Assembly: GCA_019637755.1 (NCBI GenBank)
Contig: JAHBVC010000001.1
Location: 1,082,480 to 1,146,479 of the forward strand
Reading direction: 5' to 3'
Origin: Anaerolineales bacterium
Lineage (GTDB): Bacteria; Chloroflexota; Anaerolineae; Anaerolineales; UBA11579
DNA length: 64,000 bases
The notes under the pieces are model-generated. The model was not told the DNA's origin. It did not search any database and saw nothing but the letters and a program-made list of their open reading frames with translations. Below, piece after piece: positions 1 through 64,000 of this stretch. The number at the start of each line of letters is the position of its first letter. Within the stretch, counting starts at the first letter, position 1. Made by a program: the position numbers and the translations under genes.

Positions 1-732
1 GAGCTACACAACCGTATTCTTAACCACAGCAGTGAAGCGATGCACGAGCTACCTGATAATAGCGTGCATCTGATGGTGACCTCACCGCCCTACAACGCCG
101 GCAAGGAATATGATCTTGACCTGGACCTGGGCGAATACCTGGCCTTGCTGCGGCGCGTGTGGGCTGAGACCCTGCGCGTGCTGGTGCCTGGCGGGCGCGC
201 CTGCATCAACGTGGCCAATTTGGGCCGCAAGCCCTACCTGCCGCTGCACGCCTTCATCATCAACGACATGCTTTCGCTGGGCTACCTGATGCGCGGCGAG
301 ATCATCTGGGATAAGGCCAGCTCGGCCGGCGGTTCGACGGCCTGGGGCTCCTGGCGCAGCGCCAGCAACCCCACGCTGCGCGATGTGCACGAATACATCC
401 TCGTGTTCAGCAAGCAGCGCTTCGGCCGCCCAGCACCTGCGGGCAGCAAGCGCTACAGCGTGCCGCGCGATGACTTCCTGCAGAACACGAAGAGCGTGTG
501 GAGCTTCCCCACGGTGTCGGCGCGCAAGATCGGCCATCCGGCGCCCTTTCCGTTGGAGCTGCCGCGCCGCCTGATCGAGCTATACACCTTCCCCGGCGAA
601 GTGGTGCTGGATCCTTTTATGGGCAGCGGCACTACGGCGCTGGCCGCCCAAACTATGCAGCGCGTCTACCTAGGCTACGAGCTGGACAAAAAGTACATTC
701 ACCTTGCCAATCAACGTCTCGAGGGAAAATAA
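1..732 (+). CDS. Site-specific DNA methyltransferase, beta class (5' end outside window)
   Basis: Transfers a methyl group from S-adenosylmethionine to the exocyclic amino group of adenine or cytosine in DNA. The catalytic motif TSPPYN lies at about residue 14 counted from the ATG at 40, and the SAM-binding motif DPFMGSGTT lies near the C-terminus. Catalytic motif first and SAM motif last is the beta-class order. The reading frame stays open from base 1 to that ATG, and family members have residues before the TSPPYN block, so the real start is probably upstream of the window and this is a 5' fragment. The next gene starts directly after its stop. No restriction enzyme is visible, so whether it is solitary cannot be judged. 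Target base and recognition site cannot be read from the sequence. Confidence 0.87.
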   Translation, partial: ELHNRILNHSSEAMHELPDNSVHLMVTSPPYNAGKEYDLDLDLGEYLALLRRVWAETLRVLVPGGRACINVANLGRKPYLPLHAFIINDMLSLGYLMRGEIIWDKASSAGGSTAWGSWRSASNPTLRDVHEYILVFSKQRFGRPAPAGSKRYSVPRDDFLQNTKSVWSFPTVSARKIGHPAPFPLELPRRLIELYTFPGEVVLDPFMGSGTTALAAQTMQRVYLGYELDKKYIHLANQRLEGK

Positions 733-1386
733 ATGGAAAGCCTGTGGCACTCCGTAGATCAATTTGCCGAGCAGCACCTCCACCCCAATGACCCTGCCTT
801 GACGCAGGCCCTCGCCGCGGCACAAGACGCCAAGCTGCCCAACATCCAGGTGTCGGCGATGCAGGGGCAATTCCTGCACATTCTGGCACGTGCCATTGGG
901 GCGCGCCACATTTTAGAAATCGGCACGCTGGCCGGCTACAGCGCCATCTGCCTGGCCCGCGCCCTGCGGGCGGATGGTTTGCTGGTCACGCTGGAGGCGG
1001 ACGCCACGCATGCCGAGGTGGCGCAAGCCAACTTCGCCGCCGCCGGCCTGGCGCCGCGCATTCGCCTGCTGGTGGGGCCAGCCTTGGAGACGCTGCCTAC
1101 CCTGCTGGCGGAGTTTGCCCAGCGTTTCGATCTGTGCTTTTTGGATGCCGACAAGGCCAACTTGCCCGCCTATTTCGATTGGGCGCGCCAACTGACCCGC
1201 AAAGGCGGCTTGATCATTAGTGACAATGTGGTGCGCGGCGGCCAGGTGTTGGCAGGCGAAGATGCGAACAGTGCGGGGGCACGCACGTTGGTGGAGCTGC
1301 TGGGCAGGCAGGCTGGGCCGAGCACGCTGCTGCAAACCGTGGGCAGCAAAGGCTACGATGGCTTTGCGATCAGCCTGGTGGAGTAA
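733..1386 (+). CDS. SAM-dependent O-methyltransferase (caffeoyl-CoA OMT-like)
   Basis: A 217-residue class I methyltransferase of the family that includes caffeoyl-CoA and catechol O-methyltransferases. The SAM-binding block ILEIGTLAGYSAICLA lies around residues 55-70. The downstream LCFLDADKANLPAYFDWA matches the family's metal-binding DADK region, and GGLIISDNVV follows it. The ATG at 733 abuts the stop of the DNA methyltransferase, so the two genes are probably co-transcribed. The substrate is unknown; bacterial members act on small phenolics or on tRNA. The stop abuts that of the convergent hydrolase gene. Confidence 0.85.
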   Translation: MESLWHSVDQFAEQHLHPNDPALTQALAAAQDAKLPNIQVSAMQGQFLHILARAIGARHILEIGTLAGYSAICLARALRADGLLVTLEADATHAEVAQANFAAAGLAPRIRLLVGPALETLPTLLAEFAQRFDLCFLDADKANLPAYFDWARQLTRKGGLIISDNVVRGGQVLAGEDANSAGARTLVELLGRQAGPSTLLQTVGSKGYDGFAISLVE

Positions 1387-2391
1387 CTAGCCACCTTCGT
1401 CTTGATTGTAGAAATCCACCACGCGCGGCGGCGTCTTGCTGGCGATCATCTCGAAGAAGTATTGCGCTTCCTCGTAGCTGCCATCGTGGCCCTGGTGGCC
1501 AATGGCCGGTTGCACGCGCAGCCCCAGCCAGCCCTTCTTGTCTTCGTAGCATTGCAATAACGGCAAGGTTGCACTGCCAAACGGGTTCGTGCGATCGTAC
1601 TGGTTTTGGATCAGAAACAAGGGCGGTAAGCTTTGCGCCGCGCGGGCTTCAGCATAGATATCCGGCACGCGCTGCAAGCGCGCATCCTCGGCGGCAGCCA
1701 CTTCGGTATAGCTGGTTTGGATGTTGCGCTTGCGGTAATCATCAATCTTGCTCTTCAGGTCAATGATCGGCGTCATAGCATACACACCGTCTGCCGCGTG
1801 CTTGATGCCATGATACAGGGCGGCAAAGCCGCCCATCGAAGCGCCAACGCAAAACCAGCGAGTCTGGCCGCGTTGCTGCAGGGTCTTTTGAATCAGTGCC
1901 TGCGTCATCTGCTCAACGTAATTCTCGCCGCCCGTACCCCAGAACCAACTGCCCAGCGACTTCCAGCCGAAGTTGTCATACGGGATCAGCAAATCAAAAT
2001 GCTTCCAGCTATAGCGCAGGGGATAGATCTCAAAGCCCAGATAGCCATGAAAGACCACCACCAACCCCTTGGAACGTTCCAGCGCGGGGAAGAAGGCGTA
2101 GCGCATGCTGCGCCCATCGCTGTGATCATATACATGCGGGAAATGACTGGTGAGGTCTTTGCGGCTATCTTCTTTTTTTAGATTGCTGCGGCTTTGCTTG
2201 CGGGCAAAATCGCGAATGGCACTGACGCCTGAGGCCAACATCAGATCCGGGTCGGCATTGGCCAACGGGAAGCGCTGGGCTGGCGGCGCGGTGAACAATG
2301 CCGTCACACTGCGGAACGCCTGGCGCGGGCCCAGCACGCGCAGCTTGTTAGTGAAGCGCAGGATGCGGTGTGGCAGGGAAAGTTGGCTCAC
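1387..2391 (-). CDS. Alpha/beta hydrolase
   Basis: A 334-residue serine hydrolase fold. VVVFHGYLG forms the oxyanion region and GASMGG is the nucleophile elbow carrying the catalytic Ser. QYDRTNPFG is a likely acid-loop region and AIGHQGHDG near the C-terminus offers the catalytic His. The start is a GTG at 2391 preceded by GGAG six bases upstream. The protein has no obvious signal peptide, so it is probably cytoplasmic. The substrate cannot be inferred. It is divergent from the LOG-type gene, with only 38 bp between the two starts. Confidence 0.75.
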   Translation of the reverse strand: MSQLSLPHRILRFTNKLRVLGPRQAFRSVTALFTAPPAQRFPLANADPDLMLASGVSAIRDFARKQSRSNLKKEDSRKDLTSHFPHVYDHSDGRSMRYAFFPALERSKGLVVVFHGYLGFEIYPLRYSWKHFDLLIPYDNFGWKSLGSWFWGTGGENYVEQMTQALIQKTLQQRGQTRWFCVGASMGGFAALYHGIKHAADGVYAMTPIIDLKSKIDDYRKRNIQTSYTEVAAAEDARLQRVPDIYAEARAAQSLPPLFLIQNQYDRTNPFGSATLPLLQCYEDKKGWLGLRVQPAIGHQGHDGSYEEAQYFFEMIASKTPPRVVDFYNQDEGG

Positions 2392-2411
2392 GAAGAACTC
2401 CGAAGGGTCAT

Positions 2412-2417
2412 TATACT
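2412..2417 (+). promoter_or_regulatory. -10-like element TATACT
   Basis: TATACT lies 12 nt upstream of the ATG at 2430 in the short divergent intergenic region. No good -35 or Shine-Dalgarno sequence is visible, so the transcript would have a very short leader. Confidence 0.4.
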
Positions 2418-2429
2418 TAGGGTCATTCT

Positions 2430-2972
2430 ATGCACATCACCGTATTCGGATCCGCCTCTCCCTTGCCCGGCCAGCCAGCTTATGAAGACGCGCGCCAGTT
2501 GGGCGCCCAGTTGGCCGGCGCCGGCCACACTGTGCTCACCGGCGGCTACATGGGCACCATGGAGGCCGCCTCGCGCGGCGCGGCGGAAGCCGGTGGCCAT
2601 GTCATCGGCATCACCTGCCAACAGATCGAAGATTGGCGCAACGCCCGCCACAACCCCTGGGTGCTGGAGGAGCGCAAATTCGTCACCCTGCAAGAGCGCC
2701 TCTACGCGCTGATCGATAGTTGTGATGCCGCGCTGGCCCTGCCCGGCGGCATCGGCACGCTCGACGAGATCGTCACCATGTGGAGCCAGATGCAAACCCA
2801 GGCCATGCCCACGCGCCCCCTGATCCTGATCGGCGCCGGCTGGCAGCGCACCTTCACCACCCTGCTCGAGGCGCAAGCCGAGCACATCCGCCCGGCGCAC
2901 CGCGAGCTGCTGTACTTTGCGGCCAATATCGATGCCGCCATCCAGGCGTTGGGGCACACCGAGGCGGCCTGA
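2430..2972 (+). CDS. LOG / TIGR00725-type Rossmann-fold protein
   Basis: A 180-residue protein of the family often misnamed lysine decarboxylase. The signature PGGIGTLDE at residues 105-113 and the glycine-rich TGGYMGTMEAASRG near residues 37-50 are the nucleotide-phosphate-binding motifs. Characterised relatives (LOG, YgdH/PpnN types) are phosphoribohydrolases cleaving AMP or other 5'-nucleotides to base and ribose 5-phosphate. That activity is possible here but is not demonstrated by sequence alone. The stop overlaps the next start (TGATG), showing translational coupling to the HEAT-repeat gene. Confidence 0.8.
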   Translation: MHITVFGSASPLPGQPAYEDARQLGAQLAGAGHTVLTGGYMGTMEAASRGAAEAGGHVIGITCQQIEDWRNARHNPWVLEERKFVTLQERLYALIDSCDAALALPGGIGTLDEIVTMWSQMQTQAMPTRPLILIGAGWQRTFTTLLEAQAEHIRPAHRELLYFAANIDAAIQALGHTEAA

Positions 2973-3763
2973 TGGCCAATGTACAGCTTGGCCAGCTACA
3001 ACAAGAGGCCGCCCAGCTTTCCACCCACTTTTCTGACCCGGAAACCTATCTCAAGCAGTTGGAGCGTTTGCTGGAAAGCTACGCCAGCCCGATCCACCGC
3101 CACGGGCGTGTGCGCGGCATGCGCCCGATTCTGTTCAGCTACGAGGTGCCGGCGCTGGTACTGCACCGCCTTGAACTTGAGCAACAATTCCAGGCCAACC
3201 AGCAGCCCGCCGCGGCGCTGGCGGTAGCAGATGCCCTGTGGGCGCGGCGCAGCTACGAAACGCGCCAACTGGCCATTCGCCTGCTGGGCGCTACCCCAGC
3301 GTCCAGCCACGAGATCACCGCGCGGCTGGAAGCCTGGAGCGCCGAGAACCAGGAAGAGCTGTTGGTCAGCCTGCTGTTCCAATCCGGGGCACGCGGGCTG
3401 GCCGAGCAGCAGCCGCAGGCATTGCTTGCCTTTGGGCGTGTCATGCTGGCCAGCCAGACCCTGCGCAAACAGATCCTGGGGCTGGGCTGCCTGCAAACGC
3501 TGCTGAGCAGTCGCGGCTTTGATAATCTGCCGGCGCTGTTCAACGCTTTGTTGCCGATCAGCCAGGACATGCCGCGCAAGCTACAACCTTTTCTGGCGGA
3601 TGTATTGAGCGAGTTGGCCGAGCGCACACCCAAGGAAACCGCCTTCTTCCTGCAGCAGTTGCTGGCCGGGCAACACAGCGAGGGCTCGCGCTGGGTCGCC
3701 CGCCAGGTACTACGCCAGCTCCCCCCGGAAATGCAGGCCAGCCTGCGCGAATTGGCGAAATAG
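2972..3763 (+). CDS. HEAT-repeat / AlkD-like protein, function uncertain
   Basis: A 263-residue, almost wholly alpha-helical protein starting MANVQLGQLQQ. The ATG at 2972 overlaps the upstream TGA. Repeated helical pairs such as the VRGMRPILFSYEVPAL and YETRQLAIRLLGA segments suggest a HEAT or armadillo-like solenoid, as in AlkD DNA glycosylases. I cannot see the conserved Trp/Asp/Arg set that would establish glycosylase activity, so DNA repair is only a possibility. It is translationally coupled to the LOG-type gene. Confidence 0.55.
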   Translation: MANVQLGQLQQEAAQLSTHFSDPETYLKQLERLLESYASPIHRHGRVRGMRPILFSYEVPALVLHRLELEQQFQANQQPAAALAVADALWARRSYETRQLAIRLLGATPASSHEITARLEAWSAENQEELLVSLLFQSGARGLAEQQPQALLAFGRVMLASQTLRKQILGLGCLQTLLSSRGFDNLPALFNALLPISQDMPRKLQPFLADVLSELAERTPKETAFFLQQLLAGQHSEGSRWVARQVLRQLPPEMQASLRELAK

Positions 3764-3867
3764 TAGACAGTTCACAGTTGACAGTTGACAGCAAAACCTA
3801 AGCAGCCAAGTTCCTTCTGAAAGTTATGGGGGTATCTGTGTCAATCTGCGTTCATCTGTGGTTAAAA
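3764..3867. repeat. Two short intergenic repeat motifs
   Basis: Bases 3768-3791 contain the degenerate direct repeat GACAGTT/CACAGTT/GACAGTT/GACAG. Bases ~3832-3867 contain an ATCTGTGT...ATCTGTGG motif of a type I recall from intergenic repeats in many environmental bacterial genomes. A relative of the first motif recurs, inverted, at 10013-10046. No gene is visible here. Confidence 0.5.
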
Positions 3868-3902
3868 ACGCCTTTGCAGTCCCCACCCAGTCCGCCACCT
3901 GA

Positions 3903-3908
3903 TATAAT
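3903..3908 (+). promoter_or_regulatory. rpsO promoter -10 box TATAAT
   Basis: A perfect TATAAT stands about 94 nt before the rpsO start. No consensus -35 is visible at 16-18 bp. Transcription from here would place the hairpin at 3926-3965 inside the leader. Confidence 0.5.
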
Positions 3909-3925
3909 CTTGGCCTGACTCGACC

Positions 3926-3965
3926 GGCCCGCGGCAAACACTCCTGTGAGTGCTACCTGCGGGCC
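3926..3965 (+). promoter_or_regulatory. rpsO leader stem-loop, candidate S15 autoregulatory element
   Basis: Two stacked helices are visible: outer GGCCCGC (3926-3932) with GCGGGCC (3959-3965), and inner CACTC (3939-3943) with GAGTG (3948-3952) around a CTGT loop. The purine-rich internal loop between them sits 36 nt before the rpsO start codon. In several phyla S15 binds its own leader RNA to repress translation, so this is a natural candidate. S15 binding here is inference. Confidence 0.55.
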
Positions 3966-4001
3966 AGGAGACCTGCCAAACAAAAGGAGCTTGCAGACGT
4001 C

Positions 4002-4280
4002 ATGCCGTTACCAAAAGAACAGAAAGACCAGATCATTGGCGAATACCGCCGCGCCGAGGGCGACACGGGTTCCACCCAGGTGCAAATTGCCCTGCTGACC
4101 AAGCGCATTGAGCAGCTCACCGCTCACGGGCAAACCCACAAGAAAGACGTGGCTTCCCGCCGCGGCTTGGTGAAGCTGGTGGGCCAGCGCCGCCGCTTGC
4201 TCAACTACCTACGCAACAAGGATTACGAAGCCTACGTTGCGCTGGCAGATCGGCTCAACATTCGCCGCAAGGCCAAGTAA
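4002..4280 (+). CDS. rpsO: 30S ribosomal protein S15
   Basis: A 92-residue S15, near the usual 89. It binds the central domain of 16S rRNA early in small-subunit assembly. Recognisable blocks are [17 protein letters not shown], the [19 protein letters not shown] helix and the basic C-terminus. AAAAGGAG lies 11 nt upstream of the ATG at 4002. The gene precedes pnp, the classical rpsO-pnp pairing, but a terminator lies between them. Its leader holds a structured element that may mediate autoregulation. Confidence 0.97.
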
Positions 4281-4284
4281 ACAA

Positions 4285-4318
4285 AACGTGGTTGGGCCTG
4301 CCCAACCACGTTTTTTGT
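4285..4318 (+). terminator. Intrinsic terminator after rpsO
   Basis: The inverted repeat AACGTGGTTGGGC / GCCCAACCACGTT is followed by a run of T. It separates rpsO from pnp transcriptionally, at least in part. Confidence 0.88.
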
Positions 4319-4403
4319 TTAGCTCGCCGTTTGCGGGGCAGGCGGGCGGGTTTACGGATACACTAGCCCCAATACCAACTAGTGCCTGCCCGTTAGGGGC
4401 ATT

Positions 4404-4446
4404 GGTACTTGCCGCCAATTCGCCAAACCAATTGGCGGCAAGTACC
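4404..4446 (+). promoter_or_regulatory. Long perfect hairpin in the pnp leader
   Basis: GGTACTTGCCGCCAATT (4404-4420) is followed after nine bases by its exact complement (4430-4446). The 17-bp uninterrupted duplex starts about 90 nt before pnp and has no T-run, so it is not a terminator. It resembles the RNase III-processed stem through which PNPase autoregulates in enterobacteria. That role is inferred here. Confidence 0.6.
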
Positions 4447-4492
4447 AGTTCCTCAACAGGTGGGTTAGGCCCTCAGGGCCTATAGGAGATTT

Positions 4493-6730
4493 ATGAAACC
4501 TGAAGTACACAGTTTTACCGCCCAGGTGGGCAACCAGGCGATCACGCTGGAGACCGGCAAGCTGGCTCGCCTGGCCGGCGGTGCCGTCACGGCGCGCATT
4601 GGGGAATCGCTCATTTTGGCCACCGCCACAATGAGCCCCTCGCCGCGCACCGGCATTGACTTCTTCCCGCTGAGTGTGGACTTTGAAGAGCGCATGTACG
4701 CCGGCGGGCGCATCCCCGGCTCCTTCTTCCGCCGTGAAGGCCGCCCCACCGAAGTGGCCATTCTCACCTCGCGCCTGACCGACCGCCCGCTGCGCCCGTT
4801 GTTCCCCAAGGATCTGCGCAATGACGTGCAAGTGATCATGACCGCGCTCTCGGCCGATACCGAGAACGTGCTCGACGTGATCGCAGTGAACGCCGCTTCA
4901 GCCGCCATCACCATCTCAGACATCCCGTGGAACGGCCCGGTCGGCGCGGTGCGCGTCGGCCGCATCAATGGCGAGTTCGTGGTCAACCCCACCTACAGCC
5001 AGCTCCCCGAATCCGATCTTGACCTGCGCATCGCCGGCACGCGTGACGCCATCCTCATGGTGGAATGCGGCGCCAGCGAGGTGGACGAAGACTCAATGGC
5101 GGCGGCGCTGGAACTGGGCCATAAGGCCCTGCAGCCGCTGATCGATATTCAGCTGGAGATGGCCGCCGCGGTGGGCAAGCCCAAGCGCGACTATCAGAAG
5201 TTCAGCATTGACGAAGAGCTCAAGAAGCAAGTGCTGGCCCGCGCCGAAAGCGAGCTGGAGAACATCCTCGAGCACACCAGCGGCAAAGCCGCGCAATATG
5301 AGGCGATCGACGCGCTGCGCGACACGATCGTGGCCGAAGTGGCCGGTGACGACGCCAGCCTGGCCGGCCCGGTGAAGGAAGCCTTCACCGCCGCCGAAAA
5401 GGTTGTGGTGCGCCGCCGCATCATTAACGACGGCAAGCGCCCGGATGGCCGCACGCCGACCGAGATTCGCCCGATCTGGTGCGAGGTGGACCTAAGCCCA
5501 CGCGCGCACGGTTCCGGCCTGTTCACCCGCGGCGAGACCCAGGTGCTGACCCTGACCACGCTGGGCACGCCCAAGGAAGCGCAGGAGTTGGACAATCTGA
5601 CCCCGATCAATACCAAGCGCTACATGCATCACTACAACTTCCCGCCCTACTCCACTGGCGAGGCGCGCCCGCTGCGTGGCTCCTCGCGCCGTGAGATTGG
5701 CCACGGGGCCTTGGCCGAGCGCGCCTTGGTGGCCGTGCTGCCCACTGAAAAAGAGTTCCCCTACACGCTGCGTCTGGTGTCGGAGTGTTTGTCGTCCAAC
5801 GGCAGCACCTCGATGGGCTCGGTGTGCGGTAGCACCCTGGCGCTGATGGATGCTGGCGTGCCGATCAAGGCGCCCGTCTCCGGTATTGCCATGGGCCTGA
5901 TCACCGATGGCAGCAAGTACCAGATCCTGAGCGACATCCAGGGCATCGAAGATCACCTCGGCGATATGGACTTCAAGGTTGCCGGTACCGATAAGGGCAT
6001 CACGGCCCTACAGATGGACATCAAGATCTCCGGCCTGACGCCGGCGATGATGGCCGAAGCGCTGGCGCAGGCCAAGCAAGGCCGCAAGCACATCCTCGAC
6101 AAGATGCTGGAAGTGCTGGCAGCCCCACGCGCCGACCTCAAGGATCATGCACCGCGTATCACCACGGTGATGGTGCCGGTTGAGAAGATCGGCGCGGTGA
6201 TTGGCCCAGGCGGCAAAACCATCCGTGCCATTCAGGAAGAGAGCGGCGCCAAGATCGATATCGCCGACGACGGCACCGTGTTCATCGCCTCGGACAGTGG
6301 CGAGAAGGCGCGTATCGCCCGTGAGCGCATCGAAGCGCTCACCGAAACCGCCGAGATCGGCAAGATCTACACCGGCAAGGTGGTGCGCACCACGGACTTC
6401 GGCGCGTTTGTCGAAATCCTGCCCAACATCGACGGTATGGTGCACATCTCGCAGCTCGACAGCAACCACGTCGAGAGCGTGGAAAGCGTGGCCCAGGTAG
6501 GCGACGAGCTGACCGTGATGGTGACCGATGTGGACCCCAGCGGCAAGATCCGCCTCAGCCGCCAGGCCGTGCTGGAAGGCTGGACCGCGGAGGAAGCGCG
6601 CGAGAAGGATAAGGGTGGCGGCAGCCGCCCGCGCGGCGGCGGCGGTGACCGCGGCGATCGTGGCCGTGGCGGCCGCGATGGCGGCCGGGACCGTGGCGAC
6701 CGCGGTGGTTACCGCGGCGGGCGCCGCTAA
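4493..6730 (+). CDS. pnp: Polyribonucleotide nucleotidyltransferase (PNPase)
   Basis: Phosphorolytic 3'-5' exoribonuclease that degrades RNA to nucleoside diphosphates and can also add tails; acts as a trimer in the degradosome. Domain order is RNase PH1, helical linker, RNase PH2, KH (about 556-622, with GPGG in the KH loop) and S1 (about 623-693). The last 38 residues (708-745) are an Arg/Gly-rich tail with repeated RGG, RGD and GGR units, longer and more RGG-like than in typical PNPases. The length of 745 otherwise fits the family. TAGGAG lies just before the ATG. The gene sits behind a long hairpin leader and ends in a shared terminator. Confidence 0.97.
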
Positions 6731-6750
6731 GCGCGTACCCGCCAGACTGC

Positions 6751-6788
6751 AAAAAAAACAGCCCCGCCAATTGGCGGGGCTGTTTTTT
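6751..6788. terminator. Bidirectional terminator between pnp and the toroid gene
   Basis: A-run, ACAGCCCCGCCAA / TTGGCGGGGCTGT stem, then T-run. The symmetry serves both the plus-strand pnp and the convergent gene ending at 6807. Confidence 0.9.
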
Positions 6789-6806
6789 CGTTAACTGCGC
6801 TGGCGC

Positions 6807-7781
6807 TCAGGCGCCGTACCATTCCAGCACGCGCAGAGCACGCAAGGTATTCCAACGGCTGGGCTGGCCCTCGGCGACGCCCGGCTCGGCGATGGCTTCC
6901 CCTGCATGCACGATGCCCAGCCGCCAGCGGCCGGCCGCATCAGCCTTGGAGGCAAGCAGCGCAACGGCCTCATCCATACGCGCATCCGGGGCAACCCCGG
7001 CGGCGCGCATATAGTCTAGCGCGCGCAGGATGTCGTAGCGCCAGCCCCCCGGGAACGAGAATTGGCTCCACGCCGGCCCGCCTTTGCGGTCGTGCTCGAT
7101 CGCCGCGCCTGTCGAGAGGCGCTTGAAGAGCTTCCGCTCCAGCAGATACTCCTGGCCGCGCACACGGGCCGCGCTGACGGCCACTGAGCTACCTACCGCA
7201 CGCTCGACTTCCAGCAACCCCTCAAGCACCACCAGGGTCGAGTGAAACGATCCACGCGTGGAGCCGGCATCCTGATCGCAATTCCAGCCGCCGTCTGCCA
7301 TCTGCTCAAGCAGCAGCCGCTCAACCACAGGCTGCATATCTTCACCGAAATAAGCGCCCACCGTCACCACGCGCCCATTGATACACGGCTCCGATTCACC
7401 CGCAAAGAACGGCCTGTGCCACCACCAAATGTCCTGGTCTTTCGGTAGAACCTCTTCGGGGATGTTCATCAGCCACTGCACATTGGTACGCACACGGCTT
7501 AGCGCCCGTTGAGCTTGCTCACTCTTGGGGTCAAGCCCCATCTCTTTAAGCAAAAGCAAAGTGCGCAAGGTTAGTGATTCGGGAAGCTTGGGATCTGTGC
7601 CCCATAAGCCGATCTCGCTCTGCTCTGCAAGCAATGCCGCTCCCCAGCCTTCAGTAGCAATCCTGGCCCGTTCGGCACGTACCTGCTCAGCAGGTGCATG
7701 CGTCAAATCACGCATTACTTGCCAGCGGATACTCGGATCAGACTCAAGCAACCAATCGATGACGCTATCCGTGCTGGGCAT
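6807..7781 (-). CDS. Prenyltransferase/squalene-cyclase-like alpha-toroid protein
   Basis: A 324-residue soluble protein built of repeated helical segments ending in aromatic/glycine turns (DGGWNCDQDAGS, FPGGWRYDILRALDYMRAAG). This is reminiscent of the alpha/alpha toroid of terpenoid cyclases and prenyltransferases. It is about half the length of a real squalene-hopene cyclase and lacks a visible DXDD motif, so cyclase activity is doubtful. The ATG at 7781 (MPSTDS) was chosen because GGAGGAG lies 5-6 nt upstream, although the frame stays open further out. There is no functional context: the neighbours are pnp and a repeat-rich gap. Confidence 0.6.
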   Translation of the reverse strand: MPSTDSVIDWLLESDPSIRWQVMRDLTHAPAEQVRAERARIATEGWGAALLAEQSEIGLWGTDPKLPESLTLRTLLLLKEMGLDPKSEQAQRALSRVRTNVQWLMNIPEEVLPKDQDIWWWHRPFFAGESEPCINGRVVTVGAYFGEDMQPVVERLLLEQMADGGWNCDQDAGSTRGSFHSTLVVLEGLLEVERAVGSSVAVSAARVRGQEYLLERKLFKRLSTGAAIEHDRKGGPAWSQFSFPGGWRYDILRALDYMRAAGVAPDARMDEAVALLASKADAAGRWRLGIVHAGEAIAEPGVAEGQPSRWNTLRALRVLEWYGA

Positions 7782-8010
7782 AGACTCCTCCTGGAGGATC
7801 GAAGTAAAGGCTAGGTATATAGTATCAGCCCACAAAGCTGCCACATTTGTCCAGCGCCTTGATTTCCTCAGCGATTTCCGCCTCTAGCACTATCTTGTGG
7901 CACTATGCGGCCAGACGCGCAACGGCCGGCCGCTTGCGCCGCCAGCACAGCTCGCTACCCTGCAGGTAGCCGGCTGCTGAGCAAATACAGGAGGGAAGAT
8001 GGGTGGAAAC

Positions 8011-8048
8011 TGGCATCAGGCGGTTGAGCGCTCAACTGCCTGATGCCA
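8011..8048. repeat. 38-base near-perfect palindrome
   Basis: TGGCATCAGGC.GTTGAGC is followed directly by GCTCAAC.GCCTGATGCCA, a 19-bp stem with a single mismatch and no loop. It ends at the base before the 9-bp tandem array begins. No T-run follows it. Confidence 0.85.
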
Positions 8049-8120
8049 CAGCGACAACAGCGACAACAGCGACAACAGCGACAACAGCGACAACAGCGAC
8101 AACAGCGACAACAGCGACAA
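8049..8120. repeat. Tandem repeat, 8 exact copies of CAGCGACAA
   Basis: Eight uninterrupted 9-bp units fill exactly 72 bases, followed by degenerate GTGACACAA-type units to about 8150. The period is a multiple of three and one frame reads Gln-Arg-Gln repeats from an ATG at 8043, but that frame stops after 27 codons and has no ribosome binding site. Confidence 0.95.
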
Positions 8121-8178
8121 GTGTGACACAACTGACCTGAGTGACACAAGCTACAACGTCTGACTAAAACGCTCTTGC

Positions 8179-8349
8179 CATTCCGACGAATGGCGTAGCC
8201 GTGGGGAGGAATCTCTCAAGGCAGGAATGTTTTTTGTCATTCCGACGAATGGCGCTGCCATGAGGAGGAATCCCTCAAGGCAGGAATGTTTTTGTCATTC
8301 CGAACGAGCGGCGAAGCCGTGAGGAGGAATCCGTTAAGGCAACGTTTTA
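8179..8349. repeat. Three imperfect copies of a ~58-bp repeat
   Basis: Copies begin at 8179, 8238 and 8296, each starting CATTCCGA and containing a GGAGGAATC block and an AAGGCA block; the first two also share GGCAGGAATG and a T-run. The spacing is 59 and 58 bases. Elements of the CATTCCGA...GAGGAATC type are common dispersed intergenic repeats in environmental genomes (recalled, not searched). Confidence 0.85.
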
Positions 8350-8418
8350 GCGCAAACACGTCTGAACCCGTGAGCTTGAAGCCTTGCTTAATGTTGACGG
8401 CTATCTTGTCGTTGGCAG

Positions 8419-9963
8419 TTACCCTGCCGTTGGCAAGCGCGGCATATCGGGCCCGGGCACGCCCAGCAGCTCCGCCAGCGCCGCCCGCGTCGCCACGCGG
8501 TCATCCCACGGGTACTCGGTTTCGCCGAAGCACATCGATTGCTCGTGGCCCTTGCCCAACACGATCACCACGTCACCCGGTTGGGCTTGCAGCAGCGCGA
8601 ACGAGATGGCCGCGCCGCGATCGGGCACGCGGAAGAAGCTCTGGCCTTCCACGCCGCCGCGGCTCTCAGCGGCCTGCGCCATCTCCGCCAGGATATCGTC
8701 CAGGCTCTCCGTGCGCGGGTCCTCGGCGGTGAGCACGCTGATATCGGCCAGCACGGCGGCATGCTCCGGCATCATGCGCCGCTTGGCCTTATCGCGCAAG
8801 CCCGCCGAGCCGAACACGGTGATCACGCGCCCGTGCGTAAACTGGCGTGCCGATTCGAGGGCCACTTTGAGCGCATTGGGCGTGTGGGCAAAATCCACAA
8901 TGGTGGTGAAGTCTTGCCCCATCTCGATGCGCTCCATGCGCCCGGGCACGCCCTCCAAGGCGGCGATGCCGGCCTGGGCCGCCTCCAGCGGCAAGCCCAG
9001 GCCTACTACGGTGGCGCCAATGGCGGCCAGTGAGTTGGACACGTTGTAGGCGCCGAACATCCTGGTCTCTAGCGGGAAGCTGAAGCCCGGCCCGTGGGCC
9101 ACAAAGCTCAAACGGCCGGGCTGGTTGCGTATCTCGCTAGCCCGCAAATCGGCCTCAGGGTGCAGGCCGTACGAGATTTGCCTGGCCTGCGTGCGTTTGG
9201 CCAGCCCCGCATACGAAGCGTCATCGCGGTTGAGCACCGCCAGGCGTTCGCGCGGGCGCGTCTTTTCAAAGGGCTGGTGCAGCCCTTCAAACAAGCGCGC
9301 CTTGGCGTCGAAGTAGGCTTCATAGGTGCCGTGGTCATTCAAATGCTCGTGCGTGATGTTGGTCACTACGGCAATATCAAATTCACGCGGGCGTGCTCCC
9401 CGCTGTTGCACCAGGCCGATCGAGGTCATCTCAAGGATGGCCTGGGTGAGCCCGCGATCGACCATCTGGCGCAGGTAGCGCTGGGTGTCAAAGGCTTCCG
9501 GGGTGGTGACGTGGAAGCCGGTATCCAGCACCTCTTCGCCAATCTGGGCGTTCACCGTGCTGACCATGCCGGTGGGCACACCGGCGGCGCGCAAGATCTG
9601 ATAGATGAAGTTCGAAGTTGTGGTCTTGCCATCCGTGCCGGTGATGCCGATCAAGCCAATCTCGCGCGCCGGGTAGGCGTAAAAGGCGGCCGCGGCCTCC
9701 GCCAGCGCCGCACGCGCATCGGGCACGCGGATATGCGGCAAGGGCGACTGCACATCCGTGCGCTCGCCCACTACCGCCACTGCGCCGCGCGCCGCCACCT
9801 CGTCAAGGTACTGGTAACGGTCTACCCCGCGCACGATGGCAAAGAACACATCGCCGGGTTGCACCAGGCGTGAATCGACGGCCAGGCCGGTCACGTCCAC
9901 ATCCGGTACGCTTGCATTCAGGGCAAGCGCTTGCAGCAATTGGCGTAGTTTCATGGCGCTCAT
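8419..9963 (-). CDS. murE: UDP-MurNAc-tripeptide synthetase (MurE)
   Basis: ATP-dependent cytoplasmic ligase adding the third amino acid to UDP-MurNAc-L-Ala-D-Glu in peptidoglycan synthesis. At 514 residues it has the usual three domains. The ATP-binding loop GTDGKTTT is at 109-116 and DFAHTPNALK lies in the centre. EDPR at 414-417 occupies the place of the substrate-selecting DNPR motif of diaminopimelate-adding MurE. The retained Arg argues against lysine; meso-DAP or ornithine remain possible. It lies alone, away from any mur/fts cluster, downstream of the ATP synthase operon and its terminator. Confidence 0.93.
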   Translation of the reverse strand: MSAMKLRQLLQALALNASVPDVDVTGLAVDSRLVQPGDVFFAIVRGVDRYQYLDEVAARGAVAVVGERTDVQSPLPHIRVPDARAALAEAAAAFYAYPAREIGLIGITGTDGKTTTSNFIYQILRAAGVPTGMVSTVNAQIGEEVLDTGFHVTTPEAFDTQRYLRQMVDRGLTQAILEMTSIGLVQQRGARPREFDIAVVTNITHEHLNDHGTYEAYFDAKARLFEGLHQPFEKTRPRERLAVLNRDDASYAGLAKRTQARQISYGLHPEADLRASEIRNQPGRLSFVAHGPGFSFPLETRMFGAYNVSNSLAAIGATVVGLGLPLEAAQAGIAALEGVPGRMERIEMGQDFTTIVDFAHTPNALKVALESARQFTHGRVITVFGSAGLRDKAKRRMMPEHAAVLADISVLTAEDPRTESLDDILAEMAQAAESRGGVEGQSFFRVPDRGAAISFALLQAQPGDVVIVLGKGHEQSMCFGETEYPWDDRVATRAALAELLGVPGPDMPRLPTAG

Positions 9964-9971
9964 TCTATAGC

Positions 9972-10001
9972 AAAAGAGACGCCCGTTGCCGGGCGCCTCT
10001 C
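9972..10001 (-). terminator. Intrinsic terminator of the Fo operon
   Basis: Read on the minus strand, GAGA(GG)CGCCCG pairs with CGGGCGTCTC around a GCAA tetraloop and is followed by TTTTGC. It lies between atpF/delta and murE. Confidence 0.7.
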
Positions 10002-10012
10002 AGTTACATCCT

Positions 10013-10046
10013 ACCTGTCAACTGTCTACTGTAAGCTGTCAGCTGA
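10013..10046. repeat. CAACTGT-type intergenic repeat
   Basis: CCTGTCAACTGTC...GCTGTCAGCTGAC is a degenerate inverted/direct repeat, related in reverse complement to the GACAGTTGACAG motif at 3768-3791. It sits just beyond the atpF/delta stop codon. Confidence 0.55.
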
Positions 10047-10047
10047 C

Positions 10048-10770
10048 TTAGCGCAGGTTCTGGCGCAGGGTGCCGAGCTGCCCGGAAACCGAGCCGTCGA
10101 GCACTTTGTCGCCGATGCGCACTACCAGGCCACCCAAAATGTTCGGGTCGACCTTGAAGGTAACTTCGGCGCCCTTGCCCAGGGCCTTCTGCACTTCGCC
10201 CTGTTCGTCGGCGGTCAGCGGCAGCGCGCTGGTGACGACCGCCGGGCCATTGGCCTCGGCCCCGTCGAGCACGGTCACCTTGCCGGCGCTGACGCCAGAG
10301 AAGAACTCATTGATGAGCGCATGCTGGCGTTTGTCGTCGAGCGCTTCGCCAATCAGCTTCTGCGCCGCGGCGGCAGCCAACGCGGCCACCTGGCCGCGCA
10401 CTTCGCCGAGCACACGGACGCGTTCCTGTTCCACTTCGGCCAGGGCCACTTCACGCGCCTTGCCCGCCTTGGCTTCGGCGTCCTTGACAATTTCTTTGGC
10501 CTGCTCTTCGGCGCGGGCAGTGATCTCGCGCGCTTCGCTGGCTACTTTGGCACGGGCTTCGCTCAGCAGCTTCTCCGCTTCCTTCTCGGCGTTCTCACGC
10601 GCTTCCGCCGCAATGCTGGCGTCTTCGAGACCCTTGCTGATGGTTTCACGGCGCTTCTGCAGCATGTTCATGATGGGCGTGAACACCCATTTGCGCAGCA
10701 GAACCAGCAGCAACAGGAAGTTGAAAATTTGGACGAGCAGAAAACCCAGATTAATTCCTAAGGCTTCCAA
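10048..10770 (-). CDS. atpF: ATP synthase Fo subunit b fused to a delta C-terminal domain
   Basis: Forms the peripheral stalk linking Fo to F1. Residues 1-35 hold the membrane helix (LGFLLVQIFNFLLLLVLLRK). A long charged coiled coil follows to about 155. From about 163 the sequence turns into the C-terminal OSCP/delta signature (VTSALPLTADEQ... and LGGLVVRIGDKVLDGSV). The roughly 105-residue N-terminal helical bundle of delta, which holds the top of F1, is not visible. The start is TTG at 10770, with AAGGAG eight bases upstream and no in-frame ATG before the coiled coil. It is the last gene of the Fo operon; F1 genes do not follow. Confidence 0.88.
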   Translation of the reverse strand: MEALGINLGFLLVQIFNFLLLLVLLRKWVFTPIMNMLQKRRETISKGLEDASIAAEARENAEKEAEKLLSEARAKVASEAREITARAEEQAKEIVKDAEAKAGKAREVALAEVEQERVRVLGEVRGQVAALAAAAAQKLIGEALDDKRQHALINEFFSGVSAGKVTVLDGAEANGPAVVTSALPLTADEQGEVQKALGKGAEVTFKVDPNILGGLVVRIGDKVLDGSVSGQLGTLRQNLR

Positions 10771-10813
10771 TGTCGGAGCTCCTTCCTATCGTGTTTCTTT
10801 CAGTGCTGTTCGT

Positions 10814-11038
10814 TTAGACGAACAGGATAAGCATGGCTACCACCAGACAATAAATGGCGATAGCTTCAGTAAACACGATACCCAGGATCATGCTGGTCTG
10901 GATAGTGCCTGCAGCATCCGGGTTGCGGGCGATGCCCTGCACGCCACCCAGGGCGGCGAGGCCTACACCCAGGCCGGCGCCCATTGCGCCGATCATGGCA
11001 ATCCCAGCACCAATCAGTTTTGCGGCTTCAGCTTCCAT
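10814..11038 (-). CDS. atpE: ATP synthase Fo subunit c
   Basis: A 74-residue two-helix proteolipid forming the rotor ring. The ion-binding Glu lies in FTEAIAIY of helix 2. Helix 1 carries GAGLGVGLA without the Gln of sodium-type rings, and the residue after the Glu is Ala rather than Ser, so proton coupling is expected. The ATG at 11038 (MEAEAAKL) is preferred over the upstream TTG at 11047, because GGAGG stands nine bases before it. Confidence 0.95.
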   Translation of the reverse strand: MEAEAAKLIGAGIAMIGAMGAGLGVGLAALGGVQGIARNPDAAGTIQTSMILGIVFTEAIAIYCLVVAMLILFV

Positions 11039-11072
11039 ATCTTTCAACCTCCATCCAATGATGAGTTATTTT

Positions 11073-12104
11073 TTAGTGGTGCTCTTCGTCACCGTGGTGC
11101 GATTGGGTAGCCTGCGCCATAAAGATCATGGTCAGCATACCGAACACCACGGCCTGAATTAGACCCACGCCGAATTCAAGCATCAACACCCCGGTTTGTG
11201 CCGCCACCGGGATGAGCGTACCAATGACCAGCAACAAGATCATGCCGGCAAAGATGTTACCGAACAGACGGAAAGAGAACGAAATGATCTTGGAGAATTC
11301 GGAGACGATCTCGAAGATACCGACGACGAAATCGATCTTGCCGATGCCGGGTTTGCCGAGGGCACGGATATTGATGAACTTCTCAAAGTAACTGAGGCCC
11401 TGGGCACGCACACCGATGATCTGGATCATCAGGAATGACATGATCGCCAAGCCCAGCGTGAAGTTCAGATCCGTAGCCGCCGCACGCACAAAAGGCGCCA
11501 ACGCGGCGGCGCAATTGGTGTTCTCGCCGCCGATCGAAACCACCTGCGTGTTGCCGAGGGTGAACAGGGGGTTGATGTCACAGTCGGTCTCAACGTGTAG
11601 CGCCGGATCCACATGGTGGGCGTGCTCCAGGCTGATCTCATTGATCACGCCAATGCTGTCCACACCCGGAATCAGTTCCATCCAGTTGACGGTAAGGATC
11701 AGCAGGGTCAGCGTGGCAAAGATCGGCACGATAGTACGTGTCCACTTGCCCGCAGTTTCCTCGGTCAGGTTGTACAGGCCTTCCACCAGCGCCTGCACCG
11801 CGCCCACAATGCCCTTGAAGACATGCTTGCCGGAATTGAATGCCGGGCGCAGAACGAAGAAGGCCAGGCCGAGGATGAAGATATCGGCGATGATGACGGC
11901 CGTCATCGTGTTGGTGAGGAAAAATGCCTCACCGGTGAGCGGGAACTGGAAAAGTGTTTCGGTTAGATGTTCCGCCGGAAGTGCAATGTACGGGCGCAAC
12001 GGGGGAATTTTCCCGGAGACAATTACGCTGACGACAATAATCGCTAGAGCAATCCAGCGACTGACACCGTACTTCCATTTGCGGGTAGCTTCTTCTTTAG
12101 CCAC
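11073..12104 (-). CDS. atpB: ATP synthase Fo subunit a
   Basis: The stator channel subunit that conducts ions to the c-ring. Multiple membrane helices are evident. The essential Arg lies in SFSFRLFGNIFAGMI, and the final helix block LEFGVGLIQAVVFGMLTMIF is typical. At 343 residues it is longer than the E. coli protein because of a polar loop (about HAHHVDPALHVETDCDINPL to GGENTNCAAAL) and a His-rich C-terminus. The GTG at 12104 was chosen since AGGAGG lies nine bases upstream; an ATG at 12122 is the alternative. It overlaps the end of atpI by 8 nt. Confidence 0.93.
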   Translation of the reverse strand: MAKEEATRKWKYGVSRWIALAIIVVSVIVSGKIPPLRPYIALPAEHLTETLFQFPLTGEAFFLTNTMTAVIIADIFILGLAFFVLRPAFNSGKHVFKGIVGAVQALVEGLYNLTEETAGKWTRTIVPIFATLTLLILTVNWMELIPGVDSIGVINEISLEHAHHVDPALHVETDCDINPLFTLGNTQVVSIGGENTNCAAALAPFVRAAATDLNFTLGLAIMSFLMIQIIGVRAQGLSYFEKFINIRALGKPGIGKIDFVVGIFEIVSEFSKIISFSFRLFGNIFAGMILLLVIGTLIPVAAQTGVLMLEFGVGLIQAVVFGMLTMIFMAQATQSHHGDEEHH

Positions 12105-12387
12105 TAGCCGCGTCCTCCTCATCTTTTGGTGAATCCGCCGGGCGAATGCGTGCCGTGGTGAAGTTCACCACCCACAGCATCGCCAGCAATGTAACGGGCA
12201 CGCTCGCACAGAGCAAGCCCATCTTCCACACATGGCTTCCAGTTGCAAAGTAGTTGTCGAGCCAAAAGCCGGCGAACAAGGCTACAAAGAGAATAGCAAC
12301 CGTGATGAACCCGGCGAGAGAGGCCGCCCCTACCAACGCTAAGTTAGCAGCATAGCGGCGGGGATTCTTGTCTCGTCGCAGGCCCAT
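12097..12387 (-). CDS. atpI: AtpI-like membrane protein
   Basis: A 96-residue protein with two membrane helices (about 15-40 and 52-75) and charged ends, at the head of the Fo operon where AtpI/AtpZ-type assembly or ion-uptake factors are found. The assignment rests on size, topology and position, since the family is poorly conserved. The start codon lies nine bases after a consensus -10, so the mRNA is nearly leaderless. Confidence 0.7.
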   Translation of the reverse strand: MGLRRDKNPRRYAANLALVGAASLAGFITVAILFVALFAGFWLDNYFATGSHVWKMGLLCASVPVTLLAMLWVVNFTTARIRPADSPKDEEDAASG

Positions 12388-12396
12388 CGTTCGAGA

Positions 12397-12424
12397 ATTA
12401 TATCACAATCTAAGGGGCTGTCAA
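12397..12424 (-). promoter_or_regulatory. Consensus promoter of the Fo operon
   Basis: On the minus strand TTGACA (12424-12419) and TATAAT (12402-12397) are both perfect and separated by 16 bp. The atpI ATG begins nine bases past the -10. This is the only clear full-consensus promoter found in the window. Confidence 0.85.
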
Positions 12425-12430
12425 ACAGGC

Positions 12431-13879
12431 CTAAAACAGCGAGCGCGCCGCAGCGATAGCCCAGTCATACCAGGGGGCAATCACTACGCCCAGCACCAAG
12501 ACCAGCAGCACGCTGAGTGTGATGGCGATGCCCGACGCGCGCTGCACAGGCAGCGGGCTCTCATCCTTGGGCATATCCAGGTACACCACCTTGAGCACCA
12601 CCAGGTAGTAGTACAGGCCCACGATCGAGTTGAGCACACCCAGCACGGCCAGCCAGATCAGGTTGGCCTCCACCGCCGCGGCAAACACGAGCACCTTGGC
12701 GATGAAACCACCCAGCGGGGGAATGCCGGCCAGCGAGAGGAAGGCCAGCAGCATCGCCAACGCCAGCATCGGGTTGCGCCGGCTGAGGCCGGAGTACTCT
12801 TCGACTTCGTCAGAGCCCAGCGCTTTGCCAACAACGGCAACGATGCCAAAGCTGGCCAGGTTGGTGAGCACGTATACGATCAAATAATAGACGACACTGG
12901 CCACACCCAGTTCCGAGGCCGCCACAACGCCCAGGATGGCGTACCCGGCGTGGGCAATACCCGAATAGGCCAGCAGACGCTTGATGTTCTTCTGCGTCAG
13001 CGCCACCACATTGCCAATGAACATCGAAGCCACGGCCAGGATGCTCAGCATCATCTGCCAGTCAGGCAGGATCTGCGGGAAGCTAGCCAGCATCACGCGC
13101 ACCAGCACCATGAAGCCTGCGGCCTTGGAGGCGGTGGAGAGGAAAGCCGTCACCGGGGTCGGTGCCCCTTCGTACACATCGGGCGCCCAGAAGTGCATCG
13201 GCACTACGGCCACTTTGAAGCCAAAGCCGAGCATTACCAGCACCAAGGCACCGATCAGCAGCGGCCCGGGCACGGCGCCGGCGGTGATCGCCGCGGCCAT
13301 GCTGTAGAGGTTCGTGCTGCCGGCGAAGCCGTACAGCAAGCTAAAGCCATACAGCATCACTGCGGTGGTCATCGCCCCAAACAGCAAGTACTTGAAGCCT
13401 GCTTCGGTGGACTTGTTGTCCTCACGCAGGAAGCCAGCCAGAATATACAGCGGGATCGAGGTAGTCTCGATGGCCAGGAAGAGCATCACCAGGTCCGCCG
13501 AGGCGGCCATCAGGGTCATACCGATGGTGGAGGTGAGCAGCAGGGTGTAGTACTCGCCCTTGCGCCATAGCTCGCCCCAACCCACCGAGAGCAGCGTGGT
13601 GATGAAGGCTGCGAAGATAAAGAGCAGCTTGGCAATGTAGCCGAGCATATCGTGGCGCAGCATGCCACCCCACACCAGCGTCGCGCTGGCGCCCGGGTGG
13701 GTGTAAAGCAAGGTGATCACAAAACTGGCCAGCAAGCCTACGGCGGTCACCGTGGCCAGCACGCCACGGCGTGCCTCGGCCAATACCAGATCCAAGGTGA
13801 AGACCACCAGCAAGACCACCAGCAGGGCAATCTCCGGCAGAATGGTCAAAAGCATGTCAGGGGTAATGGAGCCAAACAC
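12431..13879 (-). CDS. nuoN: NADH-quinone oxidoreductase subunit N
   Basis: Antiporter-like subunit of the complex I membrane arm, 482 residues with about 14 helices. The central TM7 lysine is present in GFGFKVAVVPMHFWAPDVYEG, and STASKAAGF carries the next conserved Lys. The start is GTG at 13879 with GGAGG nine bases upstream, two bases after the second nuoM stop. It is the last gene of the nuo operon; the Fo promoter follows at once. Confidence 0.95.
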   Translation of the reverse strand: MFGSITPDMLLTILPEIALLVVLLVVFTLDLVLAEARRGVLATVTAVGLLASFVITLLYTHPGASATLVWGGMLRHDMLGYIAKLLFIFAAFITTLLSVGWGELWRKGEYYTLLLTSTIGMTLMAASADLVMLFLAIETTSIPLYILAGFLREDNKSTEAGFKYLLFGAMTTAVMLYGFSLLYGFAGSTNLYSMAAAITAGAVPGPLLIGALVLVMLGFGFKVAVVPMHFWAPDVYEGAPTPVTAFLSTASKAAGFMVLVRVMLASFPQILPDWQMMLSILAVASMFIGNVVALTQKNIKRLLAYSGIAHAGYAILGVVAASELGVASVVYYLIVYVLTNLASFGIVAVVGKALGSDEVEEYSGLSRRNPMLALAMLLAFLSLAGIPPLGGFIAKVLVFAAAVEANLIWLAVLGVLNSIVGLYYYLVVLKVVYLDMPKDESPLPVQRASGIAITLSVLLVLVLGVVIAPWYDWAIAAARSLF

Positions 13880-13881
13880 TG

Positions 13882-15354
13882 TTATGCGCCTCCTACCAGG
13901 GCCAGCACCGCGTTCACGCCGTGCTCAACCATGGGAACAACCACACCGGGGAAGATACCGATACCCACCATGATCACCACCAGCACCGCCAGGGCCACCT
14001 TCTCCGAAATACGGATGTCGTGCATGTGGCCTTCCAGATTGGCTGGCATCTCGCCAAAGAACACCTTGCCGATGGCGCGCAGGATGTAGGCCGCGGTGAC
14101 CGCAATCGAAATCGCCGCCACAATCGCAATCCAGGGCGTGCGTGCCCAGACCCCCATGAAGATGGGGAATTCGGCCACGAAGCCAGAAAAGCCAGGCATG
14201 CCCATACCCACCAAACCAGCGATGATGAACGCCACCCCGGCGTAGGGCATGATCTTCATCATGCCGCCCAGCTCAGGGATCTGGCGCGTATGTGCCTGAT
14301 CATAGATCATGCCGACCACGGCGAAGAACAGGGCGGTCATCACCCCGTGGGAAACCATCTGGATGCCGGCGCCCACCAAACCATCATGGTTGAGCGTCGC
14401 CAAGCCCATCGCCACCAGCCCCATATGCGAGACGGAGGAATAACCGATCATGTACTTGAAATCGGTCTGGGTCATGGCGATGAAGGCGCCGTAGACCACG
14501 TTCACCAAGGTGAGCAGAATGATCCACCACATGTGGTACTGGGCACCCTCAGGCATGAGCATGATGCCCACGCGCAACGCGGCGAACGCGCCCAGCTTCA
14601 TCAGCACGCCGGCATGGAACATCGAAACCGCCGTGGGGGCGGCCACGTGGCCATCCGGGCTCCAGTTATGGAAGGGGAAAATGCCGCCGAGGATGGCGAA
14701 GCCAAAGAATACAAACGGGAACCACAGGCGTTGAAACTCCGGCGAGAAGTTTGCGCCTTGCAATTGGAGAAAGTCGAAGGTGTGCAGGCCGGAGGTGAAA
14801 TACATCGCCAGCACACCCACCAGGGCGATCACCGAGCCAATGAACAGATACAGGGTCAGCTTCATGGCGGCGTATTCGCGTGCCTGCTTCCAGCCCCAAA
14901 TGGCAATCAGCAGGTACATCGGGAATACGGCGATCTCGTAGAAGAAGAACAGGGCAAACAGGTCCAGCGCCACAAAAACGCCGAAGACACCGCTGGCCAG
15001 CAGGAACAAGAAGGCGAAGAATTCGCGCGGGCGGTCATCAATGCGCTGCGAGATGATCACGCCGGTGAAGATGACTACGCCGGTGAGCAATACCAGCGGG
15101 GCCGAGATGCCGTCTACGCCCACGTGGTAGCTGATGCCCAGCGCCGGCAGCCAGTCATACTGCTCGATGAACTGGAACTGCGCACCGTTGGCATCAAACC
15201 CCACGAACACCAGCAGCGACAAGAAGAAGGTCACTGTGGCCACCGCCAAGGCGAAGCTGTAGATCAGCTTGCGGTTGGCAGGCGGCAGGAACAACAGCAC
15301 CACGCCAGCCAGGATGGGGAGTAAGACAATTGCACTAAGGATAGGAAAGCCCAT
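13882..15354 (-). CDS. nuoM: NADH-quinone oxidoreductase subunit M, second copy, lacking the TM7 lysine
   Basis: A 490-residue antiporter-like subunit. The conserved Glu of TM5 is kept (FFFYEIAVFPMY, Glu140), as is the TM8 Lys (LMKLGA, Lys253) and a later Glu (GFVAEF). In the TM7 block, where the first NuoM reads AFAIKVPVWPFHTW, this copy reads GFAILGGIFPFHNW: the central lysine is Leu222. The ATG at 15354 (MGFPILS) has AAAGGTG five bases upstream and replaces a longer overlapping start. It lies between the first nuoM and nuoN. Whether it still moves protons is open. Confidence 0.92.
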   Translation of the reverse strand: MGFPILSAIVLLPILAGVVLLFLPPANRKLIYSFALAVATVTFFLSLLVFVGFDANGAQFQFIEQYDWLPALGISYHVGVDGISAPLVLLTGVVIFTGVIISQRIDDRPREFFAFLFLLASGVFGVFVALDLFALFFFYEIAVFPMYLLIAIWGWKQAREYAAMKLTLYLFIGSVIALVGVLAMYFTSGLHTFDFLQLQGANFSPEFQRLWFPFVFFGFAILGGIFPFHNWSPDGHVAAPTAVSMFHAGVLMKLGAFAALRVGIMLMPEGAQYHMWWIILLTLVNVVYGAFIAMTQTDFKYMIGYSSVSHMGLVAMGLATLNHDGLVGAGIQMVSHGVMTALFFAVVGMIYDQAHTRQIPELGGMMKIMPYAGVAFIIAGLVGMGMPGFSGFVAEFPIFMGVWARTPWIAIVAAISIAVTAAYILRAIGKVFFGEMPANLEGHMHDIRISEKVALAVLVVIMVGIGIFPGVVVPMVEHGVNAVLALVGGA

Positions 15355-15364
15355 TAATTCACCT

Positions 15365-16921
15365 TTAGCCGAACAAAGCAACCACGGCCTGATTGATTAC
15401 GCTGAGCAGCCAGGCCGGCCAAAAACCGAGCCACAGCATCAGCACCACCAGCGGAGCCATCACCAGCAACTCGCGGCGGCTCAGATCTGCAAAATGATTC
15501 TTCCAGTGCTCATTCAGCGGGCCATGCAGGGTCTTGGCGATCCCCTTGAGGATATAGGCACCGGTGAAGAACAAACCGATCATGCTGATGGCGGTATAGA
15601 CGGTAAACACCGGCCAGGCGCCGCGCACCACCAGGAATTCGGATACGAAGCCATTCAAGCCCGGCAGGCCGAGCGAGGACATCGAGCTAAAGATCAGCAA
15701 GGCGCCGTAGACCGGCAGCAAGGCAAACAAACCGCCGAACTTCTCGAGGTCACGCGTGTGCGTGCGTTCGTAGATCGCGCCGACGAGGAAGAACATCGCC
15801 GCAGCCGAGATGCCGTGGTTGAACATTTGCAATACCGCGCCATTCATGGCGATGGTGCCATCCGGCGTGCCAGCGGCATGCGCCGCAGCGGCAATGCCCA
15901 GCACCACGAAGCCCATATGGTTTACCGAGGAATACGCCACCAAGCGCTTGAAATCGGTCTGTGCCCAGGCCGAGAGGGCGCCGAACACGATCGCCGCGGT
16001 GGCCAGGGCGGCCAGCACGCCGGCGTACTGGTGCGCCTGCTCGGGGTAGAGCGGCAAGATCAAGCGCAGGAAGCCATAGGCGCCCAGCTTGAGCAGCACG
16101 CCAGCCAGCACCATCGAGCCGGCAGTGGGCGCTTCGGTGTGCGCATCCGGCAGCCAGGTGTGGAAGGGCCACACCGGCACCTTGATGGCAAAGGCGATCA
16201 CGAAGGCCCAGAAGGCGACCGTCTTGACTGTCTCGACCGGCAGGCCGAACAGGGTGCCTTGCAATGCTGGCCAGCTCTGGAAGATGCTGATCAGATCAAA
16301 GGTGCCAGAGACGACACCGATCATTTGGATCGCCAACAACAGGCCCAGCGAGCCTGCCATGGTGTAGATGATGAATTTGAAGGAGGCGTAGCGGCGGGCG
16401 GGCACCTTGATGCCGTTCCATAGCGTGCGCTCCCCCGCTGCGCTGCCCCACTGGTCGATCAGGAAGAACATCGGCACCAGGCCGATCTCCCAAAAGACAA
16501 AGAAGAGCAACAGATCCAGCGAGAGGAACACACCCAGCATGCCGGTTTCCAGCGCTAGGAACAAAGCCATATAGGCCTTGACCTTTTCTTCAACACTAAA
16601 CGAAGCCAAAATCGCTACTGGGGTCAACAAGGTGGTGAGCAATACCATGCTGAGCGAGAGGCCATCGATGCCGAGGTGGTAATTGGCGTTGATGGCGCTG
16701 TACCAGACAGCCTGCTCCTGGTAGCGGAAGCCATCCACCACCGGAGCCGCCTGAAAGCCCAGCCAAGCAGCTAGCGTGAGGGCAAAGGGCACCAGGCTGA
16801 GCGCAAAGGCCACCAGCCGGATGAGTTTCTTATTCTCGCCCGGCAGCAACAACACAAGCAACGCCGCGGCCAGCGGGCTGAACAGAATGAACGAGAGAAG
16901 ATGTGAATTCAGAAAGTCCAT
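15365..16921 (-). CDS. nuoM: NADH-quinone oxidoreductase subunit M, first copy
   Basis: A 518-residue antiporter-like subunit with all expected charged residues: Glu145 in FVFWEIGLVPMFF, Lys247 in AFAIKVPVWPFHTWLPDAH, Lys278 in LLKLGAYG and a Glu in NGFVSEF. It should be a functional proton-translocating module. It lies between nuoL and the second nuoM with gaps of about ten bases. Confidence 0.96.
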   Translation of the reverse strand: MDFLNSHLLSFILFSPLAAALLVLLLPGENKKLIRLVAFALSLVPFALTLAAWLGFQAAPVVDGFRYQEQAVWYSAINANYHLGIDGLSLSMVLLTTLLTPVAILASFSVEEKVKAYMALFLALETGMLGVFLSLDLLLFFVFWEIGLVPMFFLIDQWGSAAGERTLWNGIKVPARRYASFKFIIYTMAGSLGLLLAIQMIGVVSGTFDLISIFQSWPALQGTLFGLPVETVKTVAFWAFVIAFAIKVPVWPFHTWLPDAHTEAPTAGSMVLAGVLLKLGAYGFLRLILPLYPEQAHQYAGVLAALATAAIVFGALSAWAQTDFKRLVAYSSVNHMGFVVLGIAAAAHAAGTPDGTIAMNGAVLQMFNHGISAAAMFFLVGAIYERTHTRDLEKFGGLFALLPVYGALLIFSSMSSLGLPGLNGFVSEFLVVRGAWPVFTVYTAISMIGLFFTGAYILKGIAKTLHGPLNEHWKNHFADLSRRELLVMAPLVVLMLWLGFWPAWLLSVINQAVVALFG

Positions 16922-16930
16922 GAGATCTCG

Positions 16931-19087
16931 TTAGCGCAGCACAGTGAATAGATAGTAGAAGAGGCCGCCAAAGGCTACCAGCGCGACCACCAGCATGTAT
17001 TGCTGCACCGCACCGGTCTGTACTTTGCGCAACACACGCCCGATTGCGGCCGTCATGTGTGCAATCCAATTGCCGAAGCCGTTGATCACCGGGTTTTCAA
17101 AGCCATAGCGGAAGAAGGTGCCCAGGTCCAGCGAATTGCGCGCCACCCAGTGCAGCGCCCCGTCGATCACCGTGCGATCGAGGAACCAGTACGAGAACTT
17201 TTCGGCGATCACGCGAGCCGGGCGCACAAAGATGCGCTCATACAGCTCGTCAATGTAATACTTGTTTTGCAGCAAGGTATACAGCGGGCCTAGCGGCTTG
17301 CGCAGCGGGTCCACCGTGCCGGCCTTGCGATACACCAGGTACCCCAGGCCCAAGCCGCCCAACGCTACACCCAGCGAGATACCCAGGGGGATCGTGCTAA
17401 AGTCCGGCGCATGCGGGTGCTCCAGCAGGGTGCCGCCCACGAAATCGTGGAACCAACTGGGCAGCAGGCCGCCGATGACGGGGAAGTGCTCAGGAATGCC
17501 CACCCAGCCGGCGATGACGGCGAAGACCGCCAGCACCATCAGCGGGGCGGTCATCACCAGCTTGTTCTCGCTGGCGTGCTCGGCGGCCTTGGTGCGCGGC
17601 GCCCCGAAGAAGGTCAGCGTGATCTGGCGCATGGTGTAGAAGGCAGTCAGCAAGGCCGCCAGCGAAAGGGTGATCAATACGCCGAGGTGCCCATTGGCAA
17701 AGGCATCGGCCAGAATTTCATCTTTGGACCAAAAGCCGGAGGTGATCAGCGGGAAGCCGGACAGCGCGAAACCACCGATCAAAAAGGTCCAGAACGTGAT
17801 CGGCATCTTCTTGCGCAGGCCGCCCATGTTGAACATGTCTTGCGGGTCTACGTGTTCGCCGGTATGCAGCACGCCGTGCTCCATGCCGTGAATGACCGAG
17901 CCCGAGCCCAGGAACAGCAGCGCCTTGAAGAAGGCATGGGTCACCAGGTGGAAGGCGGCGGCCACATAGGCGCCGATGCCCAGCGCGGCGATCATAAAGC
18001 CCAGTTGCGAGATGGTGGAATACGCCAGCACGCGCTTGATGTCATTTTGTGTCACAGCGATGGTGGCGGCGAAGATAGCGGTCAGCGCGCCGATAAAGGC
18101 CATCACCGTCATCGTGGTGTTCAGCGGGTCACCGTGGTGCCAGCCCGCCGAGATCAGCGGGAACATACGCAGCACCATGTACACGCCCGCCGAAACCATC
18201 GTGGCAGCGTGGATCATCGCCGAAACCGGTGTGGGGCCTTCCATCGCATCCGGCAGCCAGACGTGCAGCGGCCACTGGGCCGATTTGCCCACCGTGCCGA
18301 TGAAGAGCAGCAAGCCGATCAAGCCAGCTGCCGAGAGGCCAAACACACCGCTGGGCGTTGTGGCCAGGGTGTGCAGAATATCTTCGTTGCGCAGGATGTC
18401 GTAGAAGTTCAGCGTGCCGGTGGCGGAATAGAGCGCCACGATACCCAGCAGCATGAACACATCGCCGATACGTGTGGTCAGGAAGGCTTTGATGGCGGCG
18501 TTGCGCGCTGAGGGTTTGGCGTACCAGAAGCCGATCAGCAGGTAGGAGCACAAGCCCATGATCTCCCAGCCCACGAACAGGGTCAGCAAGTTGTCGGAGA
18601 CCACCAGCGTGAACATGCCGAAGGCGAACAGGGCAATGAAAGCGAAGAAGCGCGCGTACAACGGCTCCACCGAGGGCACATGGTGGCCGTGCACCTCTGC
18701 GCCATGCGGCGGCAGGCCCGGCTTGTCATGCTCGCCCTTGGGGGCACCAAAGTTGTGATAGCCGATGCTGTAGATGAAGATCATCAGCACCGTCCAGGCT
18801 ACGAAGAACAGCACCGCAGCATTCAACGGGTCAATAAACACGCCGATATTGAAGAAAGTGTCACCCGTGGGCAACCAGTTGATCGCCGAGCGGAACGGGT
18901 GCTCACCGAGGTGCTCCACCCCGATGGCGGTGAAGAACACCACCATGCCCAGCAGCCAGGAGATGGCCGCCGCGGCAACGCCTACGGTGTGGCTGAGGGC
19001 GTTGTTCTTGCGAGTGAACAGCAAGATCAAAAAGAACGCCAGCAGCGGCGGGAGCGGAATAAGCCAGATCAGGGTTTCAGTCGGCAT
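16931..19087 (-). CDS. nuoL: NADH-quinone oxidoreductase subunit L
   Basis: Distal antiporter-like subunit of complex I. At 718 residues it is about 100 longer than the E. coli protein. TM5 Glu lies in FVGWEIMGLCSYLLIGFWY and TM7 Lys in GTVGKSAQWPLHVWLPDAMEG. A long C-terminal part with YYIDELYERIF and a final helix corresponds to the lateral helix region and its anchor. A loop near residues 110-130 (HGAEVHGHHVPSVEP) is His-rich. The gene follows nuoK by three bases. Confidence 0.96.
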   Translation of the reverse strand: MPTETLIWLIPLPPLLAFFLILLFTRKNNALSHTVGVAAAAISWLLGMVVFFTAIGVEHLGEHPFRSAINWLPTGDTFFNIGVFIDPLNAAVLFFVAWTVLMIFIYSIGYHNFGAPKGEHDKPGLPPHGAEVHGHHVPSVEPLYARFFAFIALFAFGMFTLVVSDNLLTLFVGWEIMGLCSYLLIGFWYAKPSARNAAIKAFLTTRIGDVFMLLGIVALYSATGTLNFYDILRNEDILHTLATTPSGVFGLSAAGLIGLLLFIGTVGKSAQWPLHVWLPDAMEGPTPVSAMIHAATMVSAGVYMVLRMFPLISAGWHHGDPLNTTMTVMAFIGALTAIFAATIAVTQNDIKRVLAYSTISQLGFMIAALGIGAYVAAAFHLVTHAFFKALLFLGSGSVIHGMEHGVLHTGEHVDPQDMFNMGGLRKKMPITFWTFLIGGFALSGFPLITSGFWSKDEILADAFANGHLGVLITLSLAALLTAFYTMRQITLTFFGAPRTKAAEHASENKLVMTAPLMVLAVFAVIAGWVGIPEHFPVIGGLLPSWFHDFVGGTLLEHPHAPDFSTIPLGISLGVALGGLGLGYLVYRKAGTVDPLRKPLGPLYTLLQNKYYIDELYERIFVRPARVIAEKFSYWFLDRTVIDGALHWVARNSLDLGTFFRYGFENPVINGFGNWIAHMTAAIGRVLRKVQTGAVQQYMLVVALVAFGGLFYYLFTVLR

Positions 19088-19090
19088 CGC

Positions 19091-19399
19091 TTACCACTTC
19101 ATCAAGTTAATTTCGTCCGCGGCCACGGTCTTGCGGCGACGGTAGATGGAAATAATCAGGGCCAGGCCCACCGCCACTTCAGCGGCGGCCACGGCGAATA
19201 CGATCACGGCAAAGGCGTGCCCGCCGATCTTGTCAGGGGTGAAATAGCGCCAGAACGCCACCAGATTGATGTTCACCGCGTTCAGCATCAGCTCAACGCC
19301 CATCAAGATGGCCACGGCGTTCTTGCGAGCCAGCACGCCGTACAGGCCGATGCAGAACAGCAGCGCGGCCAGCACCAGATACCAGGAAAGCGGAATCAT
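19091..19399 (-). CDS. nuoK: NADH-quinone oxidoreductase subunit K
   Basis: A 102-residue three-helix subunit (MrpC-like). The conserved Glu of TM2 lies in LMGVELMLNAVNINLVAF. A second acidic site follows in VAAAEVAVGLALIISIYRR. It belongs to the central proton channel with NuoA, J and H. Length and motifs are standard. Confidence 0.96.
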   Translation of the reverse strand: MIPLSWYLVLAALLFCIGLYGVLARKNAVAILMGVELMLNAVNINLVAFWRYFTPDKIGGHAFAVIVFAVAAAEVAVGLALIISIYRRRKTVAADEINLMKW

Positions 19400-19406
19400 A
19401 CGTTGC

Positions 19407-19922
19407 CTACTTACCTTTCTTCTGCGGGCGGGCCACCACCAGCGCGCCGATCAGGGCCGCCAGCAGCAAAACCGAAGCCACTTCGAACGGGATCACAAAT
19501 CCCTCGGGGGACACCAAGCTCACACCCAACTCCGCCGCCAGATCGCGGGCGGTATTGATCTCGCCCGGCAGGCTGGCCACCGCCGGCCATTGGCCGATCA
19601 GGATGATCAGGCCAAAAGCAAACAGCGCGCTGAGCAACAAGGCCCAGCCATAGCCCTTGTTCACCGGGGCCTCTTCAATTACATCGCCGCGGGTCAGCAT
19701 CACCGCGAAGATCATAATGATGGAAATGGCACCGATGTACACCAGCACTTGCACCACCGCCAGGAACCCGGCATCCAGCAGCACAAAGACGATGGCCACA
19801 CCAAACAGGGCCAGAATGAGATAGAAGGCGGCATGCACCAGGTTCTGGCGTGTCACCATCATAAAAGCCGCCCATAGGATCAGGCCAGCAGCGAACAGAA
19901 AAACACCTTGCATTGCAGTCAT
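19407..19922 (-). CDS. nuoJ: NADH-quinone oxidoreductase subunit J
   Basis: A 171-residue five-helix subunit. The NPVHAA-type early block appears as RQNLVHAAFYLILALFGVAIVFVLLDAGFLA, followed by VLVYIGAISIIMIFAVML, the pi-bulge helix region that controls proton gating. ATG at 19922 or 19913 are alternative starts. It lies between nuoH and nuoK. Confidence 0.94.
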   Translation of the reverse strand: MTAMQGVFLFAAGLILWAAFMMVTRQNLVHAAFYLILALFGVAIVFVLLDAGFLAVVQVLVYIGAISIIMIFAVMLTRGDVIEEAPVNKGYGWALLLSALFAFGLIILIGQWPAVASLPGEINTARDLAAELGVSLVSPEGFVIPFEVASVLLLAALIGALVVARPQKKGK

Positions 19923-19955
19923 GCGTTCGACTCCATCAGAAGAGGCTGGCGGGCG

Positions 19956-21140
19956 CTAGGCCGCGCGCGCCTCTGGACGTTCCTTGAAGGCTTTGCGCTC
20001 ACGGCGGGCACGGCGCGTGCCGAGCCGAATAATGGCCCAAGCAAGCGCCAGCACCACCAGGTTGCCAGCCAGCAGCGCCGGCACACGCAGCGCGGTCTCA
20101 CTGAACAGCTTATCCAGCACGGCGGTAATGATCAGCAGGGCCAGCGCCACCGGGGTGAGCACCTTCCAGTTCAGATCCAGCATGTGGTCAATGCGGATGC
20201 GCGGCAAGGTGCTGCGCACCCACATCACAATGAAATAGCCGATGGTGGATTTGGCCATCAGGTACAGCACACCGAGAATGGGGAACTGCTCCGCCCCGGG
20301 GCCACGCCAGCCACCCAGAAACAGGATGGCGAACAAAACGCCCACGGTGAAGGCATGCAGGAATTCGGCAGCGAAGAACAAGCCGAACTTCATACCGGTG
20401 TATTCGGTGTGATAGCCGGCCACGATTTCAGATTCAGCTTCGATAAGGTCAAACGGAGTGCGGCCCACCTCAGCGATCGAGGAGACCAGGAAGATGATGC
20501 CGGCCAGCGGTGCCAGGGCAATGAACCATACCGATTGGTCTTGCACAACATCCACCATGCCCATGCTACGCGCCAGCAACACCGGCACCAGCAGGGTCAG
20601 CAGCATCGGCACCTCGTACGAGATGAGCTGCGCCACCGCACGGAACGCACCCAGCAAGGCGTACTTATTATTGGAAGACCAGCCAGCCATGAGGATCGAG
20701 AGAATACCGAAGGACCCCACCGCGGCGATGTACAACACGCCAACGTTGAGATCGGTACCGATCCAACCGGGCGCAAAGGGCACCACGGCCCAGATCAGCA
20801 ACACGGCGATCATCGAGATGATCGGCGCCAGGTTGAAGGTGATCTTATCGGCCTTCTCTGGAATGCTATCTTCCTTAGTAAGCAGCTTTACGATATCGGC
20901 GATGGTTTGCAACAGACCATACGGGCCAGCGCGGTTCGGGCCGATGCGGTCTTGAAAACGGGCGGCCACCTTGCGCTCCAGCCAGATCAGGAAGATCACC
21001 AGGATCAGGCCGAAAGACGAAACCGCCACCACGCCGATTACGTTACTGAGCAGGGTGGCCCACGCCTCGGGCAGCAAACTGGCCAGCAGGCCAGTCAGCC
21101 ATTCGTTAATCACACGGATTGGGTCGCTCCAAAAAGACAT
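19956..21140 (-). CDS. nuoH: NADH-quinone oxidoreductase subunit H
   Basis: A 394-residue subunit lining the quinone chamber. The signature WLERKVAARFQDRIGPNRAG follows the first membrane helix, and the acidic loop block PFDLIEAESEIVAGYHTEY matches the conserved E-channel region. GAGGAT precedes the ATG. The C-terminal extension is basic and rich in Arg. Confidence 0.97.
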   Translation of the reverse strand: MSFWSDPIRVINEWLTGLLASLLPEAWATLLSNVIGVVAVSSFGLILVIFLIWLERKVAARFQDRIGPNRAGPYGLLQTIADIVKLLTKEDSIPEKADKITFNLAPIISMIAVLLIWAVVPFAPGWIGTDLNVGVLYIAAVGSFGILSILMAGWSSNNKYALLGAFRAVAQLISYEVPMLLTLLVPVLLARSMGMVDVVQDQSVWFIALAPLAGIIFLVSSIAEVGRTPFDLIEAESEIVAGYHTEYTGMKFGLFFAAEFLHAFTVGVLFAILFLGGWRGPGAEQFPILGVLYLMAKSTIGYFIVMWVRSTLPRIRIDHMLDLNWKVLTPVALALLIITAVLDKLFSETALRVPALLAGNLVVLALAWAIIRLGTRRARRERKAFKERPEARAA

Positions 21141-21194
21141 TCGTTATCCTCTATACGCAAATAAAAAGGCTGTTTCAGCGCGGGCTGCAGCCTT

Positions 21195-21551
21195 TTATGA
21201 CCATTCCAGGGCGCCTTTGCGCCATGCGTAGAACAAACCGCCTACGAGAATGAGGATGAAAAGCACACCCTCCAGCACCGCAAACATCGGCAGCACATCG
21301 TAAGCCACCGCCCACGGATACAGGAACGCGGTCTCAATATCAAAGATCAGGAAGATCAAACCGTAGATGTAGTACTGCACCTTGAACTGCACCCAGGTGT
21401 CACCCACCGTCTCCATACCACATTCATACGTTTCTAATTTAATGTAGTTGGGCTTGCGGGGGGCCAAGACGCGCGCAATGATGATGGGCAGCAGGGGAAA
21501 GACGCCTGCAATTGCAACAAATACGCCGATAAAAAGCCAGTTTTGTTCCAT
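21195..21551 (-). CDS. nuoA: NADH-quinone oxidoreductase subunit A
   Basis: A 118-residue three-helix subunit. YECGMETVGDTW in the first loop holds the conserved Cys that marks quinone-site conformations, and FLIFDIETAFLYPWAV is the standard acidic TM2 motif. The start MEQNWLFIG at 21551 gives the family's usual length; the frame extends upstream but without family resemblance. It is the first gene of the operon. nuoB, C, D, E, F, G and I are absent between A and H and nowhere else in the window. Confidence 0.96.
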   Translation of the reverse strand: MEQNWLFIGVFVAIAGVFPLLPIIIARVLAPRKPNYIKLETYECGMETVGDTWVQFKVQYYIYGLIFLIFDIETAFLYPWAVAYDVLPMFAVLEGVLFILILVGGLFYAWRKGALEWS

Positions 21552-21577
21552 GCGGATTGGGTCTCTTTGTCCTGATT

Positions 21578-21604
21578 TGCCGCAAAAAGATTCACTATGC
21601 GGCA
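21578..21604 (-). promoter_or_regulatory. Small hairpin in the nuoA leader
   Basis: TGCCGCA (21578-21584) pairs with TGCGGCA (21598-21604) around 13 bases. ATTGTA at 21623-21628 gives TACAAT, a possible -10, on the minus strand upstream of it. No known riboswitch is recognised. Confidence 0.35.
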
Positions 21605-21704
21605 GATTTACATATAAACCGGATTGTAACACAAGTGCACCGTTTGTGCATCTTTCCGCAATCAAAGCGCTATACAGGCGCTAATTGGGGCGTAAGAGCT
21701 GGGC

Positions 21705-21752
21705 TATACTTAGCTCCGTCCCTCTATATAGCTGTTTTGTGAAGTAAGGAGC
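21705..21752 (+). promoter_or_regulatory. -10 TATACT and AAGGAG site of the P5C dehydrogenase gene
   Basis: TATACT at 21705-21710 would give a leader of roughly 45 nt, ending with AAGGAG (21747-21752) eight bases before the ATG. The -35 region is poor. This gene therefore differs from the many leaderless ones in the window. Confidence 0.45.
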
Positions 21753-21760
21753 CAAGCATA

Positions 21761-23341
21761 ATGACAACATCCGGCGCGTTCAGACTCACCTACGCCACCA
21801 TGTATGACCCCCCAGAGGACCTGCACACCCGCTTTGAGGCGGCGATCAGCAAGGTAAAGGCCAACCTGGGCAAGCAATACCCTATGTTCATCAACGGCAA
21901 GGATGTATACGCCGCGGCCACCTTTGAGGACCGCTCGCCGATCAACACCGATTGGCTGCTGGGCAGCTTCCAGGAAGCCAGCGCCGCCGAAGTGGCCCCG
22001 GCCATGGCGGCGGCCCACGCCGCCGCCCAAGACTGGGGCCGCCGCCCCTGGCAGGAGCGCGTGGCGCTGGTGCGCAAAGCGGCTGATCTGATCACGGAGC
22101 GCATTTTTGACATCGCCGCGGTAGTTTCCATCGAAGTCGGCAAAAACCGCATGGAAGCGCTGGGCGATGTCTCCGAGGCCGCCGATTTCTTTTACTTCGC
22201 CTGCGAGCAGATGGAAGCCAACAATGGCTACATCCGCCCCATGGGGGTTGACCCGCTCAAGGGCTACAAGGCCACCAACACCAACCGCCTGCGCCCCTAC
22301 GGGGTATGGGTGGTGATCAGCCCGTTCAACTTCCCCTTCGCGCTCACTGCTGGCCCGGCCGGCACCGCGTTGGTGGCGGGCAACACCGTGGTGATGAAGC
22401 CCGCCGAGGACACCCCGTGGGCCTCGCGGCTACTGATCGAAGTCTTCCGTGATGCCGGCTTCCCCGATGGCGTGGTCAACTACGTCACCGGTGACGGCGC
22501 AGTGGCCGGCCAGGCGCTGGTGGACGACCCGCGTACGGCCGGGCTGACTTTCACCGGCTCGTACGACGTAGGCATGCATATCTACCGTACCTTCGCCAAC
22601 GGGCGCTACCCGCGCCCGATCCTGCTGGAGATGGGCGGCAAGAACCCGATCCTGGTTTCGCGCAACGCCGACCTGGAGCGCGCCACACAGGGCTTGTACC
22701 GCTCGGCCTTTGGCCTGCAAGGCCAAAAATGCTCGGCCGGCTCGCGCATTTATGTGGAAGAGCCCGTGTACGACGAGCTGGTTGAAAAGCTCCTCACCGT
22801 CACCCAATCGCTCAAGATCGGTGACCCGACCCTGAAGGAAACCTTCATGGGCCCGGTGATCAACGAGAGCGCCTACAACAACTATAAGGGCTGGAGCGAA
22901 GAGCTCTCGCAGAACGGCACGATCTTGACCGGTGGCCGCGTGCTCACCGAGGGCGAATACGGCAAGGGCTACTTCTGCGAACCAACCCTGGTAGCCGATG
23001 TGCCCACCAGCCACAAGCTGTGGAAGCAGGAGATGTTCCTGCCGATCACTCTGCTGCACAAGATCAAAAGCCTCGACGAAGGCATGGCGCTGGCCAATGA
23101 TGTGGACTTCGGCCTCACTGCTGGCTTCTACGGCAACAGCGATGAATCCAAGTGGTTCTTCGAAAACATTGAGGCCGGCGTAACCTACGCCAACCGCCCG
23201 CAAGGCGCCAGCACCGGCGCCTGGCCGGGCTTCCAGCCCTTCGGCGGCTGGAAGGGCTCGGGCTCCTCGGGCAAAGGCGCCGGCGGGCATTACTACCTGC
23301 CGCTTTACATGCACGAGCAGACCAATACCGTTATCGAATAA
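21761..23341 (+). CDS. rocA: L-glutamate gamma-semialdehyde (P5C) dehydrogenase
   Basis: NAD(P)-dependent oxidation of glutamate semialdehyde to glutamate, the second step of proline catabolism and part of arginine breakdown. The 526-residue length and the blocks VVISPFNFPFALTAGP, TFTGSYDVG, LLEMGGKNP and QGQKCSAGSR (catalytic Cys) fit the stand-alone RocA/PruA type. No proline dehydrogenase is adjacent. It is divergent from nuoA. A 15-bp hairpin follows the stop. Confidence 0.92.
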   Translation: MTTSGAFRLTYATMYDPPEDLHTRFEAAISKVKANLGKQYPMFINGKDVYAAATFEDRSPINTDWLLGSFQEASAAEVAPAMAAAHAAAQDWGRRPWQERVALVRKAADLITERIFDIAAVVSIEVGKNRMEALGDVSEAADFFYFACEQMEANNGYIRPMGVDPLKGYKATNTNRLRPYGVWVVISPFNFPFALTAGPAGTALVAGNTVVMKPAEDTPWASRLLIEVFRDAGFPDGVVNYVTGDGAVAGQALVDDPRTAGLTFTGSYDVGMHIYRTFANGRYPRPILLEMGGKNPILVSRNADLERATQGLYRSAFGLQGQKCSAGSRIYVEEPVYDELVEKLLTVTQSLKIGDPTLKETFMGPVINESAYNNYKGWSEELSQNGTILTGGRVLTEGEYGKGYFCEPTLVADVPTSHKLWKQEMFLPITLLHKIKSLDEGMALANDVDFGLTAGFYGNSDESKWFFENIEAGVTYANRPQGASTGAWPGFQPFGGWKGSGSSGKGAGGHYYLPLYMHEQTNTVIE

Positions 23342-23365
23342 GCAGCGCTTCTCGCTCGATTTCAT

Positions 23366-23399
23366 GTGTACTGGCGCAGCGCAAGCTGCGCCAGTACAC
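23366..23399. terminator. 15-bp GCAA-loop hairpin after rocA
   Basis: GTGTACTGGCGCAGC, loop GCAA, GCTGCGCCAGTACAC: a perfect stem with a GNRA tetraloop about 25 bases after the rocA stop. There is no T-run after it, so it may be a processing or stability element rather than a classical terminator. Confidence 0.55.
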
Positions 23400-23428
23400 T
23401 ATTAATCACCCTCACTAAAGGAAATCTG

Positions 23429-24913
23429 ATGGCCCATAACCGCAACGCCACCTTCGCCGCTGCTTTGCTCCTGGCGACATTAACGCTCAGCAGCCTGGCT
23501 TGCCGCACTCTGCTGGGGGCGCCCGAAGACGCCCCGTTTGGCAGCGTGCCTGCGGTCAAGGCCACGCGCACCGTCAGCCAGGCTGAGCCCAGCCAACGCC
23601 TCGATGGGCTCAGCCTGCTGCCCACGCTGGACCCCGGCCCGCCGGGCGCCAGCCGCTACGAGCCGGACCGGCCGCAGTTGAGCGGCGAAGCCTATACGCT
23701 GGATAGCGAGCACTTCCGCATCCACTACACACTGGATGGCGTGGATGCTGTGCCAGCCCAGGGCAATCACCCCAGTGGCCAGCCAGACTATGTGATCGAG
23801 GTGGCGCGTGCCATGGAATACGCCTGGTATGGCGCCATCGACCACTTTGGCTGGGCGCCGTCACCGCGCGATGGTGGCCTGGGTGGCGACGATCGCTATG
23901 ACGTCTACCTTCAGGAGATCCTCGGTGAGGACTATGCCGGCTTCACCGAATCGGATCTGGGGGCCTCAGTCATCGGAGATAACCCGCTGACCCGCTTGGT
24001 CGAGCGGGCGGCTACGCATACATATATCGTGCTGGACAACGATTACCTGGAAGAAACGGATGCCAGCTACCCGCCCGAAGAAGAGCTGGATTACATGCGC
24101 AGCACCGCCGCACACGAATTTCACCACGCGATCCAGTTTGGCTACGACGGCGAGGAGCCGCACGACTGGGTGTGGGAAGCGACCTCAACCTGGATCGAGG
24201 AAGAGTTGTTCGATAGCGTCAACGATCCGGTCAGCACGCTGGGCTCGATTTTTGACGCTACCGACTCGTGCCAGTTGGCGGAGGGCGGCGAAACAGGCGA
24301 CGAAGATATTGACCGCTGGTATGGCATGTGGATCCTGATGCGCTATCTCTCTGAGCAATACGGCCATTCCATCATTGTGCGTCTGTGGGAGCAAATCATC
24401 GATCTGAACGGCTATGCCGCCTGGGATGCGCTGTTGGCGGAATATGACACTACGCTGGAGGACGTGTTCACGGATTACAGCGTAGCCTTGCTCACGCGCA
24501 ACTTTGAAGAGGGGCTGCGCTACCCCACCGTGCGCCTGGAGGGGGTGGCCACGCCCGACGCGTGGTTTTACCCCGCCGACGGCGTGGAACAGCTCGGCGC
24601 GGATTACATTGCCCTGCCCGCTGACGAGATCCTTACGCTCACCCTTGACGGCGAAGGGCTACGCGCCGTGGCGGTTGGCATTGCCGATGGCTGGAGCGAT
24701 GTCTTCCCCCTGCAGGATGGCGAGACCAGCCTGGACACAGGTGACTATGAGCGCAGTTACCTGATCGTGCTCAACCCGCAACGCGCCGCCAATGCGCGCA
24801 ATTGCCACCTGAGCGATTATGCGGTCTTTGTTGGCCGCAGCAGCCGCCCGCAGGCGCCTGCCTGGAGCCAACCCGCCGAGTACTTTCAGCCGCCTGCCAG
24901 CCCTGGCCGCTGA
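23429..24913 (+). CDS. Exported lipoprotein metalloprotease with HEFHH motif
   Basis: A 494-residue predicted lipoprotein. The signal peptide ends in LSSLAC, making Cys25 the lipid-bearing residue. The zinc motif HEFHH is at 229-233 inside RSTAAHEFHHAIQFGYD. Glu250 in WVWEATSTWIEEEL is a plausible third ligand, an arrangement I associate with MXAN_6640-type putative metalloproteases. The protein would act outside the cell membrane on unknown substrates. The ATG at 23429 has AAAGGA upstream. The C-terminal half is beta-rich and unrecognised. Confidence 0.75.
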   Translation: MAHNRNATFAAALLLATLTLSSLACRTLLGAPEDAPFGSVPAVKATRTVSQAEPSQRLDGLSLLPTLDPGPPGASRYEPDRPQLSGEAYTLDSEHFRIHYTLDGVDAVPAQGNHPSGQPDYVIEVARAMEYAWYGAIDHFGWAPSPRDGGLGGDDRYDVYLQEILGEDYAGFTESDLGASVIGDNPLTRLVERAATHTYIVLDNDYLEETDASYPPEEELDYMRSTAAHEFHHAIQFGYDGEEPHDWVWEATSTWIEEELFDSVNDPVSTLGSIFDATDSCQLAEGGETGDEDIDRWYGMWILMRYLSEQYGHSIIVRLWEQIIDLNGYAAWDALLAEYDTTLEDVFTDYSVALLTRNFEEGLRYPTVRLEGVATPDAWFYPADGVEQLGADYIALPADEILTLTLDGEGLRAVAVGIADGWSDVFPLQDGETSLDTGDYERSYLIVLNPQRAANARNCHLSDYAVFVGRSSRPQAPAWSQPAEYFQPPASPGR

Positions 24914-24939
24914 TTGTGCACTATCCCCATCGCAGAGGA

Positions 24940-24945
24940 TATAAT
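24940..24945 (+). promoter_or_regulatory. Promoter -10 TATAAT before the NBR1-domain lipoprotein
   Basis: A perfect TATAAT stands 31 bases before the ATG/GTG start region at 24977. TTGTGC at 24914-24919 is a weak -35 with long spacing. Confidence 0.5.
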
Positions 24946-24976
24946 GGCTGCTTACGCTAAAAACTGAGGTGTTGTC

Positions 24977-25669
24977 GTGAACAAACTAAAAATGGTTGTG
25001 GTATCTGTATTGCTGCTGGGCGCCGTGCTCCTGAGCGCCTGCGGCGGCTCTGCAACCAATACCGATGCCGTGCTGACCGAGGCGGCGCAAATTGCCTTCC
25101 AGGCTCTGACAGAAACGGCTGCCGCGGCACCGCCTACGGCTACCAATACGCCCATTCCGCCTACCCCCACCTTCACCCCAGAGCCGCCGACCCCGACGGC
25201 CACCCTGGAAGGGGACCAGCCCACGGCTACGCTGCAGCAGGCCTTGCCGCAGCAGCCGCAGCAGCCCAGCACCTCGGGCGTGCCGTGCCTGCGGGCCAAC
25301 CTGGAATCCGAAACCATTCTGGACGGCAGCTACATCAATGCCGACACGCCGTTCACCAAAATGTGGCGCCTGAAGAACACGGGCTCCTGCACCTGGAAAA
25401 ATGATTTCTCGCTGATCTATGTGCAGGGTGATCTGCTGGGTGCCGATTCCGTGATCACGATCGGTACCAAGGAAGTCGCCCCGGGTGGCTACGCCGAAGT
25501 TGAGGTCAGCATGCGTGCTCCTAAACAGTCCGGGCACTACAAGGGCTACTGGATGATACGCGGCGATGGCGTGATCTTTGGTGTGGGCAACAATGCCAAG
25601 GAATGGTTCTGGGTGGACATCAACGTGCCCAATTCAGTCCCCACGCTGGCAGTCACCCCCACTCCGTAA
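24977..25669 (+). CDS. Lipoprotein with Thr/Pro-rich linker and NBR1-type Ig-like domain
   Basis: A 230-residue protein. The signal peptide ends LLSAC with Cys22 as the lipobox Cys. Residues about 45-100 form a Thr/Pro/Gln-rich linker (TNTPIPPTPTFTPEPPTPT). Residues about 105-220 resemble the Ig-like domain first named in the eukaryotic autophagy receptor NBR1: FTKMWRLKNTGSCTW, then a YVQGDLLG block and GHYKGYWMIRG. Such domains recur in Chloroflexota surface proteins, and their ligands are unknown. The likely start is the GTG at 24977. A terminator follows. Confidence 0.78.
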   Translation: MNKLKMVVVSVLLLGAVLLSACGGSATNTDAVLTEAAQIAFQALTETAAAAPPTATNTPIPPTPTFTPEPPTPTATLEGDQPTATLQQALPQQPQQPSTSGVPCLRANLESETILDGSYINADTPFTKMWRLKNTGSCTWKNDFSLIYVQGDLLGADSVITIGTKEVAPGGYAEVEVSMRAPKQSGHYKGYWMIRGDGVIFGVGNNAKEWFWVDINVPNSVPTLAVTPTP

Positions 25670-25686
25670 GCTGCGATAGCGCAATC

Positions 25687-25720
25687 AAAAAGCCCGCATG
25701 AATTCATGCGGGCTTTTTTT
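25687..25720 (+). terminator. Intrinsic terminator after the NBR1-domain lipoprotein
   Basis: The A-run, perfect palindromic stem AGCCCGCATGAATTCATGCG and seven T residues make a strong terminator. The same symmetry could also act on the minus strand. Confidence 0.9.
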
Positions 25721-25763
25721 GTTAAAAGCGAAACCGTTAGCCTGTGTTATGCGTTATATAGGT

Positions 25764-26537
25764 ATGCACGTGCATCAGCCTCCCGCCGCCCCGCTGCGCG
25801 CGGTCTTCTTTGATTTGGGCAACACCCTGCTATATTTTGACGGTGCCTGGCCGCAGGTGTTGCAGCGCGCCGATGCACAATTGTTTGCCCATCTGCGCAC
25901 CGCGGGCTTTGCACTCGACGAAGCTCAGTTCCTCAGTGAATTTCGTGCCCGGCTGAACAACTACTACATCCAGCGCGAAGCTGAGTTCGTAGAGCACACC
26001 ACCGCCTACGTGTTGCGCAACCTGTTGCATGACTTGGGCTATCCCAACGTGGCAGAAGATACACTGCGCCCGGCCCTGCGCCAACTATATGCCGCCTCGC
26101 AAGCTCACTGGACGCGCGAAGAGGACACGATCCCCATGTTGCAGCAGCTACGTCACTCTGGCTATGCCCTGGGGCTGATCTCCAACGCCGGCGACGATGA
26201 GGATGTGCAAACGCTGGTGGACAAGGCCGAGCTACGCCCCTACTTCGATCTAGTGCTCAGTTCAGCCGCTTATGGGCTACGCAAGCCCAACCCACGTATT
26301 TTTGCGATGGCCATGGAACAAATCGGGGTGGCGGCGGCAAATAGCGCCATGGTGGGGGATACGTTGGGGGCCGATATTCTTGGGGCGAACCATGCTGGCA
26401 TGTACAGTATCTGGCTAACCCGCCGAGCAGACACACCGGCCAATCGCGAACATCAAGACACCATTCAGCCCAGCGCCACGATCAGCAGCCTGAGTGAGCT
26501 GCCCGCCCTACTGGCGAGTTTTAGCCACGCGGCGTAG
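25764..26537 (+). CDS. HAD-superfamily hydrolase
   Basis: A 257-residue phosphatase-type protein. Motif I reads FFDLGNTLL: the nucleophile Asp17 is present but the usual second Asp is Gly. Motif II is LISNAGDD, motif III the Lys in YGLRKPNPRIF and motif IV MVGDTLGADILGA. The missing general-acid Asp makes phosphatase chemistry less certain. Start at 25764 or 25749; neither has a clear ribosome binding site, and longer frames run into the terminator. The 3' end overlaps the convergent cytochrome gene by 30 bases. Confidence 0.8.
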   Translation: MHVHQPPAAPLRAVFFDLGNTLLYFDGAWPQVLQRADAQLFAHLRTAGFALDEAQFLSEFRARLNNYYIQREAEFVEHTTAYVLRNLLHDLGYPNVAEDTLRPALRQLYAASQAHWTREEDTIPMLQQLRHSGYALGLISNAGDDEDVQTLVDKAELRPYFDLVLSSAAYGLRKPNPRIFAMAMEQIGVAAANSAMVGDTLGADILGANHAGMYSIWLTRRADTPANREHQDTIQPSATISSLSELPALLASFSHAA

Positions 26538-27230
26538 CAGCGCCACCAACAGCGCGCCCAGCAACAAAGCCAAGCCAGCCACCACGGCCAAGCGCGCCGC
26601 CCGCGGCGTGCCCGTGCTCGCCTGCGGCGTGGCCAGCTCACTGGTGGCGGTAGGCTGCTGGCCACCCACGATCACTTGGGCGGCGTTCTCTGCATTCAGC
26701 ACCGGAAATGGGTTAGCGTAGCCATTCTCGCGCAACAAAAAGGCCGTCAAGCGCCAATACACATCCTGCTCAAGACTGCCCGGATTGTGCCAGGGCATGG
26801 TGGCACCGATGAAACCTTGCAAGGCGGCAGCGGTGGAGAATTTATTCAGATCGGCTTGATCGCCGATGAGCGGCGGCACTTTGCCCGGCAGGGTAAAGCC
26901 CTGCTCGTAAGGGCGATTGCCGTGGCAGCCCGATTGCCAGCAATTTTGCTCCTCGGGCGGATAGATCATGCGGAATTCTTCGGTCAGCCCTTGGCCACGG
27001 TCTCCATGGCACACCATGCAATTGAGCCAAAAATCCACCGCACCCTCATCGGCCTGCGAGGGCGCCGCAGGCAGGGTGGGCTGATCCAGGCGGCTGCTAG
27101 GAACAAAGGTGGCGGTAGGCACCTGGGCCTGGACGGCGCCCGAGGTACGGAATGCAGACGCGCCCAAGAAGGTTGTTACCGCTAACGCTAGTAACAACCC
27201 TGCCAGTGTTTGCAAACGCGCGGAGTGCAA
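26508..27230 (-). CDS. Membrane-anchored c-type cytochrome with CX2CH and CX4CH sites
   Basis: A 240-residue exported protein: an N-terminal hydrophobic segment (about 8-25), a soluble domain and a C-terminal helix with basic tail (about 210-240). CMVCH at 71-75 is a normal haem c site. CWQSGCH at 97-103 has four residues between the cysteines, a spacing known from some multihaem cytochromes. MPWHNPGSL may supply an axial Met. It should carry electrons outside the membrane. The only start in reach is TTG at 27230, 14 bases after oppC, so it may belong to the oligopeptide-transporter transcript. Confidence 0.75.
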   Translation of the reverse strand: MHSARLQTLAGLLLALAVTTFLGASAFRTSGAVQAQVPTATFVPSSRLDQPTLPAAPSQADEGAVDFWLNCMVCHGDRGQGLTEEFRMIYPPEEQNCWQSGCHGNRPYEQGFTLPGKVPPLIGDQADLNKFSTAAALQGFIGATMPWHNPGSLEQDVYWRLTAFLLRENGYANPFPVLNAENAAQVIVGGQQPTATSELATPQASTGTPRAARLAVVAGLALLLGALLVALLRRVAKTRQ

Positions 27231-27244
27231 CGTTCTTCGCGAGG

Positions 27245-28294
27245 TTAGGCTTTGCCACGCATACGCGGGTCAAGCACATCGCGCAGCGCGTCGCCCACCA
27301 GGTTCCAGCCCATCACGAACAACACCAGGGTGAGGCCGGGGAAGGCCACAATGTACCAGTAGGTATTCAGGCTGGTGATCCAGTTGCGGGCGAAGCTGAG
27401 CACCTGGCCCCAGTCTGCATAGCCGACCTCGGTACCGATACCCAGGAAGGACAACGCTGCAAATGAGAGCACGACATCACCGATGGCCAGCGAAGCCAGC
27501 ACCAGTGAGGGGAAGATGGCATTGGGCAGAATGTGGCGGAAGAGGATGCGCGGATCGCTGACGCCGATCACTTTGGCTGCCATCACGTAATCACGCTCTT
27601 TTACCGAGAGAATATCGCCACGGATGATACGTGAATAGCCCATCCACCCAAATGAAGTAAGCGCGATGATAGACGGTATCAGGCTCTTACCTATTTTTGG
27701 CGTCAGAATGGCCGCTAAGATCAATGCCGCCAAGATGAACGGCAGGGTCAAAAAGACATCGACAATACGCATGATCACGTTGTCAACTGAACCACCGTAG
27801 TAGGCTGAAACCGAGCCCACGACGATACCAATGGTAAAGGTGACGATCACCACGATGAAACCGGTCTTGAAGGCGGTACGCGTGCCCCATACCAGGCCAT
27901 AGAACATATCGTACTGACCCTGCGAAGTGCCTAGGACATGGGTCCATTCCTCGGTGCCCATAATCGGCTTCCACCAGAAGGGCAACTCGGGCACATTACG
28001 GGTCCAGGGGGTGCCGGGCGGTTTGGGCTCGGCGCTGAAGCCGTCACGCGGGATCGTGTAGGGGTCATCGGCGTTGACCGGCGGAATGATCCACGGGGCA
28101 CCGAGGGCGATCAAAGCAAAAAAGCCAATCAGGATAAAGCCAATCACCGAGGCCGGTGTTTTGGCCAGGCCGGTGAGGACGCGGTAATACTCCGGGCCTA
28201 CAGCACGCTCCAGGGCGCTGATCTTGCGCACCGGGGCGCCGAGCTCAGCGGCGGGGAATGCCGCGTCTGGCGAGTTAACAGTCGTTTCAGCCAT
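27245..28294 (-). CDS. Oligopeptide ABC transporter permease (DppC/OppC-like)
   Basis: A 349-residue inner-membrane permease with a long extracytoplasmic loop between helices 1 and 2, as usual for OppC. The EAA loop is GVSDPRILFRHILPNAIFP, and ALSFLGIGTEVGYADWG follows. It pairs with the upstream OppB-like permease; the two genes are separated by 13 bases. It should act with the OppD/F ATPases and the binding protein of the same cluster. Confidence 0.92.
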   Translation of the reverse strand: MAETTVNSPDAAFPAAELGAPVRKISALERAVGPEYYRVLTGLAKTPASVIGFILIGFFALIALGAPWIIPPVNADDPYTIPRDGFSAEPKPPGTPWTRNVPELPFWWKPIMGTEEWTHVLGTSQGQYDMFYGLVWGTRTAFKTGFIVVIVTFTIGIVVGSVSAYYGGSVDNVIMRIVDVFLTLPFILAALILAAILTPKIGKSLIPSIIALTSFGWMGYSRIIRGDILSVKERDYVMAAKVIGVSDPRILFRHILPNAIFPSLVLASLAIGDVVLSFAALSFLGIGTEVGYADWGQVLSFARNWITSLNTYWYIVAFPGLTLVLFVMGWNLVGDALRDVLDPRMRGKA

Positions 28295-28307
28295 TCTGAT
28301 TTCGCTC

Positions 28308-29372
28308 CTAGGAGAGTCTTACACGCGGGTCGATCATTGCATAGAGCACGTCGACCACGAGGTTGGCAGCAATAAGGATGAAGCCGTTGAAGAGCGCAAA
28401 GCCCAACACGGTGATCACGTCGAGCTGTTGGGCCGCATTGGCGGCCGCCTGGCCGATGCCAGGGTAATTGAAGACGGTCTCGGTGATCACCACACCGCCC
28501 AATAAGCCCACGACCTGAAAGCCGGCCAGGGTGATCACGGGGATCATGGCGTTGGGGCGGGCGTGCTTGTTGATCACCGTCTTCTCCGGCAGGCCCTTGG
28601 CGCGCGCCGTCACCACATACTCCTGGCGCAGCGTCTCGAGCATGGAAGCACGCGTGACGCGCAGGAAAGTAGCCCAACTGATGTAGGAGAGGGTGAGGAT
28701 CGGCAGCACCATATGGCGCAGGGCATCAAAGAAGATATCAAAGCGCCCATTCAGCAAAGCGTCAAAGGTGAGCAAGCCCGTAAAGCGCTGGAATTCAGGG
28801 CTATGGATGACGCGGCTGGAGACATCGGCGATACGGCCAGGAGCAAACCAGTCCAGGCCAACATAGAAGATCATTAGCGCCATGAGGCCAAACACAAAGG
28901 TGGGCAGCGAGGTGCCGACAATACTGAAGACACGTGCCAGCTGATCCACCAGGCTGTTGTGTTTCACCGCGGCTTGCACACCCAGCCAAATGCCCACCAG
29001 GATCACCGGGGCAGCCGCCCAGATCGTCAGATCGAGCGTATTGGGGAATTTCTGGCGGATCAGATCGGCGACCGGCTGAGACGCGGTGCGCGAGTAGCCA
29101 AAATCACCGTAGAGGATGCCACCGGTGCGCTCGCCGGTGGTCTCATTCACCGTGCCGGTGAGCCAGCGCCAGTACTGAATATGGATCGGCTGGTCCAGGC
29201 CATAGATCTTGATAATGCCGTCGACCATCTTCTCATTGCGCGGGATATCGCGCACATACAGCGCGGCACGCTCAGCCGGGCTGAGGAATTGCAACATGCC
29301 GAAGATGAGCACGGTCACCCCGAAGAGCAGTACGGGAACCAGCAACAGGCGTCTGATAATGTAGGTGAGCAT
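28308..29372 (-). CDS. Oligopeptide ABC transporter permease (DppB/OppB-like)
   Basis: A 354-residue permease beginning MLTYIIRRLLLVPVLLFGVTV, the typical DppB N-terminus. The EAA loop is ARAKGLPEKTVINKHARPNAMIP, and GGVVITETVFNYPGIG is characteristic. It follows the binding-protein gene after a 141-base gap that contains a hairpin likely to lower permease expression relative to the binding protein. Confidence 0.93.
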   Translation of the reverse strand: MLTYIIRRLLLVPVLLFGVTVLIFGMLQFLSPAERAALYVRDIPRNEKMVDGIIKIYGLDQPIHIQYWRWLTGTVNETTGERTGGILYGDFGYSRTASQPVADLIRQKFPNTLDLTIWAAAPVILVGIWLGVQAAVKHNSLVDQLARVFSIVGTSLPTFVFGLMALMIFYVGLDWFAPGRIADVSSRVIHSPEFQRFTGLLTFDALLNGRFDIFFDALRHMVLPILTLSYISWATFLRVTRASMLETLRQEYVVTARAKGLPEKTVINKHARPNAMIPVITLAGFQVVGLLGGVVITETVFNYPGIGQAAANAAQQLDVITVLGFALFNGFILIAANLVVDVLYAMIDPRVRLS

Positions 29373-29455
29373 TTATTCGCTTCTCCAGTTGTTCTTCTTC
29401 CGCTGCGGGTCAAAGATGGAGTTTGACCGGCAGCGGCAAAAGAAAAAGGGACAGG

Positions 29456-29487
29456 AAGGGTGGGGAGCAAAGCTCCCCACCCTTTTT
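29456..29487 (-). terminator. Attenuator-like hairpin between binding protein and permease genes
   Basis: AAGGGTGGGGAGC and GCTCCCCACCCTT form a 13-bp stem around AAA. On the minus strand (the direction of the operon) the stem is followed only by a mixed pyrimidine stretch; the T-run is on the plus strand. Partial termination or mRNA stabilisation is therefore more likely than full termination. Confidence 0.6.
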
Positions 29488-29513
29488 GTTGCAGTTGCTT
29501 CTAAGCGCTACTA

Positions 29514-31487
29514 CTAGTCCTTGTAGATGGTGTAGTAGTAGTTGCCGGGGAAGATCGCGTTCAGAACCTGACCCTGAACCCAGCGCTGCGAGAAGCCGTG
29601 ACCGGTGGCGTTGACGATGGGCACACCGGGGACGTTCTCATAGTACGCCTGGTTGAAGTCCAGGTAGATCTGGTGGCGAGCAGCCGGATCGGTCTCAGCC
29701 ACACCTGCGTTCAGGTACTCGCGGAACTGCTCAACCAAAGCCTCGGGCAGGCGCTGGCGGTTGCCATAGGTGCCCGTGGTGTACGGCTGGTACCAGTTGT
29801 GCGGGTCGTGGATATCTTCCAACCAACCACCGGTCATGACCGGGATCTGGGAAGCACGCTGAGCGGTCAGGTAGGACGGCCAAGGCAGACCCAAGACTTC
29901 CACGCGGAAGTTCGGGTTCACCACAGCCAGGTTGGCGGCCATGATCTCGGCCACGTTCTGGCGGGAGGTGTTGCCCAGGTTGTACAGCATCTGGACGCGG
30001 AAACCAGTGGTCCAAACGTCGCCCTCAGGATCGTCACCGGCGGGGATGCCGTCGTGATCCAGGTCAGCAGCCTTGAAGGCAGCTTCAGCAGCGGCCAAGT
30101 CAAAGGTGTAGTGCGGGGCGTTGGCGTCGTAGCCAGGCATGCCCGGCAGCGGCAGGGAGACGGGCTGAACAGCCTCACCCAGGAACACTTCGTCAATCAG
30201 GGTCTGATAGTCGAAGGCATAGGCAAAGCCCTTGCGGATGTTGACATCGGCAAAGAAGTCAGCCGGAACACCATTGCCATCCAGCGCGCCGGAACCCACA
30301 TAGGGGTTGCCCGCGGTGGCGATGTCAAAGGTGAACAGGATCACGTCCTGGGTCAGACCCGGGCGGCCCACACGCACGCGCAGGGGGCCATCACCCACGG
30401 CTTCGCATTCGTAGGATTCGGTGTCCAAGTTCCAGGTGCACCACTCACCAGCCAGCGGATCCACCTGAGGCGCATCCTGGCGGTTCACAACGGCGACGTC
30501 AGCGTCACCGGCCTGCAGCATGGCGAAGCGGGTACCCCACTCGTCGATGCCCTGAATTACCACGCGCTCCAGCTTAGCGGGTTCGCGCCAGTAGTTCTCA
30601 TTGCGGGCCAGAACGATTTCCTCACCCGGGGTCCAGCGCTCCAACTTGAAGGCGCCGGTACCGTTGGCGATACCAGTGAAGGGATCCTCAGCGGCGGTCA
30701 TGGCGTAGAAGTTCTGCCAAGTGTCGCAGGAACCATCCCAACCACCGTTAGCTACCACCCACTCCTGGTCCATGATGGAACCCCAGGCGTTGGCGATGGT
30801 GGGCAAGAAAGGACCCCAAGGCTGAGCCAGGGTCATGGTGACGGTGCCAGCGGCGTCGTCAGCCACGATGGCGGCCTTGATCTGCTCACAGGCGGCAACC
30901 AAAGCGGCCGGGTCAGCGGCCTGCATGGCAGCACGATCGTCAGCGGAGGCGCCGCCATCAACAATGATGCTGATGTCGTCGTTACCTACGCCGAAGAAGG
31001 GCTCAGCCAGCATCCACTGCGGGGAGCTGTAGCTACCCTGCAGAATGCCACGCTGGTAGGAGTACGCCACGTCCGAAGCAGTCAGCTCGCCACCTTCGTG
31101 GAAGGTGACGCCTGGGCGGATGTGGAAGGTGTACACGGTGCCGTCGTCAGACAGCTCCCAGGACTCGGCCAACTGAGGCACGAACTTGTCCGTGCTCTCG
31201 CCATCGTAGAACACCAGCGTCTCATAGACGTTGAAGATGACCGTGGCGCTGGCGGTATCGTAAGCGAGCGCGGGGTCAAGGGTGTCGATGTCACCAATGG
31301 TGGCTTCCACGAAGGTCGTGGGGTCGGCTGAGTGGTACTCAGCGCTGCTGCTGCTGCCGCTGTCAGTGCTGGAGCTTGTGCCAGAGTCAGTATTGGCAGT
31401 GGTAGCCGGGGCGGCGGTGCCGCCACAAGCCACCAACACAAAGCTAGCAATGACAAGGAGGCTAAACAAAGTAAACAGTTTACGCAT
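29514..31487 (-). CDS. Oligopeptide-binding lipoprotein, solute-binding family 5
   Basis: A 657-residue extracytoplasmic binding protein. The lipobox LVAC places the lipidated Cys at 21, followed by a Ser/Thr-rich linker (SGTSSSTDSGSSSS). The family-5 signature region DIDTLDPALAYDTASATVIFNVYETLV is clear, as is VTFHEGGELTASDVAYSYQRG. It presents peptides or other solutes to the OppBC permease. GAGGAGAAG precedes the ATG. It sits between the ATPase and permease genes of the operon. Confidence 0.92.
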   Translation of the reverse strand: MRKLFTLFSLLVIASFVLVACGGTAAPATTANTDSGTSSSTDSGSSSSAEYHSADPTTFVEATIGDIDTLDPALAYDTASATVIFNVYETLVFYDGESTDKFVPQLAESWELSDDGTVYTFHIRPGVTFHEGGELTASDVAYSYQRGILQGSYSSPQWMLAEPFFGVGNDDISIIVDGGASADDRAAMQAADPAALVAACEQIKAAIVADDAAGTVTMTLAQPWGPFLPTIANAWGSIMDQEWVVANGGWDGSCDTWQNFYAMTAAEDPFTGIANGTGAFKLERWTPGEEIVLARNENYWREPAKLERVVIQGIDEWGTRFAMLQAGDADVAVVNRQDAPQVDPLAGEWCTWNLDTESYECEAVGDGPLRVRVGRPGLTQDVILFTFDIATAGNPYVGSGALDGNGVPADFFADVNIRKGFAYAFDYQTLIDEVFLGEAVQPVSLPLPGMPGYDANAPHYTFDLAAAEAAFKAADLDHDGIPAGDDPEGDVWTTGFRVQMLYNLGNTSRQNVAEIMAANLAVVNPNFRVEVLGLPWPSYLTAQRASQIPVMTGGWLEDIHDPHNWYQPYTTGTYGNRQRLPEALVEQFREYLNAGVAETDPAARHQIYLDFNQAYYENVPGVPIVNATGHGFSQRWVQGQVLNAIFPGNYYYTIYKD

Positions 31488-31601
31488 TTATCTTCTCCTC
31501 TTTCATTTTTGCTTTATTGTGGTAATGCTTGAAACGAAGTATAGGCTACTCGAGGTTTCCACCTCCTTTCGTTATTAACTAAGCAGTCTACCACTAAATC
31601 A

Positions 31602-32611
31602 TTAGCTAACAAACTGGTCAGCAAAATGACAGGCTACAAAGTGGTGCGGCTTTAATTCACGGAATTCCGGGCGCTCTTCGGCGCAGCGCTGCTCGGCGAT
31701 CGGGCAGCGGGTGCGGAAGCGGCAACCGGAGGGGGGATTGGCGGGGGAGGGCACATCGCCGGTGAGGATGGTGCGCTGGCGCTGGGCATCCGCCCGCGGG
31801 TCCGGCACCGGGATGGCCGAGAGCAGCGCCTGGGTGTAGGGGTGCAGGGGGTTATCGTAGATCTCGTTGCGGTCAGCCAGCTCGACGATCACGCCCAGGT
31901 ACATCACGGCTACGCGGTCACTGATATGGCGCACCATCGAAAGGTCATGGGCGATGAATAGATAGGTCAACTTGAACTTGGACTGCAGATCCTGCAGCAA
32001 GTTGACCACCTGGGCCTGAATGGATACATCCAGGGCCGAGATGGGCTCATCACACACCACGAAATACGGGTTCAAGGCCAGGGCACGCGCAATGCCGATG
32101 CGCTGGCGCTGCCCCCCCGAGAATTCGTGGGGGTAGCGGTCAGAGAACGAGGGGTTGAGGCGCACCAGCTCAAGCAGCTCTTTGACGCGGTCGCGCGTCT
32201 GCTTGCCATGGGTGACCTTGTGCACTTCCAGCGGCTCGCCAACGATCTCGCCCACGGTCATGCGCGGGTTCAGGCTGGCATACGGATCCTGGAAGATCAT
32301 TTGCATCTTGCGGCGCATGGCGCGCATTTCATTGTTGCGCAAGGTGGACAAATCCTCACCATCGAAGATCACCTTACCGGCCGTGGGCTTGTAGAGCTGC
32401 AAGATCGTGCGCCCGGTGGTGGATTTGCCACAACCGGATTCGCCCACCAGGCCCAGCGTTTCACCACGCTTGACCTGGAAGCTCACACCGTCGACGGCGC
32501 GCACGGCGCCTACCTGGCGGCGCACCACCCCACGGTAAATGGGGAAGTGCATTTCGAGATCTTCTACTTCCAACAAGTAATCGTTGTTGCCGTTGTTCAT
32601 TGTCGTCTGAT

Positions 32612-32615
<4 letters not shown>
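31602..32615 (-). CDS. Oligopeptide ABC transporter ATPase (OppF/DppF-like)
   Basis: A 337-residue ATPase. Walker A is GESGCGKST, the signature [10 protein letters not shown] and Walker [13 protein letters not shown]. The C-terminal oligopeptide-transporter extension carries the Cys cluster [12 protein letters not shown], which may bind an iron-sulfur cluster as in some relatives. The start overlaps the end of the OppD-like gene by four bases. Confidence 0.94.
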
Positions 32616-33604
<989 letters not shown>

Positions 33605-33645
33605 TTAAATCGTCGCTTCTCCTTTGACGTAGAGTGCATGTAGGG

Positions 33646-33663
33646 CTTGTACAAGTCTTGTAC
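33646..33663. promoter_or_regulatory. CTTGTACAAG palindrome upstream of the transporter operon
   Basis: CTTGTACAAG is followed two bases later by a further TTGTAC half-site. It lies 42-59 bases before the first start codon, where an operator could sit. No regulator gene is adjacent. Confidence 0.35.
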
Positions 33664-33757
33664 TATCAAACAGTAAAAAGAGAGTATATCATTTTTGGTG
33701 TTTCGCCCATCTTTTTAAGATTAATCTGGGCGCCGGGTCTGCAATCGCAAGAAGGTA

Positions 33758-34660
33758 CTATTCTGCGCCGCTGCGCAGCAGGCGATAGGATTCGTAGCGC
33801 TCAGGATGGATCTGCCCCTGGGCTACCGCGGCAGTCACCGCACAGCCAGGCTCATCCAGGTGGCGGCAAGCCCGGTAATGACAGGCGTGAATCAGAGGTT
33901 TGATCTCGGGAAAGTAGCCATCCAACTCTTCAGGCTGAATGTCCCACAGGGCTAGCGCCTTGATGCCCGGCGTATCAGCCACATAGCCGCCGCCTTCCAG
34001 CTTGTACATCAGCCGTTCGGCCGTGGTGTGGCGCCCCTTGCCAGAGCTGGCTTGCACACTGCCCACGCGTAAATTCAGGCCGGGTTGCACCGCATTCATC
34101 AGGCTGGATTTTCCGGTACCCGAAGGCCCCGCCAAAACCGATAGCTTGCCTTGCAATGTGCTGCGCAATTCATCAATGCCCAGCCCCTGTGCTACCGACG
34201 TATAGTGCAGCGGGTAGCCCAAGCTGGCGTAGTGGCCAAACAACGCTGCGGCCTGTGCCTGCCCCACCAGATCGACCTTGCTGGCCACAATGTGCGCGGG
34301 GATGTTTTGCGCCTCAGCGATCACCAGAAAGCGATCGAGCATGCGCATGCGCGGCGCTGGGTCAGCACAGGCGAAGATGAACAAGGCTTGGTCAGGATTG
34401 GCCACCAGCACCTGCTCGTAGTCGCCATTGGGGCGCGGGTCCTGGCGCACCAGAGCGCGGCGGCGGGGCGCCACGGCCTCGATCATCGGCTCGGCGCCAG
34501 CCTCCACGAGCAGCTCCACTTCGTCACCGATGGCAACGATGTCGCCGGTGGGGCGCCCTTGCTTCAGGCGGCCGCGCAACCGCGCCACAAATTCTCCTTG
34601 AGCGGTTTCGACGGTGTAGAAACCGGATTGCGAGCGCGTAACCAGGCCGCGGAGCTGCAT
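33758..34660 (-). CDS. rsgA: Ribosome small-subunit-dependent GTPase A
   Basis: A circularly permuted GTPase checking late 30S assembly. An N-terminal OB fold (about 1-70) is followed by G4 SKVD at 127-130, the P-loop GPSGTGKSS at 178-186 and G3 DTPG at 229-232, the permuted order. The C-terminal zinc knuckle uses C260, C265, H267 and C273. Length of 300 is normal. It follows the PBP gene by five bases. Confidence 0.97.
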   Translation of the reverse strand: MQLRGLVTRSQSGFYTVETAQGEFVARLRGRLKQGRPTGDIVAIGDEVELLVEAGAEPMIEAVAPRRRALVRQDPRPNGDYEQVLVANPDQALFIFACADPAPRMRMLDRFLVIAEAQNIPAHIVASKVDLVGQAQAAALFGHYASLGYPLHYTSVAQGLGIDELRSTLQGKLSVLAGPSGTGKSSLMNAVQPGLNLRVGSVQASSGKGRHTTAERLMYKLEGGGYVADTPGIKALALWDIQPEELDGYFPEIKPLIHACHYRACRHLDEPGCAVTAAVAQGQIHPERYESYRLLRSGAE

Positions 34661-34665
34661 GGCGG

Positions 34666-36924
34666 CTAAGGCTCTGGCGTCTCTTCGGCGGCTTGCTGCG
34701 TGGCCAAGGCCTCCGCCGTGGCGGTGGCCTCCGCTTGCAGCGCGGCGCTGAAGAAGATCGGGTTAACTACGCCGAATTCCAGCTCCCACGGGTAATTGGG
34801 GCCAGGGCTGTTCAGGAAGTAGTAGCTGGCCACGCGGCGGAAGATCGGCGCCGCGAAATCTGAGCCATCGCCGACGTTCTCCACCAGCACCGCAATGGCA
34901 ATATCCGGCTGGTTTTCACGGCCGGCATCGGTGTAGCCCACAAACCAGGCATGCGGCAGCAGGCCAGTGCCGGCGGTGGCCGTGCCAGTCTTGCCGTAGA
35001 CGGGGAAGCCAAAGCCAGTGAAGCGGCGGTAGGCGGTGCCGCGCGAATTGGCTACGACCATCCGCATACCTTCGCGCATCGTCTCCAACGTAGTTTCACT
35101 GATCGGCAAAGTGCCTTTGACTTCTGGTGCGAAGCTGAGCACTTCATCGCCGTTGGCGTTGACCACGCGCTCCACCAGGCTGGGCACATACAGGGTGCCG
35201 CCATTGCCGATGGCGGCGGTGTACACCGCCGCTTGCAGCGGCGTGATCAGCGTGGTGCCCTGGCCAAAGGCCTGCTGCACCGCCTGGCTACGGCCCAGCT
35301 CCTCATCGGCGGCCTCAGGGTCAACCACCGAGCCGGCGACCTCGTTGAGGGTTTGGATGCCGGTGGGGCTGCCCAGGCCAAAGCCGCGCGCCATCTCGGC
35401 CACGGCGTTCTTGAAGCCGGCGTTGTAAAGATCCATACCGATCTGGTAGAACCACGGATTGCAGGAACGCATGATGCCTTCGATCAGGGTCAGCGTACCG
35501 CTGGCGGGCAAGTCCTTGTCCAGCGTCCAGTCGATCAGCGGCTGGCCGGGCAGGCCGTGCCACTCTTGCACACAGTCGAGAGTTTGATCAGGGGTGAACT
35601 GTCCGCTCTCGACGGCCGCCGAGTAGGTGATCAGCTTGAAGATCGAGCCTGGGGGATACTGCCCCTGAGTGGCGCGATTGAAGAAAACGTCATCGCCGCC
35701 GGTGAAGTAGGAGTTCCACTCCGAGTTCGGGTCGTTGAAATCGGCCCAGTTTTGGTTGAAGCCGGGCGAGGAAACCATCGCCAGGATCTTGCCCGTGTCG
35801 CGCTCGAGCACCACGATGGCGCCGCGGAAATCTTTGATCGCTTCCTGGGCGCGGCGCTGCAACTCGGCATCCAAGGTGGTGTAGATCGAATCCGCCGGTT
35901 GCGCGGCGCTCTCGGCCAGCTTGGTGACCACTTCGCCGGCAGGGTTGAGCACATACAACGAGCCACCGCGCTTGCCGGCCAGGTACTCCTCGCCCCAGGC
36001 CTCGAGCCCCAGGCGGCCAATGCGGTCATCACTGTGGTAGCCACGCGGAATGTACTCGGGCACTTGCTCCGCGGGGATGGAGGCGTAGTAGCCTACCGTC
36101 TGCGGCGCCAGGCCGCTGTTGTAATAGAGGCGCGTGTCGTAATACTCAAAGCGGATGCCCGAAAGCTCGCCCCAATCGCCCGCACGCGCCTGGAATTCAT
36201 CCTCAGACACTTCGGCAATGGGCACATAAAAAGGCGCTTCGCTATTTTCAGGGAACAGCAGCCGGCTGATCTCAGATACCGGGCGGCGGCTGACGCGGGC
36301 CAACTCACTAATCACGCGGTTGGCGTGCTCTTCCTGGATCAAGCTGGGCAGGGCCCCCACCGCCACGGCAGTGGTGCCACCGGCGATCACATCGCCATTG
36401 CGGTCATAGATCAGGCCACGCGTGGGCACGGCGCGCTGCATACTGAGTGTGTTGCCGCCGGCCAGTTCCGGCAGGATGATGCGCTCATCCCAACGCACGC
36501 GCCAGTTGGCGCCTTCGAGGCTCAGATCCATCGCCGTGTCGCGGCTTATCGGGCCGATCACCGCCGAGTTCAAGGTGACGCGGTAGCCCACCTGCGCGGT
36601 CTGCGGGTTGGTGAGTGCTTGCAAAATTTCGTAATCGACGCGGAAGAGGTTCGCCTGGGTGGCTACGTCAGCATAGCGGGCCACAAAATCTTCTTCGCTG
36701 ATGCGGCTACGGCTCTCGGCATCCAGCATCGTATACATCGCCGGGTAGTTGCCTGCGTTCCAGGCATCCAAATAGGCCCGCGCCGCCTGTTCCACATCCG
36801 GCGCGGAGCTGATGTTGATTTGTGGAGTAGGCAGATCTGCACTGCCGCCCAAGCCGCAGGCGCTTAACAGCACGGCCAGGAAGGTGAGGCATATCAGACT
36901 GCGGCGCAGGAAGGTGCGTTGCAT
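34666..36924 (-). CDS. MecA-like class B penicillin-binding protein with lipobox
   Basis: A 752-residue D,D-transpeptidase cross-linking peptidoglycan outside the membrane. The N-terminus is not a simple anchor helix: LLSAC (Cys23) looks like a lipobox. Residues about 42-150 resemble the NTF2-like MecA N-terminal domain (AYLDAWNAGNYPAMYTMLD). The dimerisation domain follows from about 165. Catalytic motifs are SIFK 427-430, SCN 487-489 and KTG 645-647. The tail is Ala/Thr/Glu-rich. It starts at the base after the maf stop and is coupled with rsgA. Confidence 0.92.
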   Translation of the reverse strand: MQRTFLRRSLICLTFLAVLLSACGLGGSADLPTPQINISSAPDVEQAARAYLDAWNAGNYPAMYTMLDAESRSRISEEDFVARYADVATQANLFRVDYEILQALTNPQTAQVGYRVTLNSAVIGPISRDTAMDLSLEGANWRVRWDERIILPELAGGNTLSMQRAVPTRGLIYDRNGDVIAGGTTAVAVGALPSLIQEEHANRVISELARVSRRPVSEISRLLFPENSEAPFYVPIAEVSEDEFQARAGDWGELSGIRFEYYDTRLYYNSGLAPQTVGYYASIPAEQVPEYIPRGYHSDDRIGRLGLEAWGEEYLAGKRGGSLYVLNPAGEVVTKLAESAAQPADSIYTTLDAELQRRAQEAIKDFRGAIVVLERDTGKILAMVSSPGFNQNWADFNDPNSEWNSYFTGGDDVFFNRATQGQYPPGSIFKLITYSAAVESGQFTPDQTLDCVQEWHGLPGQPLIDWTLDKDLPASGTLTLIEGIMRSCNPWFYQIGMDLYNAGFKNAVAEMARGFGLGSPTGIQTLNEVAGSVVDPEAADEELGRSQAVQQAFGQGTTLITPLQAAVYTAAIGNGGTLYVPSLVERVVNANGDEVLSFAPEVKGTLPISETTLETMREGMRMVVANSRGTAYRRFTGFGFPVYGKTGTATAGTGLLPHAWFVGYTDAGRENQPDIAIAVLVENVGDGSDFAAPIFRRVASYYFLNSPGPNYPWELEFGVVNPIFFSAALQAEATATAEALATQQAAEETPEP

Positions 36925-37590
36925 TTAATACTCCCAGTTCAAGATTGGTTGGCTGACAGGGCAGGCATAGTGCAGATGGTGCTGGCATGCCGCGGGCACA
37001 TCCACCGCCAGGGGCATACCCCAACGCAGCCAGTTACGCAGCAGATGGCACAGCGGCAGCCCAGCTACATTGGCAAAACATCCGCTGAAGTCTTCCACCG
37101 GATGAAAGCTGGCATTTTGTATCCCATAGGCGCCAGCTTTGTCCAGAGGTTCGCCACTGGCGATATAGGCGCTCATCTCGCTATCAGAATAGTTGCGCAT
37201 CGGCACCGGGCTAAAAGCCAGCTCGGCCACCTCGGCGCCGCTGGCGGTGTTGAGCAGGCACAGGCCACTATAGACTTCATGGGCGTGGCCGCGCAAGGCC
37301 CGCAGGATGCGCTCGGCGTCGGCGGCATCCTGTGGCTTGCCGATGATCTCGCCGGCGTGCACTACCGTGGTGTCGGCGGCGATGACGATTGCCTGGCGTG
37401 CCTCTAGGCGGGCGGCGATGGCCTGGGCCTTGCCGCGCGCCAGGCGCACCACATAGTCGCTCGGCACCTCGCCCGGCAACACGTCCTCATTAATATCCGC
37501 GGGCATCACTTCAAATGGTTGGCCAAAAAGCCCCAGCAATTCTTTGCGCCGCGGCGAGGTGGAAGCGAGGATCAAGGGCAAGTTTTGCAT
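36925..37590 (-). CDS. maf: Maf-type nucleoside triphosphate pyrophosphatase
   Basis: Hydrolyses non-canonical or surplus nucleoside triphosphates (dTTP/UTP or modified bases in relatives) to monophosphate and PPi. The N-terminal LASTSPRRKELLG and the metal-site IAADTTVVHAGEIIGKPQDA are diagnostic; 221 residues. The ATG at 37590 is chosen (a GTG lies one codon upstream). TAAAAT ends six bases before it, with GGAG overlapping, suggesting a leaderless or very short leader mRNA. It is divergent from xpt. Confidence 0.93.
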   Translation of the reverse strand: MQNLPLILASTSPRRKELLGLFGQPFEVMPADINEDVLPGEVPSDYVVRLARGKAQAIAARLEARQAIVIAADTTVVHAGEIIGKPQDAADAERILRALRGHAHEVYSGLCLLNTASGAEVAELAFSPVPMRNYSDSEMSAYIASGEPLDKAGAYGIQNASFHPVEDFSGCFANVAGLPLCHLLRNWLRWGMPLAVDVPAACQHHLHYACPVSQPILNWEY

Positions 37591-37596
37591 CACTCC

Positions 37597-37647
37597 ATTT
37601 TAGCCGCTGCCAATCGCTGCGGCCCCCAGCCACCTTTGCGTTAAAAT
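37597..37647. promoter_or_regulatory. Divergent maf/xpt promoters
   Basis: TAAAAT on the minus strand (37602-37597) lies six bases before the maf ATG, and TAAAAT on the plus strand (37642-37647) lies eight bases before the xpt ATG. Both imply nearly leaderless transcripts. No purine riboswitch fits into the eight-base xpt leader. Confidence 0.55.
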
Positions 37648-37655
37648 GCTGCCGT

Positions 37656-38228
37656 ATGGACATGCTGCGCGAGCGCATTCGTACTGAAGGCCGCAACCTG
37701 GGTGGCGGCATCTTGAAGGTGGATGGCTTCATCAACCATCAAGTCGACCCGTCACTCATGGAAGCCTGTGGCCGCGCCTTCGCCGAGCAGTTCAAAGATC
37801 GTGGCGCCACCAAAATTCTCACCGCCGAGATCTCAGGCATTGCCCCTGCCCTCACCACCGGGTTGCACTTGAACCTGCCGGTGGTATACGCCCGCAAGAA
37901 CAAACCGATCACCATGCCAGACCAGGTCTTCCTGACGCTGGCGCCCTCGCACACCAAAGGGCGCATGGTGGAGCTGATCGTCTCACCGGAGTATCTCTCC
38001 GGCGGCGAGAAGGTACTGATCATCGATGATTTCCTCGCCAGCGGCGCTACCATCCTGGGTTTGGCGCGCCTGGCGCAAACCGCCGGCGCCGAAGTGGTAG
38101 GCGTGGGCACCTTGGTGGAAAAAACGTTTGAAGCGGGGCGTGCCGCGCTGGCGGTGCTGAATGTGCCTATCGTTTCCCTGGTAGCCATCAGCAGCATGGA
38201 TGGCGAGCGCATCGAATTTGCCCCATGA
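37656..38228 (+). CDS. xpt: Xanthine phosphoribosyltransferase
   Basis: Converts xanthine and PRPP to XMP in purine salvage. The 190-residue protein matches the Firmicutes-type enzyme: [50 protein letters not shown] and the PRPP loop [13 protein letters not shown]. The ATG at 37656 was chosen because family similarity begins there. The 3' end overlaps guaA by four bases (ATGA), so XMP synthesis and amination to GMP are encoded together. Confidence 0.95.
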
Positions 38229-39760
38229 TCATTGTTCTGGATTTTGGTTCACAGACCTCACAACTAATTGCCCGCCGCTTGCGCGAGGCGCAGATCTTTT
38301 GCCAACTCTTCGCCTGGGATACTCCAGCGGATGAGATCCTGGCGCTCAAACCGCAGGGCTATGTACTCTCCGGCGGGCCGGCTTCGGTGTACGAAGCCGG
38401 GGCGCCGCAGCTTCCTGAATATGTGATCGAAAGCGGCAAGCCGGTGCTAGGCATCTGCTACGGCATGCAAGCGCTCACTCACAGCCTGGGCGGCAGCGTG
38501 GCCGCCAGCCAACAGCGTGAATTCGGCTCGGCCCAATTGCGCACCATCGCCGCCAACCCTCTGCTGCCCAGCGGGGAGCAGACGGTGTGGATGTCGCACG
38601 GGGATCGTATTGAGCACGCCCCGGAAGGTTTTACCGCCATTGGCGCCACGGCGAATGCCCCCGTGGCCGCCATGGCGAATGTGGCGCGCGGCTACTTTGG
38701 CGTGCAGTTCCACCCTGAGGTTCATCACACCCCCGGTGGCAGTGAGATCCTGCGCCGCTTTGCGGTGGATATTTGCGGGGCCACGCCGGATTGGTCACCG
38801 GGGGTGATCGTAGAGCAATCGATCCAGGCCATTCAAGACCAGGTAGGCAACGAGAACGCCCTGGCGGCGATCAGTGGCGGGCTCGATTCGAGCGTGGCAT
38901 CGGCGCTGGTGCACGCCGCCATCGGCGACCAACTGGTCGCCATGTTTGTGGATACGGGCTTGCTGCGCCAAGGCGAGCGCGAAGAGGTGATCCAGGCCCT
39001 GCAAAGCGGGCTGGGCATCGAGCTGGTGGTTGTGGATGCGGCGGCAATGTTCCTAGCCGATCTGCAAGGGGTCAGTGACCCCGAAGAGAAGCGCCGCCGC
39101 ATTGGCGAACGCTTTATCCGCGTGTTTGAAGCCCAAGCGCAACAACTCGGCTTGCCACCCTATTTGGTGCAAGGCACGATCTACCCGGATGTGATCGAAT
39201 CGCGCGCCCCGGAACGCCAGCACGCCCAGCGCATCAAAACGCATCACAATGTCGGTGGGCTGCCCAAGAACATGGGCTTCAAGCTGGTTGAGCCGCTGCG
39301 CTATCTATTCAAAGATGAAGTGCGCAAAGTGGGCCAAAGCCTGGGCCTGCCGGCCGAGCTGCTTTGGCGCCAGCCCTTCCCCGGGCCGGGCCTGGCGGTG
39401 CGCTGCCTGGGTGAGGTCACCGCGCCGCGGCTGGCCGCCCTGCGCGCCGCCGATGCCATCTTCACCACTGAGCTGCGCCAGGCCGGCCTCGTGAACCGGC
39501 CCGAGGCGCCGTTGGCACAAGCCTTTGCAGTGCTGCTGCCCGTGCGCAGCGTGGGCGTGATGGGCGATCAGCGTACCTACCAGGAAACCGTGGCGCTGCG
39601 CGCCGTCGCCAGCCAGGATTTTATGACTGCCGACTGGGCCAGCCTGCCCGAGGATATGCTGCGCCGCGTCTCCAGCCGCATCGTGAATGAAGTGCCGGGG
39701 GTGAACCGCGTGGTCTACGACATCAGCAGCAAGCCGCCCGCTACGATCGAATGGGAATAG
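38225..39760 (+). CDS. guaA: GMP synthase, glutamine-hydrolysing
   Basis: Aminates XMP to GMP using glutamine and ATP. The class I amidotransferase domain covers about 1-190, with catalytic Cys in [16 protein letters not shown] and His/Glu in [12 protein letters not shown]. The ATP pyrophosphatase P-loop is [14 protein letters not shown]. The C-terminal dimerisation domain ends [18 protein letters not shown]. Length 511 is standard. It is translationally coupled to xpt. Confidence 0.97.
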
Positions 39761-39881
39761 CGCCCGCATTCGCAGCTATTCACCGCAATACAGTAGCAAT
39801 TTATTCAAACGCGTTTCAAACCCGCCCGCAAAGACGTTCTACGCGTGTATGATCACATAGAGCCGAGGAGGCGATCAATTC

Positions 39882-40805
39882 ATGGATATTGGCAAAGTAC
39901 TTTCACGCGCATGGGAGATCATTCGCACACACAAGGTCTTGTGGATCTTTGGCATTCTGGCCTCATGCGGCTCGCGTAGTGGCGGCGGCGGTGGCGGCAG
40001 CAATTTCAGCAGCAGCAACAGCGGCCAGGGTATGACCCCGCCGGCCGAGTGGCAGCCTTACCTTGATAACCTTGAACGCAGCTTCCAGACCATTCCGCAG
40101 GAGCGCTGGCTGCTGATCGGCTTGCTGGTGGTGGCCGCGGTGCTCCTATTGGCGGTGATCACCTGGCTGGTCGGCCTGTATGGCAAAGCTGGCCTGACGG
40201 TGGGCACGCTGCGCGCCGAAGCGGGCAGCGCCGTCACCTTCCGCACGGTCTGGCAGGAAACCTGGGGCCAGTTTGACCGGGTAGTGGCGTTGAATTTTGT
40301 GCTGGCGCTGCCGCCGGTAGTGCTCGGCCTGGTGTTCGCCTTCATCGCCATCGCTACCTTGGGCATCGGCCTGCTGTGCCTGATCCCGCTGGGCTGCCTG
40401 GCGCTACCGCTCAGCTTGGCCTATGCCGTCTTTGGCGATCTGGCCAACATTGCGCTGATCAAAGAGCGCCTGGGTGTGCGCGCCTCATTGGAGCGCGGCT
40501 GGGAGGTGCTCTCCGGCAATATCGGCCCACTGGCCGTGCTGGCGCTGATCCTGATCATCGGTGGCTTTCTGGTCAGCCTGTTGCTGGCCGTTCCGTTCTT
40601 CATCGCTGCTGTGCCGCTGCTACTGGGCGCCATCAACGGCGATGCCATGCGCAACATCAGCGTGGCCCTGATCTGCGTGGTGGTGGCGCTGCCCTTCCTG
40701 ATCCTGGCGGGTGGTATCGTGCAAAGCTACCTGCAAGCCGCCTGGACATTGGCCTACGCTCAGCTCACCGCCGTGCCGGCCAGCAAGCGTATCAAGAGCG
40801 CCTAA
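39882..40805 (+). CDS. Polytopic membrane protein, unknown function
   Basis: A 307-residue protein with about five to six membrane helices. The N-terminal block MDIGKVLSRAWEIIRTHKVLWIFG is followed by a Gly/Ser-rich stretch (residues 36-50) and then hydrophobic segments from about 75. The pattern of paired helices around LIKERLGVRASLERGWEVLSGN resembles DUF4013-like or glycerophosphodiester phosphodiesterase membrane-domain proteins, but I do not recognise a function. GAGGAGG precedes the ATG and TATGAT lies further up. The stop overlaps the next start (TAATG). Confidence 0.75.
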   Translation: MDIGKVLSRAWEIIRTHKVLWIFGILASCGSRSGGGGGGSNFSSSNSGQGMTPPAEWQPYLDNLERSFQTIPQERWLLIGLLVVAAVLLLAVITWLVGLYGKAGLTVGTLRAEAGSAVTFRTVWQETWGQFDRVVALNFVLALPPVVLGLVFAFIAIATLGIGLLCLIPLGCLALPLSLAYAVFGDLANIALIKERLGVRASLERGWEVLSGNIGPLAVLALILIIGGFLVSLLLAVPFFIAAVPLLLGAINGDAMRNISVALICVVVALPFLILAGGIVQSYLQAAWTLAYAQLTAVPASKRIKSA

Positions 40806-41308
40806 TGCGTGGGGTGGACGCCGCCGGAATCTCGCGCCTGCGGCGCAATCACGGCCTGGAGCACGCCACGATCCATGTGCTCAGCCGCAGCCAGCCGCGG
40901 GTGGCCACGGCGGGCTATTCCAACCCGGGCGGCTTTTGGCTGCTGGGTGAACTGAGCACGGAGGCGGTGCAAGCGGCGGTGATGGAAGCGCTGCGCCGCC
41001 TGCAAGCCGGCGAACGCCAACTGGCGATCCACCCCAATTGCGGCACCAACCTGGTGACCGCGGGGGTGGCCGCCGGGCTGGGCAGCGCCTTGGCGCTGGG
41101 CACTGCCCGCGATGATCGCCAGCGGCTTGAACGGCTACCGCTGGCCTTCGTACTGGCCAGCGCGGGCCTGCTGCTGGCGCGCCCGCTGGGCACACGCCTG
41201 CAACAATACGTCACCACTTCGGGAGACCCGGGGCGCCTGCACATCACCCGCATTCAGCGCAGCCAGCTCGGCACGCGTACCCTGCACCGCATCGATACGG
41301 CAGATTGA
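40805..41308 (+). CDS. Small membrane protein (DUF6391-like)
   Basis: A 167-residue protein. Conserved-looking motifs RNHGLEHATIHVL near the N-terminus and AIHPNCGTNLVTAG in the middle, plus two short membrane segments (about 80-97 and 116-130), resemble a family I recall as DUF6391 from cyanobacteria and Chloroflexota. The His, Glu and Cys residues in these motifs could bind a metal, but no activity is known. The ATG overlaps the upstream stop, so it is coupled to the preceding membrane protein. holA starts two bases after its stop. Confidence 0.6.
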   Translation: MRGVDAAGISRLRRNHGLEHATIHVLSRSQPRVATAGYSNPGGFWLLGELSTEAVQAAVMEALRRLQAGERQLAIHPNCGTNLVTAGVAAGLGSALALGTARDDRQRLERLPLAFVLASAGLLLARPLGTRLQQYVTTSGDPGRLHITRIQRSQLGTRTLHRIDTAD

Positions 41309-41309
41309 T

Positions 41310-42290
41310 ATGGCCGCCAAACCACGCGTATACATCTTCATGGGTGCGGATGACAGTGCCATCCGCAGCGAGGTCAGCAAGCTGATCAGCAAACTGGGCG
41401 AGCCGGCCACGGCGGAAATGAACACCACACGGCTGGAGGGCAACCCCTCCCTGGATGCCCTGCGCCGTGCGGCGTTGGCCGCGCCCTTTTTGGCCGAACG
41501 CCGTCTGGTGATCGCCAGCCAGGTATCCAAAGCGTTCACCAGCGCGGAGGCGCGCAAGCCTTTCGTGCAATTTCTGGATGAGCTACCCCCCAGCGCCGCG
41601 CTGGTGCTGCTTGAGAATAGTGTGCTGGAAGACAAGCACTGGTTAATGAAATGGACGGATGGCGCCGAAGGGCGCGGGTTTGTGCGCGAATTCAATCTGC
41701 CACAGGGCGCCCAACTGGCCAACTGGCTGGTGGTGCGCGCCCGTGAGCTGGGCGGCGAATTGCTGCCGCCGGCCGCGGCGGCGCTGGCGCAGTTGCAGGC
41801 CAGCGACCGGCAGGCAGCCGAGAACGAGCTGCATAAATTGCTGGCCTATGCCGCTTACCAGCGCCCGATCAGCGTAGACGATGTGCAGCGTGTGTGCCTC
41901 TCCAGCGGCGAACACGGCGATTTCTTTGCTCTGGCAGATGCGCTCAGTGCCAACAACGGCACGCGCGCCATGCAAGCACTGCTGCCCCTGCTGGAAGAGC
42001 GCGATCTGATCCTGCTGTATTTCAGCATGGTGGGGCACTTCCGCGGGCTGCTGCAAAGCCGCGATCTACTGGATGCCGGGCGCAACGAAGCAGACATTGC
42101 CAAGCAACTACACATGCATCCCTATCGCGCCAAAAAACTGGCCGCGCAGGCGCGCTTATTCTCGGCCGCGACGCTGGAACGCATTTATGCACGCCTGCAG
42201 GCCTATGATGAGCAGATCAAAACCGGGGAGATGGAGCCTGCGCTGGCGATGCAAACGTTTGTGGCCGAATTGAGCCTGGCCAACGCCTGA
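41310..42290 (+). CDS. holA: DNA polymerase III delta subunit
   Basis: Clamp-loader subunit that opens the beta sliding clamp. The 326-residue protein starts MAAKPRVYIFMGADDSAIRSEV, the usual first strand and helix of the AAA-like domain. ELHKLLAYA is the conserved helix before the third domain. The C-terminal collar domain ends with KTGEMEPALAMQTFVAEL. The ATG at 41310 lies one base after the previous stop, in place of a longer out-of-family start. The stop abuts that of the convergent PLD gene. Confidence 0.9.
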   Translation: MAAKPRVYIFMGADDSAIRSEVSKLISKLGEPATAEMNTTRLEGNPSLDALRRAALAAPFLAERRLVIASQVSKAFTSAEARKPFVQFLDELPPSAALVLLENSVLEDKHWLMKWTDGAEGRGFVREFNLPQGAQLANWLVVRARELGGELLPPAAAALAQLQASDRQAAENELHKLLAYAAYQRPISVDDVQRVCLSSGEHGDFFALADALSANNGTRAMQALLPLLEERDLILLYFSMVGHFRGLLQSRDLLDAGRNEADIAKQLHMHPYRAKKLAAQARLFSAATLERIYARLQAYDEQIKTGEMEPALAMQTFVAELSLANA

Positions 42291-43388
42291 TCAACGCTCA
42301 GTCAAGCTCCAGACTTGGCGAAAGTGCTCGCGATACTGGCTGGCCAGGGCTTCGCTGTAAATGATCAACGTATTTTCATCGTTACGCCGTTCGGCATTCG
42401 AGCTGAAGTTGTACGAGCCCATCACCACGATGGCATCATCCACGATCAGCACCTTGTCGTGCAGATTAACCCCGGCCTCGTCAAGGTAAACCGCCACGCC
42501 ATTGCGGCGCAGGTGCTCGTATTCGCCGCCCTGATTGCCCACCTGGGCATCATCGATCACGCCATACACTTCCACGCCACGCTGGTGCGCCGCCACCAAC
42601 GCATCGCCGATCTCATCCAGCGTGATCGAGAAGGCCAGGAAGTACACTGTGTCTTCGGCGCTGTCGATCACGTCTACCAACGCGGCGGCCACGCGATCAT
42701 CCGGTGAAAAGTAGGTTTGGATCTCCACATCGGCAATCGTCACTTGCGGGTAGGGGGTATTGTCGAGGGTGATCTCACCAAAGTAGCCGCGCACAAACAT
42801 CTCTTCAAACTCGGCGGTGTAATTGGCGGCCACTTCGGCAGAACGCAGGCGCAGCAGGTTGTTGCGATTGCCATACATGTCGCTGACGGTGTAATTGGTT
42901 GACCCGGTCCAGACCTCGTAGCCATCGATGACGGTGAATTTATTGTGCATGTAATTGGGGCTGGTATCCGCCACGATCGGGATGCCCGCGGCGGCCAATT
43001 CGTCGAACTCACGCCGGCCGCGGTTATCGGCCTCGACCACCAGGCGCACCACGACGCCACGCTGCTGAGCGGCCAGCAGCGCATCGCGCACGCTCCACAA
43101 GTTGAGATCATAGATCGCCATGTCGACGCTACTGCGCGCCTGGTCGATCGCTGCCGCCAGCAGTTCATCCGGGCCGCCTTCCACGGCGCGGGCGCCAGCG
43201 GCGTACGGGTCAGTGAAGTAGGCACCCAGCCAATCCGCTGGCGGGTTGGCCGGCTGCGGCGTTGGCGGGTTAGGCTCGCCAGGGGTTTGCGCCGCGGGGC
43301 GCGCCCCCAGCTGGGCCAGCGCGGCGGGGGCTGCGCAGGCAGTGAGGAGCAGTAGCCCGAGGGCGGCAATACGCAAAGGGAAGGACAT
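42291..43388 (-). CDS. Phospholipase D-like lipoprotein
   Basis: A 365-residue protein with a signal peptide ending LLLTAC (Cys18). Two phosphodiesterase HKD motifs are complete: HNKFTVIDG with GSTNYT, and HDKVLIVDD with GSYNFS and a following ENTLI. Two motifs in one chain form one active site acting on phospholipids or nucleic acid outside the cytoplasm. A Pro-rich linker (about 30-50) separates the lipobox from the catalytic part. The ATG at 43388 lies seven bases after TATAAT, so the mRNA is probably leaderless. Confidence 0.88.
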   Translation of the reverse strand: MSFPLRIAALGLLLLTACAAPAALAQLGARPAAQTPGEPNPPTPQPANPPADWLGAYFTDPYAAGARAVEGGPDELLAAAIDQARSSVDMAIYDLNLWSVRDALLAAQQRGVVVRLVVEADNRGRREFDELAAAGIPIVADTSPNYMHNKFTVIDGYEVWTGSTNYTVSDMYGNRNNLLRLRSAEVAANYTAEFEEMFVRGYFGEITLDNTPYPQVTIADVEIQTYFSPDDRVAAALVDVIDSAEDTVYFLAFSITLDEIGDALVAAHQRGVEVYGVIDDAQVGNQGGEYEHLRRNGVAVYLDEAGVNLHDKVLIVDDAIVVMGSYNFSSNAERRNDENTLIIYSEALASQYREHFRQVWSLTER

Positions 43389-43395
43389 GGCCGAG

Positions 43396-43407
43396 ATTAT
43401 ATATAAT
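43396..43407. promoter_or_regulatory. Palindrome ATTATATATAAT forming two opposed -10 boxes
   Basis: The 12-bp palindrome reads TATAAT at 43402-43407 on plus and at 43401-43396 on minus. The plus ATG (43414) is six bases away and the minus ATG (43388) seven. The start codons of the two genes are only 25 bases apart, so both transcripts should start at or next to the start codon. Confidence 0.7.
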
Positions 43408-43413
43408 GAGGCG

Positions 43414-43959
43414 ATGAGCAAGACCTATCCGGTCGAAGTGGCCGGGCTTACCCGCCAACTGCCCCTGTTTGAAGTGGCCCCGGGGGTTACCATCGCCATT
43501 CTCAATATCCTCGGCGATGTGGAGTTGGTACGCGCCTGCGCGCAGGCGCTGGCGGCACGCTTGGCTACACATCCGTACGATGTGCTGGTAAGCGCCGAAG
43601 CCAAGAGCATTCCGCTGGTGCATTGCCTGGCCGAAGAAACTGGCAAGCCGTATGTGATCCTACGCAAGAATTACAAATCCTACATGGGTGACGCCATCTC
43701 GGCGGAGACGGTTTCGATCACCACGAATGCCACGCAAGCCCTGTACCTCGACGCCAAGGATCGCGCCCTGGTGGCCGGGCGCCGCGTGGTGCTGGTAGAT
43801 GATGTCGTGAGCACAGGCTCGACCCAGAAGGGCATGCGCGCGGTGATGGAAAAAGCCGGCGCCGAGGTGGCGGCTGAGGCGGCCATTTTCACCGAGGGCG
43901 ATGCTGAAAAATGGGCGCAAGTGATCGCTCTGGGGCACCTGCCGGTTTTTAGTTCGTAA
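43414..43959 (+). CDS. Purine phosphoribosyltransferase-like protein (Apt-like)
   Basis: A 181-residue type I phosphoribosyltransferase. The PRPP loop is VLVDDVVSTGSTQKGM, and VLVSAEAKSIPLVHCLAEETGKPYVILRKNYKSY is the usual Apt-type core. Adenine phosphoribosyltransferase is the nearest family, but the hood region SYMGDAISAETVSITTNATQALYL is not the standard Apt sequence, so the base used is uncertain. MSKTYPVEV at 43414 was chosen because of the -10 six bases upstream. Confidence 0.8.
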   Translation: MSKTYPVEVAGLTRQLPLFEVAPGVTIAILNILGDVELVRACAQALAARLATHPYDVLVSAEAKSIPLVHCLAEETGKPYVILRKNYKSYMGDAISAETVSITTNATQALYLDAKDRALVAGRRVVLVDDVVSTGSTQKGMRAVMEKAGAEVAAEAAIFTEGDAEKWAQVIALGHLPVFSS

Positions 43960-44007
43960 TCATTTAGTTATCGTTCAGCCGGGGGCTGGTAGCTGACGGC
44001 CAGGTGC

Positions 44008-44013
44008 TATACT
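44008..44013 (+). promoter_or_regulatory. -10-like TATACT before the glycosyltransferase
   Basis: TATACT about 115 bases upstream of the ATG at 44129. No clear -35. The leader between them shows no structure that I recognise. Confidence 0.3.
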
Positions 44014-44128
44014 TTTCTCAGGTTCACTGCCTTGTTTGTGCTCGCAAGAGCATTCCTAAAATGTAGTCTCTTCCGCTTTGCTGCCACGGGGCACAAAGAC
44101 TGCCCGCAATGGGCGCCATCAAATCGTT

Positions 44129-45349
44129 ATGAATACCATCGCCCTCCTTCATTATTCTGCGCCGCCTGTGGTCGGCGGGGTGGAAAGCGTCATGGAGCAC
44201 CATGCGCGCCTGTTGACCGCGGCTGGACATACGGTGCGGCTGGTGGCCGGCCGCGGCCAGCCCACCGACCGGCGCATTGCCCTCTTCAAGATCCCGTTGA
44301 TGGATTCGCGCCATTCGCGCGTGCTGGCGGCTAAGCAAGCGCTGGACGCCGGCCGCCAGCCGGCTGGCTGGGCGCGCTTGGTGAACGATATCCAGCAGCG
44401 CCTGGCGGATGCGCTGGCCGGCGTAGAGCTTGTCATCGCTCACAATGTGGCCTCGCTACATAAGAATCTGGCCCTCACTCAGGCGTTGTACCAGCTAGCC
44501 CAACAACCCGGCTTCGGGCGCCTGGTGTTGTGGCACCATGATGTGGCCTGGGGTGCGCTGCGCTACAACACTGAGCTGCATCCTGGCCCCCCGTGGGAGC
44601 TATTGCACACACCGTGGCCCAACGCCACCCACGTTACCATTTCGGCGGCGCGCCAAGCTGAGCTGGCCGCTCTGCTACAACTACCCCGCGAGGAGATCCG
44701 CGTGATCCCCAACGGCGTCAGCCCGCGGCTGTTCTACAAGCTGGGCCGCACGAGCATCGGGCTATTGCAAAGGCTGGATCTGCTAGCCGCCAGCCCGCTG
44801 CTGCTGATGCCCGTGCGGCTGACGCGCCGCAAGAACATCGAGCTTGCTTTGCACACTCTGGCGGCGCTGCGCACAAAGATGCCCGCCGCACGGCTGCTGG
44901 TGACCGGCCCACTGGGGCCGCACAACCCCGCAAACCAGAGCTATTTTGAAGCGCTACTGCGCCTGCGCGCCGAGCTGGGCTTACAGGCCCACGCCCATTT
45001 CCTGGCGGAGCACGTAGAGGGCTTCATTCCGGATGAAGTCATCAGTGACTTTTACCAACTGGCCGATGCACTGTTCTTTCCAAGCCAGGATGAGGGTTTT
45101 GGCATCCCGCTTTTGGAAGCCGGCCTGGCTCAAATCCCCGTGTTCTGCTCCGCCATTCCGGCCCTACAAGAACTCGGTGCCCAGGATGTAAGCTACTTTG
45201 CGCCGGATGCAAATCCCGAGAGTGTGGCGACACTGATCTACGACCAACTACAGGCCAGCGCTACCTGGCGGCTGCGGGCCCGTGTGCGCAGCCAATACAC
45301 CTGGCAACAGATCTACACGCACCATCTGGCCCCACTGGTGAGCCCATGA
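44129..45349 (+). CDS. Glycosyltransferase family 4
   Basis: A 406-residue GT-B retaining glycosyltransferase. The N-terminal glycine-rich acceptor loop is SAPPVVGGVESVM. The C-terminal nucleotide-sugar domain shows VIPNGVSPRLF, LLMPVRLTRRKNIELAL and the E(x7)E-type block SQDEGFGIPLLEAGLAQIPVF. Donor and acceptor are unknown. The ATG at 44129 begins the family similarity but has no clear ribosome binding site. The stop overlaps the start of the USP-GpgS fusion (ATGA), suggesting a shared saccharide pathway. Confidence 0.88.
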   Translation: MNTIALLHYSAPPVVGGVESVMEHHARLLTAAGHTVRLVAGRGQPTDRRIALFKIPLMDSRHSRVLAAKQALDAGRQPAGWARLVNDIQQRLADALAGVELVIAHNVASLHKNLALTQALYQLAQQPGFGRLVLWHHDVAWGALRYNTELHPGPPWELLHTPWPNATHVTISAARQAELAALLQLPREEIRVIPNGVSPRLFYKLGRTSIGLLQRLDLLAASPLLLMPVRLTRRKNIELALHTLAALRTKMPAARLLVTGPLGPHNPANQSYFEALLRLRAELGLQAHAHFLAEHVEGFIPDEVISDFYQLADALFFPSQDEGFGIPLLEAGLAQIPVFCSAIPALQELGAQDVSYFAPDANPESVATLIYDQLQASATWRLRARVRSQYTWQQIYTHHLAPLVSP

Positions 45350-47193
45350 AAGCCATTCGAAAATCGGATCTGTTGCGCTCGATCGTGCTGCCTGTGTTTT
45401 CCGGCAGCGCTGCCGAGCTGCCGGCCAGCCTGGCGCGCTTGCTACCCGGCGAGCCGCTGCAGTGGCTCGGTATCGTGCGCGTCAGCCCAGACGAATCGCT
45501 CAGCACAGCCACCGCCGCCGTACGCCAACTGCGCGAGCAGATGCGCAGCCTGCCGGGTGCTCAGCCGCCGCTCCCCACCCTGGTGGCGTACAATCCTTGG
45601 CAAGAGCTTCTGCGCTGGGTGTTGGATGAAAAGCCTGATCTGCTGATCCTGGAGTGGCCGCACGCGCTGGAGCAACTGGGCGTTTCTTTGGATACGCTGC
45701 TACAAGAGCTGCCCTGCAACCTGGCGCTGGTGCGCGGCCCGCTGCCGCGCAAGCTCAGCAAGATTCTGGTGGCGCTGCGCGGCGGGCCATTTGCCGAACT
45801 GGCGCTACGCCTGGCGCTCACCCTGGCGCGCGGCAGCGGCGCCCGCGTGCAATCGCTGCACGTGCGCTCCACGCGCACACCCGCCCAGCCGGCCGCGCGG
45901 CGCGTGATCGCCCAGCGCGAGGCCGCCTTCCGCGGTTTGCAGCAAGTATTGCAAAACTTGCCTGAGGTAGAGCAACGCCACAGCGCAAGCAGCGACCCGG
46001 CCGGTGCGATCATCCAGGCTTCACGGCGCAGCAGCCTGACGCTGCTGGGTGTGGCCGCGCACCTGCCGGCCAGCGGCCACTCGTTTGGCCGCACCGTGCA
46101 ACGCGTGCTGGCTGAAAGCGCCGGCAGTGTGATCCTGGTGCGCTCCAGCCAGCCGGTGCCCAAGGGGCGCCTCACTGAGCGCGCCGGCCAAAGAGCCATC
46201 TCGGTACTGGTGGATAAATGGTTCGCGGAGAATACCTACCACGCGGATGAGTTTGCCAATCTCAAACAACTCGTGGCGCTCAAAGAGCAGCAGGGGCTGA
46301 CGGTCAGCCTGGCGATGCCCTCATTGAATGAAGAAGCCACCGTGGGCAAAGTGATCCGCACGGTGCAGCGCGCCCTGATGCAGCGCGTGCCGCTGGTGGA
46401 CGAGCTGGTCCTGATCGACTCCGGTTCCACCGATCGCACCCGCGCCATCGCCGAGGAGTTGGGGGTGCCGGTGCATGTGCACCAGGACTTGCTGCCGGAG
46501 TACGGCGCCCGCAGTGGCAAAGGCGAAGCGCTGTGGAAGAGCTTGTACGCCACCCGCGGCGACATTGTGGCCTGGATCGATACGGATATCGTCAACATCC
46601 ATCCGCGGTTTGTCTACGGCCTGCTCGGCCCGCTGCTGGTCAATCCTCAACTGCAATTCGTCAAAGGTTTTTATCGGCGGCCACTACGGCGGGGGCGCCA
46701 CCTGAGTGCCGGGGAAGGTGGCCGGGTGACCGAGCTTACCGCGCGCCCCTTGCTTAATCTGTTCTATCCAGAACTCTCCGGAGTGGTACAGCCGCTCTCG
46801 GGCGAATATGGTGGCCGCCGCGTCGCGCTGGAGAAGCTGACGTTTTACTCAGGCTATGGAGTGGAAACAGGCCTGCTGATCGATGTGCTGGAGAAGTTCG
46901 GCCTCTCGGCGATTGGCCAGAGCGATTTAATGGAGCGCATCCACCACAATCAAAGCCTGGAAGCGCTGAGCATGATGTCTTTCGCCATCATCCAGGTGGT
47001 GATCCACAAGCTTGAGCGCCGCAAAGGGCTGGAGCTGCTGGAGGATGTGAACAAGACGATGAAGCTGATTCGCTACACCGGCGAACGCTACGCCCTGGAC
47101 GTACAGGAGATCAACGAACAGTCGCGCCCGCCGATGCTCTCCCTGCCCGAATACAAGCGCGCCGCCAGCCGCCTGCGCAAGAGCGGGCACTAG
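45346..47193 (+). CDS. gpgS: Universal stress protein-glucosyl-3-phosphoglycerate synthase fusion
   Basis: A 615-residue two-part protein. Residues about 10-130 and 138-266 look like two universal-stress-protein domains; the second has LVALRGGPFAELALRLAL at its start and ends SAGSVILVR. Residues about 285-615 match GT81 glucosyl-3-phosphoglycerate synthase: SLAMPSLNEEATVGKVI, LIDSGSTDRT (357-365) and the metal DTD at 412-414. GpgS makes glucosyl-3-phosphoglycerate, precursor of the compatible solute glucosylglycerate. No GpgP phosphatase gene is adjacent. It is coupled to the GT4 gene. Its stop shares CTAG with the convergent gene. Confidence 0.85.
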   Translation: MKAIRKSDLLRSIVLPVFSGSAAELPASLARLLPGEPLQWLGIVRVSPDESLSTATAAVRQLREQMRSLPGAQPPLPTLVAYNPWQELLRWVLDEKPDLLILEWPHALEQLGVSLDTLLQELPCNLALVRGPLPRKLSKILVALRGGPFAELALRLALTLARGSGARVQSLHVRSTRTPAQPAARRVIAQREAAFRGLQQVLQNLPEVEQRHSASSDPAGAIIQASRRSSLTLLGVAAHLPASGHSFGRTVQRVLAESAGSVILVRSSQPVPKGRLTERAGQRAISVLVDKWFAENTYHADEFANLKQLVALKEQQGLTVSLAMPSLNEEATVGKVIRTVQRALMQRVPLVDELVLIDSGSTDRTRAIAEELGVPVHVHQDLLPEYGARSGKGEALWKSLYATRGDIVAWIDTDIVNIHPRFVYGLLGPLLVNPQLQFVKGFYRRPLRRGRHLSAGEGGRVTELTARPLLNLFYPELSGVVQPLSGEYGGRRVALEKLTFYSGYGVETGLLIDVLEKFGLSAIGQSDLMERIHHNQSLEALSMMSFAIIQVVIHKLERRKGLELLEDVNKTMKLIRYTGERYALDVQEINEQSRPPMLSLPEYKRAASRLRKSGH

Positions 47194-48512
47194 TCTGCCG
47201 GGCTGGACATCTCATCCATATAGGCTTTGATGCTGGGCACACCGCTCAGACGCGCATAGTAGAAATTGTTCACCAGGTTGATCACCTCGGCCCGCGCCGC
47301 TTCGGCGCGCTGCGACAGGGGCGCCCCGGTATGTTCGCGCGAAAGCGCATCACGCAACTGCAAGAGCTCGCGCACGATCTCTTCTTCCTCTGCCCCTTCC
47401 AACACGCGCACCACCGACAAGATCAACTGATCCGTCTGCGCCAGCAGGTGGCTTAACTCCACCGCCGAATCGGGCTGAAAGCAATCATCGATGGTACGGA
47501 TCAGCGACCAGACTTGATAAAGCACCGTCGCCGGCTCATCAAACAATTCGCGTAAAAACGCCGCATCGCCATAGCGTCCGGTGAGGCGAAAGATGTTGTA
47601 CATGCGTTTGGCCGCCTTGCCAAAATTACGATCTTTGGTGACGTATTTGCGCACCTCTTTTTCAAGCTGGTGCACATATTCATCCAAAGCGTTGCTATCC
47701 ACCTGCTTGGCCAGCTTGGTGAAGAGCGGGATCGACTCGGCCTCTAAATAGACCTCCTGAAAGTACGGGTCCAGATAGCCATCCAACGGCGTCAAGGTGC
47801 CATCCGGCGCCTCCCAGGTTACATCCAGCATGTTGCTGGCGTTCACCAATTGCTTGCGCACCGGGTCTACCACCACCCAATCCAGCTTGCACCAGCCGGG
47901 TTGCTCGGCGGCCTGCTCCCACGTGATGAGCAGCGGCTGGCCTTGCAGGTCTTGCATGTCCAACTGGCCGGCTTGCAGCTCCGCCGGGCTCCACGAGATC
48001 GGCGAGCCCTGGCTGAGCTCACGGCCCTCGCGCAATACCGGCTGCGGGTAGCTGCCAAACTTCACTTCCATCAGTTGGTAGGTGGGGCCGCGCAGAGTAG
48101 ATACTGCCTTGGCGCGGATCAGCTCTGCCAGGGTTATGCAAGCAGCCTGGCGCGTTGCAGCCAGGATATTAATGCGCTCAAAGTAATCGGCATCTCCCGG
48201 ATAGGTTTGGATTTTGGATTGTGCGGCTGAGCCGGAAAGCGCCAGGGCGGTTTCCACCTTGCCGGGCACATCCATAAACTCAACCAAGCGGCCAATTTTG
48301 CGAAAGTGTTCCAGATCGGCGGGGCTAAAATCGAGCATGCTCAGGCGGTGGCCAAACACGCCGGTTTTGGCATCCAGGACTACATCATCCCCATCCGAAG
48401 TAAGCGCCGCGGCGGTTAGCCATTGCCGCGCCTCGGCTTCATCGATCTGGACCCCCAGGCGCTGGGCCGATTCAATAATGCGTTGCAGATCCTGATTCGT
48501 TTGGCTGTCCAT
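47190..48512 (-). CDS. Unrecognised protein with nucleotidyltransferase-like signature
   Basis: A 440-residue soluble protein I do not recognise. Residues 93-110 contain SGSAAQS...PGDADY: a Gly-Ser, 11 residues, then Asp-Ala-Asp, the spacing of the nucleotidyltransferase core motif. LDWVVVD at 210-216 could give the third acidic residue. The C-terminal half (about 255-440) is helical and charged. Start at ATG 48512 with GGAG five bases upstream; it overlaps the exonuclease gene by 41 bases. If a nucleotidyltransferase, substrate and partner are unknown. Confidence 0.6.
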   Translation of the reverse strand: MDSQTNQDLQRIIESAQRLGVQIDEAEARQWLTAAALTSDGDDVVLDAKTGVFGHRLSMLDFSPADLEHFRKIGRLVEFMDVPGKVETALALSGSAAQSKIQTYPGDADYFERINILAATRQAACITLAELIRAKAVSTLRGPTYQLMEVKFGSYPQPVLREGRELSQGSPISWSPAELQAGQLDMQDLQGQPLLITWEQAAEQPGWCKLDWVVVDPVRKQLVNASNMLDVTWEAPDGTLTPLDGYLDPYFQEVYLEAESIPLFTKLAKQVDSNALDEYVHQLEKEVRKYVTKDRNFGKAAKRMYNIFRLTGRYGDAAFLRELFDEPATVLYQVWSLIRTIDDCFQPDSAVELSHLLAQTDQLILSVVRVLEGAEEEEIVRELLQLRDALSREHTGAPLSQRAEAARAEVINLVNNFYYARLSGVPSIKAYMDEMSSPAD

Positions 48513-49056
48513 GGCGCTCCTCAATTTCCTGCAGTATCGCGGCAAACAACTGGGCCCCCTGGCGGGCATCTTGCTCAGCATTGTGTTGCAGTGTATCGGT
48601 ATAGCCATAGGCGGCGCTGACTGCCTGAAAGCTGGTGGCATCCCAGGCCACGCCGCGCAAGCCAAAGTACACCGCCTTGATATCCAGGGCGCGGTGCCCA
48701 AAGGGGTTGCTGCCTAGATAGTAGTGCAAATAATCATTGACGAACATCCAATCGAAGGGCGCATTGAAGGCCACAAAAACCGGCGGCCGTTCGCCACATT
48801 GCGCCTGCACCCAGGCCACAAAATCCTGCAGGGCGTGCTGCGCTGGCCGGCCGTGTGCAACCAAGTGCGCCCAATCGAGCTGGTGTATCTGCGCCGCTTC
48901 TTGCGTCTGCCCGGGTTTGTCAGGCTGCAATTCAACATAAAAGGAACGCGCCGGGTCTTCCACCAGCGCGGCGCCGATCGATAGCAAGGCGTAGCTGGCA
49001 GGATTGGGCCCGGCGCTTTCCACATCGACACAGATATACACGGGGGCGGCCTGCAT
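48472..49056 (-). CDS. DEDDh-type 3'-5' exonuclease
   Basis: A 194-residue exonuclease fold: CVDVESAGPN (first Asp and Glu), FVAFNAPFDWMFVNDYL (second Asp) and HNAEQDARQGAQLF (His and last Asp), the DEDDh set of DnaQ/RNase T relatives. It should trim single-stranded DNA or RNA 3' ends. TAAAAT ends six bases before the ATG, so it is probably leaderless. The downstream gene overlaps it by 41 bases, which suggests a shared process. Confidence 0.85.
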   Translation of the reverse strand: MQAAPVYICVDVESAGPNPASYALLSIGAALVEDPARSFYVELQPDKPGQTQEAAQIHQLDWAHLVAHGRPAQHALQDFVAWVQAQCGERPPVFVAFNAPFDWMFVNDYLHYYLGSNPFGHRALDIKAVYFGLRGVAWDATSFQAVSAAYGYTDTLQHNAEQDARQGAQLFAAILQEIEERHGQPNESGSATHY

Positions 49057-49062
49057 GCGCGG

Positions 49063-49103
49063 ATTTTAACATGCGGGCGCGGCCTGGGTGCGCCTTGTAT
49101 AAT
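49063..49103. promoter_or_regulatory. Divergent leaderless promoters
   Basis: TAAAAT on minus (49068-49063) is six bases before the exonuclease ATG. TATAAT on plus (49098-49103) is seven bases before the ATG at 49111. No Shine-Dalgarno sequence fits either gap. Confidence 0.6.
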
Positions 49104-49110
49104 CGTGCGC

Positions 49111-50955
49111 ATGTTGATGCCGCGTTCCCCTTGGTTACTGATCGCTCTGTGTACTTTGTACCTGGCCGCTTGTGGCGCAGCCCAACCCAGCGCCACTGCT
49201 ACGCCCCAACCCAGCGCCACACCCGAAGGGCCGCAAACACTCAGCATCTGCCTGGGGAACGAGCCCGCTTCGCTCTATTTGTATGCCGATAACTCCAGCA
49301 GTGCCCAAGCCGTGCGCCAGGCGATCTACGATGGCCCCTTTGACTGGGTTGGCTACCAACCGCAGGGGGTGCTCTTTGATGGCGCCCCGCAAGTGCGCAC
49401 GCAAAGTGTGACCGTGCGCCAGGGCGACCTGGTGGTGGATGCCGAGGGCCGCTTGGTGACTCTGGCAGCGGGCGTGGTTCTACGCAGCGGCGATTGCCGC
49501 GAGGGCGACTGCCTGCTGACCTATAGCGAAGGGGAGGTGCAGGTAAGCCAACTGGCGGTCACCTTTACCCTGCGTGAGGGGCTGGGCTGGTCAGACGGGG
49601 CGCCGCTCACTGCCACCGACTCGGTGTACGCGTTTGAAGTCGCTGCGGCAGCCGAGACCCCAACCGACAAAGAGATCATTCGCCGCACAGCCAGCTACAG
49701 CGCCAGTGACGCACGCACGGTCACCTGGGTCGGCGTGCCGGGCTATCTGGATGCGCAAGCAGCCACGCGCTTCTGGTCGCCGCTGCCACAGCATGCCTGG
49801 GGTAGCCTCCCGGTGGCCGCATTGGCCGGCGAGGAGCAGGTGGCGCGCCGCCCGCTGGGCTGGGGGCCGTATGTAATCGACCAATGGATCGCGGGGGAGC
49901 AGATCCAGCTACGCCGCAATCCAAATTACGCTGGCCCCGCGCCGCACTTTGCTGAGCTGCGCTTCGTGTTTATCGGCCACAATGCCAACACCGCAGCGGC
50001 GCTGGCCGATGGGCGCTGCGATCTTTTGTTGCCCTCCAGCGGAGCCAGCGAAGTGGCCGACGGGCAAAACTTCCCCATTGAGCAAGACCAGTGGTTGCAT
50101 CTGGTATTTGGCATCACGCCGCAAGCGTACGATGATGGCTACAACGTCTATGCTGACCGGGCCGATTTCTTTAGCGCGCCCGCCATGCGCACGGCCTTTG
50201 CACAATGTATTGACCGTGAAGCGATTGCGGCAGGCCTGGGTGGCCGCCTGGCCAATAGCTACCTGCCAGACAGCAGCCCCTATGCCACTGCGGCCGCGGC
50301 GCTGCCCGCTTTCGATCCGGCGGCCGGCGCCGCCAGCCTGGAAGCGCAGGGCTGGCGCCTGGGCGCGGATGGCTGGCGCAGCGCGCAAGGCTTTGCCGGG
50401 GCGCTGTTCGGCCAGGCACTGGAAATGAACCTGGCCGTGGCCGAGAGTGACCTGGCGACGGCTGAACGCGTGCAAGCCAACCTGGCAGAGTGCGGCGTTA
50501 AGGTGAACCTGCAGGCCTTGCCCACAGAAGAGCTATTTGCCACCGGCCCGCAAAGCCCCGTGTTTGGGCGTAATTTTGATCTGGCCTTATTTGCCTGGCC
50601 GTTTGGCGAGCAGCCGGCCTGCTACCTGTTCCTGGGAGACGCGGTGCCTGGCACCGATTGGAGCACCCACGCCTATGGTTGGGGCGGCTGGAATGTGAGT
50701 GGCTGGCAGGATGAGGCTTTTGATAGCGCCTGCCGCAGCGCGCTCAGCCACCTGGCCGGAACGCCGGACTATGCAGCGGCGCAGCAGGCTGCCCAGGCGA
50801 TCTTTGCCGAGCAGTTGCCCGCCCTACCGTTGGCGGTGCCGCTGGGCTACGTAGTGGCACGCGCCGATTTTTGTGGGCTGGAGCCGGATGTGCAAGCAGG
50901 CAGCCGTTTGCTGCAGAACCTCGAAAGCTACGGCTACGGCAGTTGGTGCCAATAA
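49111..50955 (+). CDS. Solute-binding family 5 lipoprotein
   Basis: A 614-residue extracytoplasmic binding protein with lipobox YLAAC (Cys21) and a Thr/Pro linker. The family-5 fold is suggested by the LREGLGWSDGAPLTATDSVYAF block, the PLGWGPYVIDQWIAGEQIQLRRNPNY block and LPDSSPYATAAAALPAFDPAAGAASL. No permease or ATPase lies beside it, so it may serve the transporter at 27245-33604 or an unlinked one. Ligand unknown. The upstream in-frame GTG at 49105 is less likely than the ATG at 49111. Confidence 0.82.
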   Translation: MLMPRSPWLLIALCTLYLAACGAAQPSATATPQPSATPEGPQTLSICLGNEPASLYLYADNSSSAQAVRQAIYDGPFDWVGYQPQGVLFDGAPQVRTQSVTVRQGDLVVDAEGRLVTLAAGVVLRSGDCREGDCLLTYSEGEVQVSQLAVTFTLREGLGWSDGAPLTATDSVYAFEVAAAAETPTDKEIIRRTASYSASDARTVTWVGVPGYLDAQAATRFWSPLPQHAWGSLPVAALAGEEQVARRPLGWGPYVIDQWIAGEQIQLRRNPNYAGPAPHFAELRFVFIGHNANTAAALADGRCDLLLPSSGASEVADGQNFPIEQDQWLHLVFGITPQAYDDGYNVYADRADFFSAPAMRTAFAQCIDREAIAAGLGGRLANSYLPDSSPYATAAAALPAFDPAAGAASLEAQGWRLGADGWRSAQGFAGALFGQALEMNLAVAESDLATAERVQANLAECGVKVNLQALPTEELFATGPQSPVFGRNFDLALFAWPFGEQPACYLFLGDAVPGTDWSTHAYGWGGWNVSGWQDEAFDSACRSALSHLAGTPDYAAAQQAAQAIFAEQLPALPLAVPLGYVVARADFCGLEPDVQAGSRLLQNLESYGYGSWCQ

Positions 50956-50959
50956 CTAC

Positions 50960-51466
50960 TCAATAGGAACTAACGCGCTCAACGTAATTACTGAAGTCAG
51001 GATAGTTGTCCCAGTCGATAGGGCCATTTTCAACTCGGTAGGCCAATAGCGGCAGAACGATCTGCCCCCACGCACGGCGGAAGTAGGCCACGCGCTCAGG
51101 CCATTGCCCACCCGTACCAAAACCATGATCTACAAGGCGCACTCGGGTGTGTCCAGCGTCTACTGCATCGATGCGGATGACAACTTGCGTACGCTGATTG
51201 CGCACTTCCGCCAACGCGGGCGGAGCGTTCCATGTAAAGGAAAGCATACTGGGTTGCTCCAGGGCCAGAAACACCATTTCCTCGCCGCCACGCAGCCCGG
51301 GCGGCTGCTCTAGGTCAAAGTAGATTTCATATGCACCACCGGGGCGCAAGTCCACCTTGCAGGCGGGAGCGAAGAAGGAGCATATGCCCTCTTCGGTTGT
51401 CCACAGGGTCCAAACCTCTTGCGGAGTTGTAGCGACAGTTACTTGTAGCCGTATTTCTTCGTCCAT
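50960..51466 (-). CDS. SRPBCC / AHSA1-like protein
   Basis: A 168-residue START-like helix-grip protein. Typical features are the opening VTVATTPQEVWTLWTTEEGICSFF, the strand LRPGGAYEIYF and a long C-terminal helix from about residue 120. AHSA1-type proteins bind hydrophobic ligands, and most bacterial ones have no assigned function. GGGAGAGGACGAG precedes the ATG. The gene is convergent with the binding-protein gene with four bases between the stops. Confidence 0.8.
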   Translation of the reverse strand: MDEEIRLQVTVATTPQEVWTLWTTEEGICSFFAPACKVDLRPGGAYEIYFDLEQPPGLRGGEEMVFLALEQPSMLSFTWNAPPALAEVRNQRTQVVIRIDAVDAGHTRVRLVDHGFGTGGQWPERVAYFRRAWGQIVLPLLAYRVENGPIDWDNYPDFSNYVERVSSY

Positions 51467-51547
51467 CTCGTCCTCTCCCTTTAGCCCGATGTGATTCCAC
51501 CCTTAGAGCCACCCCCACTCTGCCTGGCCAGCTATCCTCTCAGGGGG

Positions 51548-52831
51548 TTATGCTTGCATGAGCCGGGCAGCCTTGCGGCCAATCTCTACGGCAAAATTCG
51601 TGCCGCGATCCCAGGGGTAGACCTGGCTCATGCTGGCAAAGTACAAGCCGGGCATGGGCGTTGCAATCTCAGGGATATTGCGAGAGTGGTTCACCAGCGG
51701 TACCGGCTGGGCGTAATTGGTCTTATGCACCCACACCTTCTTGATCCAGCTGCGTTCAAAGGACGGATTGATGCGTTGGATGCCCGGCAGGAAGCATTCG
51801 AGCAATTGCTCATCACTGAGTGCAAAGTATTCGTGGCCTAGCTCCAGATAATCGCCACAATACAAGATGTGGTCACCGCCAAAGTGCTCGGGGGAGACAT
51901 AGTTGGTGTGCTCCACCAGCGCCAGGAACGGGAAGCCGGCGCTCTTGGGGATGTTGTACCAGTAGTAGCCCTGCGCCGAGAGCTGGCGGTCAATACTGAG
52001 CGTCATCACCACCGCGCCCATGCTCTTGAGATCGAGCAGACCGCGCAAATACTCCTGGCTGAGCTCGGGCGCCAGTTTAGCGAGCAGTTGTGGGGATGTG
52101 GTGACCAATACTTGATCAAACTGATGGGGCTTGCCGTTGACGCGCAGCTCCAGCTGGGCGCCAGCTTGCGTGACGCTCTCCACCGTGGCGCGCAGCTCAA
52201 AACCAACGCCGATCGCTTTTAGCTTTTTGGCAAATTGGTCAGCAAAAGCCTGGAAGCCGCCCTTATACGTGCCGAGCCGCGTGGTGCGCGCGTGCAAGCG
52301 CGCCCACAGCCAAGCCATATTGACCTGCTTTGCAAATGGGCCAAACTTGCCCTCGATGAGCGGCAGCCACATGCTTTCATACACGCGCGTGCCCGCCCAT
52401 TTGCGCATCCACGCGTCGACGGTGCTGCGCTCCAGCGGCTTCCAGTTGTTGGTGATGCGCAGGTACAGGCCCACCAGGCCAAAACGAATCTTGTCTAACC
52501 CCCAGCCCAGCCCAGGGTACAGCAGCGCGGCCGGGATCGAATCAAATGGATAGAACTTGCCGTTGTAATACATCACCGTGTATGGCCGCGGGAAGATGAC
52601 ATTCTCACTAAGGCCGAGCTCATCGATCAAGCCCAGCATGTGCGCATCGCTGGCAAACCAGTGATGGTAGAACTTTTCCAGGCTCCACTCCCAATGTGTC
52701 TCTTTGAAACCGGAGGCCAGGCCGCCAACATGGCCGGCCGCCTCAAAGATCGTTACCTGATGGCCAGCCCTGGCCAAGTCATACGCGGCGGCCATGCCGC
52801 CGAAGCCCGCGCCGACGATAGCGATCTTCAT
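51548..52831 (-). CDS. FAD-dependent oxidoreductase (amine oxidase/desaturase-like)
   Basis: A 427-residue flavoprotein. The dinucleotide motif KIAIVGAGFGGMAAAYDLARAG is at the N-terminus, followed by the FAD ribose Glu in IFEAAGHVGGLASGF. The C-terminus LYFASMSQVYPWDRGTNFAVEIGRKAA closes the FAD site. Related families include protoporphyrinogen oxidase, carotenoid desaturases and UDP-galactopyranose mutase; the substrate is not clear. The start MKIAIVG overlaps the flippase stop (ATGA), and GGAGAG is upstream. Coupling suggests a role with a lipid or glycolipid. Confidence 0.82.
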   Translation of the reverse strand: MKIAIVGAGFGGMAAAYDLARAGHQVTIFEAAGHVGGLASGFKETHWEWSLEKFYHHWFASDAHMLGLIDELGLSENVIFPRPYTVMYYNGKFYPFDSIPAALLYPGLGWGLDKIRFGLVGLYLRITNNWKPLERSTVDAWMRKWAGTRVYESMWLPLIEGKFGPFAKQVNMAWLWARLHARTTRLGTYKGGFQAFADQFAKKLKAIGVGFELRATVESVTQAGAQLELRVNGKPHQFDQVLVTTSPQLLAKLAPELSQEYLRGLLDLKSMGAVVMTLSIDRQLSAQGYYWYNIPKSAGFPFLALVEHTNYVSPEHFGGDHILYCGDYLELGHEYFALSDEQLLECFLPGIQRINPSFERSWIKKVWVHKTNYAQPVPLVNHSRNIPEIATPMPGLYFASMSQVYPWDRGTNFAVEIGRKAARLMQA

Positions 52832-53847
52832 GCGCTCTCCGTCGCGGGCACTTCGCCCCATTTGATGCCCTCTCTAGCCAGGTAATAGGCGCCCAGCAAG
52901 GTGATCGGCAGCCATAGCGCAATATGCAGCACAAAGGTATAGCTGGTGGCGACTTCTTTCGGCACGCCATACGCTTCGAGGATGGCAATGCCGGGCGCAT
53001 CAAAGGTGCCGATGTAGCCAGGCGCCGAGGGGATCGTGGTAGCCAGATTGACAACGCCGTTCATCAGCATGAGTGCAAAGAAGCTCACCTCAAAGTTAAA
53101 GGCGTGCATCACGAACCAATACTTGCCCGTCTCCAGCAGCCAGATCACCAATGAGCTGATGAACACCATGATGACTTCAACGGGCGAGCGCAGCGCTTCC
53201 AGCCCGCCGAGGAAGCGGTTGCCCACCTCCAACACGCGGCCACGGAAACGCGCCGGCACCAGCCGCGCGGTGAGCCAGGCCAGCAGGCGCTGGCTGGCGC
53301 TCGGAAACATCGCCGCCAGCAGGAAGACGGCCAGCGCGCCGACGAACAGCAGGCTCCCCCACACGGCAAGTTGTTGAATGCTGAGGCCGGCCACCAAGCC
53401 GCCGCCCATCTCGGCCAGCTCGCCAAGATTGACAAAGATAAACGCCAGCATGACCACGCCGTCAAAAATACGCTCGACGATGATGGTGGCGAGTGACGCA
53501 GATACGGCCACCCCTTCTTTGCGCTTAAGGATCACAGCGCGCAACACTTCGCCAGCGCGGGCGGGATAGACGTTGTTGCCCATGTAGCCGATGGCGACGA
53601 TGGGGAACATGGTGCGTGTGGGTACAGACTTCAGCGGGCGCAGCAAGTAATGCCAACGCCAAGCGCGCGCCCACACCGCCAGAAAATACACGCCGATACC
53701 CGGCAGTAGCCACACGTAGTTGGCCTGGCGCACCTGCTGCCAAAAGTCGCCAAAGTGCATGTTGCGCAGCACCAGATACAGGAACAGCACACTGATGCCG
53801 ATGCCCAGCCAGAATTGCCAACGAAATGTAGATTTTGCTTTGCTCAT
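52828..53847 (-). CDS. Flippase-like membrane protein (LPG synthase TM / UPF0104)
   Basis: A 339-residue protein with about eight membrane helices of the lysylphosphatidylglycerol-synthase TM family. Diagnostic blocks are ARAWRWHYLLRPL, AIGYMGNNVYPARAGEVLRA and ATIIVERIFDGVVMLAF. Relatives move lipids or act as lipid-modification partners. TAGAAT ends nine bases before the ATG at 53847, which could start a separate short-leader transcript. The FAD oxidoreductase is translationally coupled to it. Confidence 0.87.
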   Translation of the reverse strand: MSKAKSTFRWQFWLGIGISVLFLYLVLRNMHFGDFWQQVRQANYVWLLPGIGVYFLAVWARAWRWHYLLRPLKSVPTRTMFPIVAIGYMGNNVYPARAGEVLRAVILKRKEGVAVSASLATIIVERIFDGVVMLAFIFVNLGELAEMGGGLVAGLSIQQLAVWGSLLFVGALAVFLLAAMFPSASQRLLAWLTARLVPARFRGRVLEVGNRFLGGLEALRSPVEVIMVFISSLVIWLLETGKYWFVMHAFNFEVSFFALMLMNGVVNLATTIPSAPGYIGTFDAPGIAILEAYGVPKEVATSYTFVLHIALWLPITLLGAYYLAREGIKWGEVPATESA

Positions 53848-53872
53848 GAAGATTGCATTCTAGCCCATCCCG

Positions 53873-54556
53873 CTAGACCGGCGGCCAGGGCATGTAGCGC
53901 TCATCCTCGGGTGGCTGCGGGAAGTGGGGTGCGGCCAGCAGTGCCGCGGCGCGCTGGCGTAAGGCCTCCAGCTCGGCTGGGCTGAGGTAGGCGGCCAGCT
54001 GGCTGAGCAGCTGGCCGCCCGCGGCCAACGCGGGCTGCAACTGGCGCACGGGTTCCAGTAACTCTGCAGGGATCGGCTCCCCGGCAAAATCCCAAATCAC
54101 GGTGCGCAGCTTGGGCTCTTCGTGGAAACAGATACCGTGATCGATCAACCACAGATGCCCATCCTCCCCCAGCAGAACATGCCCACCCTTGCGGTCCGCA
54201 TTATTGGCGAGCAAATCAAACACGGCCGCTGGGCGCAGTTGCTGGCGCACAGCATCTTCGAATGTGAAGTAATGCAACTCAGGGTCATGAGCGACGCGCA
54301 ACTGCAAGGAGCCGGGGCCAAAGGGGCCATCGGCGCGCAGCACGGTGGGCGGAACCAGCGCCCAGCCCAGCGCCTCGCTGAGCAGGTAGGCAGCCACCTC
54401 GCGGCCCGCCAGCGTCTCTGGCGGGAAATCCCACAAGGGCTGCTCACCCTTCACCGGCTTGTAGACGGCTTCGAGCTCGGCGCCTACGCGCACCAGGAAG
54501 GTGTAGTTAGAGCCCCAGGTGAACTGGCCCTCCAGCGTCAGCTCCCCCGTCTGCAA
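53873..54556 (-). CDS. SCO1664-family kinase-like protein
   Basis: A 227-residue protein of the SCO1664 type, with a distant phosphatidylinositol-kinase/HipA-like look: GSNYTFLVRVG, AVYKPVKGE (candidate ATP Lys), GREVAAYLLSEALGW, DLLANNADRKGGHVLLG (catalytic-loop-like Asn/Asp) and LWLIDHGICFH (metal Asp). Catalytic activity is unproven. The start is uncertain: TTG at 54556 fits the family, CTG at 54574 has AGGAG upstream, and ATG at 54646 would overlap the DUF3090 gene by 64 bases. It is the third gene of a conserved cassette with DUF3090 and a histidine phosphatase. Confidence 0.75.
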   Translation of the reverse strand: MQTGELTLEGQFTWGSNYTFLVRVGAELEAVYKPVKGEQPLWDFPPETLAGREVAAYLLSEALGWALVPPTVLRADGPFGPGSLQLRVAHDPELHYFTFEDAVRQQLRPAAVFDLLANNADRKGGHVLLGEDGHLWLIDHGICFHEEPKLRTVIWDFAGEPIPAELLEPVRQLQPALAAGGQLLSQLAAYLSPAELEALRQRAAALLAAPHFPQPPEDERYMPWPPV

Positions 54557-54582
54557 GACCGATAAAACGTGCAGGCCCGCTC

Positions 54583-55110
54583 CTAATGCTTGTGGCCGTT
54601 CTTCTTTACACAGAAGTGACCCGCGGGGTCCATCGGCTCGCCGCATTGCGGGCAGGTGGGCCGGCCGCGCGAGGCGATCTCGATACCCCAGTTGGCCATG
54701 CTACGAATCTGCGAGCGCGTGCACCATAGGCGCGCGATGTAGAGATCGTCCTCGCTGGCATCCGGCGAATCCGGTGCCTCGCGCAACTCTACGGCCACCA
54801 GATCCTGCTCGGGGTCATAGCCCAGGCCAATCTCAGCGGCGCGAAACAGTGCGTCCACCGGCGGGTGAATGTGCATCAGGTCTTCGTCAAAATCAGCAGA
54901 GGCGTTGGGTAGGTCGGCATGCTGGGTGTTCAGCTCAGCCAGGAACTGCTCAATCGCCACGGCCAGGCTCTGCACCTGCACCTTCTCAACGATGGCGGCG
55001 ACGATGCGCTCTTCCTTCCAGGCTTGAATATAGAAGACGCGCTGGCCCGCCGGGCCAATTGCGTCGGTAGTGATATGGTCAACCGGGCGGAGTTCAATGG
55101 TTCTAGACAT
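54583..55110 (-). CDS. DUF3090-family protein
   Basis: A 175-residue protein. The N-terminal part (FYIQAWKEERIVAAIVEKVQVQSLA) and the mid-region FRAAEIGLGYDPEQDLVAVELRE match DUF3090/TIGR03847 as I recall it. The C-terminus carries a zinc-ribbon-like CPQCGEPMDPAGHFC with further His residues. Function is unknown. It lies between the histidine phosphatase and SCO1664-like genes, the order also seen near mycothiol genes in actinobacteria. Confidence 0.82.
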   Translation of the reverse strand: MSRTIELRPVDHITTDAIGPAGQRVFYIQAWKEERIVAAIVEKVQVQSLAVAIEQFLAELNTQHADLPNASADFDEDLMHIHPPVDALFRAAEIGLGYDPEQDLVAVELREAPDSPDASEDDLYIARLWCTRSQIRSMANWGIEIASRGRPTCPQCGEPMDPAGHFCVKKNGHKH

Positions 55111-55138
55111 GGCGCGCAGTATAGTCCTTAATCGAAGT

Positions 55139-55744
55139 TTAGTTCTCGGGTGCAGTCCAGTTCAAACGCTCGAGCATACTGCGGCCCTCATGCAGCACCA
55201 GCGTACTGACCGAAGCGGTGCTAATCTGCAAACGCTGGAACTGGTCGAGCGGCATGCCGGCATAGTGAGCAATGATCAGCTTGATCGGGTCAGCATGCAG
55301 TACGCAGGCAATCGTATCTTTGGGTTTGTGCATCGCACGCAACGCTTCGATCTCGGTTACCAGACGGGCTTGCTGCTCCAACATGCCTTCGCCGCCAGGG
55401 AAACGGAATACGGAGGGGCGGTTTTGCAGCACAGCCCAACGTTTGTCTTTCTGCAGCGTCTTGAGCAGCTTGCCTTCCCATTGGCCAATGTCGCTTTCCA
55501 ACAAACCCTTGCGCTTGACGATGGAGAGCTTGTTGGCGGCGGCCAGCGGCTGCGCGGTCTCGACCGCGCGCTCCAGCGGGCTGCTGTAGATGGCAGTGAG
55601 CTTGACGTGCTGCAGGCCAGCGGCCAGCGCCTGAGCCTGAGCTTTGCCGCGTGCATTCAGATGCACGCCGGGCAGGCGCCCGGCCAGGCGGCCTTTGGCT
55701 ACGTATTCATTCTCCCCATGGCGGATCAACAAAACAGTGGGCAT
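55139..55744 (-). CDS. Histidine phosphatase (MSMEG_4193-type)
   Basis: A 201-residue phosphoglycerate-mutase-like phosphatase. The catalytic His is in LLIRHGENEYV, the Arg/Glu partners are in YSSPLERAVETAQPLA and the second His is in VLHADPIKLIIAHY. It likely removes phosphate from a small molecule. GGAGG stands upstream of the ATG, three bases after the rarA stop. It leads the cassette with DUF3090 and the SCO1664-like gene. Confidence 0.86.
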   Translation of the reverse strand: MPTVLLIRHGENEYVAKGRLAGRLPGVHLNARGKAQAQALAAGLQHVKLTAIYSSPLERAVETAQPLAAANKLSIVKRKGLLESDIGQWEGKLLKTLQKDKRWAVLQNRPSVFRFPGGEGMLEQQARLVTEIEALRAMHKPKDTIACVLHADPIKLIIAHYAGMPLDQFQRLQISTASVSTLVLHEGRSMLERLNWTAPEN

Positions 55745-55747
55745 AGC

Positions 55748-57163
55748 TTAGTGGTTTCCTCCGGCTTTGTGGCGAGACTTCAATGTATCTGCCGTCTCTT
55801 TGCTAGGCGTGGGCACTTCTTCGCTGCGCGTGATGCCAAGCGCCTTACGCTGGGCTTCACGCCAACGCGCCAGCCGTTCTTTGACTTCAGCCTCGTACCC
55901 CTGGTCAGACGGGGTGTAGAAATACGTACCAAGCACACCCGTGGGCAAGTATTGCTGCGGGGCAAAATGGTCAGGCGCATCATGCGGGTAGACGTAGCCC
56001 TGGCCGTGGCCAAGAGCTTTGCCATCGCGGTTTTTATCTTTGAGCGGGTCGGGCACTTCCACCATGCCATCGGCCTCGATCTTCTGATAGGCCGAGAAAT
56101 AGCCCAAGCTGCTGTTGGACTTGGGCGCGGTGGAGAGGTAGATCACCGCGTGCACGAGCGGGAAGATGCCCTCAGGCAAGCCGATGTAATCGAAGGCCTG
56201 AGCGGCGGCGTTGGCCACCACCATACCCATCGGGTCACCCATGCCAATATCCTCGCCGGCCAAAATCAGCAAACGGCGAAAGATGAAGCGCGGGTCCTCG
56301 CCTGCGTAGAGCATCTTGGCCAGCCAATAGAGCGCCGCGTCGGGGTCGGAACCGCGCACAGACTTGATGAAGGCAGAGATGGTGTCATAGTGAGCGTCGC
56401 CGTCTTTGTCGTATAAGACAGCGCGGCGCTGGATCGACTCTTGTGCCACGGCGAGTGTGACGTGAACGACACCATCCACGGCAGGGGTGGATTCCACCGC
56501 TAGTTCCAGCGCGTTGAGCGCATTGCGCGCGTCACCGCCGGCAACATGGATCAGGTGCTGCGCCGCCTCCTCATCAAACATGACTTTGCGCGTGCCGTAG
56601 CCGCGCTCAGGGTCTTGCAGTGCCTGTTCCAGCACGCGGCGCACATCCTCATCGGAGAGGGGGCGCAGTTGGAAGACGCGCGAGCGCGAAACCAGCGCCC
56701 CGTTGACCTCAAAGTAGGGATTCTCGGTGGTGGCGCCGATCAGCGTGATCGTGCCGTTCTCGACATGCGGCAGCAGGGCATCTTGCTGGGCTTTGTTCCA
56801 GCGATGCACCTCATCCACAAATAGGATCGTACGAACACTATGCAAACGGCGGCGTTCGCGCGCTTCTTCGATAACCGCTACCAAATCGGCCTTGCCAGTC
56901 ATCACCGCTGAGAGGGTAACGAAGTACGACTGGGTGTGGTTGGCGATCACCATCGCCAACGTGGTCTTGCCCGAGCCTGGCGGCCCCCACAGCAGAATCG
57001 AGGAGAACAGCCGGTCCGCGGCGATGGCGCGGCGCAGCAGCCGCCCCTCACCCAAGATGTCATCCTGGCCGATGTACTCGTCCAGATTGCGTGGGCGCAT
57101 ACGGGCAGCCAGCGGACTTTCGCTAGCTAGGCGCTCCTTGAGCGCGTGGTCGAACAAATCCAT
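55748..57163 (-). CDS. rarA: Replication-associated recombination protein A (RarA/MgsA)
   Basis: A 471-residue AAA+ ATPase acting at stalled replication forks. N-terminal RPRNLDEYIGQDDILG, Walker A WGPPGSGKTTLA, Walker B TILFVDEVHRWNKAQQDALLPHVE, sensor 1 IGATTENPYFEVN and the C-terminal tetramerisation part with ILAGEDIGMGDP are all standard. ATG at 57163 (MDLFDHALKERL). TACAAT (minus strand, 57179-57174) ends ten bases before it. It heads the minus-strand run that continues into the phosphatase cassette. Confidence 0.95.
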   Translation of the reverse strand: MDLFDHALKERLASESPLAARMRPRNLDEYIGQDDILGEGRLLRRAIAADRLFSSILLWGPPGSGKTTLAMVIANHTQSYFVTLSAVMTGKADLVAVIEEARERRRLHSVRTILFVDEVHRWNKAQQDALLPHVENGTITLIGATTENPYFEVNGALVSRSRVFQLRPLSDEDVRRVLEQALQDPERGYGTRKVMFDEEAAQHLIHVAGGDARNALNALELAVESTPAVDGVVHVTLAVAQESIQRRAVLYDKDGDAHYDTISAFIKSVRGSDPDAALYWLAKMLYAGEDPRFIFRRLLILAGEDIGMGDPMGMVVANAAAQAFDYIGLPEGIFPLVHAVIYLSTAPKSNSSLGYFSAYQKIEADGMVEVPDPLKDKNRDGKALGHGQGYVYPHDAPDHFAPQQYLPTGVLGTYFYTPSDQGYEAEVKERLARWREAQRKALGITRSEEVPTPSKETADTLKSRHKAGGNH

Positions 57164-57173
57164 AAGTAGAACG

Positions 57174-57179
57174 ATTGTA
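57174..57179 (-). promoter_or_regulatory. -10-like TACAAT of rarA
   Basis: On the minus strand TACAAT lies ten bases before the rarA start, with no ribosome binding site in the gap. Confidence 0.45.
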
Positions 57180-57232
57180 CTGCACCGCTCTCGCCCCACC
57201 CACACAAGAAGGTTGTTTAATGCGGGCTACGC

Positions 57233-57258
57233 GTATACACAATCAAGTTGTGTATACT
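57233..57258 (+). promoter_or_regulatory. Palindromic operator overlapping the toxin-antitoxin promoter
   Basis: GTATACACAA (57233-57242), five bases, TTGTGTATAC (57248-57257) form a perfect 10-bp inverted repeat. The right arm contains most of the TATACT -10 box (57253-57258), which ends five bases before the antitoxin ATG. Binding by the ribbon-helix-helix antitoxin would block the promoter, the usual autoregulation of such modules. Confidence 0.72.
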
Positions 57259-57263
57259 ACGGC

Positions 57264-57521
57264 ATGCCCAAACATAAAGTACAACGCGTACAAATTCTGC
57301 TGGAACCACGCCAGCAAGCCTATTTGGCACGAGTTTCCAAGAAAAGCGGGCGCAGTATCTCTGCCCTGCTGCGCGAACTGGTGGACGAGAAAATGAATGC
57401 CAGTAGCGATGCGAGCCTGATGCGCGCGGCACGTGAGTTACAAGGCATCTACCAGACCGACAATGAATTGAACGCCTTCAGCAGCCTGGATGCAGCGGAT
57501 TGGGAAGACCGCTCCGAATGA
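57264..57521 (+). CDS. Ribbon-helix-helix antitoxin
   Basis: An 85-residue protein. Residues about 8-45 (VQILLEPRQQAYLARVSKKSGRSISALLRELVDEKM) form a CopG/Arc-type ribbon-helix-helix DNA-binding domain. The acidic C-terminus (ELNAFSSLDAADWEDRSE) is suited to bind and neutralise the toxin. It overlaps the toxin gene by ATGA and is preceded by a palindromic operator. Confidence 0.85.
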   Translation: MPKHKVQRVQILLEPRQQAYLARVSKKSGRSISALLRELVDEKMNASSDASLMRAARELQGIYQTDNELNAFSSLDAADWEDRSE

Positions 57522-57862
57522 GCCTGCAAAGGGGTGAAGTATGGCTGGTGAATCTGGACCCAGTGATCGGGTCTGAGCTTCGCAAAACCCGGCCTGCAGT
57601 CATCGTAAGCCGGAATGCGATTGGTGCCTTGCCCCTACGCGTGGTCGTGCCACTCACCACCTGGCAGGAGCGCTTCACTCAAGCGGTGTGGCTGGTACCT
57701 ATACAGGCTGGGCCTGGTAAAGGGCTCAAGCAAAAATCAGCCGCAGACACCGTACAAGTGCGCTCCGTGAGCGAAAAACGCCTGGTCAAACGCTTGGGGA
57801 AACTCCCCAACGAAGACATGCAACGCATTGCCGCCGCTCTGACAATTGTCTTGCAGCTTTAG
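57518..57862 (+). CDS. MazF/PemK-type endoribonuclease toxin
   Basis: A 114-residue toxin. LQRGEVWLVNLDPVIGSELRKTRPAVIVS is the family signature with the conserved Arg and Gly of the active-site loops; VVVPLTTW and VQVRSVSEKRLVKRLGKL complete the fold. Such proteins cut mRNA at short motifs and arrest growth. Start MSLQRGEV at 57518 inside the antitoxin stop. Its partner is of ribbon-helix-helix rather than AbrB type. Confidence 0.9.
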   Translation: MSLQRGEVWLVNLDPVIGSELRKTRPAVIVSRNAIGALPLRVVVPLTTWQERFTQAVWLVPIQAGPGKGLKQKSAADTVQVRSVSEKRLVKRLGKLPNEDMQRIAAALTIVLQL

Positions 57863-57917
57863 CGCCAAAGCATATTTCCTACAATATTCTGCGCCCTCGT
57901 TCGTCTTCATAGGTAAG

Positions 57918-58490
57918 ATGAGCGAAGGAATTGGCTTGGTAGCCAGCCCGATGGCCGACAAACACCTCTCTGAAACCGTGGAACAGCACGAACCGCGGCT
58001 GCGCCGCTTTATCGAAGCGCGCGTGCCGGATGTGCTGGACGCCGAAGACATTCTGCAGGATGTTTTCTACGAGCTGGCCCGCGCCAACCGGCTGCTGGTG
58101 CCCATCGAGCACCTGAGCGGCTGGCTGTTCCAGGTGGCGCGCAACCGCATCACCGACTTGTTCCGCAAGCAGGCGCCCGAGCGCATCCGCGAACTGGACG
58201 CGGAAGACGAGGACGGCGAGGGCCTGCTGCTGGCAGAGATCCTGCCGGCGGCCGAGGATGGCCCCGAAGCCGCCTATGCGCGCAAGCTGGTGCTGGCCGA
58301 ACTGGAAGTGGCACTGAGCGAGCTGCCTGACGAGCAGCGTTCCGTGTTCGTGGCACACGAAGTAGAAGGGCGCAACTTCAGCGAGCTGGCCGCCGAAAGC
58401 GGCACCAGCCTCAATACCCTGCTCTCTCGCAAACGCTATGCCGTGCTGTATCTACGCAGACGTTTGGCACATCTTTATCAAGACTTCTAA
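57918..58490 (+). CDS. ECF-type RNA polymerase sigma factor
   Basis: A 190-residue sigma-70 family protein. Region 2 is VEQHEPRLRRFIEARVPDVLDAEDILQDVFYELAR with HLSGWLFQVARNRITDLFRK; region 4 is ELPDEQRSVFVAHEVEGRNFSELAAESGTSLNTLLSRKRYA. The start is uncertain: 57918 follows TACAAT by about 30 bases, and 57951 (MADKHLSE) is closer to the family's usual N-terminus. The next gene, encoding a small membrane protein, starts 14 bases after the stop and could be a regulator, though it lacks anti-sigma motifs. Confidence 0.88.
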   Translation: MSEGIGLVASPMADKHLSETVEQHEPRLRRFIEARVPDVLDAEDILQDVFYELARANRLLVPIEHLSGWLFQVARNRITDLFRKQAPERIRELDAEDEDGEGLLLAEILPAAEDGPEAAYARKLVLAELEVALSELPDEQRSVFVAHEVEGRNFSELAAESGTSLNTLLSRKRYAVLYLRRRLAHLYQDF

Positions 58491-58504
58491 AAAAGGAAAT
58501 GGAC

Positions 58505-58861
58505 ATGCAAGAACGTACTCAATTCAACATTGCCAAAGGCATTCGCATCGGCATCATGGTGGCGATCGGCCTGACGCTGTTCGTGCTGGTGGGCGGCTTT
58601 GTGGTCAGTGGGCTGTGGAACTGGCTGCTGCCCGAACTGTTCGGCTGGCCGCAGATCAGCTTCTGGCAGGGCATTGGCCTGCTGGCGCTGAGCCGCATCC
58701 TCTTCGGCGGCGTGGGCGGGCCAGGCGGCCCTGGGCGCCGCGGGCCCAAGGGCAAACACGGCCGCACATGGGGCCCGCCCTGGGCGGACCTGAGCGCTGA
58801 GGAGCGTGAGCAGATAAAGCAACAGATCGCGCAGGCCAAAGACGAAGGCAAGACCATGTAA
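58505..58861 (+). CDS. Small membrane protein following the sigma factor
   Basis: A 118-residue protein with two hydrophobic segments (about 15-38 and 50-65), a Gly/Pro/Arg-rich stretch (GGVGGPGGPGRRGPKGKHGR) and a charged C-terminal helix (SAEEREQIKQQIAQAKDEG). AAAGGA lies seven bases before the ATG at 58505; an ATG at 58499 is too close to it. Unknown function. Position suggests a link with the sigma factor. A terminator follows. Confidence 0.7.
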   Translation: MQERTQFNIAKGIRIGIMVAIGLTLFVLVGGFVVSGLWNWLLPELFGWPQISFWQGIGLLALSRILFGGVGGPGGPGRRGPKGKHGRTWGPPWADLSAEEREQIKQQIAQAKDEGKTM

Positions 58862-58863
58862 CC

Positions 58864-58898
58864 AAAAAACAGCGCCCCTATGGGGGGCGCTGTTTTTT
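58864..58898 (+). terminator. Terminator of the sigma-factor operon
   Basis: AAAAAACAGCGCCCC, TAT, GGGGGGCGCTGTTTTTT: strong stem with A- and T-runs on both sides, so it may work in both directions. Confidence 0.9.
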
Positions 58899-58930
58899 GG
58901 GTATAGTAAGGTTAATTGAGGGGAGCACAC

Positions 58931-59506
58931 ATGGCCAGTTCAAGTTCCACTACAACTGCTTTTACTTATGGAAAACAAGGAGCCGAATTTGGTGCACTAC
59001 TTGCGCTTGGATACTATCTTGTTGTAGTGGCTCTGCTGACTGCAGTCGGAAATGCGGATAAAGCAGAGCTCTTCTCAATAGCTCCAATACACACATTCCT
59101 TTCATTTGCAGTAGTAGGCTTGGTTGCAGGACTTCCTGCAACGCTTGCAGCTATGAGCCTTGGATTTATCACGGGTTTGGCTATTCCCAAGCTACTGGCT
59201 ATTGTCGGGCCACGAAGCAGATGGCAGTCAGCCCTTGTAGGAGTCATATTTAGCGGTGTGATTACTCTGGCCATTTTGGGAGGGTTTGGCTTTCGTTTAG
59301 AAGCAATTGTTTGGCTTGAAGTGCCATTACTTATCTATGTTGCAGCCACAACCTATCTCTCGATGAGATTATTCAGCAACAAAGATGCAGTCAATAATCT
59401 ACTCCCAAGGATTAAAGGTCACCCTGTGATTATCTGGTTTGTAGTAGCTGGCTTTGCCATTTTAATATTCTATTTTTTGATAGACGTGATTGCAGCCTGG
59501 TTTTAA
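58931..59506 (+). CDS. AT-rich membrane protein, unknown
   Basis: A 191-residue protein with about five membrane helices and a Ser/Thr-rich N-terminus (MASSSSTTTAF). No family recognised. Base composition differs from its surroundings: I count 49 G+C in the first 110 bases, far below neighbouring genes, and codons such as TTA, ACA and GGA are frequent. GGGGAG precedes the ATG at 58931, and TATAGT at 58902-58907 may be its -10. It lies between a terminator and the trpS leader and so stands alone. Recent acquisition is plausible. Confidence 0.7.
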   Translation: MASSSSTTTAFTYGKQGAEFGALLALGYYLVVVALLTAVGNADKAELFSIAPIHTFLSFAVVGLVAGLPATLAAMSLGFITGLAIPKLLAIVGPRSRWQSALVGVIFSGVITLAILGGFGFRLEAIVWLEVPLLIYVAATTYLSMRLFSNKDAVNNLLPRIKGHPVIIWFVVAGFAILIFYFLIDVIAAWF

Positions 59507-59534
59507 CAATCGCCTGCGAGACGCGTGTAAAATA

Positions 59535-59780
59535 GCGTCACGGAATAAGTAGGCTCTGAACCGTTGGCACAGAAAGCTGGAACGCTGAGACCCAGCCCAA
59601 CGCCGGAGCCGAATGGGCCCGTGTGCTGCGTAGCAGCGCGGAAGTTGCTGTGCAACTTCCATCCAGTACACAACAAAAAAAAAGCGGCTTGCGCCACGGC
59701 GCAGGCAACTGAGGTGGCACCGCGGGCTAACGCTCGTCCTCAGAGCAAACTAGTTTGCTCTGAGGACGAGCGTTTTGTTT
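59535..59780 (+). promoter_or_regulatory. T-box riboswitch (tRNA-Trp) before trpS
   Basis: Senses uncharged tRNA-Trp and allows read-through into trpS. Stem I: CACGG 59539-59543 with CCGTG 59619-59623 below, GGCTC 59552-59556 with GAGCC 59606-59610 above, flanking a specifier loop with AGTA (59548-59551) and GAATGG; TGG at 59614-59616 is the Trp specifier. Further hairpins are GCTGC/GCAGC and GGAAGTTGC/GCAACTTCC. The T-box AGGTGGCACCGCGG (59712-59725) lies in an antiterminator closed by TGAGG/CCTCA. The competing terminator is a perfect 46-base palindrome (59729-59774) followed by TTTTGTTT. TGGC in the bulge suits discriminator G. Confidence 0.93.
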
Positions 59781-59881
59781 CGGGCTCACAGCACGAATGA
59801 TTCGGGATTGCTTCGTCGGCTGTATATACACATGCAGCCTCCTCGCAAAGACGGAGACATGGACTTTCAAGGAGTACGGAA

Positions 59882-60877
59882 ATGAACGCAACAAAAACTA
59901 AAGGACGCATCCTCACCGGCCACCGCCCCACCGGGCCGCGCCACATCGGCCACCTGGTGGGCACGCTGGAGCAATGGGCCAAGATGCAGGATGACTATGA
60001 GTGCTACTTCCTCATCGCGGATCTGCATGTGCTCACTACAGATTATGAGCACCCCGAGCGCATCCAGGAGAACATCATCAACGTAGTGGCCGATTGGCTC
60101 GCCGCGGGCATTGACCCGAGCAAGGCCACGCTGGTGCGCCAATCGGCGCTGGCACAGCACGCCCAGCTCTCGCAACTCTTCGGCATGATGACCACGGTAG
60201 CGCGGCTGGAGCGCGTGCCCACCTACAAAGACCAGATCCAGAACCTGGGCCTCAACCCCTCCTTGGGCTTGCTGGCCTACCCCGTGCTGCAAAGCGCTGA
60301 CATCTTGGTCTACAAAGCCAACCTGGTGCCGGTGGGCGAGGATCAGTTGCCACACATCGAGCTGACGCGCGAGATCGCCCGGCGCTTCAATACGCTGTAC
60401 GGTGAAACCTTCCCCGAGCCCGAGGGCCTGCTGACCAAGACGGCGCGCCTGCCAGGCACCGACAATCGCACGATGCACAGCTCCTACAACAATGCCATCC
60501 GCTTCATCGAGAGCGAAGAAGACACCACCAAGAAGGTGATGAGCATGTACACCGATCCCACCCGCCTGCGCGCCAGCGACCCTGGCACCGTGGAGGGCAA
60601 TCCGGTCTTCGAATATCACGATGTCTTCAACCCTGATAAGGATGAGGTTGAGGACTTCAAGACGCGCTACCGCCAAGGCAAAGTAGGCGATGTAGAGGTC
60701 AAAAAGAGTTTGGCCGCGGCGTTAAATACCTATCTGCGCCCGATCCGTGAACGCCGTGCGGAATTCTTGAAAGACCCCGCCAAGGTGGTCAAAATCCTGG
60801 ATGAAGGCACCGAGAAGGCACGCCCCCTGGTGGAAAGTACATTCAATGAAGTAATGAAGAAAATGGGGCTCCACTAG
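59882..60877 (+). CDS. trpS: Tryptophanyl-tRNA synthetase with degenerate KMSKS loop
   Basis: A 331-residue class I synthetase charging tRNA-Trp. HIGH is intact at 21-24 (GPRHIGHLVG). GEDQLPHIELTREIARRFN is the usual block after the Trp pocket. The KMSKS position reads NRTMHSSYNNA (TMHSS 197-201), so both lysines are missing, while the following SYNNAI context is kept. AAGGAG stands seven bases before the ATG. The gene is controlled by a Trp T-box and closed by a terminator. Confidence 0.95.
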   Translation: MNATKTKGRILTGHRPTGPRHIGHLVGTLEQWAKMQDDYECYFLIADLHVLTTDYEHPERIQENIINVVADWLAAGIDPSKATLVRQSALAQHAQLSQLFGMMTTVARLERVPTYKDQIQNLGLNPSLGLLAYPVLQSADILVYKANLVPVGEDQLPHIELTREIARRFNTLYGETFPEPEGLLTKTARLPGTDNRTMHSSYNNAIRFIESEEDTTKKVMSMYTDPTRLRASDPGTVEGNPVFEYHDVFNPDKDEVEDFKTRYRQGKVGDVEVKKSLAAALNTYLRPIRERRAEFLKDPAKVVKILDEGTEKARPLVESTFNEVMKKMGLH

Positions 60878-60896
60878 GGTGTGAAGCCACACAACC

Positions 60897-60927
60897 AAAA
60901 GCACCTGTCTCTGGCAGGTGCTTTTTT
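60897..60927 (+). terminator. Terminator of trpS
   Basis: AAAAGCACCTG ... CAGGTGCTTTTTT with a short loop, 20 bases after the trpS stop. Confidence 0.9.
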
Positions 60928-61032
60928 ATGCCCCCGGGGCGGATAATGCCGCCATTTTGGCGATGTGGTATCCTAGCTCGTCGGTGGCTACTCGCAGGCC
61001 AATCCAACAAATTTCGCCACACCTAGGACTGA

Positions 61033-62808
61033 ATGAGCACAACACCCCTCCCCGCACCTCATGCGGCTGAATTTACACTGCCCCAGCGCTACACAACTGA
61101 CCGCACCAGCCCCGGCCGCTGGCTGCTCTCGCACTTCAAGCCGCATTGGGCCCTGGGCCTAATGCTGTTTGTAGGCGCGCTGAGCAATGGTGCCCTGGCG
61201 GCCTATGTGCCGATCGAGATCGGCAAAGCCTTTGAGGCCATCATGGCCCAGCCACCACAGACCCAACTGCTGATGGGCTTCGTCTGGACGATCATCATCA
61301 GCCAAACGGTACGCTCGCTACTGCAGTTCGCGCGCAACTTCGCCGCCGAATGGCTCGGGCAACTCTTTGAGCGTAACATTCGCGAGGAGCTGTACACCAA
61401 CCTGCTCGGCAAGAGCATGACCTTTCATAGTTTGCAGTCAGTAGGCGACACGATGGCACGTGCCACCAATGACGTGCGTGAGATCAACCTGATGTTCAAC
61501 CCAGGCCTCAACCTGGTGATCGGTGCAGCCTTCTTTTTGGTAACGCCAATCGCGGCCGGCTTCGGCATCCACCCCGCGCTAGCCATCGTGCCGGCGGTGT
61601 TTACCGTGGTGTATTTCATTTCGATCTGGCAATACCTCAGCGAGCTCAATCCGGTCACCAGCAAGCAGCGCAAGGCTTTCGGCACGCTGAATGCGCGGCT
61701 CTCCGAAGCCCTGGATGGTATCGAAACCGTCAAGGGCATGGCCCAGGAGACCTTCGAGGTCAATCTGTTCCGGCGCAATGCGCGCCGTTTCCGCGATGCG
61801 TATGTGCATCAAGGCTATATTGAGGCACGCTTCCTGCCGATGCTCTTGATGGCCCTGGCGCAAGCCTGCGGCTTGTGGCACTCACTGGTGCTGATGCAAC
61901 AAGGCCAGATCGTGCTGGGCGATGTGATCGCGTACTTTGGCCTGCTGGGGCTGTTCGGCTTCCCCGTCTTCACTTCGTTATTCGCCTATTCGCAAGTTTC
62001 GCTGGGGGTGGCCAGCGCCCGCCGCATTCTGGATCTGCTCAACAACGAGACCGATCTGGATCAAAACGCCGAGGGCTATCACCAGCCGATGCAAGGCGCA
62101 ATCGAATTCAAGAATGTGAGCTTCGCCTACGAGGATCAGGAGCCGGCGCTCAGCAAGGTGAGCTTCACCGTCAAGCCCGGGCTGACCGTGGCGATCGTGG
62201 GGCAAACCGGCACCGGCAAGACCTCGCTAGCCAAACTGGTCAACCGCACCTATGATGTCAGCGCCGGCTCGGTGCAGGTAGACGGGGTAGACGTGCGCGA
62301 TTGGAATTTGGAGGCGCTGCGCCGCCAGATCTCGATCATTGAGCAGGATATTTTCCTCTTCTCCCGCAGCGTGGCCGACAACATTGCCTTTGGCCACCCC
62401 ACGGCTACGCGCGACCAGGTGATCGAGGCCGCCAAGCAAGCCCAGGCGCATGATTTCATCATGGAGTTCACCCACGGCTACGATACCGTGGTGGGCGAGC
62501 GCGGCGTCACGCTCTCCGGCGGGCAGCGCCAACGCATGGCGTTGGCACGCGCCTTCCTTACCGATCCACGCATCCTGATCCTGGACGACTCGACCAGCGC
62601 CATCGATAGCGCCACGGAGGACAAGATCCAACGGGCGATCTACGCCGCCACCAAGGGGCGCACCACCCTGATCATTACGCACCGCCTTTCGCAGATCCGC
62701 TGGGCCGATTTGATCCTGGTCTTACGCGGTGGCAGGGTGGTGGCCTCCGGCAGTCATGATGAGCTACTCAAGACTTCGCCGGCCTACAAACGCATTTTTA
62801 GCGAGTAA
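61033..62808 (+). CDS. ABC exporter half with degenerate catalytic site
   Basis: A 591-residue half-transporter: six membrane helices (about 40-325) and a nucleotide-binding domain. Walker A VGQTGTGKTS (389-398), signature LSGGQ (494-498), Walker B LILDDSTS where the residue after the Walker B Asp518 is Asp519 instead of the catalytic Glu. That matches the non-hydrolysing site of heterodimeric exporters. The partner gene starts three bases downstream. Substrate unknown; lipids or drugs are usual. The ATG at 61033 gives full family length. Confidence 0.92.
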   Translation: MSTTPLPAPHAAEFTLPQRYTTDRTSPGRWLLSHFKPHWALGLMLFVGALSNGALAAYVPIEIGKAFEAIMAQPPQTQLLMGFVWTIIISQTVRSLLQFARNFAAEWLGQLFERNIREELYTNLLGKSMTFHSLQSVGDTMARATNDVREINLMFNPGLNLVIGAAFFLVTPIAAGFGIHPALAIVPAVFTVVYFISIWQYLSELNPVTSKQRKAFGTLNARLSEALDGIETVKGMAQETFEVNLFRRNARRFRDAYVHQGYIEARFLPMLLMALAQACGLWHSLVLMQQGQIVLGDVIAYFGLLGLFGFPVFTSLFAYSQVSLGVASARRILDLLNNETDLDQNAEGYHQPMQGAIEFKNVSFAYEDQEPALSKVSFTVKPGLTVAIVGQTGTGKTSLAKLVNRTYDVSAGSVQVDGVDVRDWNLEALRRQISIIEQDIFLFSRSVADNIAFGHPTATRDQVIEAAKQAQAHDFIMEFTHGYDTVVGERGVTLSGGQRQRMALARAFLTDPRILILDDSTSAIDSATEDKIQRAIYAATKGRTTLIITHRLSQIRWADLILVLRGGRVVASGSHDELLKTSPAYKRIFSE

Positions 62809-62811
62809 CCC

Positions 62812-64000
62812 ATGGGCTTCTTTTCCGGACTCGACGCAGAGCACTACGACCGCCAATACAGCGACAAGCAATTGTTGCAGCGCATGGCGAACTATTTCCG
62901 CCCACACATGACCAATTTGTGGGCCATCGGCTTGCTGGCGCTGCTGGCCGCCATCACCGCCGCGGCCGTGCCGCTGCTACTGGCCCGCGCCCTCGACGAG
63001 ATCGGCACCCAGCTCACCAGCCAGCAGATCTGGCTGGTGGTGGCGGTAGTGTTCGTCTCCGGCTTCATCACCTGGGCGGCCAACTGGTGGCGGCGGCGCC
63101 TCACCGCACGCACCATCGGCGATGTCATCCTCACCATTCGTCTGGATGGTTTCCGCGCCGCCATGTCGCACGACCTCTCGTTCTACGACGAAAACCCCTC
63201 GGGCAAAGTGGTCTCGCGCATTACCTCGGATACGCGTGAATACGGCGACATGATCGTGCTGATCACCGATCTGATCTCGCAATTCGGCCAGGCGCTGATC
63301 GTGGGCGTGGCGCTGATCGCCATCAACTGGCGGCTTTCGCTCTACCTGTTCGGCATGCTGCCGATCGTGTATTGGATCGCCACGCTGTTCCGCGAAGCCG
63401 CGCGGCGCACCACGCGCACCGGGATGCGCGCCATGGGCAACGTCAACGCCGTGATCAAGGAAACGATCAGCGGCATCGCCGTCGCCAAGAACTTCCGTCA
63501 GGAAGAAGCTATCTTCCAGGAGTTTGACCGCGGCAACCAGAGCTCCTTCGATGTGAACCTGCGTCGTGGCTTTGTGCTCAGCATGGTGTTCCCTTCGCTT
63601 AACGCGCTGGCTGCGCTGGGCACCGCCCTGTTGCTATATGTGGGCGGTATGCGCGTGGCCGCCGCGGTGATCACGGCCGGCGCCTGGTACCTGTTCCTGC
63701 AGGGGCTGGATCGCTTCTGGTTCCCGGTATTGAACCTCTCGGCCTTCTGGACGCAATTGCAATCCGGCCTGGCCGCCGCCGAGCGCTCGTTCGCCCTCAT
63801 CGATGCCGAGCCGCGCGTTGTGCAAACTGCCAAGGTGCGCACCGCCCGGCTCAAGGGCGATATTCGCTTCGAGCATGTCAATTTCCGTTACACCGCCGGC
63901 GAGCCGATCCTGCGCGACTTCAGCCTGCACATTCGCCCTGGCGAAACCGTGGCCCTGGTGGGCCACACCGGGGCGGGCAAAACCTCGATCGCCAAGCTGG
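62812..64000 (+). CDS. ABC exporter half, partner subunit (3' end outside window)
   Basis: The frame opens at ATG 62812 (MGFFSGLDAEHYDRQYSD) and runs off the window after about 396 codons. Membrane domain with SFYDENPSGKVVSRITSDTREYG and the coupling region typical of ABCB-type exporters, then the start of the nucleotide-binding domain with FEHVNFRYTAGEPILRDFSL and Walker A VGHTGAGKTS. It forms a heterodimer with the preceding gene product; the catalytic Glu, if present, lies beyond the window. Confidence 0.92.
   Translation, partial: MGFFSGLDAEHYDRQYSDKQLLQRMANYFRPHMTNLWAIGLLALLAAITAAAVPLLLARALDEIGTQLTSQQIWLVVAVVFVSGFITWAANWWRRRLTARTIGDVILTIRLDGFRAAMSHDLSFYDENPSGKVVSRITSDTREYGDMIVLITDLISQFGQALIVGVALIAINWRLSLYLFGMLPIVYWIATLFREAARRTTRTGMRAMGNVNAVIKETISGIAVAKNFRQEEAIFQEFDRGNQSSFDVNLRRGFVLSMVFPSLNALAALGTALLLYVGGMRVAAAVITAGAWYLFLQGLDRFWFPVLNLSAFWTQLQSGLAAAERSFALIDAEPRVVQTAKVRTARLKGDIRFEHVNFRYTAGEPILRDFSLHIRPGETVALVGHTGAGKTSIAKL

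Follow-up and report, generated by a model that had tools for sequence, protein, structure and literature searches.

A NuoM subfamily of Chloroflexota and Bacteroidota that may relay protons through a TM8 histidine in place of the TM7 lysine

The second NuoM of a two-NuoM complex I, encoded in the window (the whole stretch of 64,000 nucleotides of Anaerolineales DNA that was analysed), carries a leucine in place of the central lysine of TM7, a residue that models of both complex I and Mrp describe as invariant and essential. NuoM2 is probably a working antiporter-like module of this complex, one in which Glu140 on TM5 would have a TM8 histidine (His247), not a TM7 lysine, as its basic partner. 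A broader claim, to which about even chances are given, is that, in a whole NuoM subfamily of Chloroflexota and Bacteroidota (gut Bacteroides among them), protons are pumped or relayed with no TM7 lysine, by way of the TM8 histidine, and that this histidine was replaced three more times by a lysine on TM5 or a histidine on TM6.

The nuoM2 gene (13882..15354, minus strand, with the ATG at 15354 and the TAA stop at 13882) is an open frame of 490 aa whose translation matches the NCBIfam profile TIGR01972 with 466.2 bits, above the cut-off of 263.8. An AlphaFold2 model of the product (pLDDT 89.2) finds the NuoM of M. smegmatis as its top match among solved structures (VIA-align Z 56.2, rmsd 1.4, 488 residues), and NuoM2 is a NuoM both by profile and by fold. 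The operon shows the order nuoA-H-J-K-L-M1-M2-N (12431-21665, minus strand) and is followed by ATP synthase genes. Besides nuoM2, it comprises nuoN (12431..13879), the canonical nuoM1 (15365..16921), nuoL (16931..19087), and the genes nuoK, nuoJ, nuoH, and nuoA (19091..21665), the last four named from their translations and matching, when used as queries, the corresponding genes in other nuo operons.

This arrangement resembles the 2M complex I (Chadwick et al., 2018), which is described in passages of later papers as having an extra NuoM that pumps an extra proton (PMC7117926; PMC9040806; PMC6606698). As in that description, the second nuoM lies between nuoM1 and nuoN, in the order nuoL-nuoM1-nuoM2-nuoN, and NuoL has a long lateral helix. 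The insertion expected in this helix is ~26-28 aa; in the window, 79 aa separate the YID and QQY anchors, other complete 2M loci have 76-80 aa (one further locus with 65 aa has a cut frame), and single-NuoM loci have 49-52 aa apart from two exceptions. One of these is the second complex I of the host genome itself (L081, G000:C1:1036000-1055500), with a single NuoM in its cluster and yet a lateral helix of 80 aa; the other is a single-NuoM cluster in a 1.75 Mb Chloroflexota genome (L164, 81 aa). For Manganitrophaceae, NuoL insertions are also reported in complexes that are not the one carrying extra subunits (PMC9040806). As described in PMC7117926, the 2M complex takes a Chloroflexi form with nuoBCDI away from the operon and nuoC fused to nuoD. 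The NuoD-domain match of the host genome, which measures 2.26 Mb in two contigs, lies in a 596-aa, NuoCD-sized frame (C1:537406-538152) separate from the window operon, within which no such match was found; this fits the fused nuoCD of the Chloroflexi form. The second host complex I (~C1:1,040,000-1,054,500) is a 14-subunit type with NuoEFG and one Lys-type NuoM, and its operon holds the one NuoF of the genome. The passages on 2M complexes in PMC7117926, PMC9040806, and PMC6606698 mention neither a missing TM7 lysine nor a TM8 histidine.

On TM7 of NuoM2 (GFAILGGIFPFHNW), Leu222 (CTC, 14689..14691, minus strand, as for all residues below) aligns with the lysines of E. coli NuoM (K234), NuoL (K229), and NuoN (K217), so that the canonical antiporter-like pair of TM7 lysine and TM5 glutamate is lacking. 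The glutamate of the usual pair, Glu140 on TM5 (GAG, 14935..14937), is kept, as are Lys253 on TM8 (AAG, 14596..14598) and Glu395 on TM12 (GAA, 14170..14172), the residues by which NuoM proteins are recognised. Within the same operon, the TM7 lysine is present in NuoM1 (K247), NuoN (K222), and NuoL (K268). All of this agrees with the preliminary description, which had placed Leu222 in the lysine column with the other three residues retained and had noted the lysines of NuoL and NuoN. The alignment of paralogues proposed there gave Leu222 in 81/81 M2 genes of a first sample of 80 Anaerolineae/Chloroflexota loci, against a TM7 lysine in 77/77 M1, 77/77 N, and 71/71 L genes covering the site. One of the six peptides used to search this sample spanned the TM7 motif; later samples, drawn without motif patterns, gave the same result. 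The alignment has no gaps around the motif, and no other lysine of NuoM2 slides into the column. A sequencing error or a pseudogene was likewise rejected, given the 81/81 leucines, the open frame, the retention of the other relay residues, and the need for at least two base changes from Lys to Leu (CTC and AAG differ at all three positions). In the sequences with a TM8 histidine, all six leucine codons occur at site 222; hence, it is the amino acid that is kept and not the codon.

Wider draws of Chloroflexota NuoM, counted from here on as distinct sequences, fall into two types. The 179 Lys-type sequences have K222 and, at position 247, Leu (173) or Val (6), while the 216 Lys-less ones comprise 170 with L222+H247 (the L/H type), 31 with L222+L247, 8 with T222+L247, and 7 with L222+A247; K222 together with H247 was seen in no sequence of this sample. 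In a tree built with the trait columns left out, one branch with 100/100 support parts the Lys-less from the Lys-type proteins. With NuoL and NuoN, which both have the TM7 lysine, as outgroup, the lysine is the ancestral state; the split received an SH-aLRT of 86 in this quick tree with long rows. On this tree, the loss of the lysine is old and common to the whole clade, in which, as judged from the residues, Leu222 and His247 go together. A recent loss in the window genome was therefore rejected, and the earlier statement that the second NuoM "has lost" its lysine is true of the residue, not of a local event. The clade is not confined to Chloroflexota, and NuoM proteins of Bacteroides are up to 49% identical to the Chloroflexota L/H type. 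E140, K253, K300, H310, H336, and E395 are almost invariant in NuoM2-type proteins. Throughout the Lys-less sequences, E140 and E395 are kept, save for D140 in the lineage with H170, and K253 is kept save for a few sequences with K252. The shift of the TM8 lysine by one (K252, with A/N253) was noted in NuoM2 of seven loci (L111, L128, L130, L131, L132, L134, and L135), of which the f6 members (L128, L131, L132, L134, and L135) also have Gly for His336. As a separate observation, NuoM1 of a set of 2M loci (L103-L110, L112-L115, L118, L119, L122, L123, and L130; families f23, f33, f58, and f61) mostly has Ser before the TM8 lysine and often Ala at TM5 residue 146, which indicates that M1 diverged as well as M2.

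The search for a substitute basic residue, also proposed in the preliminary description, yielded a candidate by sequence that was absent from it: His247 (CAT, 14614..14616) on TM8, six residues before Lys253. It is invariant in 170 of the 216 Lys-less NuoM, where it accompanies Leu222, and its counterpart in NuoM1 is Leu272. NuoM2 has the fold of canonical NuoM/ND4/Nqo13 and shares with it the TM5 Glu, the TM8 Lys, the TM12 Glu, and His310/His336, but differs in TM7 Lys to Leu, TM8 Leu to His, and Thr170 to Leu on TM6 (Leu170, 14845..14847; Thr/Ser in Lys-type NuoM). A TM8 histidine is familiar from the "histidine switch" of NuoL/ND5 and MrpA, as in E. coli NuoL (His254). In MrpA, the TMH8 His and Lys are likewise six residues apart (H273/K279 in Anoxybacillus; PMC7419157), and the MrpA-like protein of the window genome, reading HSATMVK, has the same spacing. 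Relative to NuoM, TM8 of NuoL and MrpA is one residue longer in its N-terminal part: with the C-terminal end (TM8 lysine and aromatic) as anchor, H247 coincides with their histidine, whereas an alignment from the N-terminal side puts it one residue earlier. Because the result depends on the end from which the alignment is made, positional identity is not claimed. Moreover, NuoL and MrpA keep the TM7 lysine and have a lysine on TM12, where NuoM2 has L222 and E395.

His247 was lost in three lineages, and each of them shows a new basic residue, twice Lys146 on TM5 and once His170 on TM6. Position 146 (Met146 in NuoM2, 14917..14919) lies six residues after Glu140 and aligns with Ser150 of NuoL, a residue hydrogen-bonded to the TM8 His254 when this histidine is turned towards the Lys-Glu pair (PMC13358369). 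Lys146 occurs in both Leu247 lineages. In family f3 (31 distinct sequences, among them those of L099 and L191-L219), it is present in 31/31, together with E251 on TM8, and these two are the sole new conserved titratable columns within the scanned residues 80-479; their co-occurrence may reflect a new ion pair. In family f13, K146 is found in 8/8 distinct sequences, where it is one of eleven columns that are new. In f57, two genera (7 sequences, among them those of L233-L237) have Ala at the TM8-His site, D140 for Glu140, and H170 in 7/7, a column that was picked after searching for new titratable ones; most of these proteins have a further His at 305. Neither K146 nor H170 occurs among the 170 L/H and 179 Lys-type sequences. 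The direction of compensation is the same in 3/3 losses, a number of cases that cannot reach significance (sign test p 0.25).

The Lys-less clade supplies the extra NuoM of the Chloroflexota two-NuoM complexes. The idea that this type is only ever an extra copy was rejected, since, unlike in the available descriptions of 2M complexes, it is also found as the sole NuoM of three-antiporter complexes. In each of six genomes (G255, G114, G276, G230, G288, and G206), the antiporter-like genes number exactly six and form two L-M-N trios; a PF00361 search gave no further NuoM, and one trio in each has an L/H-type NuoM. In G255 and G114, the second trio has a NuoM that was read as Lys-type (L158 and L160); in the remaining four, it would, from its position, be of this type as well. 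Operons with a sole L/H-type NuoM show the layout A-B-C-D-H-I-J-K-L-M-N, although some loci are incomplete or lack one small subunit that matches weakly. Their NuoL has a lateral helix of 49-51 aa, as in Lys-type single-NuoM complexes. Bacteroides finegoldii and Prevotella nigrescens again have the L/H type as sole NuoM in their annotated operons, and Phocaeicola massiliensis carries it as well; the records of all three are labelled plasmid. No Bacteroides-type NuoM was found among viral contigs. Genes for NuoE, F, and G were found neither in the stretches around the sole L/H-type NuoM nor in the Bacteroidota operons shown. A strict link between the Lys-less type and the loss of NuoEFG was rejected, since a Lys-type complex without NuoEFG in its locus exists as well (L176).

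These operons bear on the view that NuoM2 is a structural spacer or a charge relay without transmembrane proton transfer, so that the two-NuoM enzyme would pump no more than a normal one. The preliminary description had left the choice between a spacer and another pumping route. The second option fits a histidine that does not vary in the greater part of the clade and gives way to other basic residues in the lineages that lost it; the first is disfavoured, because a sole NuoM in three-antiporter operons in which the NuoL lateral helix is short, and in Bacteroidota complex I, is hardly a mere spacer. The near invariance of the relay residues from E140 to E395 and the recurrence of basic residues once His247 is lost also speak against it, although a sole L/H-type NuoM that merely relays may be compatible with these points. 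For a spacer, it can be said that central residues drift in some M2 (K252 with A/N253, G336) and that the TM7 lysine is essential in the NuoM studied (PMC9802314). In Paracoccus denitrificans, NuoM K232Q severely diminished the membrane activity and left the purified enzyme without turnover, while the proton stoichiometry was unchanged in every NuoM variant that turns over (PMC9802314). Furthermore, HycC of E. coli, the lone antiporter-like subunit of a hydrogenase complex, also has Leu (Leu208) for the TM7 lysine and keeps Glu135 on TM5, Lys239 on TM8, and Glu391 on TM12, so there is a precedent for losing the lysine; in formate hydrogenlyase, the usual N-side proton path is reported to be interrupted (PMC9474812). 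HycC has Phe233 and no TM8 histidine, unlike NuoM2 with its His247. The NUO complex of B. fragilis, without NuoEFG and with an operon poorly expressed in rich medium, showed no NADH:quinone activity (PMC7002350); this counts against a working module, with B. fragilis compared by description and not by its NuoM sequence, but is explained also by the absence of NuoEFG and the poor expression. On balance, a spacer is considered unlikely.

Since the purified K232Q enzyme does not turn over, a Leu222 protein that is the sole NuoM of a long-kept operon must have another solution, or its enzyme must not need this step. His247 supplying a base beside Glu140 would be the most economical solution. In the preferred reading, a working module paired through His247, the residue serving as base for the TM5 glutamate would have shifted from TM7 to TM8, with the module still relaying protons along a putative lateral path Glu140 - His247 - Lys253 - His310/His336 - Glu395. 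These residues, and Lys146 or His170 where present, would point into one pocket, His247 would do the charge switching otherwise done by the TM7 lysine, and the module would conduct and pump.

Slightly less probable even than a spacer is that no base is needed beside Glu140, with water and the TM8 lysine sufficing, and that His247 serves cytoplasmic proton exchange, as proposed for MrpA His273. This is in line with the Mrp work, according to which the link to the cytoplasm runs along TMH8 at the His, while the Lys7-Glu5 pair acts in electrostatic control outside the proton path (PMC7419157), and with E. coli NuoM without the TM8 lysine, which keeps 35-55% of activity and so suggests that water can replace a lysine (PMC9802314). 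It leaves unexplained why Lys146, six residues from Glu140, arose in both Leu247 lineages and Glu251 in one. A changed coupling ion or direction, with the residue swap adapting the module to a different driving force (e.g. use with ferredoxin-type donors), is improbable. The absence of NuoE/F/G around the sole L/H-type and Bacteroidota operons and the placement of the one NuoF of the window genome in its other complex I would suit it; the Lys-type complex without NuoEFG (L176) speaks against it.

In a literature search that covered few subscription papers and not Chadwick et al. (2018), which could mention the substitution, no Lys-less NuoM subfamily was found, nor any earlier report of a clade with the Leu/His swap, of its use as sole NuoM, or of the repeated basic residues. 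The Lys-less clade amounts to a mutagenesis experiment on the proton pumping of complex I that nature has already run. As a natural clade with a histidine on the neighbouring helix, serving as the sole NuoM in culturable gut bacteria, it makes the role of the Lys-Glu pair directly testable. It is also a warning not to read the number of NuoM copies as a number of protons pumped. If the reading holds, the Lys-Glu pair of complex I would be a movable functional unit and not a fixed residue.

Follow-up and report, generated by a model that had tools for sequence, protein, structure and literature searches.

The closest described relatives of the genes reported here are the families SCO1664 (TIGR03843), DUF3090 (TIGR03847) and MSMEG_4193 (TIGR03848), whose near-consecutive accessions suggest, we presume, that the model builders had already seen the trio. 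Rv2135c is taken here to be a relative of the MSMEG_4193-type phosphatase, and the tags Rv2134c, MSMEG_4192 and MSMEG_4192c presumably all denote the DUF3090 gene. Rv2135c is described as a tetrameric acid phosphatase that is active on pNPP, has no phosphoglycerate mutase activity, and is tied to membrane fractions and to the undecaprenyl-pyrophosphate phosphatase Rv2136c (PMC3866925). In two transposon screens, Rv2134c is rifampicin-sensitising in BCG (log2 -1.42; PMC11329110) and MSMEG_4192c is enriched under dibucaine (+1.49; PMC10127668), and a ClpC1 interactome study lists MSMEG_4192 (PMC10433963). A 2013 review lists SCO1664 as an actinobacterial signature protein and terms it and another gene 'invariably closely linked' to mycothiol genes (PMC4255298). 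Our literature search, in the passages seen, turned up no study of the function of either SCO1664 or DUF3090.

The locus described here comes from an Anaerolineales (Chloroflexota) genome. The window, that is, the whole 64,000-nucleotide stretch that was analysed, contains the following features of interest:

52828..53847, minus strand: flippase-like membrane protein (TIGR00374; PF03706, 187.2 bits), downstream of the trio and outside the module
53873..54556, minus strand: SCO1664-family protein, a predicted PI4K-II/Fam20/HipA-type kinase (TIGR03843 and structural model); TTG start assumed, ORF open to 54646
54134..54142, minus strand: DHG of SCO1664, a DFG-like metal-binding motif with the invariant D139
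54179..54205, minus strand: catalytic loop of SCO1664 in the alignment, NNADRKGGH, with His where relatives have Asn or Glu
54398..54400, minus strand: putative helix-C Glu53 of SCO1664, invariant
54458..54460, minus strand: putative ATP-binding Lys33 of SCO1664 (YKP motif), invariant
54583..55110, minus strand: DUF3090 protein (PF11290, TIGR03847), with a probable PUR/Whirly-like fold in the model and a zinc ribbon at the C-terminus
54610..54654, minus strand: zinc ribbon of DUF3090 in the sequence, C-x2-C-x8-H-x-C, residues 153-167
55139..55744, minus strand: histidine phosphatase, MSMEG_4193/Rv2135c-like (PF00300, TIGR03848), with RHG and the second His kept in the alignment
55748..57205, minus strand: rarA (MgsA_C, 198.5 bits), the immediate upstream neighbour, lineage-specific

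The minus-strand order is rarA, histidine phosphatase, DUF3090, SCO1664, flippase-like gene and FAD oxidoreductase. The gaps from rarA to the flippase-like gene are 3, 28, about 26 and 25 bp, so this run is likely to form a single transcript. The first-pass annotation had placed the three families at these positions and in this order, and Pfam and NCBIfam profile searches agree; its placement of the trio behind rarA is likewise correct, rarA ending directly before the phosphatase start. The phosphatase scores 166.8 bits with His_Phos_1 (PF00300, cut-off 21.7); its best NCBIfam model is TIGR03848, but the score of 191.8 bits is 12 below the curated 203.85, and the protein is therefore labelled 'MSMEG_4193-like'. 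DUF3090 exceeds the cut-offs of both PF11290 (152.5 bits versus 27) and TIGR03847 (140.6 versus 117.25), as does SCO1664 that of TIGR03843 (282.1-282.3 bits versus 172.4). The stop of SCO1664 lies at 53873, and its listed ORF start, 54646, falls inside DUF3090; judged from the sequence, translation more plausibly begins at the TTG at 54556 or at a CTG further upstream, close to an AGGAG. The flippase-like and FAD-dependent oxidoreductase genes that follow the trio (51548-53847, minus strand) recur in the same arrangement in another locus, L037. On the other flank, a PemK/MazF-type toxin gene (57500-57862, plus strand, 94.2 bits) is divergent from rarA and is preceded by a small antitoxin-looking ORF, the pair spanning 57264-57862 on the plus strand.

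Bacterial genomes were scanned with an SCO1664 alignment, and the window plus the best 80 of the 593 resulting stretches were compared as a set of 81 loci, which is mostly chloroflexotal, leans to the relatives of the window and includes many loci cut by contig ends. In this set (window and best 80 of 593), 80 loci contain DUF3090 and 51 the phosphatase; in 75, DUF3090 precedes SCO1664 on the same strand by no more than 1 kb, and the complete adjacent order of phosphatase, DUF3090 and SCO1664 is seen in 46 of the 81. Intergenic gaps in trio loci are mostly 30 bp or less, and overlaps are frequent. Actinobacterial loci have the full order in 39 of 40 cases, the remaining contig stopping right after DUF3090. 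A third phylum, that of L111 (Candidatus Rokuibacteriota), has SCO1664 over the cut-off in 27 of 60 genomes and the full order in 18 of 20 loci; the two exceptions are a locus with DUF3090 and phosphatase swapped and one without a phosphatase match. The conserved linkage expected at first reading is borne out by this survey of further loci, far above chance. The label 'actinobacterial-type' given to the cassette at the same time proved too narrow: the trio is also native to Chloroflexota and to the third phylum.

Genome-wide counts point the same way. Among 178 genomes of Actinomycetota, SCO1664 is found in 80 (81 matches, 77 of them over the cut-off, with G332 excluded at 18.9 bits), DUF3090 in 81, the phosphatase in 80 and the trio in 79. 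A partial trio occurs in just two: in one, the contig breaks off 11 bp past DUF3090, which accounts for the absence of SCO1664, and in the other DUF3090 begins at contig base 17, so that the missing phosphatase may have been cut off. Among 151 Chloroflexota genomes, SCO1664 is present in 84 (including two below the cut-off), DUF3090 in 99 and both in 79 (odds ratio 37); the Fisher p-values for such associations ignore kinship between genomes, which are not independent, and so overstate the association and are indicative only. A same-type phosphatase, defined at the observed score gap as at least 183 bits in actinobacteria and at least 209 bits in Chloroflexota, is present in 40 of the 151, and the whole trio in 37. 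Genomes of the same order as the window often do have the phosphatase, but encode it at another place, for example in G005.

Several lineages speak against a strict module. Of the 151 Chloroflexota genomes, 20 have DUF3090 but not SCO1664, and the stretches around DUF3090 in these genomes contain no match to SCO1664 or to a same-type phosphatase; conversely, 47 of the 84 SCO1664-bearing Chloroflexota genomes have no same-type phosphatase. The Corynebacterium glutamicum control has SCO1664 and no DUF3090 match. The actinobacterial genome G167 carries two SCO1664 copies (C17:152942-154262 and C17:397404-399439), each behind a phosphatase, one of the pairs without an intervening DUF3090 match; its mshC is located elsewhere. 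In 9 of the 20 Chloroflexota loci with DUF3090 and no SCO1664, a same-strand ORF upstream resembles 2-hydroxyacid dehydrogenases (L128, L132-L134, L142-L146; named by reading the sequence).

The neighbours of the trio are less constant. rarA was considered as a functional link and set aside, since it lies upstream of the trio in only 11 of the 81 loci (window and best 80 of 593), and it is regarded as a neighbour specific to certain lineages. Neighbour clustering gave no conserved fourth gene, the neighbours varying by lineage in actinobacteria and the third phylum; homoserine-dehydrogenase-like ORFs, named from sequence, follow the trio in 21 of the 81 (window and best 80 of 593). A role in anti-phage defence was also discarded, as PADLOC gave just one weak match of 14.5 bits. 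In a FastTree phylogeny of 140 SCO1664 sequences, the 72 Chloroflexota copies are all placed on the same side, with a support of only 0.38, and the third-phylum sequences group with 15 actinobacterial copies (support 0.94), which suggests transfer between phyla. The evidence that the trio is a real conserved module is solid.

The early description of SCO1664 as 'kinase-like' is backed by its predicted fold and motifs. The AlphaFold2 model (pLDDT 96.7, pTM 0.93) has PI4K-II beta as its closest solved fold (Z 19.3 over 214 residues at 3.1 A), followed by Fam20 (Z 14.8), CtkA (14.3) and HipA (10.9), and Foldseek concurs (E 1.6e-7). By sequence, an SCO1664 profile search reached PI4K-II beta (2e-4) and Fam20A (6e-4); a sequence-only search of solved structures with the single SCO1664 and DUF3090 proteins gave no match. 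With PF00454 the window protein scores 24.4 bits, under the cut-off of 27.1; at E <= 0.01 this profile detects 76 of 81 relatives. The structural model leads to the prediction that SCO1664 is a minimal member of the PI4K-II/Fam20/HipA kinase group. K33, E53, D121, R122, K123, H126 and D139 are invariant in all 81 copies. In the alignments, DRGNDN of PI4K-II and DRHHYE of Fam20A stand opposite the SCO1664 loop, DRKggH; five residues past the catalytic Asp, all 81 SCO1664 copies have His, PI4K-II has Asn and Fam20A has Glu. This invariant His could mean an inactive or an unusual kinase, and a preference for a metal other than Mg is a natural guess from it.

The active-site residues of the phosphatase are intact: R8, H9, R59 and H150 are found in all 49 aligned copies and E83 in 48, and it has the RHG/RHA motif and second catalytic His of branch 1 of the histidine phosphatase superfamily.

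For DUF3090, the model (pLDDT 92.9) is confident over about residues 1-150. A Foldseek search with it gave no match at E <= 0.001. After re-alignment of the Foldseek list, five Pur-alpha entries came out on top (Z 8.6-9.1 over about 110 residues at 3.0-3.5 A), followed by two function-unassigned proteins (Z 6.1), Whirly (5.5-4.9), MRP1/2 (4.9) and other folds at 4.3 or less. The predicted elements of DUF3090 run bbbba and then bbba, in keeping with the bbbba described for the PUR repeats of Pur-alpha (PMC2954813). A PUR/Whirly-like fold is therefore probable as far as the model goes, with the caution that middling Z scores can reflect a common arrangement. In an internal-repeat test the two halves aligned at 50% probability and one unrelated control at 37%. 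PurA is absent from the Pfam families listed for DUF3090 (25 of the 54 matched), and a sequence link to Pur-alpha was rejected: when solved structures were searched with a profile, every match was either zinc-ribbon-like or unrelated. The zinc-ribbon partner named in the first-pass annotation is indeed present, the motif being complete in 61 of 80 aligned copies. The conserved polar residues are R24, Q29, E42, K43, Q45, R132, Q134, R150 and N171, and no Ser or Thr is invariant across all aligned copies as an obvious phospho-acceptor.

Two gene fusions bear on the partner of DUF3090. In L114 (Candidatus Aquidulcis sp.), a 393-residue ORF comprises the phosphatase (1-218) and a full DUF3090 (206-391), with an internal ATG that makes separate translation possible. 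In L104, from an Anaerolineae MAG, a 351-residue ORF joins the phosphatase to a shortened DUF3090-like domain, and a separate DUF3090 comes after it. Because these are two different joined arrangements, they support contact between phosphatase and DUF3090. The pI values in the window (9.89 for the phosphatase, 4.89 for DUF3090 and 4.82 for SCO1664) give the two presumed partners opposite charges, which would fit such contact.

We consider it moderately probable that the trio is a stand-alone reversible-phosphorylation module, wider than mycothiol, with DUF3090 as the partner of the phosphatase. SCO1664, as a minimal kinase, would phosphorylate a substrate at the expense of ATP, the MSMEG_4193-like phosphatase would take the phosphate off again, and DUF3090 would bind the phosphatase and bring it to its target. 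The substrate may be a protein, which we favour since HipA, CtkA and Fam20C phosphorylate proteins, or possibly a lipid or sugar. A phosphorylation-based pathway had been proposed at first reading; it stands as the best guess, and the pathway itself stays an inference. The kinase-phosphatase pair with DUF3090 at the side of the phosphatase is the simplest reading, against which weigh the lineages with partial sets and the unusual catalytic loop of SCO1664.

An unlikely alternative is phosphorylation of a lipid or polyprenol, in which SCO1664 would be a genuine lipid kinase like PI4K and the phosphatase would act on the phospholipid. PI4K-II is the closest solved fold, the flippase-like gene follows the trio in the window, six mycothiol-type loci carry an upstream gene that reads like uppP in sequence, and Rv2135c has the link to membrane fractions and Rv2136c noted above. 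However, the uppP-like gene is found in none of 30 non-mycothiol loci sampled, and the flippase is shared by only 3 of the 81 loci (window and best 80 of 593). PI4K-II carries a Cys-rich palmitoylation insert; SCO1664 is short (227 aa), such an insert was not seen on inspection of its sequence, and Fam20, CtkA and HipA also match most of its model.

Less probable still is a pseudokinase or scaffold role for SCO1664, which would leave the phosphatase as the sole enzyme, steered by DUF3090 and SCO1664. The invariant change from Asn to His in the loop and the fusion of DUF3090 to the phosphatase would suit this arrangement, but all 81 copies retain K33, E53 and the Asp residues of both the catalytic loop and the DHG motif, a constancy unexpected in a dead kinase. 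Moreover, Fam20A aligns with Glu at the position of the His, and the Fam20 group has active members; the 47 Chloroflexota genomes that retain SCO1664 without a same-type phosphatase also count against it.

We regard as very improbable the idea that DUF3090 is a new PUR-domain binder of ssRNA or ssDNA and that the module reversibly phosphorylates nucleic acid or bound proteins, with SCO1664 as the kinase, the phosphatase as the eraser and the His loop as a new metal-binding variant. TkArkI, a kinase-fold RNA kinase that acts on tRNA, is among the fold matches of SCO1664 by its solved structure. The DUF3090 family is acidic, however, with a median pI of 5.0 and none of 80 members above 8, and its composition therefore argues against unspecific nucleic-acid binding.

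At first reading, the order of the three genes had been likened to that before mshC in actinobacteria. That likeness is real. Of the 178 actinobacterial genomes, 15 have mshC over the cut-off, and in 14 of these mshC follows SCO1664 at a distance of 32-1605 bp; the proposed co-occurrence holds in one direction, all 15 having SCO1664. In the other direction it fails: 65 of the 80 SCO1664-bearing actinobacterial genomes have no mshC over the cut-off, so mshC is a neighbour in a subset and not the general context. None of the 151 Chloroflexota genomes reaches the mshC cut-off, and the absence of mycothiol genes noted at first holds for the genome of the window, where the best matches to mshC and mshA score 314 bits (cut-off 485.1) and 350.2 bits (cut-off 462.5). 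The 30 non-mycothiol actinobacterial loci examined share no constant fourth gene, and in the tree 8 of 10 mycothiol-linked SCO1664 copies cluster together (support 0.90), nested within a broader actinobacterial clade. That the trio serves mycothiol metabolism, regulating or extending synthesis beside mshC, therefore has very little probability, and as a general role it is rejected in view of the SCO1664 genomes without mshC and of the neighbourhood data. As SCO1664 occurs in genomes without mshC and outside actinobacteria, the invariable mycothiol linkage and the signature status given in the 2013 review do not hold in the wider sample (PMC4255298). The independence of the trio from mycothiol is firmly shown.

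MshC-like cysteinyl ligases, scoring about 360-446 bits with TIGR03447 (cut-off 485), occur in many Chloroflexota and some actinobacterial genomes (for example L032 1504-2694 and L034 1480-2742), often alongside a weaker cysS-like match; for two of them the NCBIfam mshC and cysS scores are about equal. SCO1664 is also present in 19 of 21 actinobacterial genomes with such a ligase, at a different spot in those inspected.

Three families without an assigned cellular role thus travel together over three phyla, in Streptomyces and, as we assume, in Mycobacterium too. Uncoupling them from mycothiol takes away the usual guess at their role. The fusion to the phosphatase, the PUR-like fold predicted for DUF3090 and the changed loop of SCO1664 are each a directly testable handle, and the reversible-phosphorylation reading, if true, would describe a widespread bacterial phosphorylation switch overlooked for want of one.

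Compared with known systems, SCO1664 has in common with PI4K-II, Fam20, CtkA and HipA its predicted fold (about 180-215 residues matched, with Z about 10-19) and the KP...E, DR and D-x-G motifs; the window protein differs from them in its length of 227 residues, its loop His and its score below the PF00454 cut-off. DUF3090 resembles Pur-alpha and Whirly in its predicted strand-helix order and top structural matches, and differs in its acidity, its extra zinc ribbon and the undetected sequence similarity. The phosphatase has RHG where Rv2135c has RHA; the alignment contains 26 copies with Gly and 23 with Ala at this position. Compared with the TIGR03843/TIGR03847/TIGR03848 trio of the Rv2133c-Rv2135c and SCO1664 regions, the trio in the window lacks an adjacent mshC or uppP and has rarA upstream, a Chloroflexota-type host and a phosphatase just under the TIGR03848 cut-off, whereas the families, their order and their orientation are the same.
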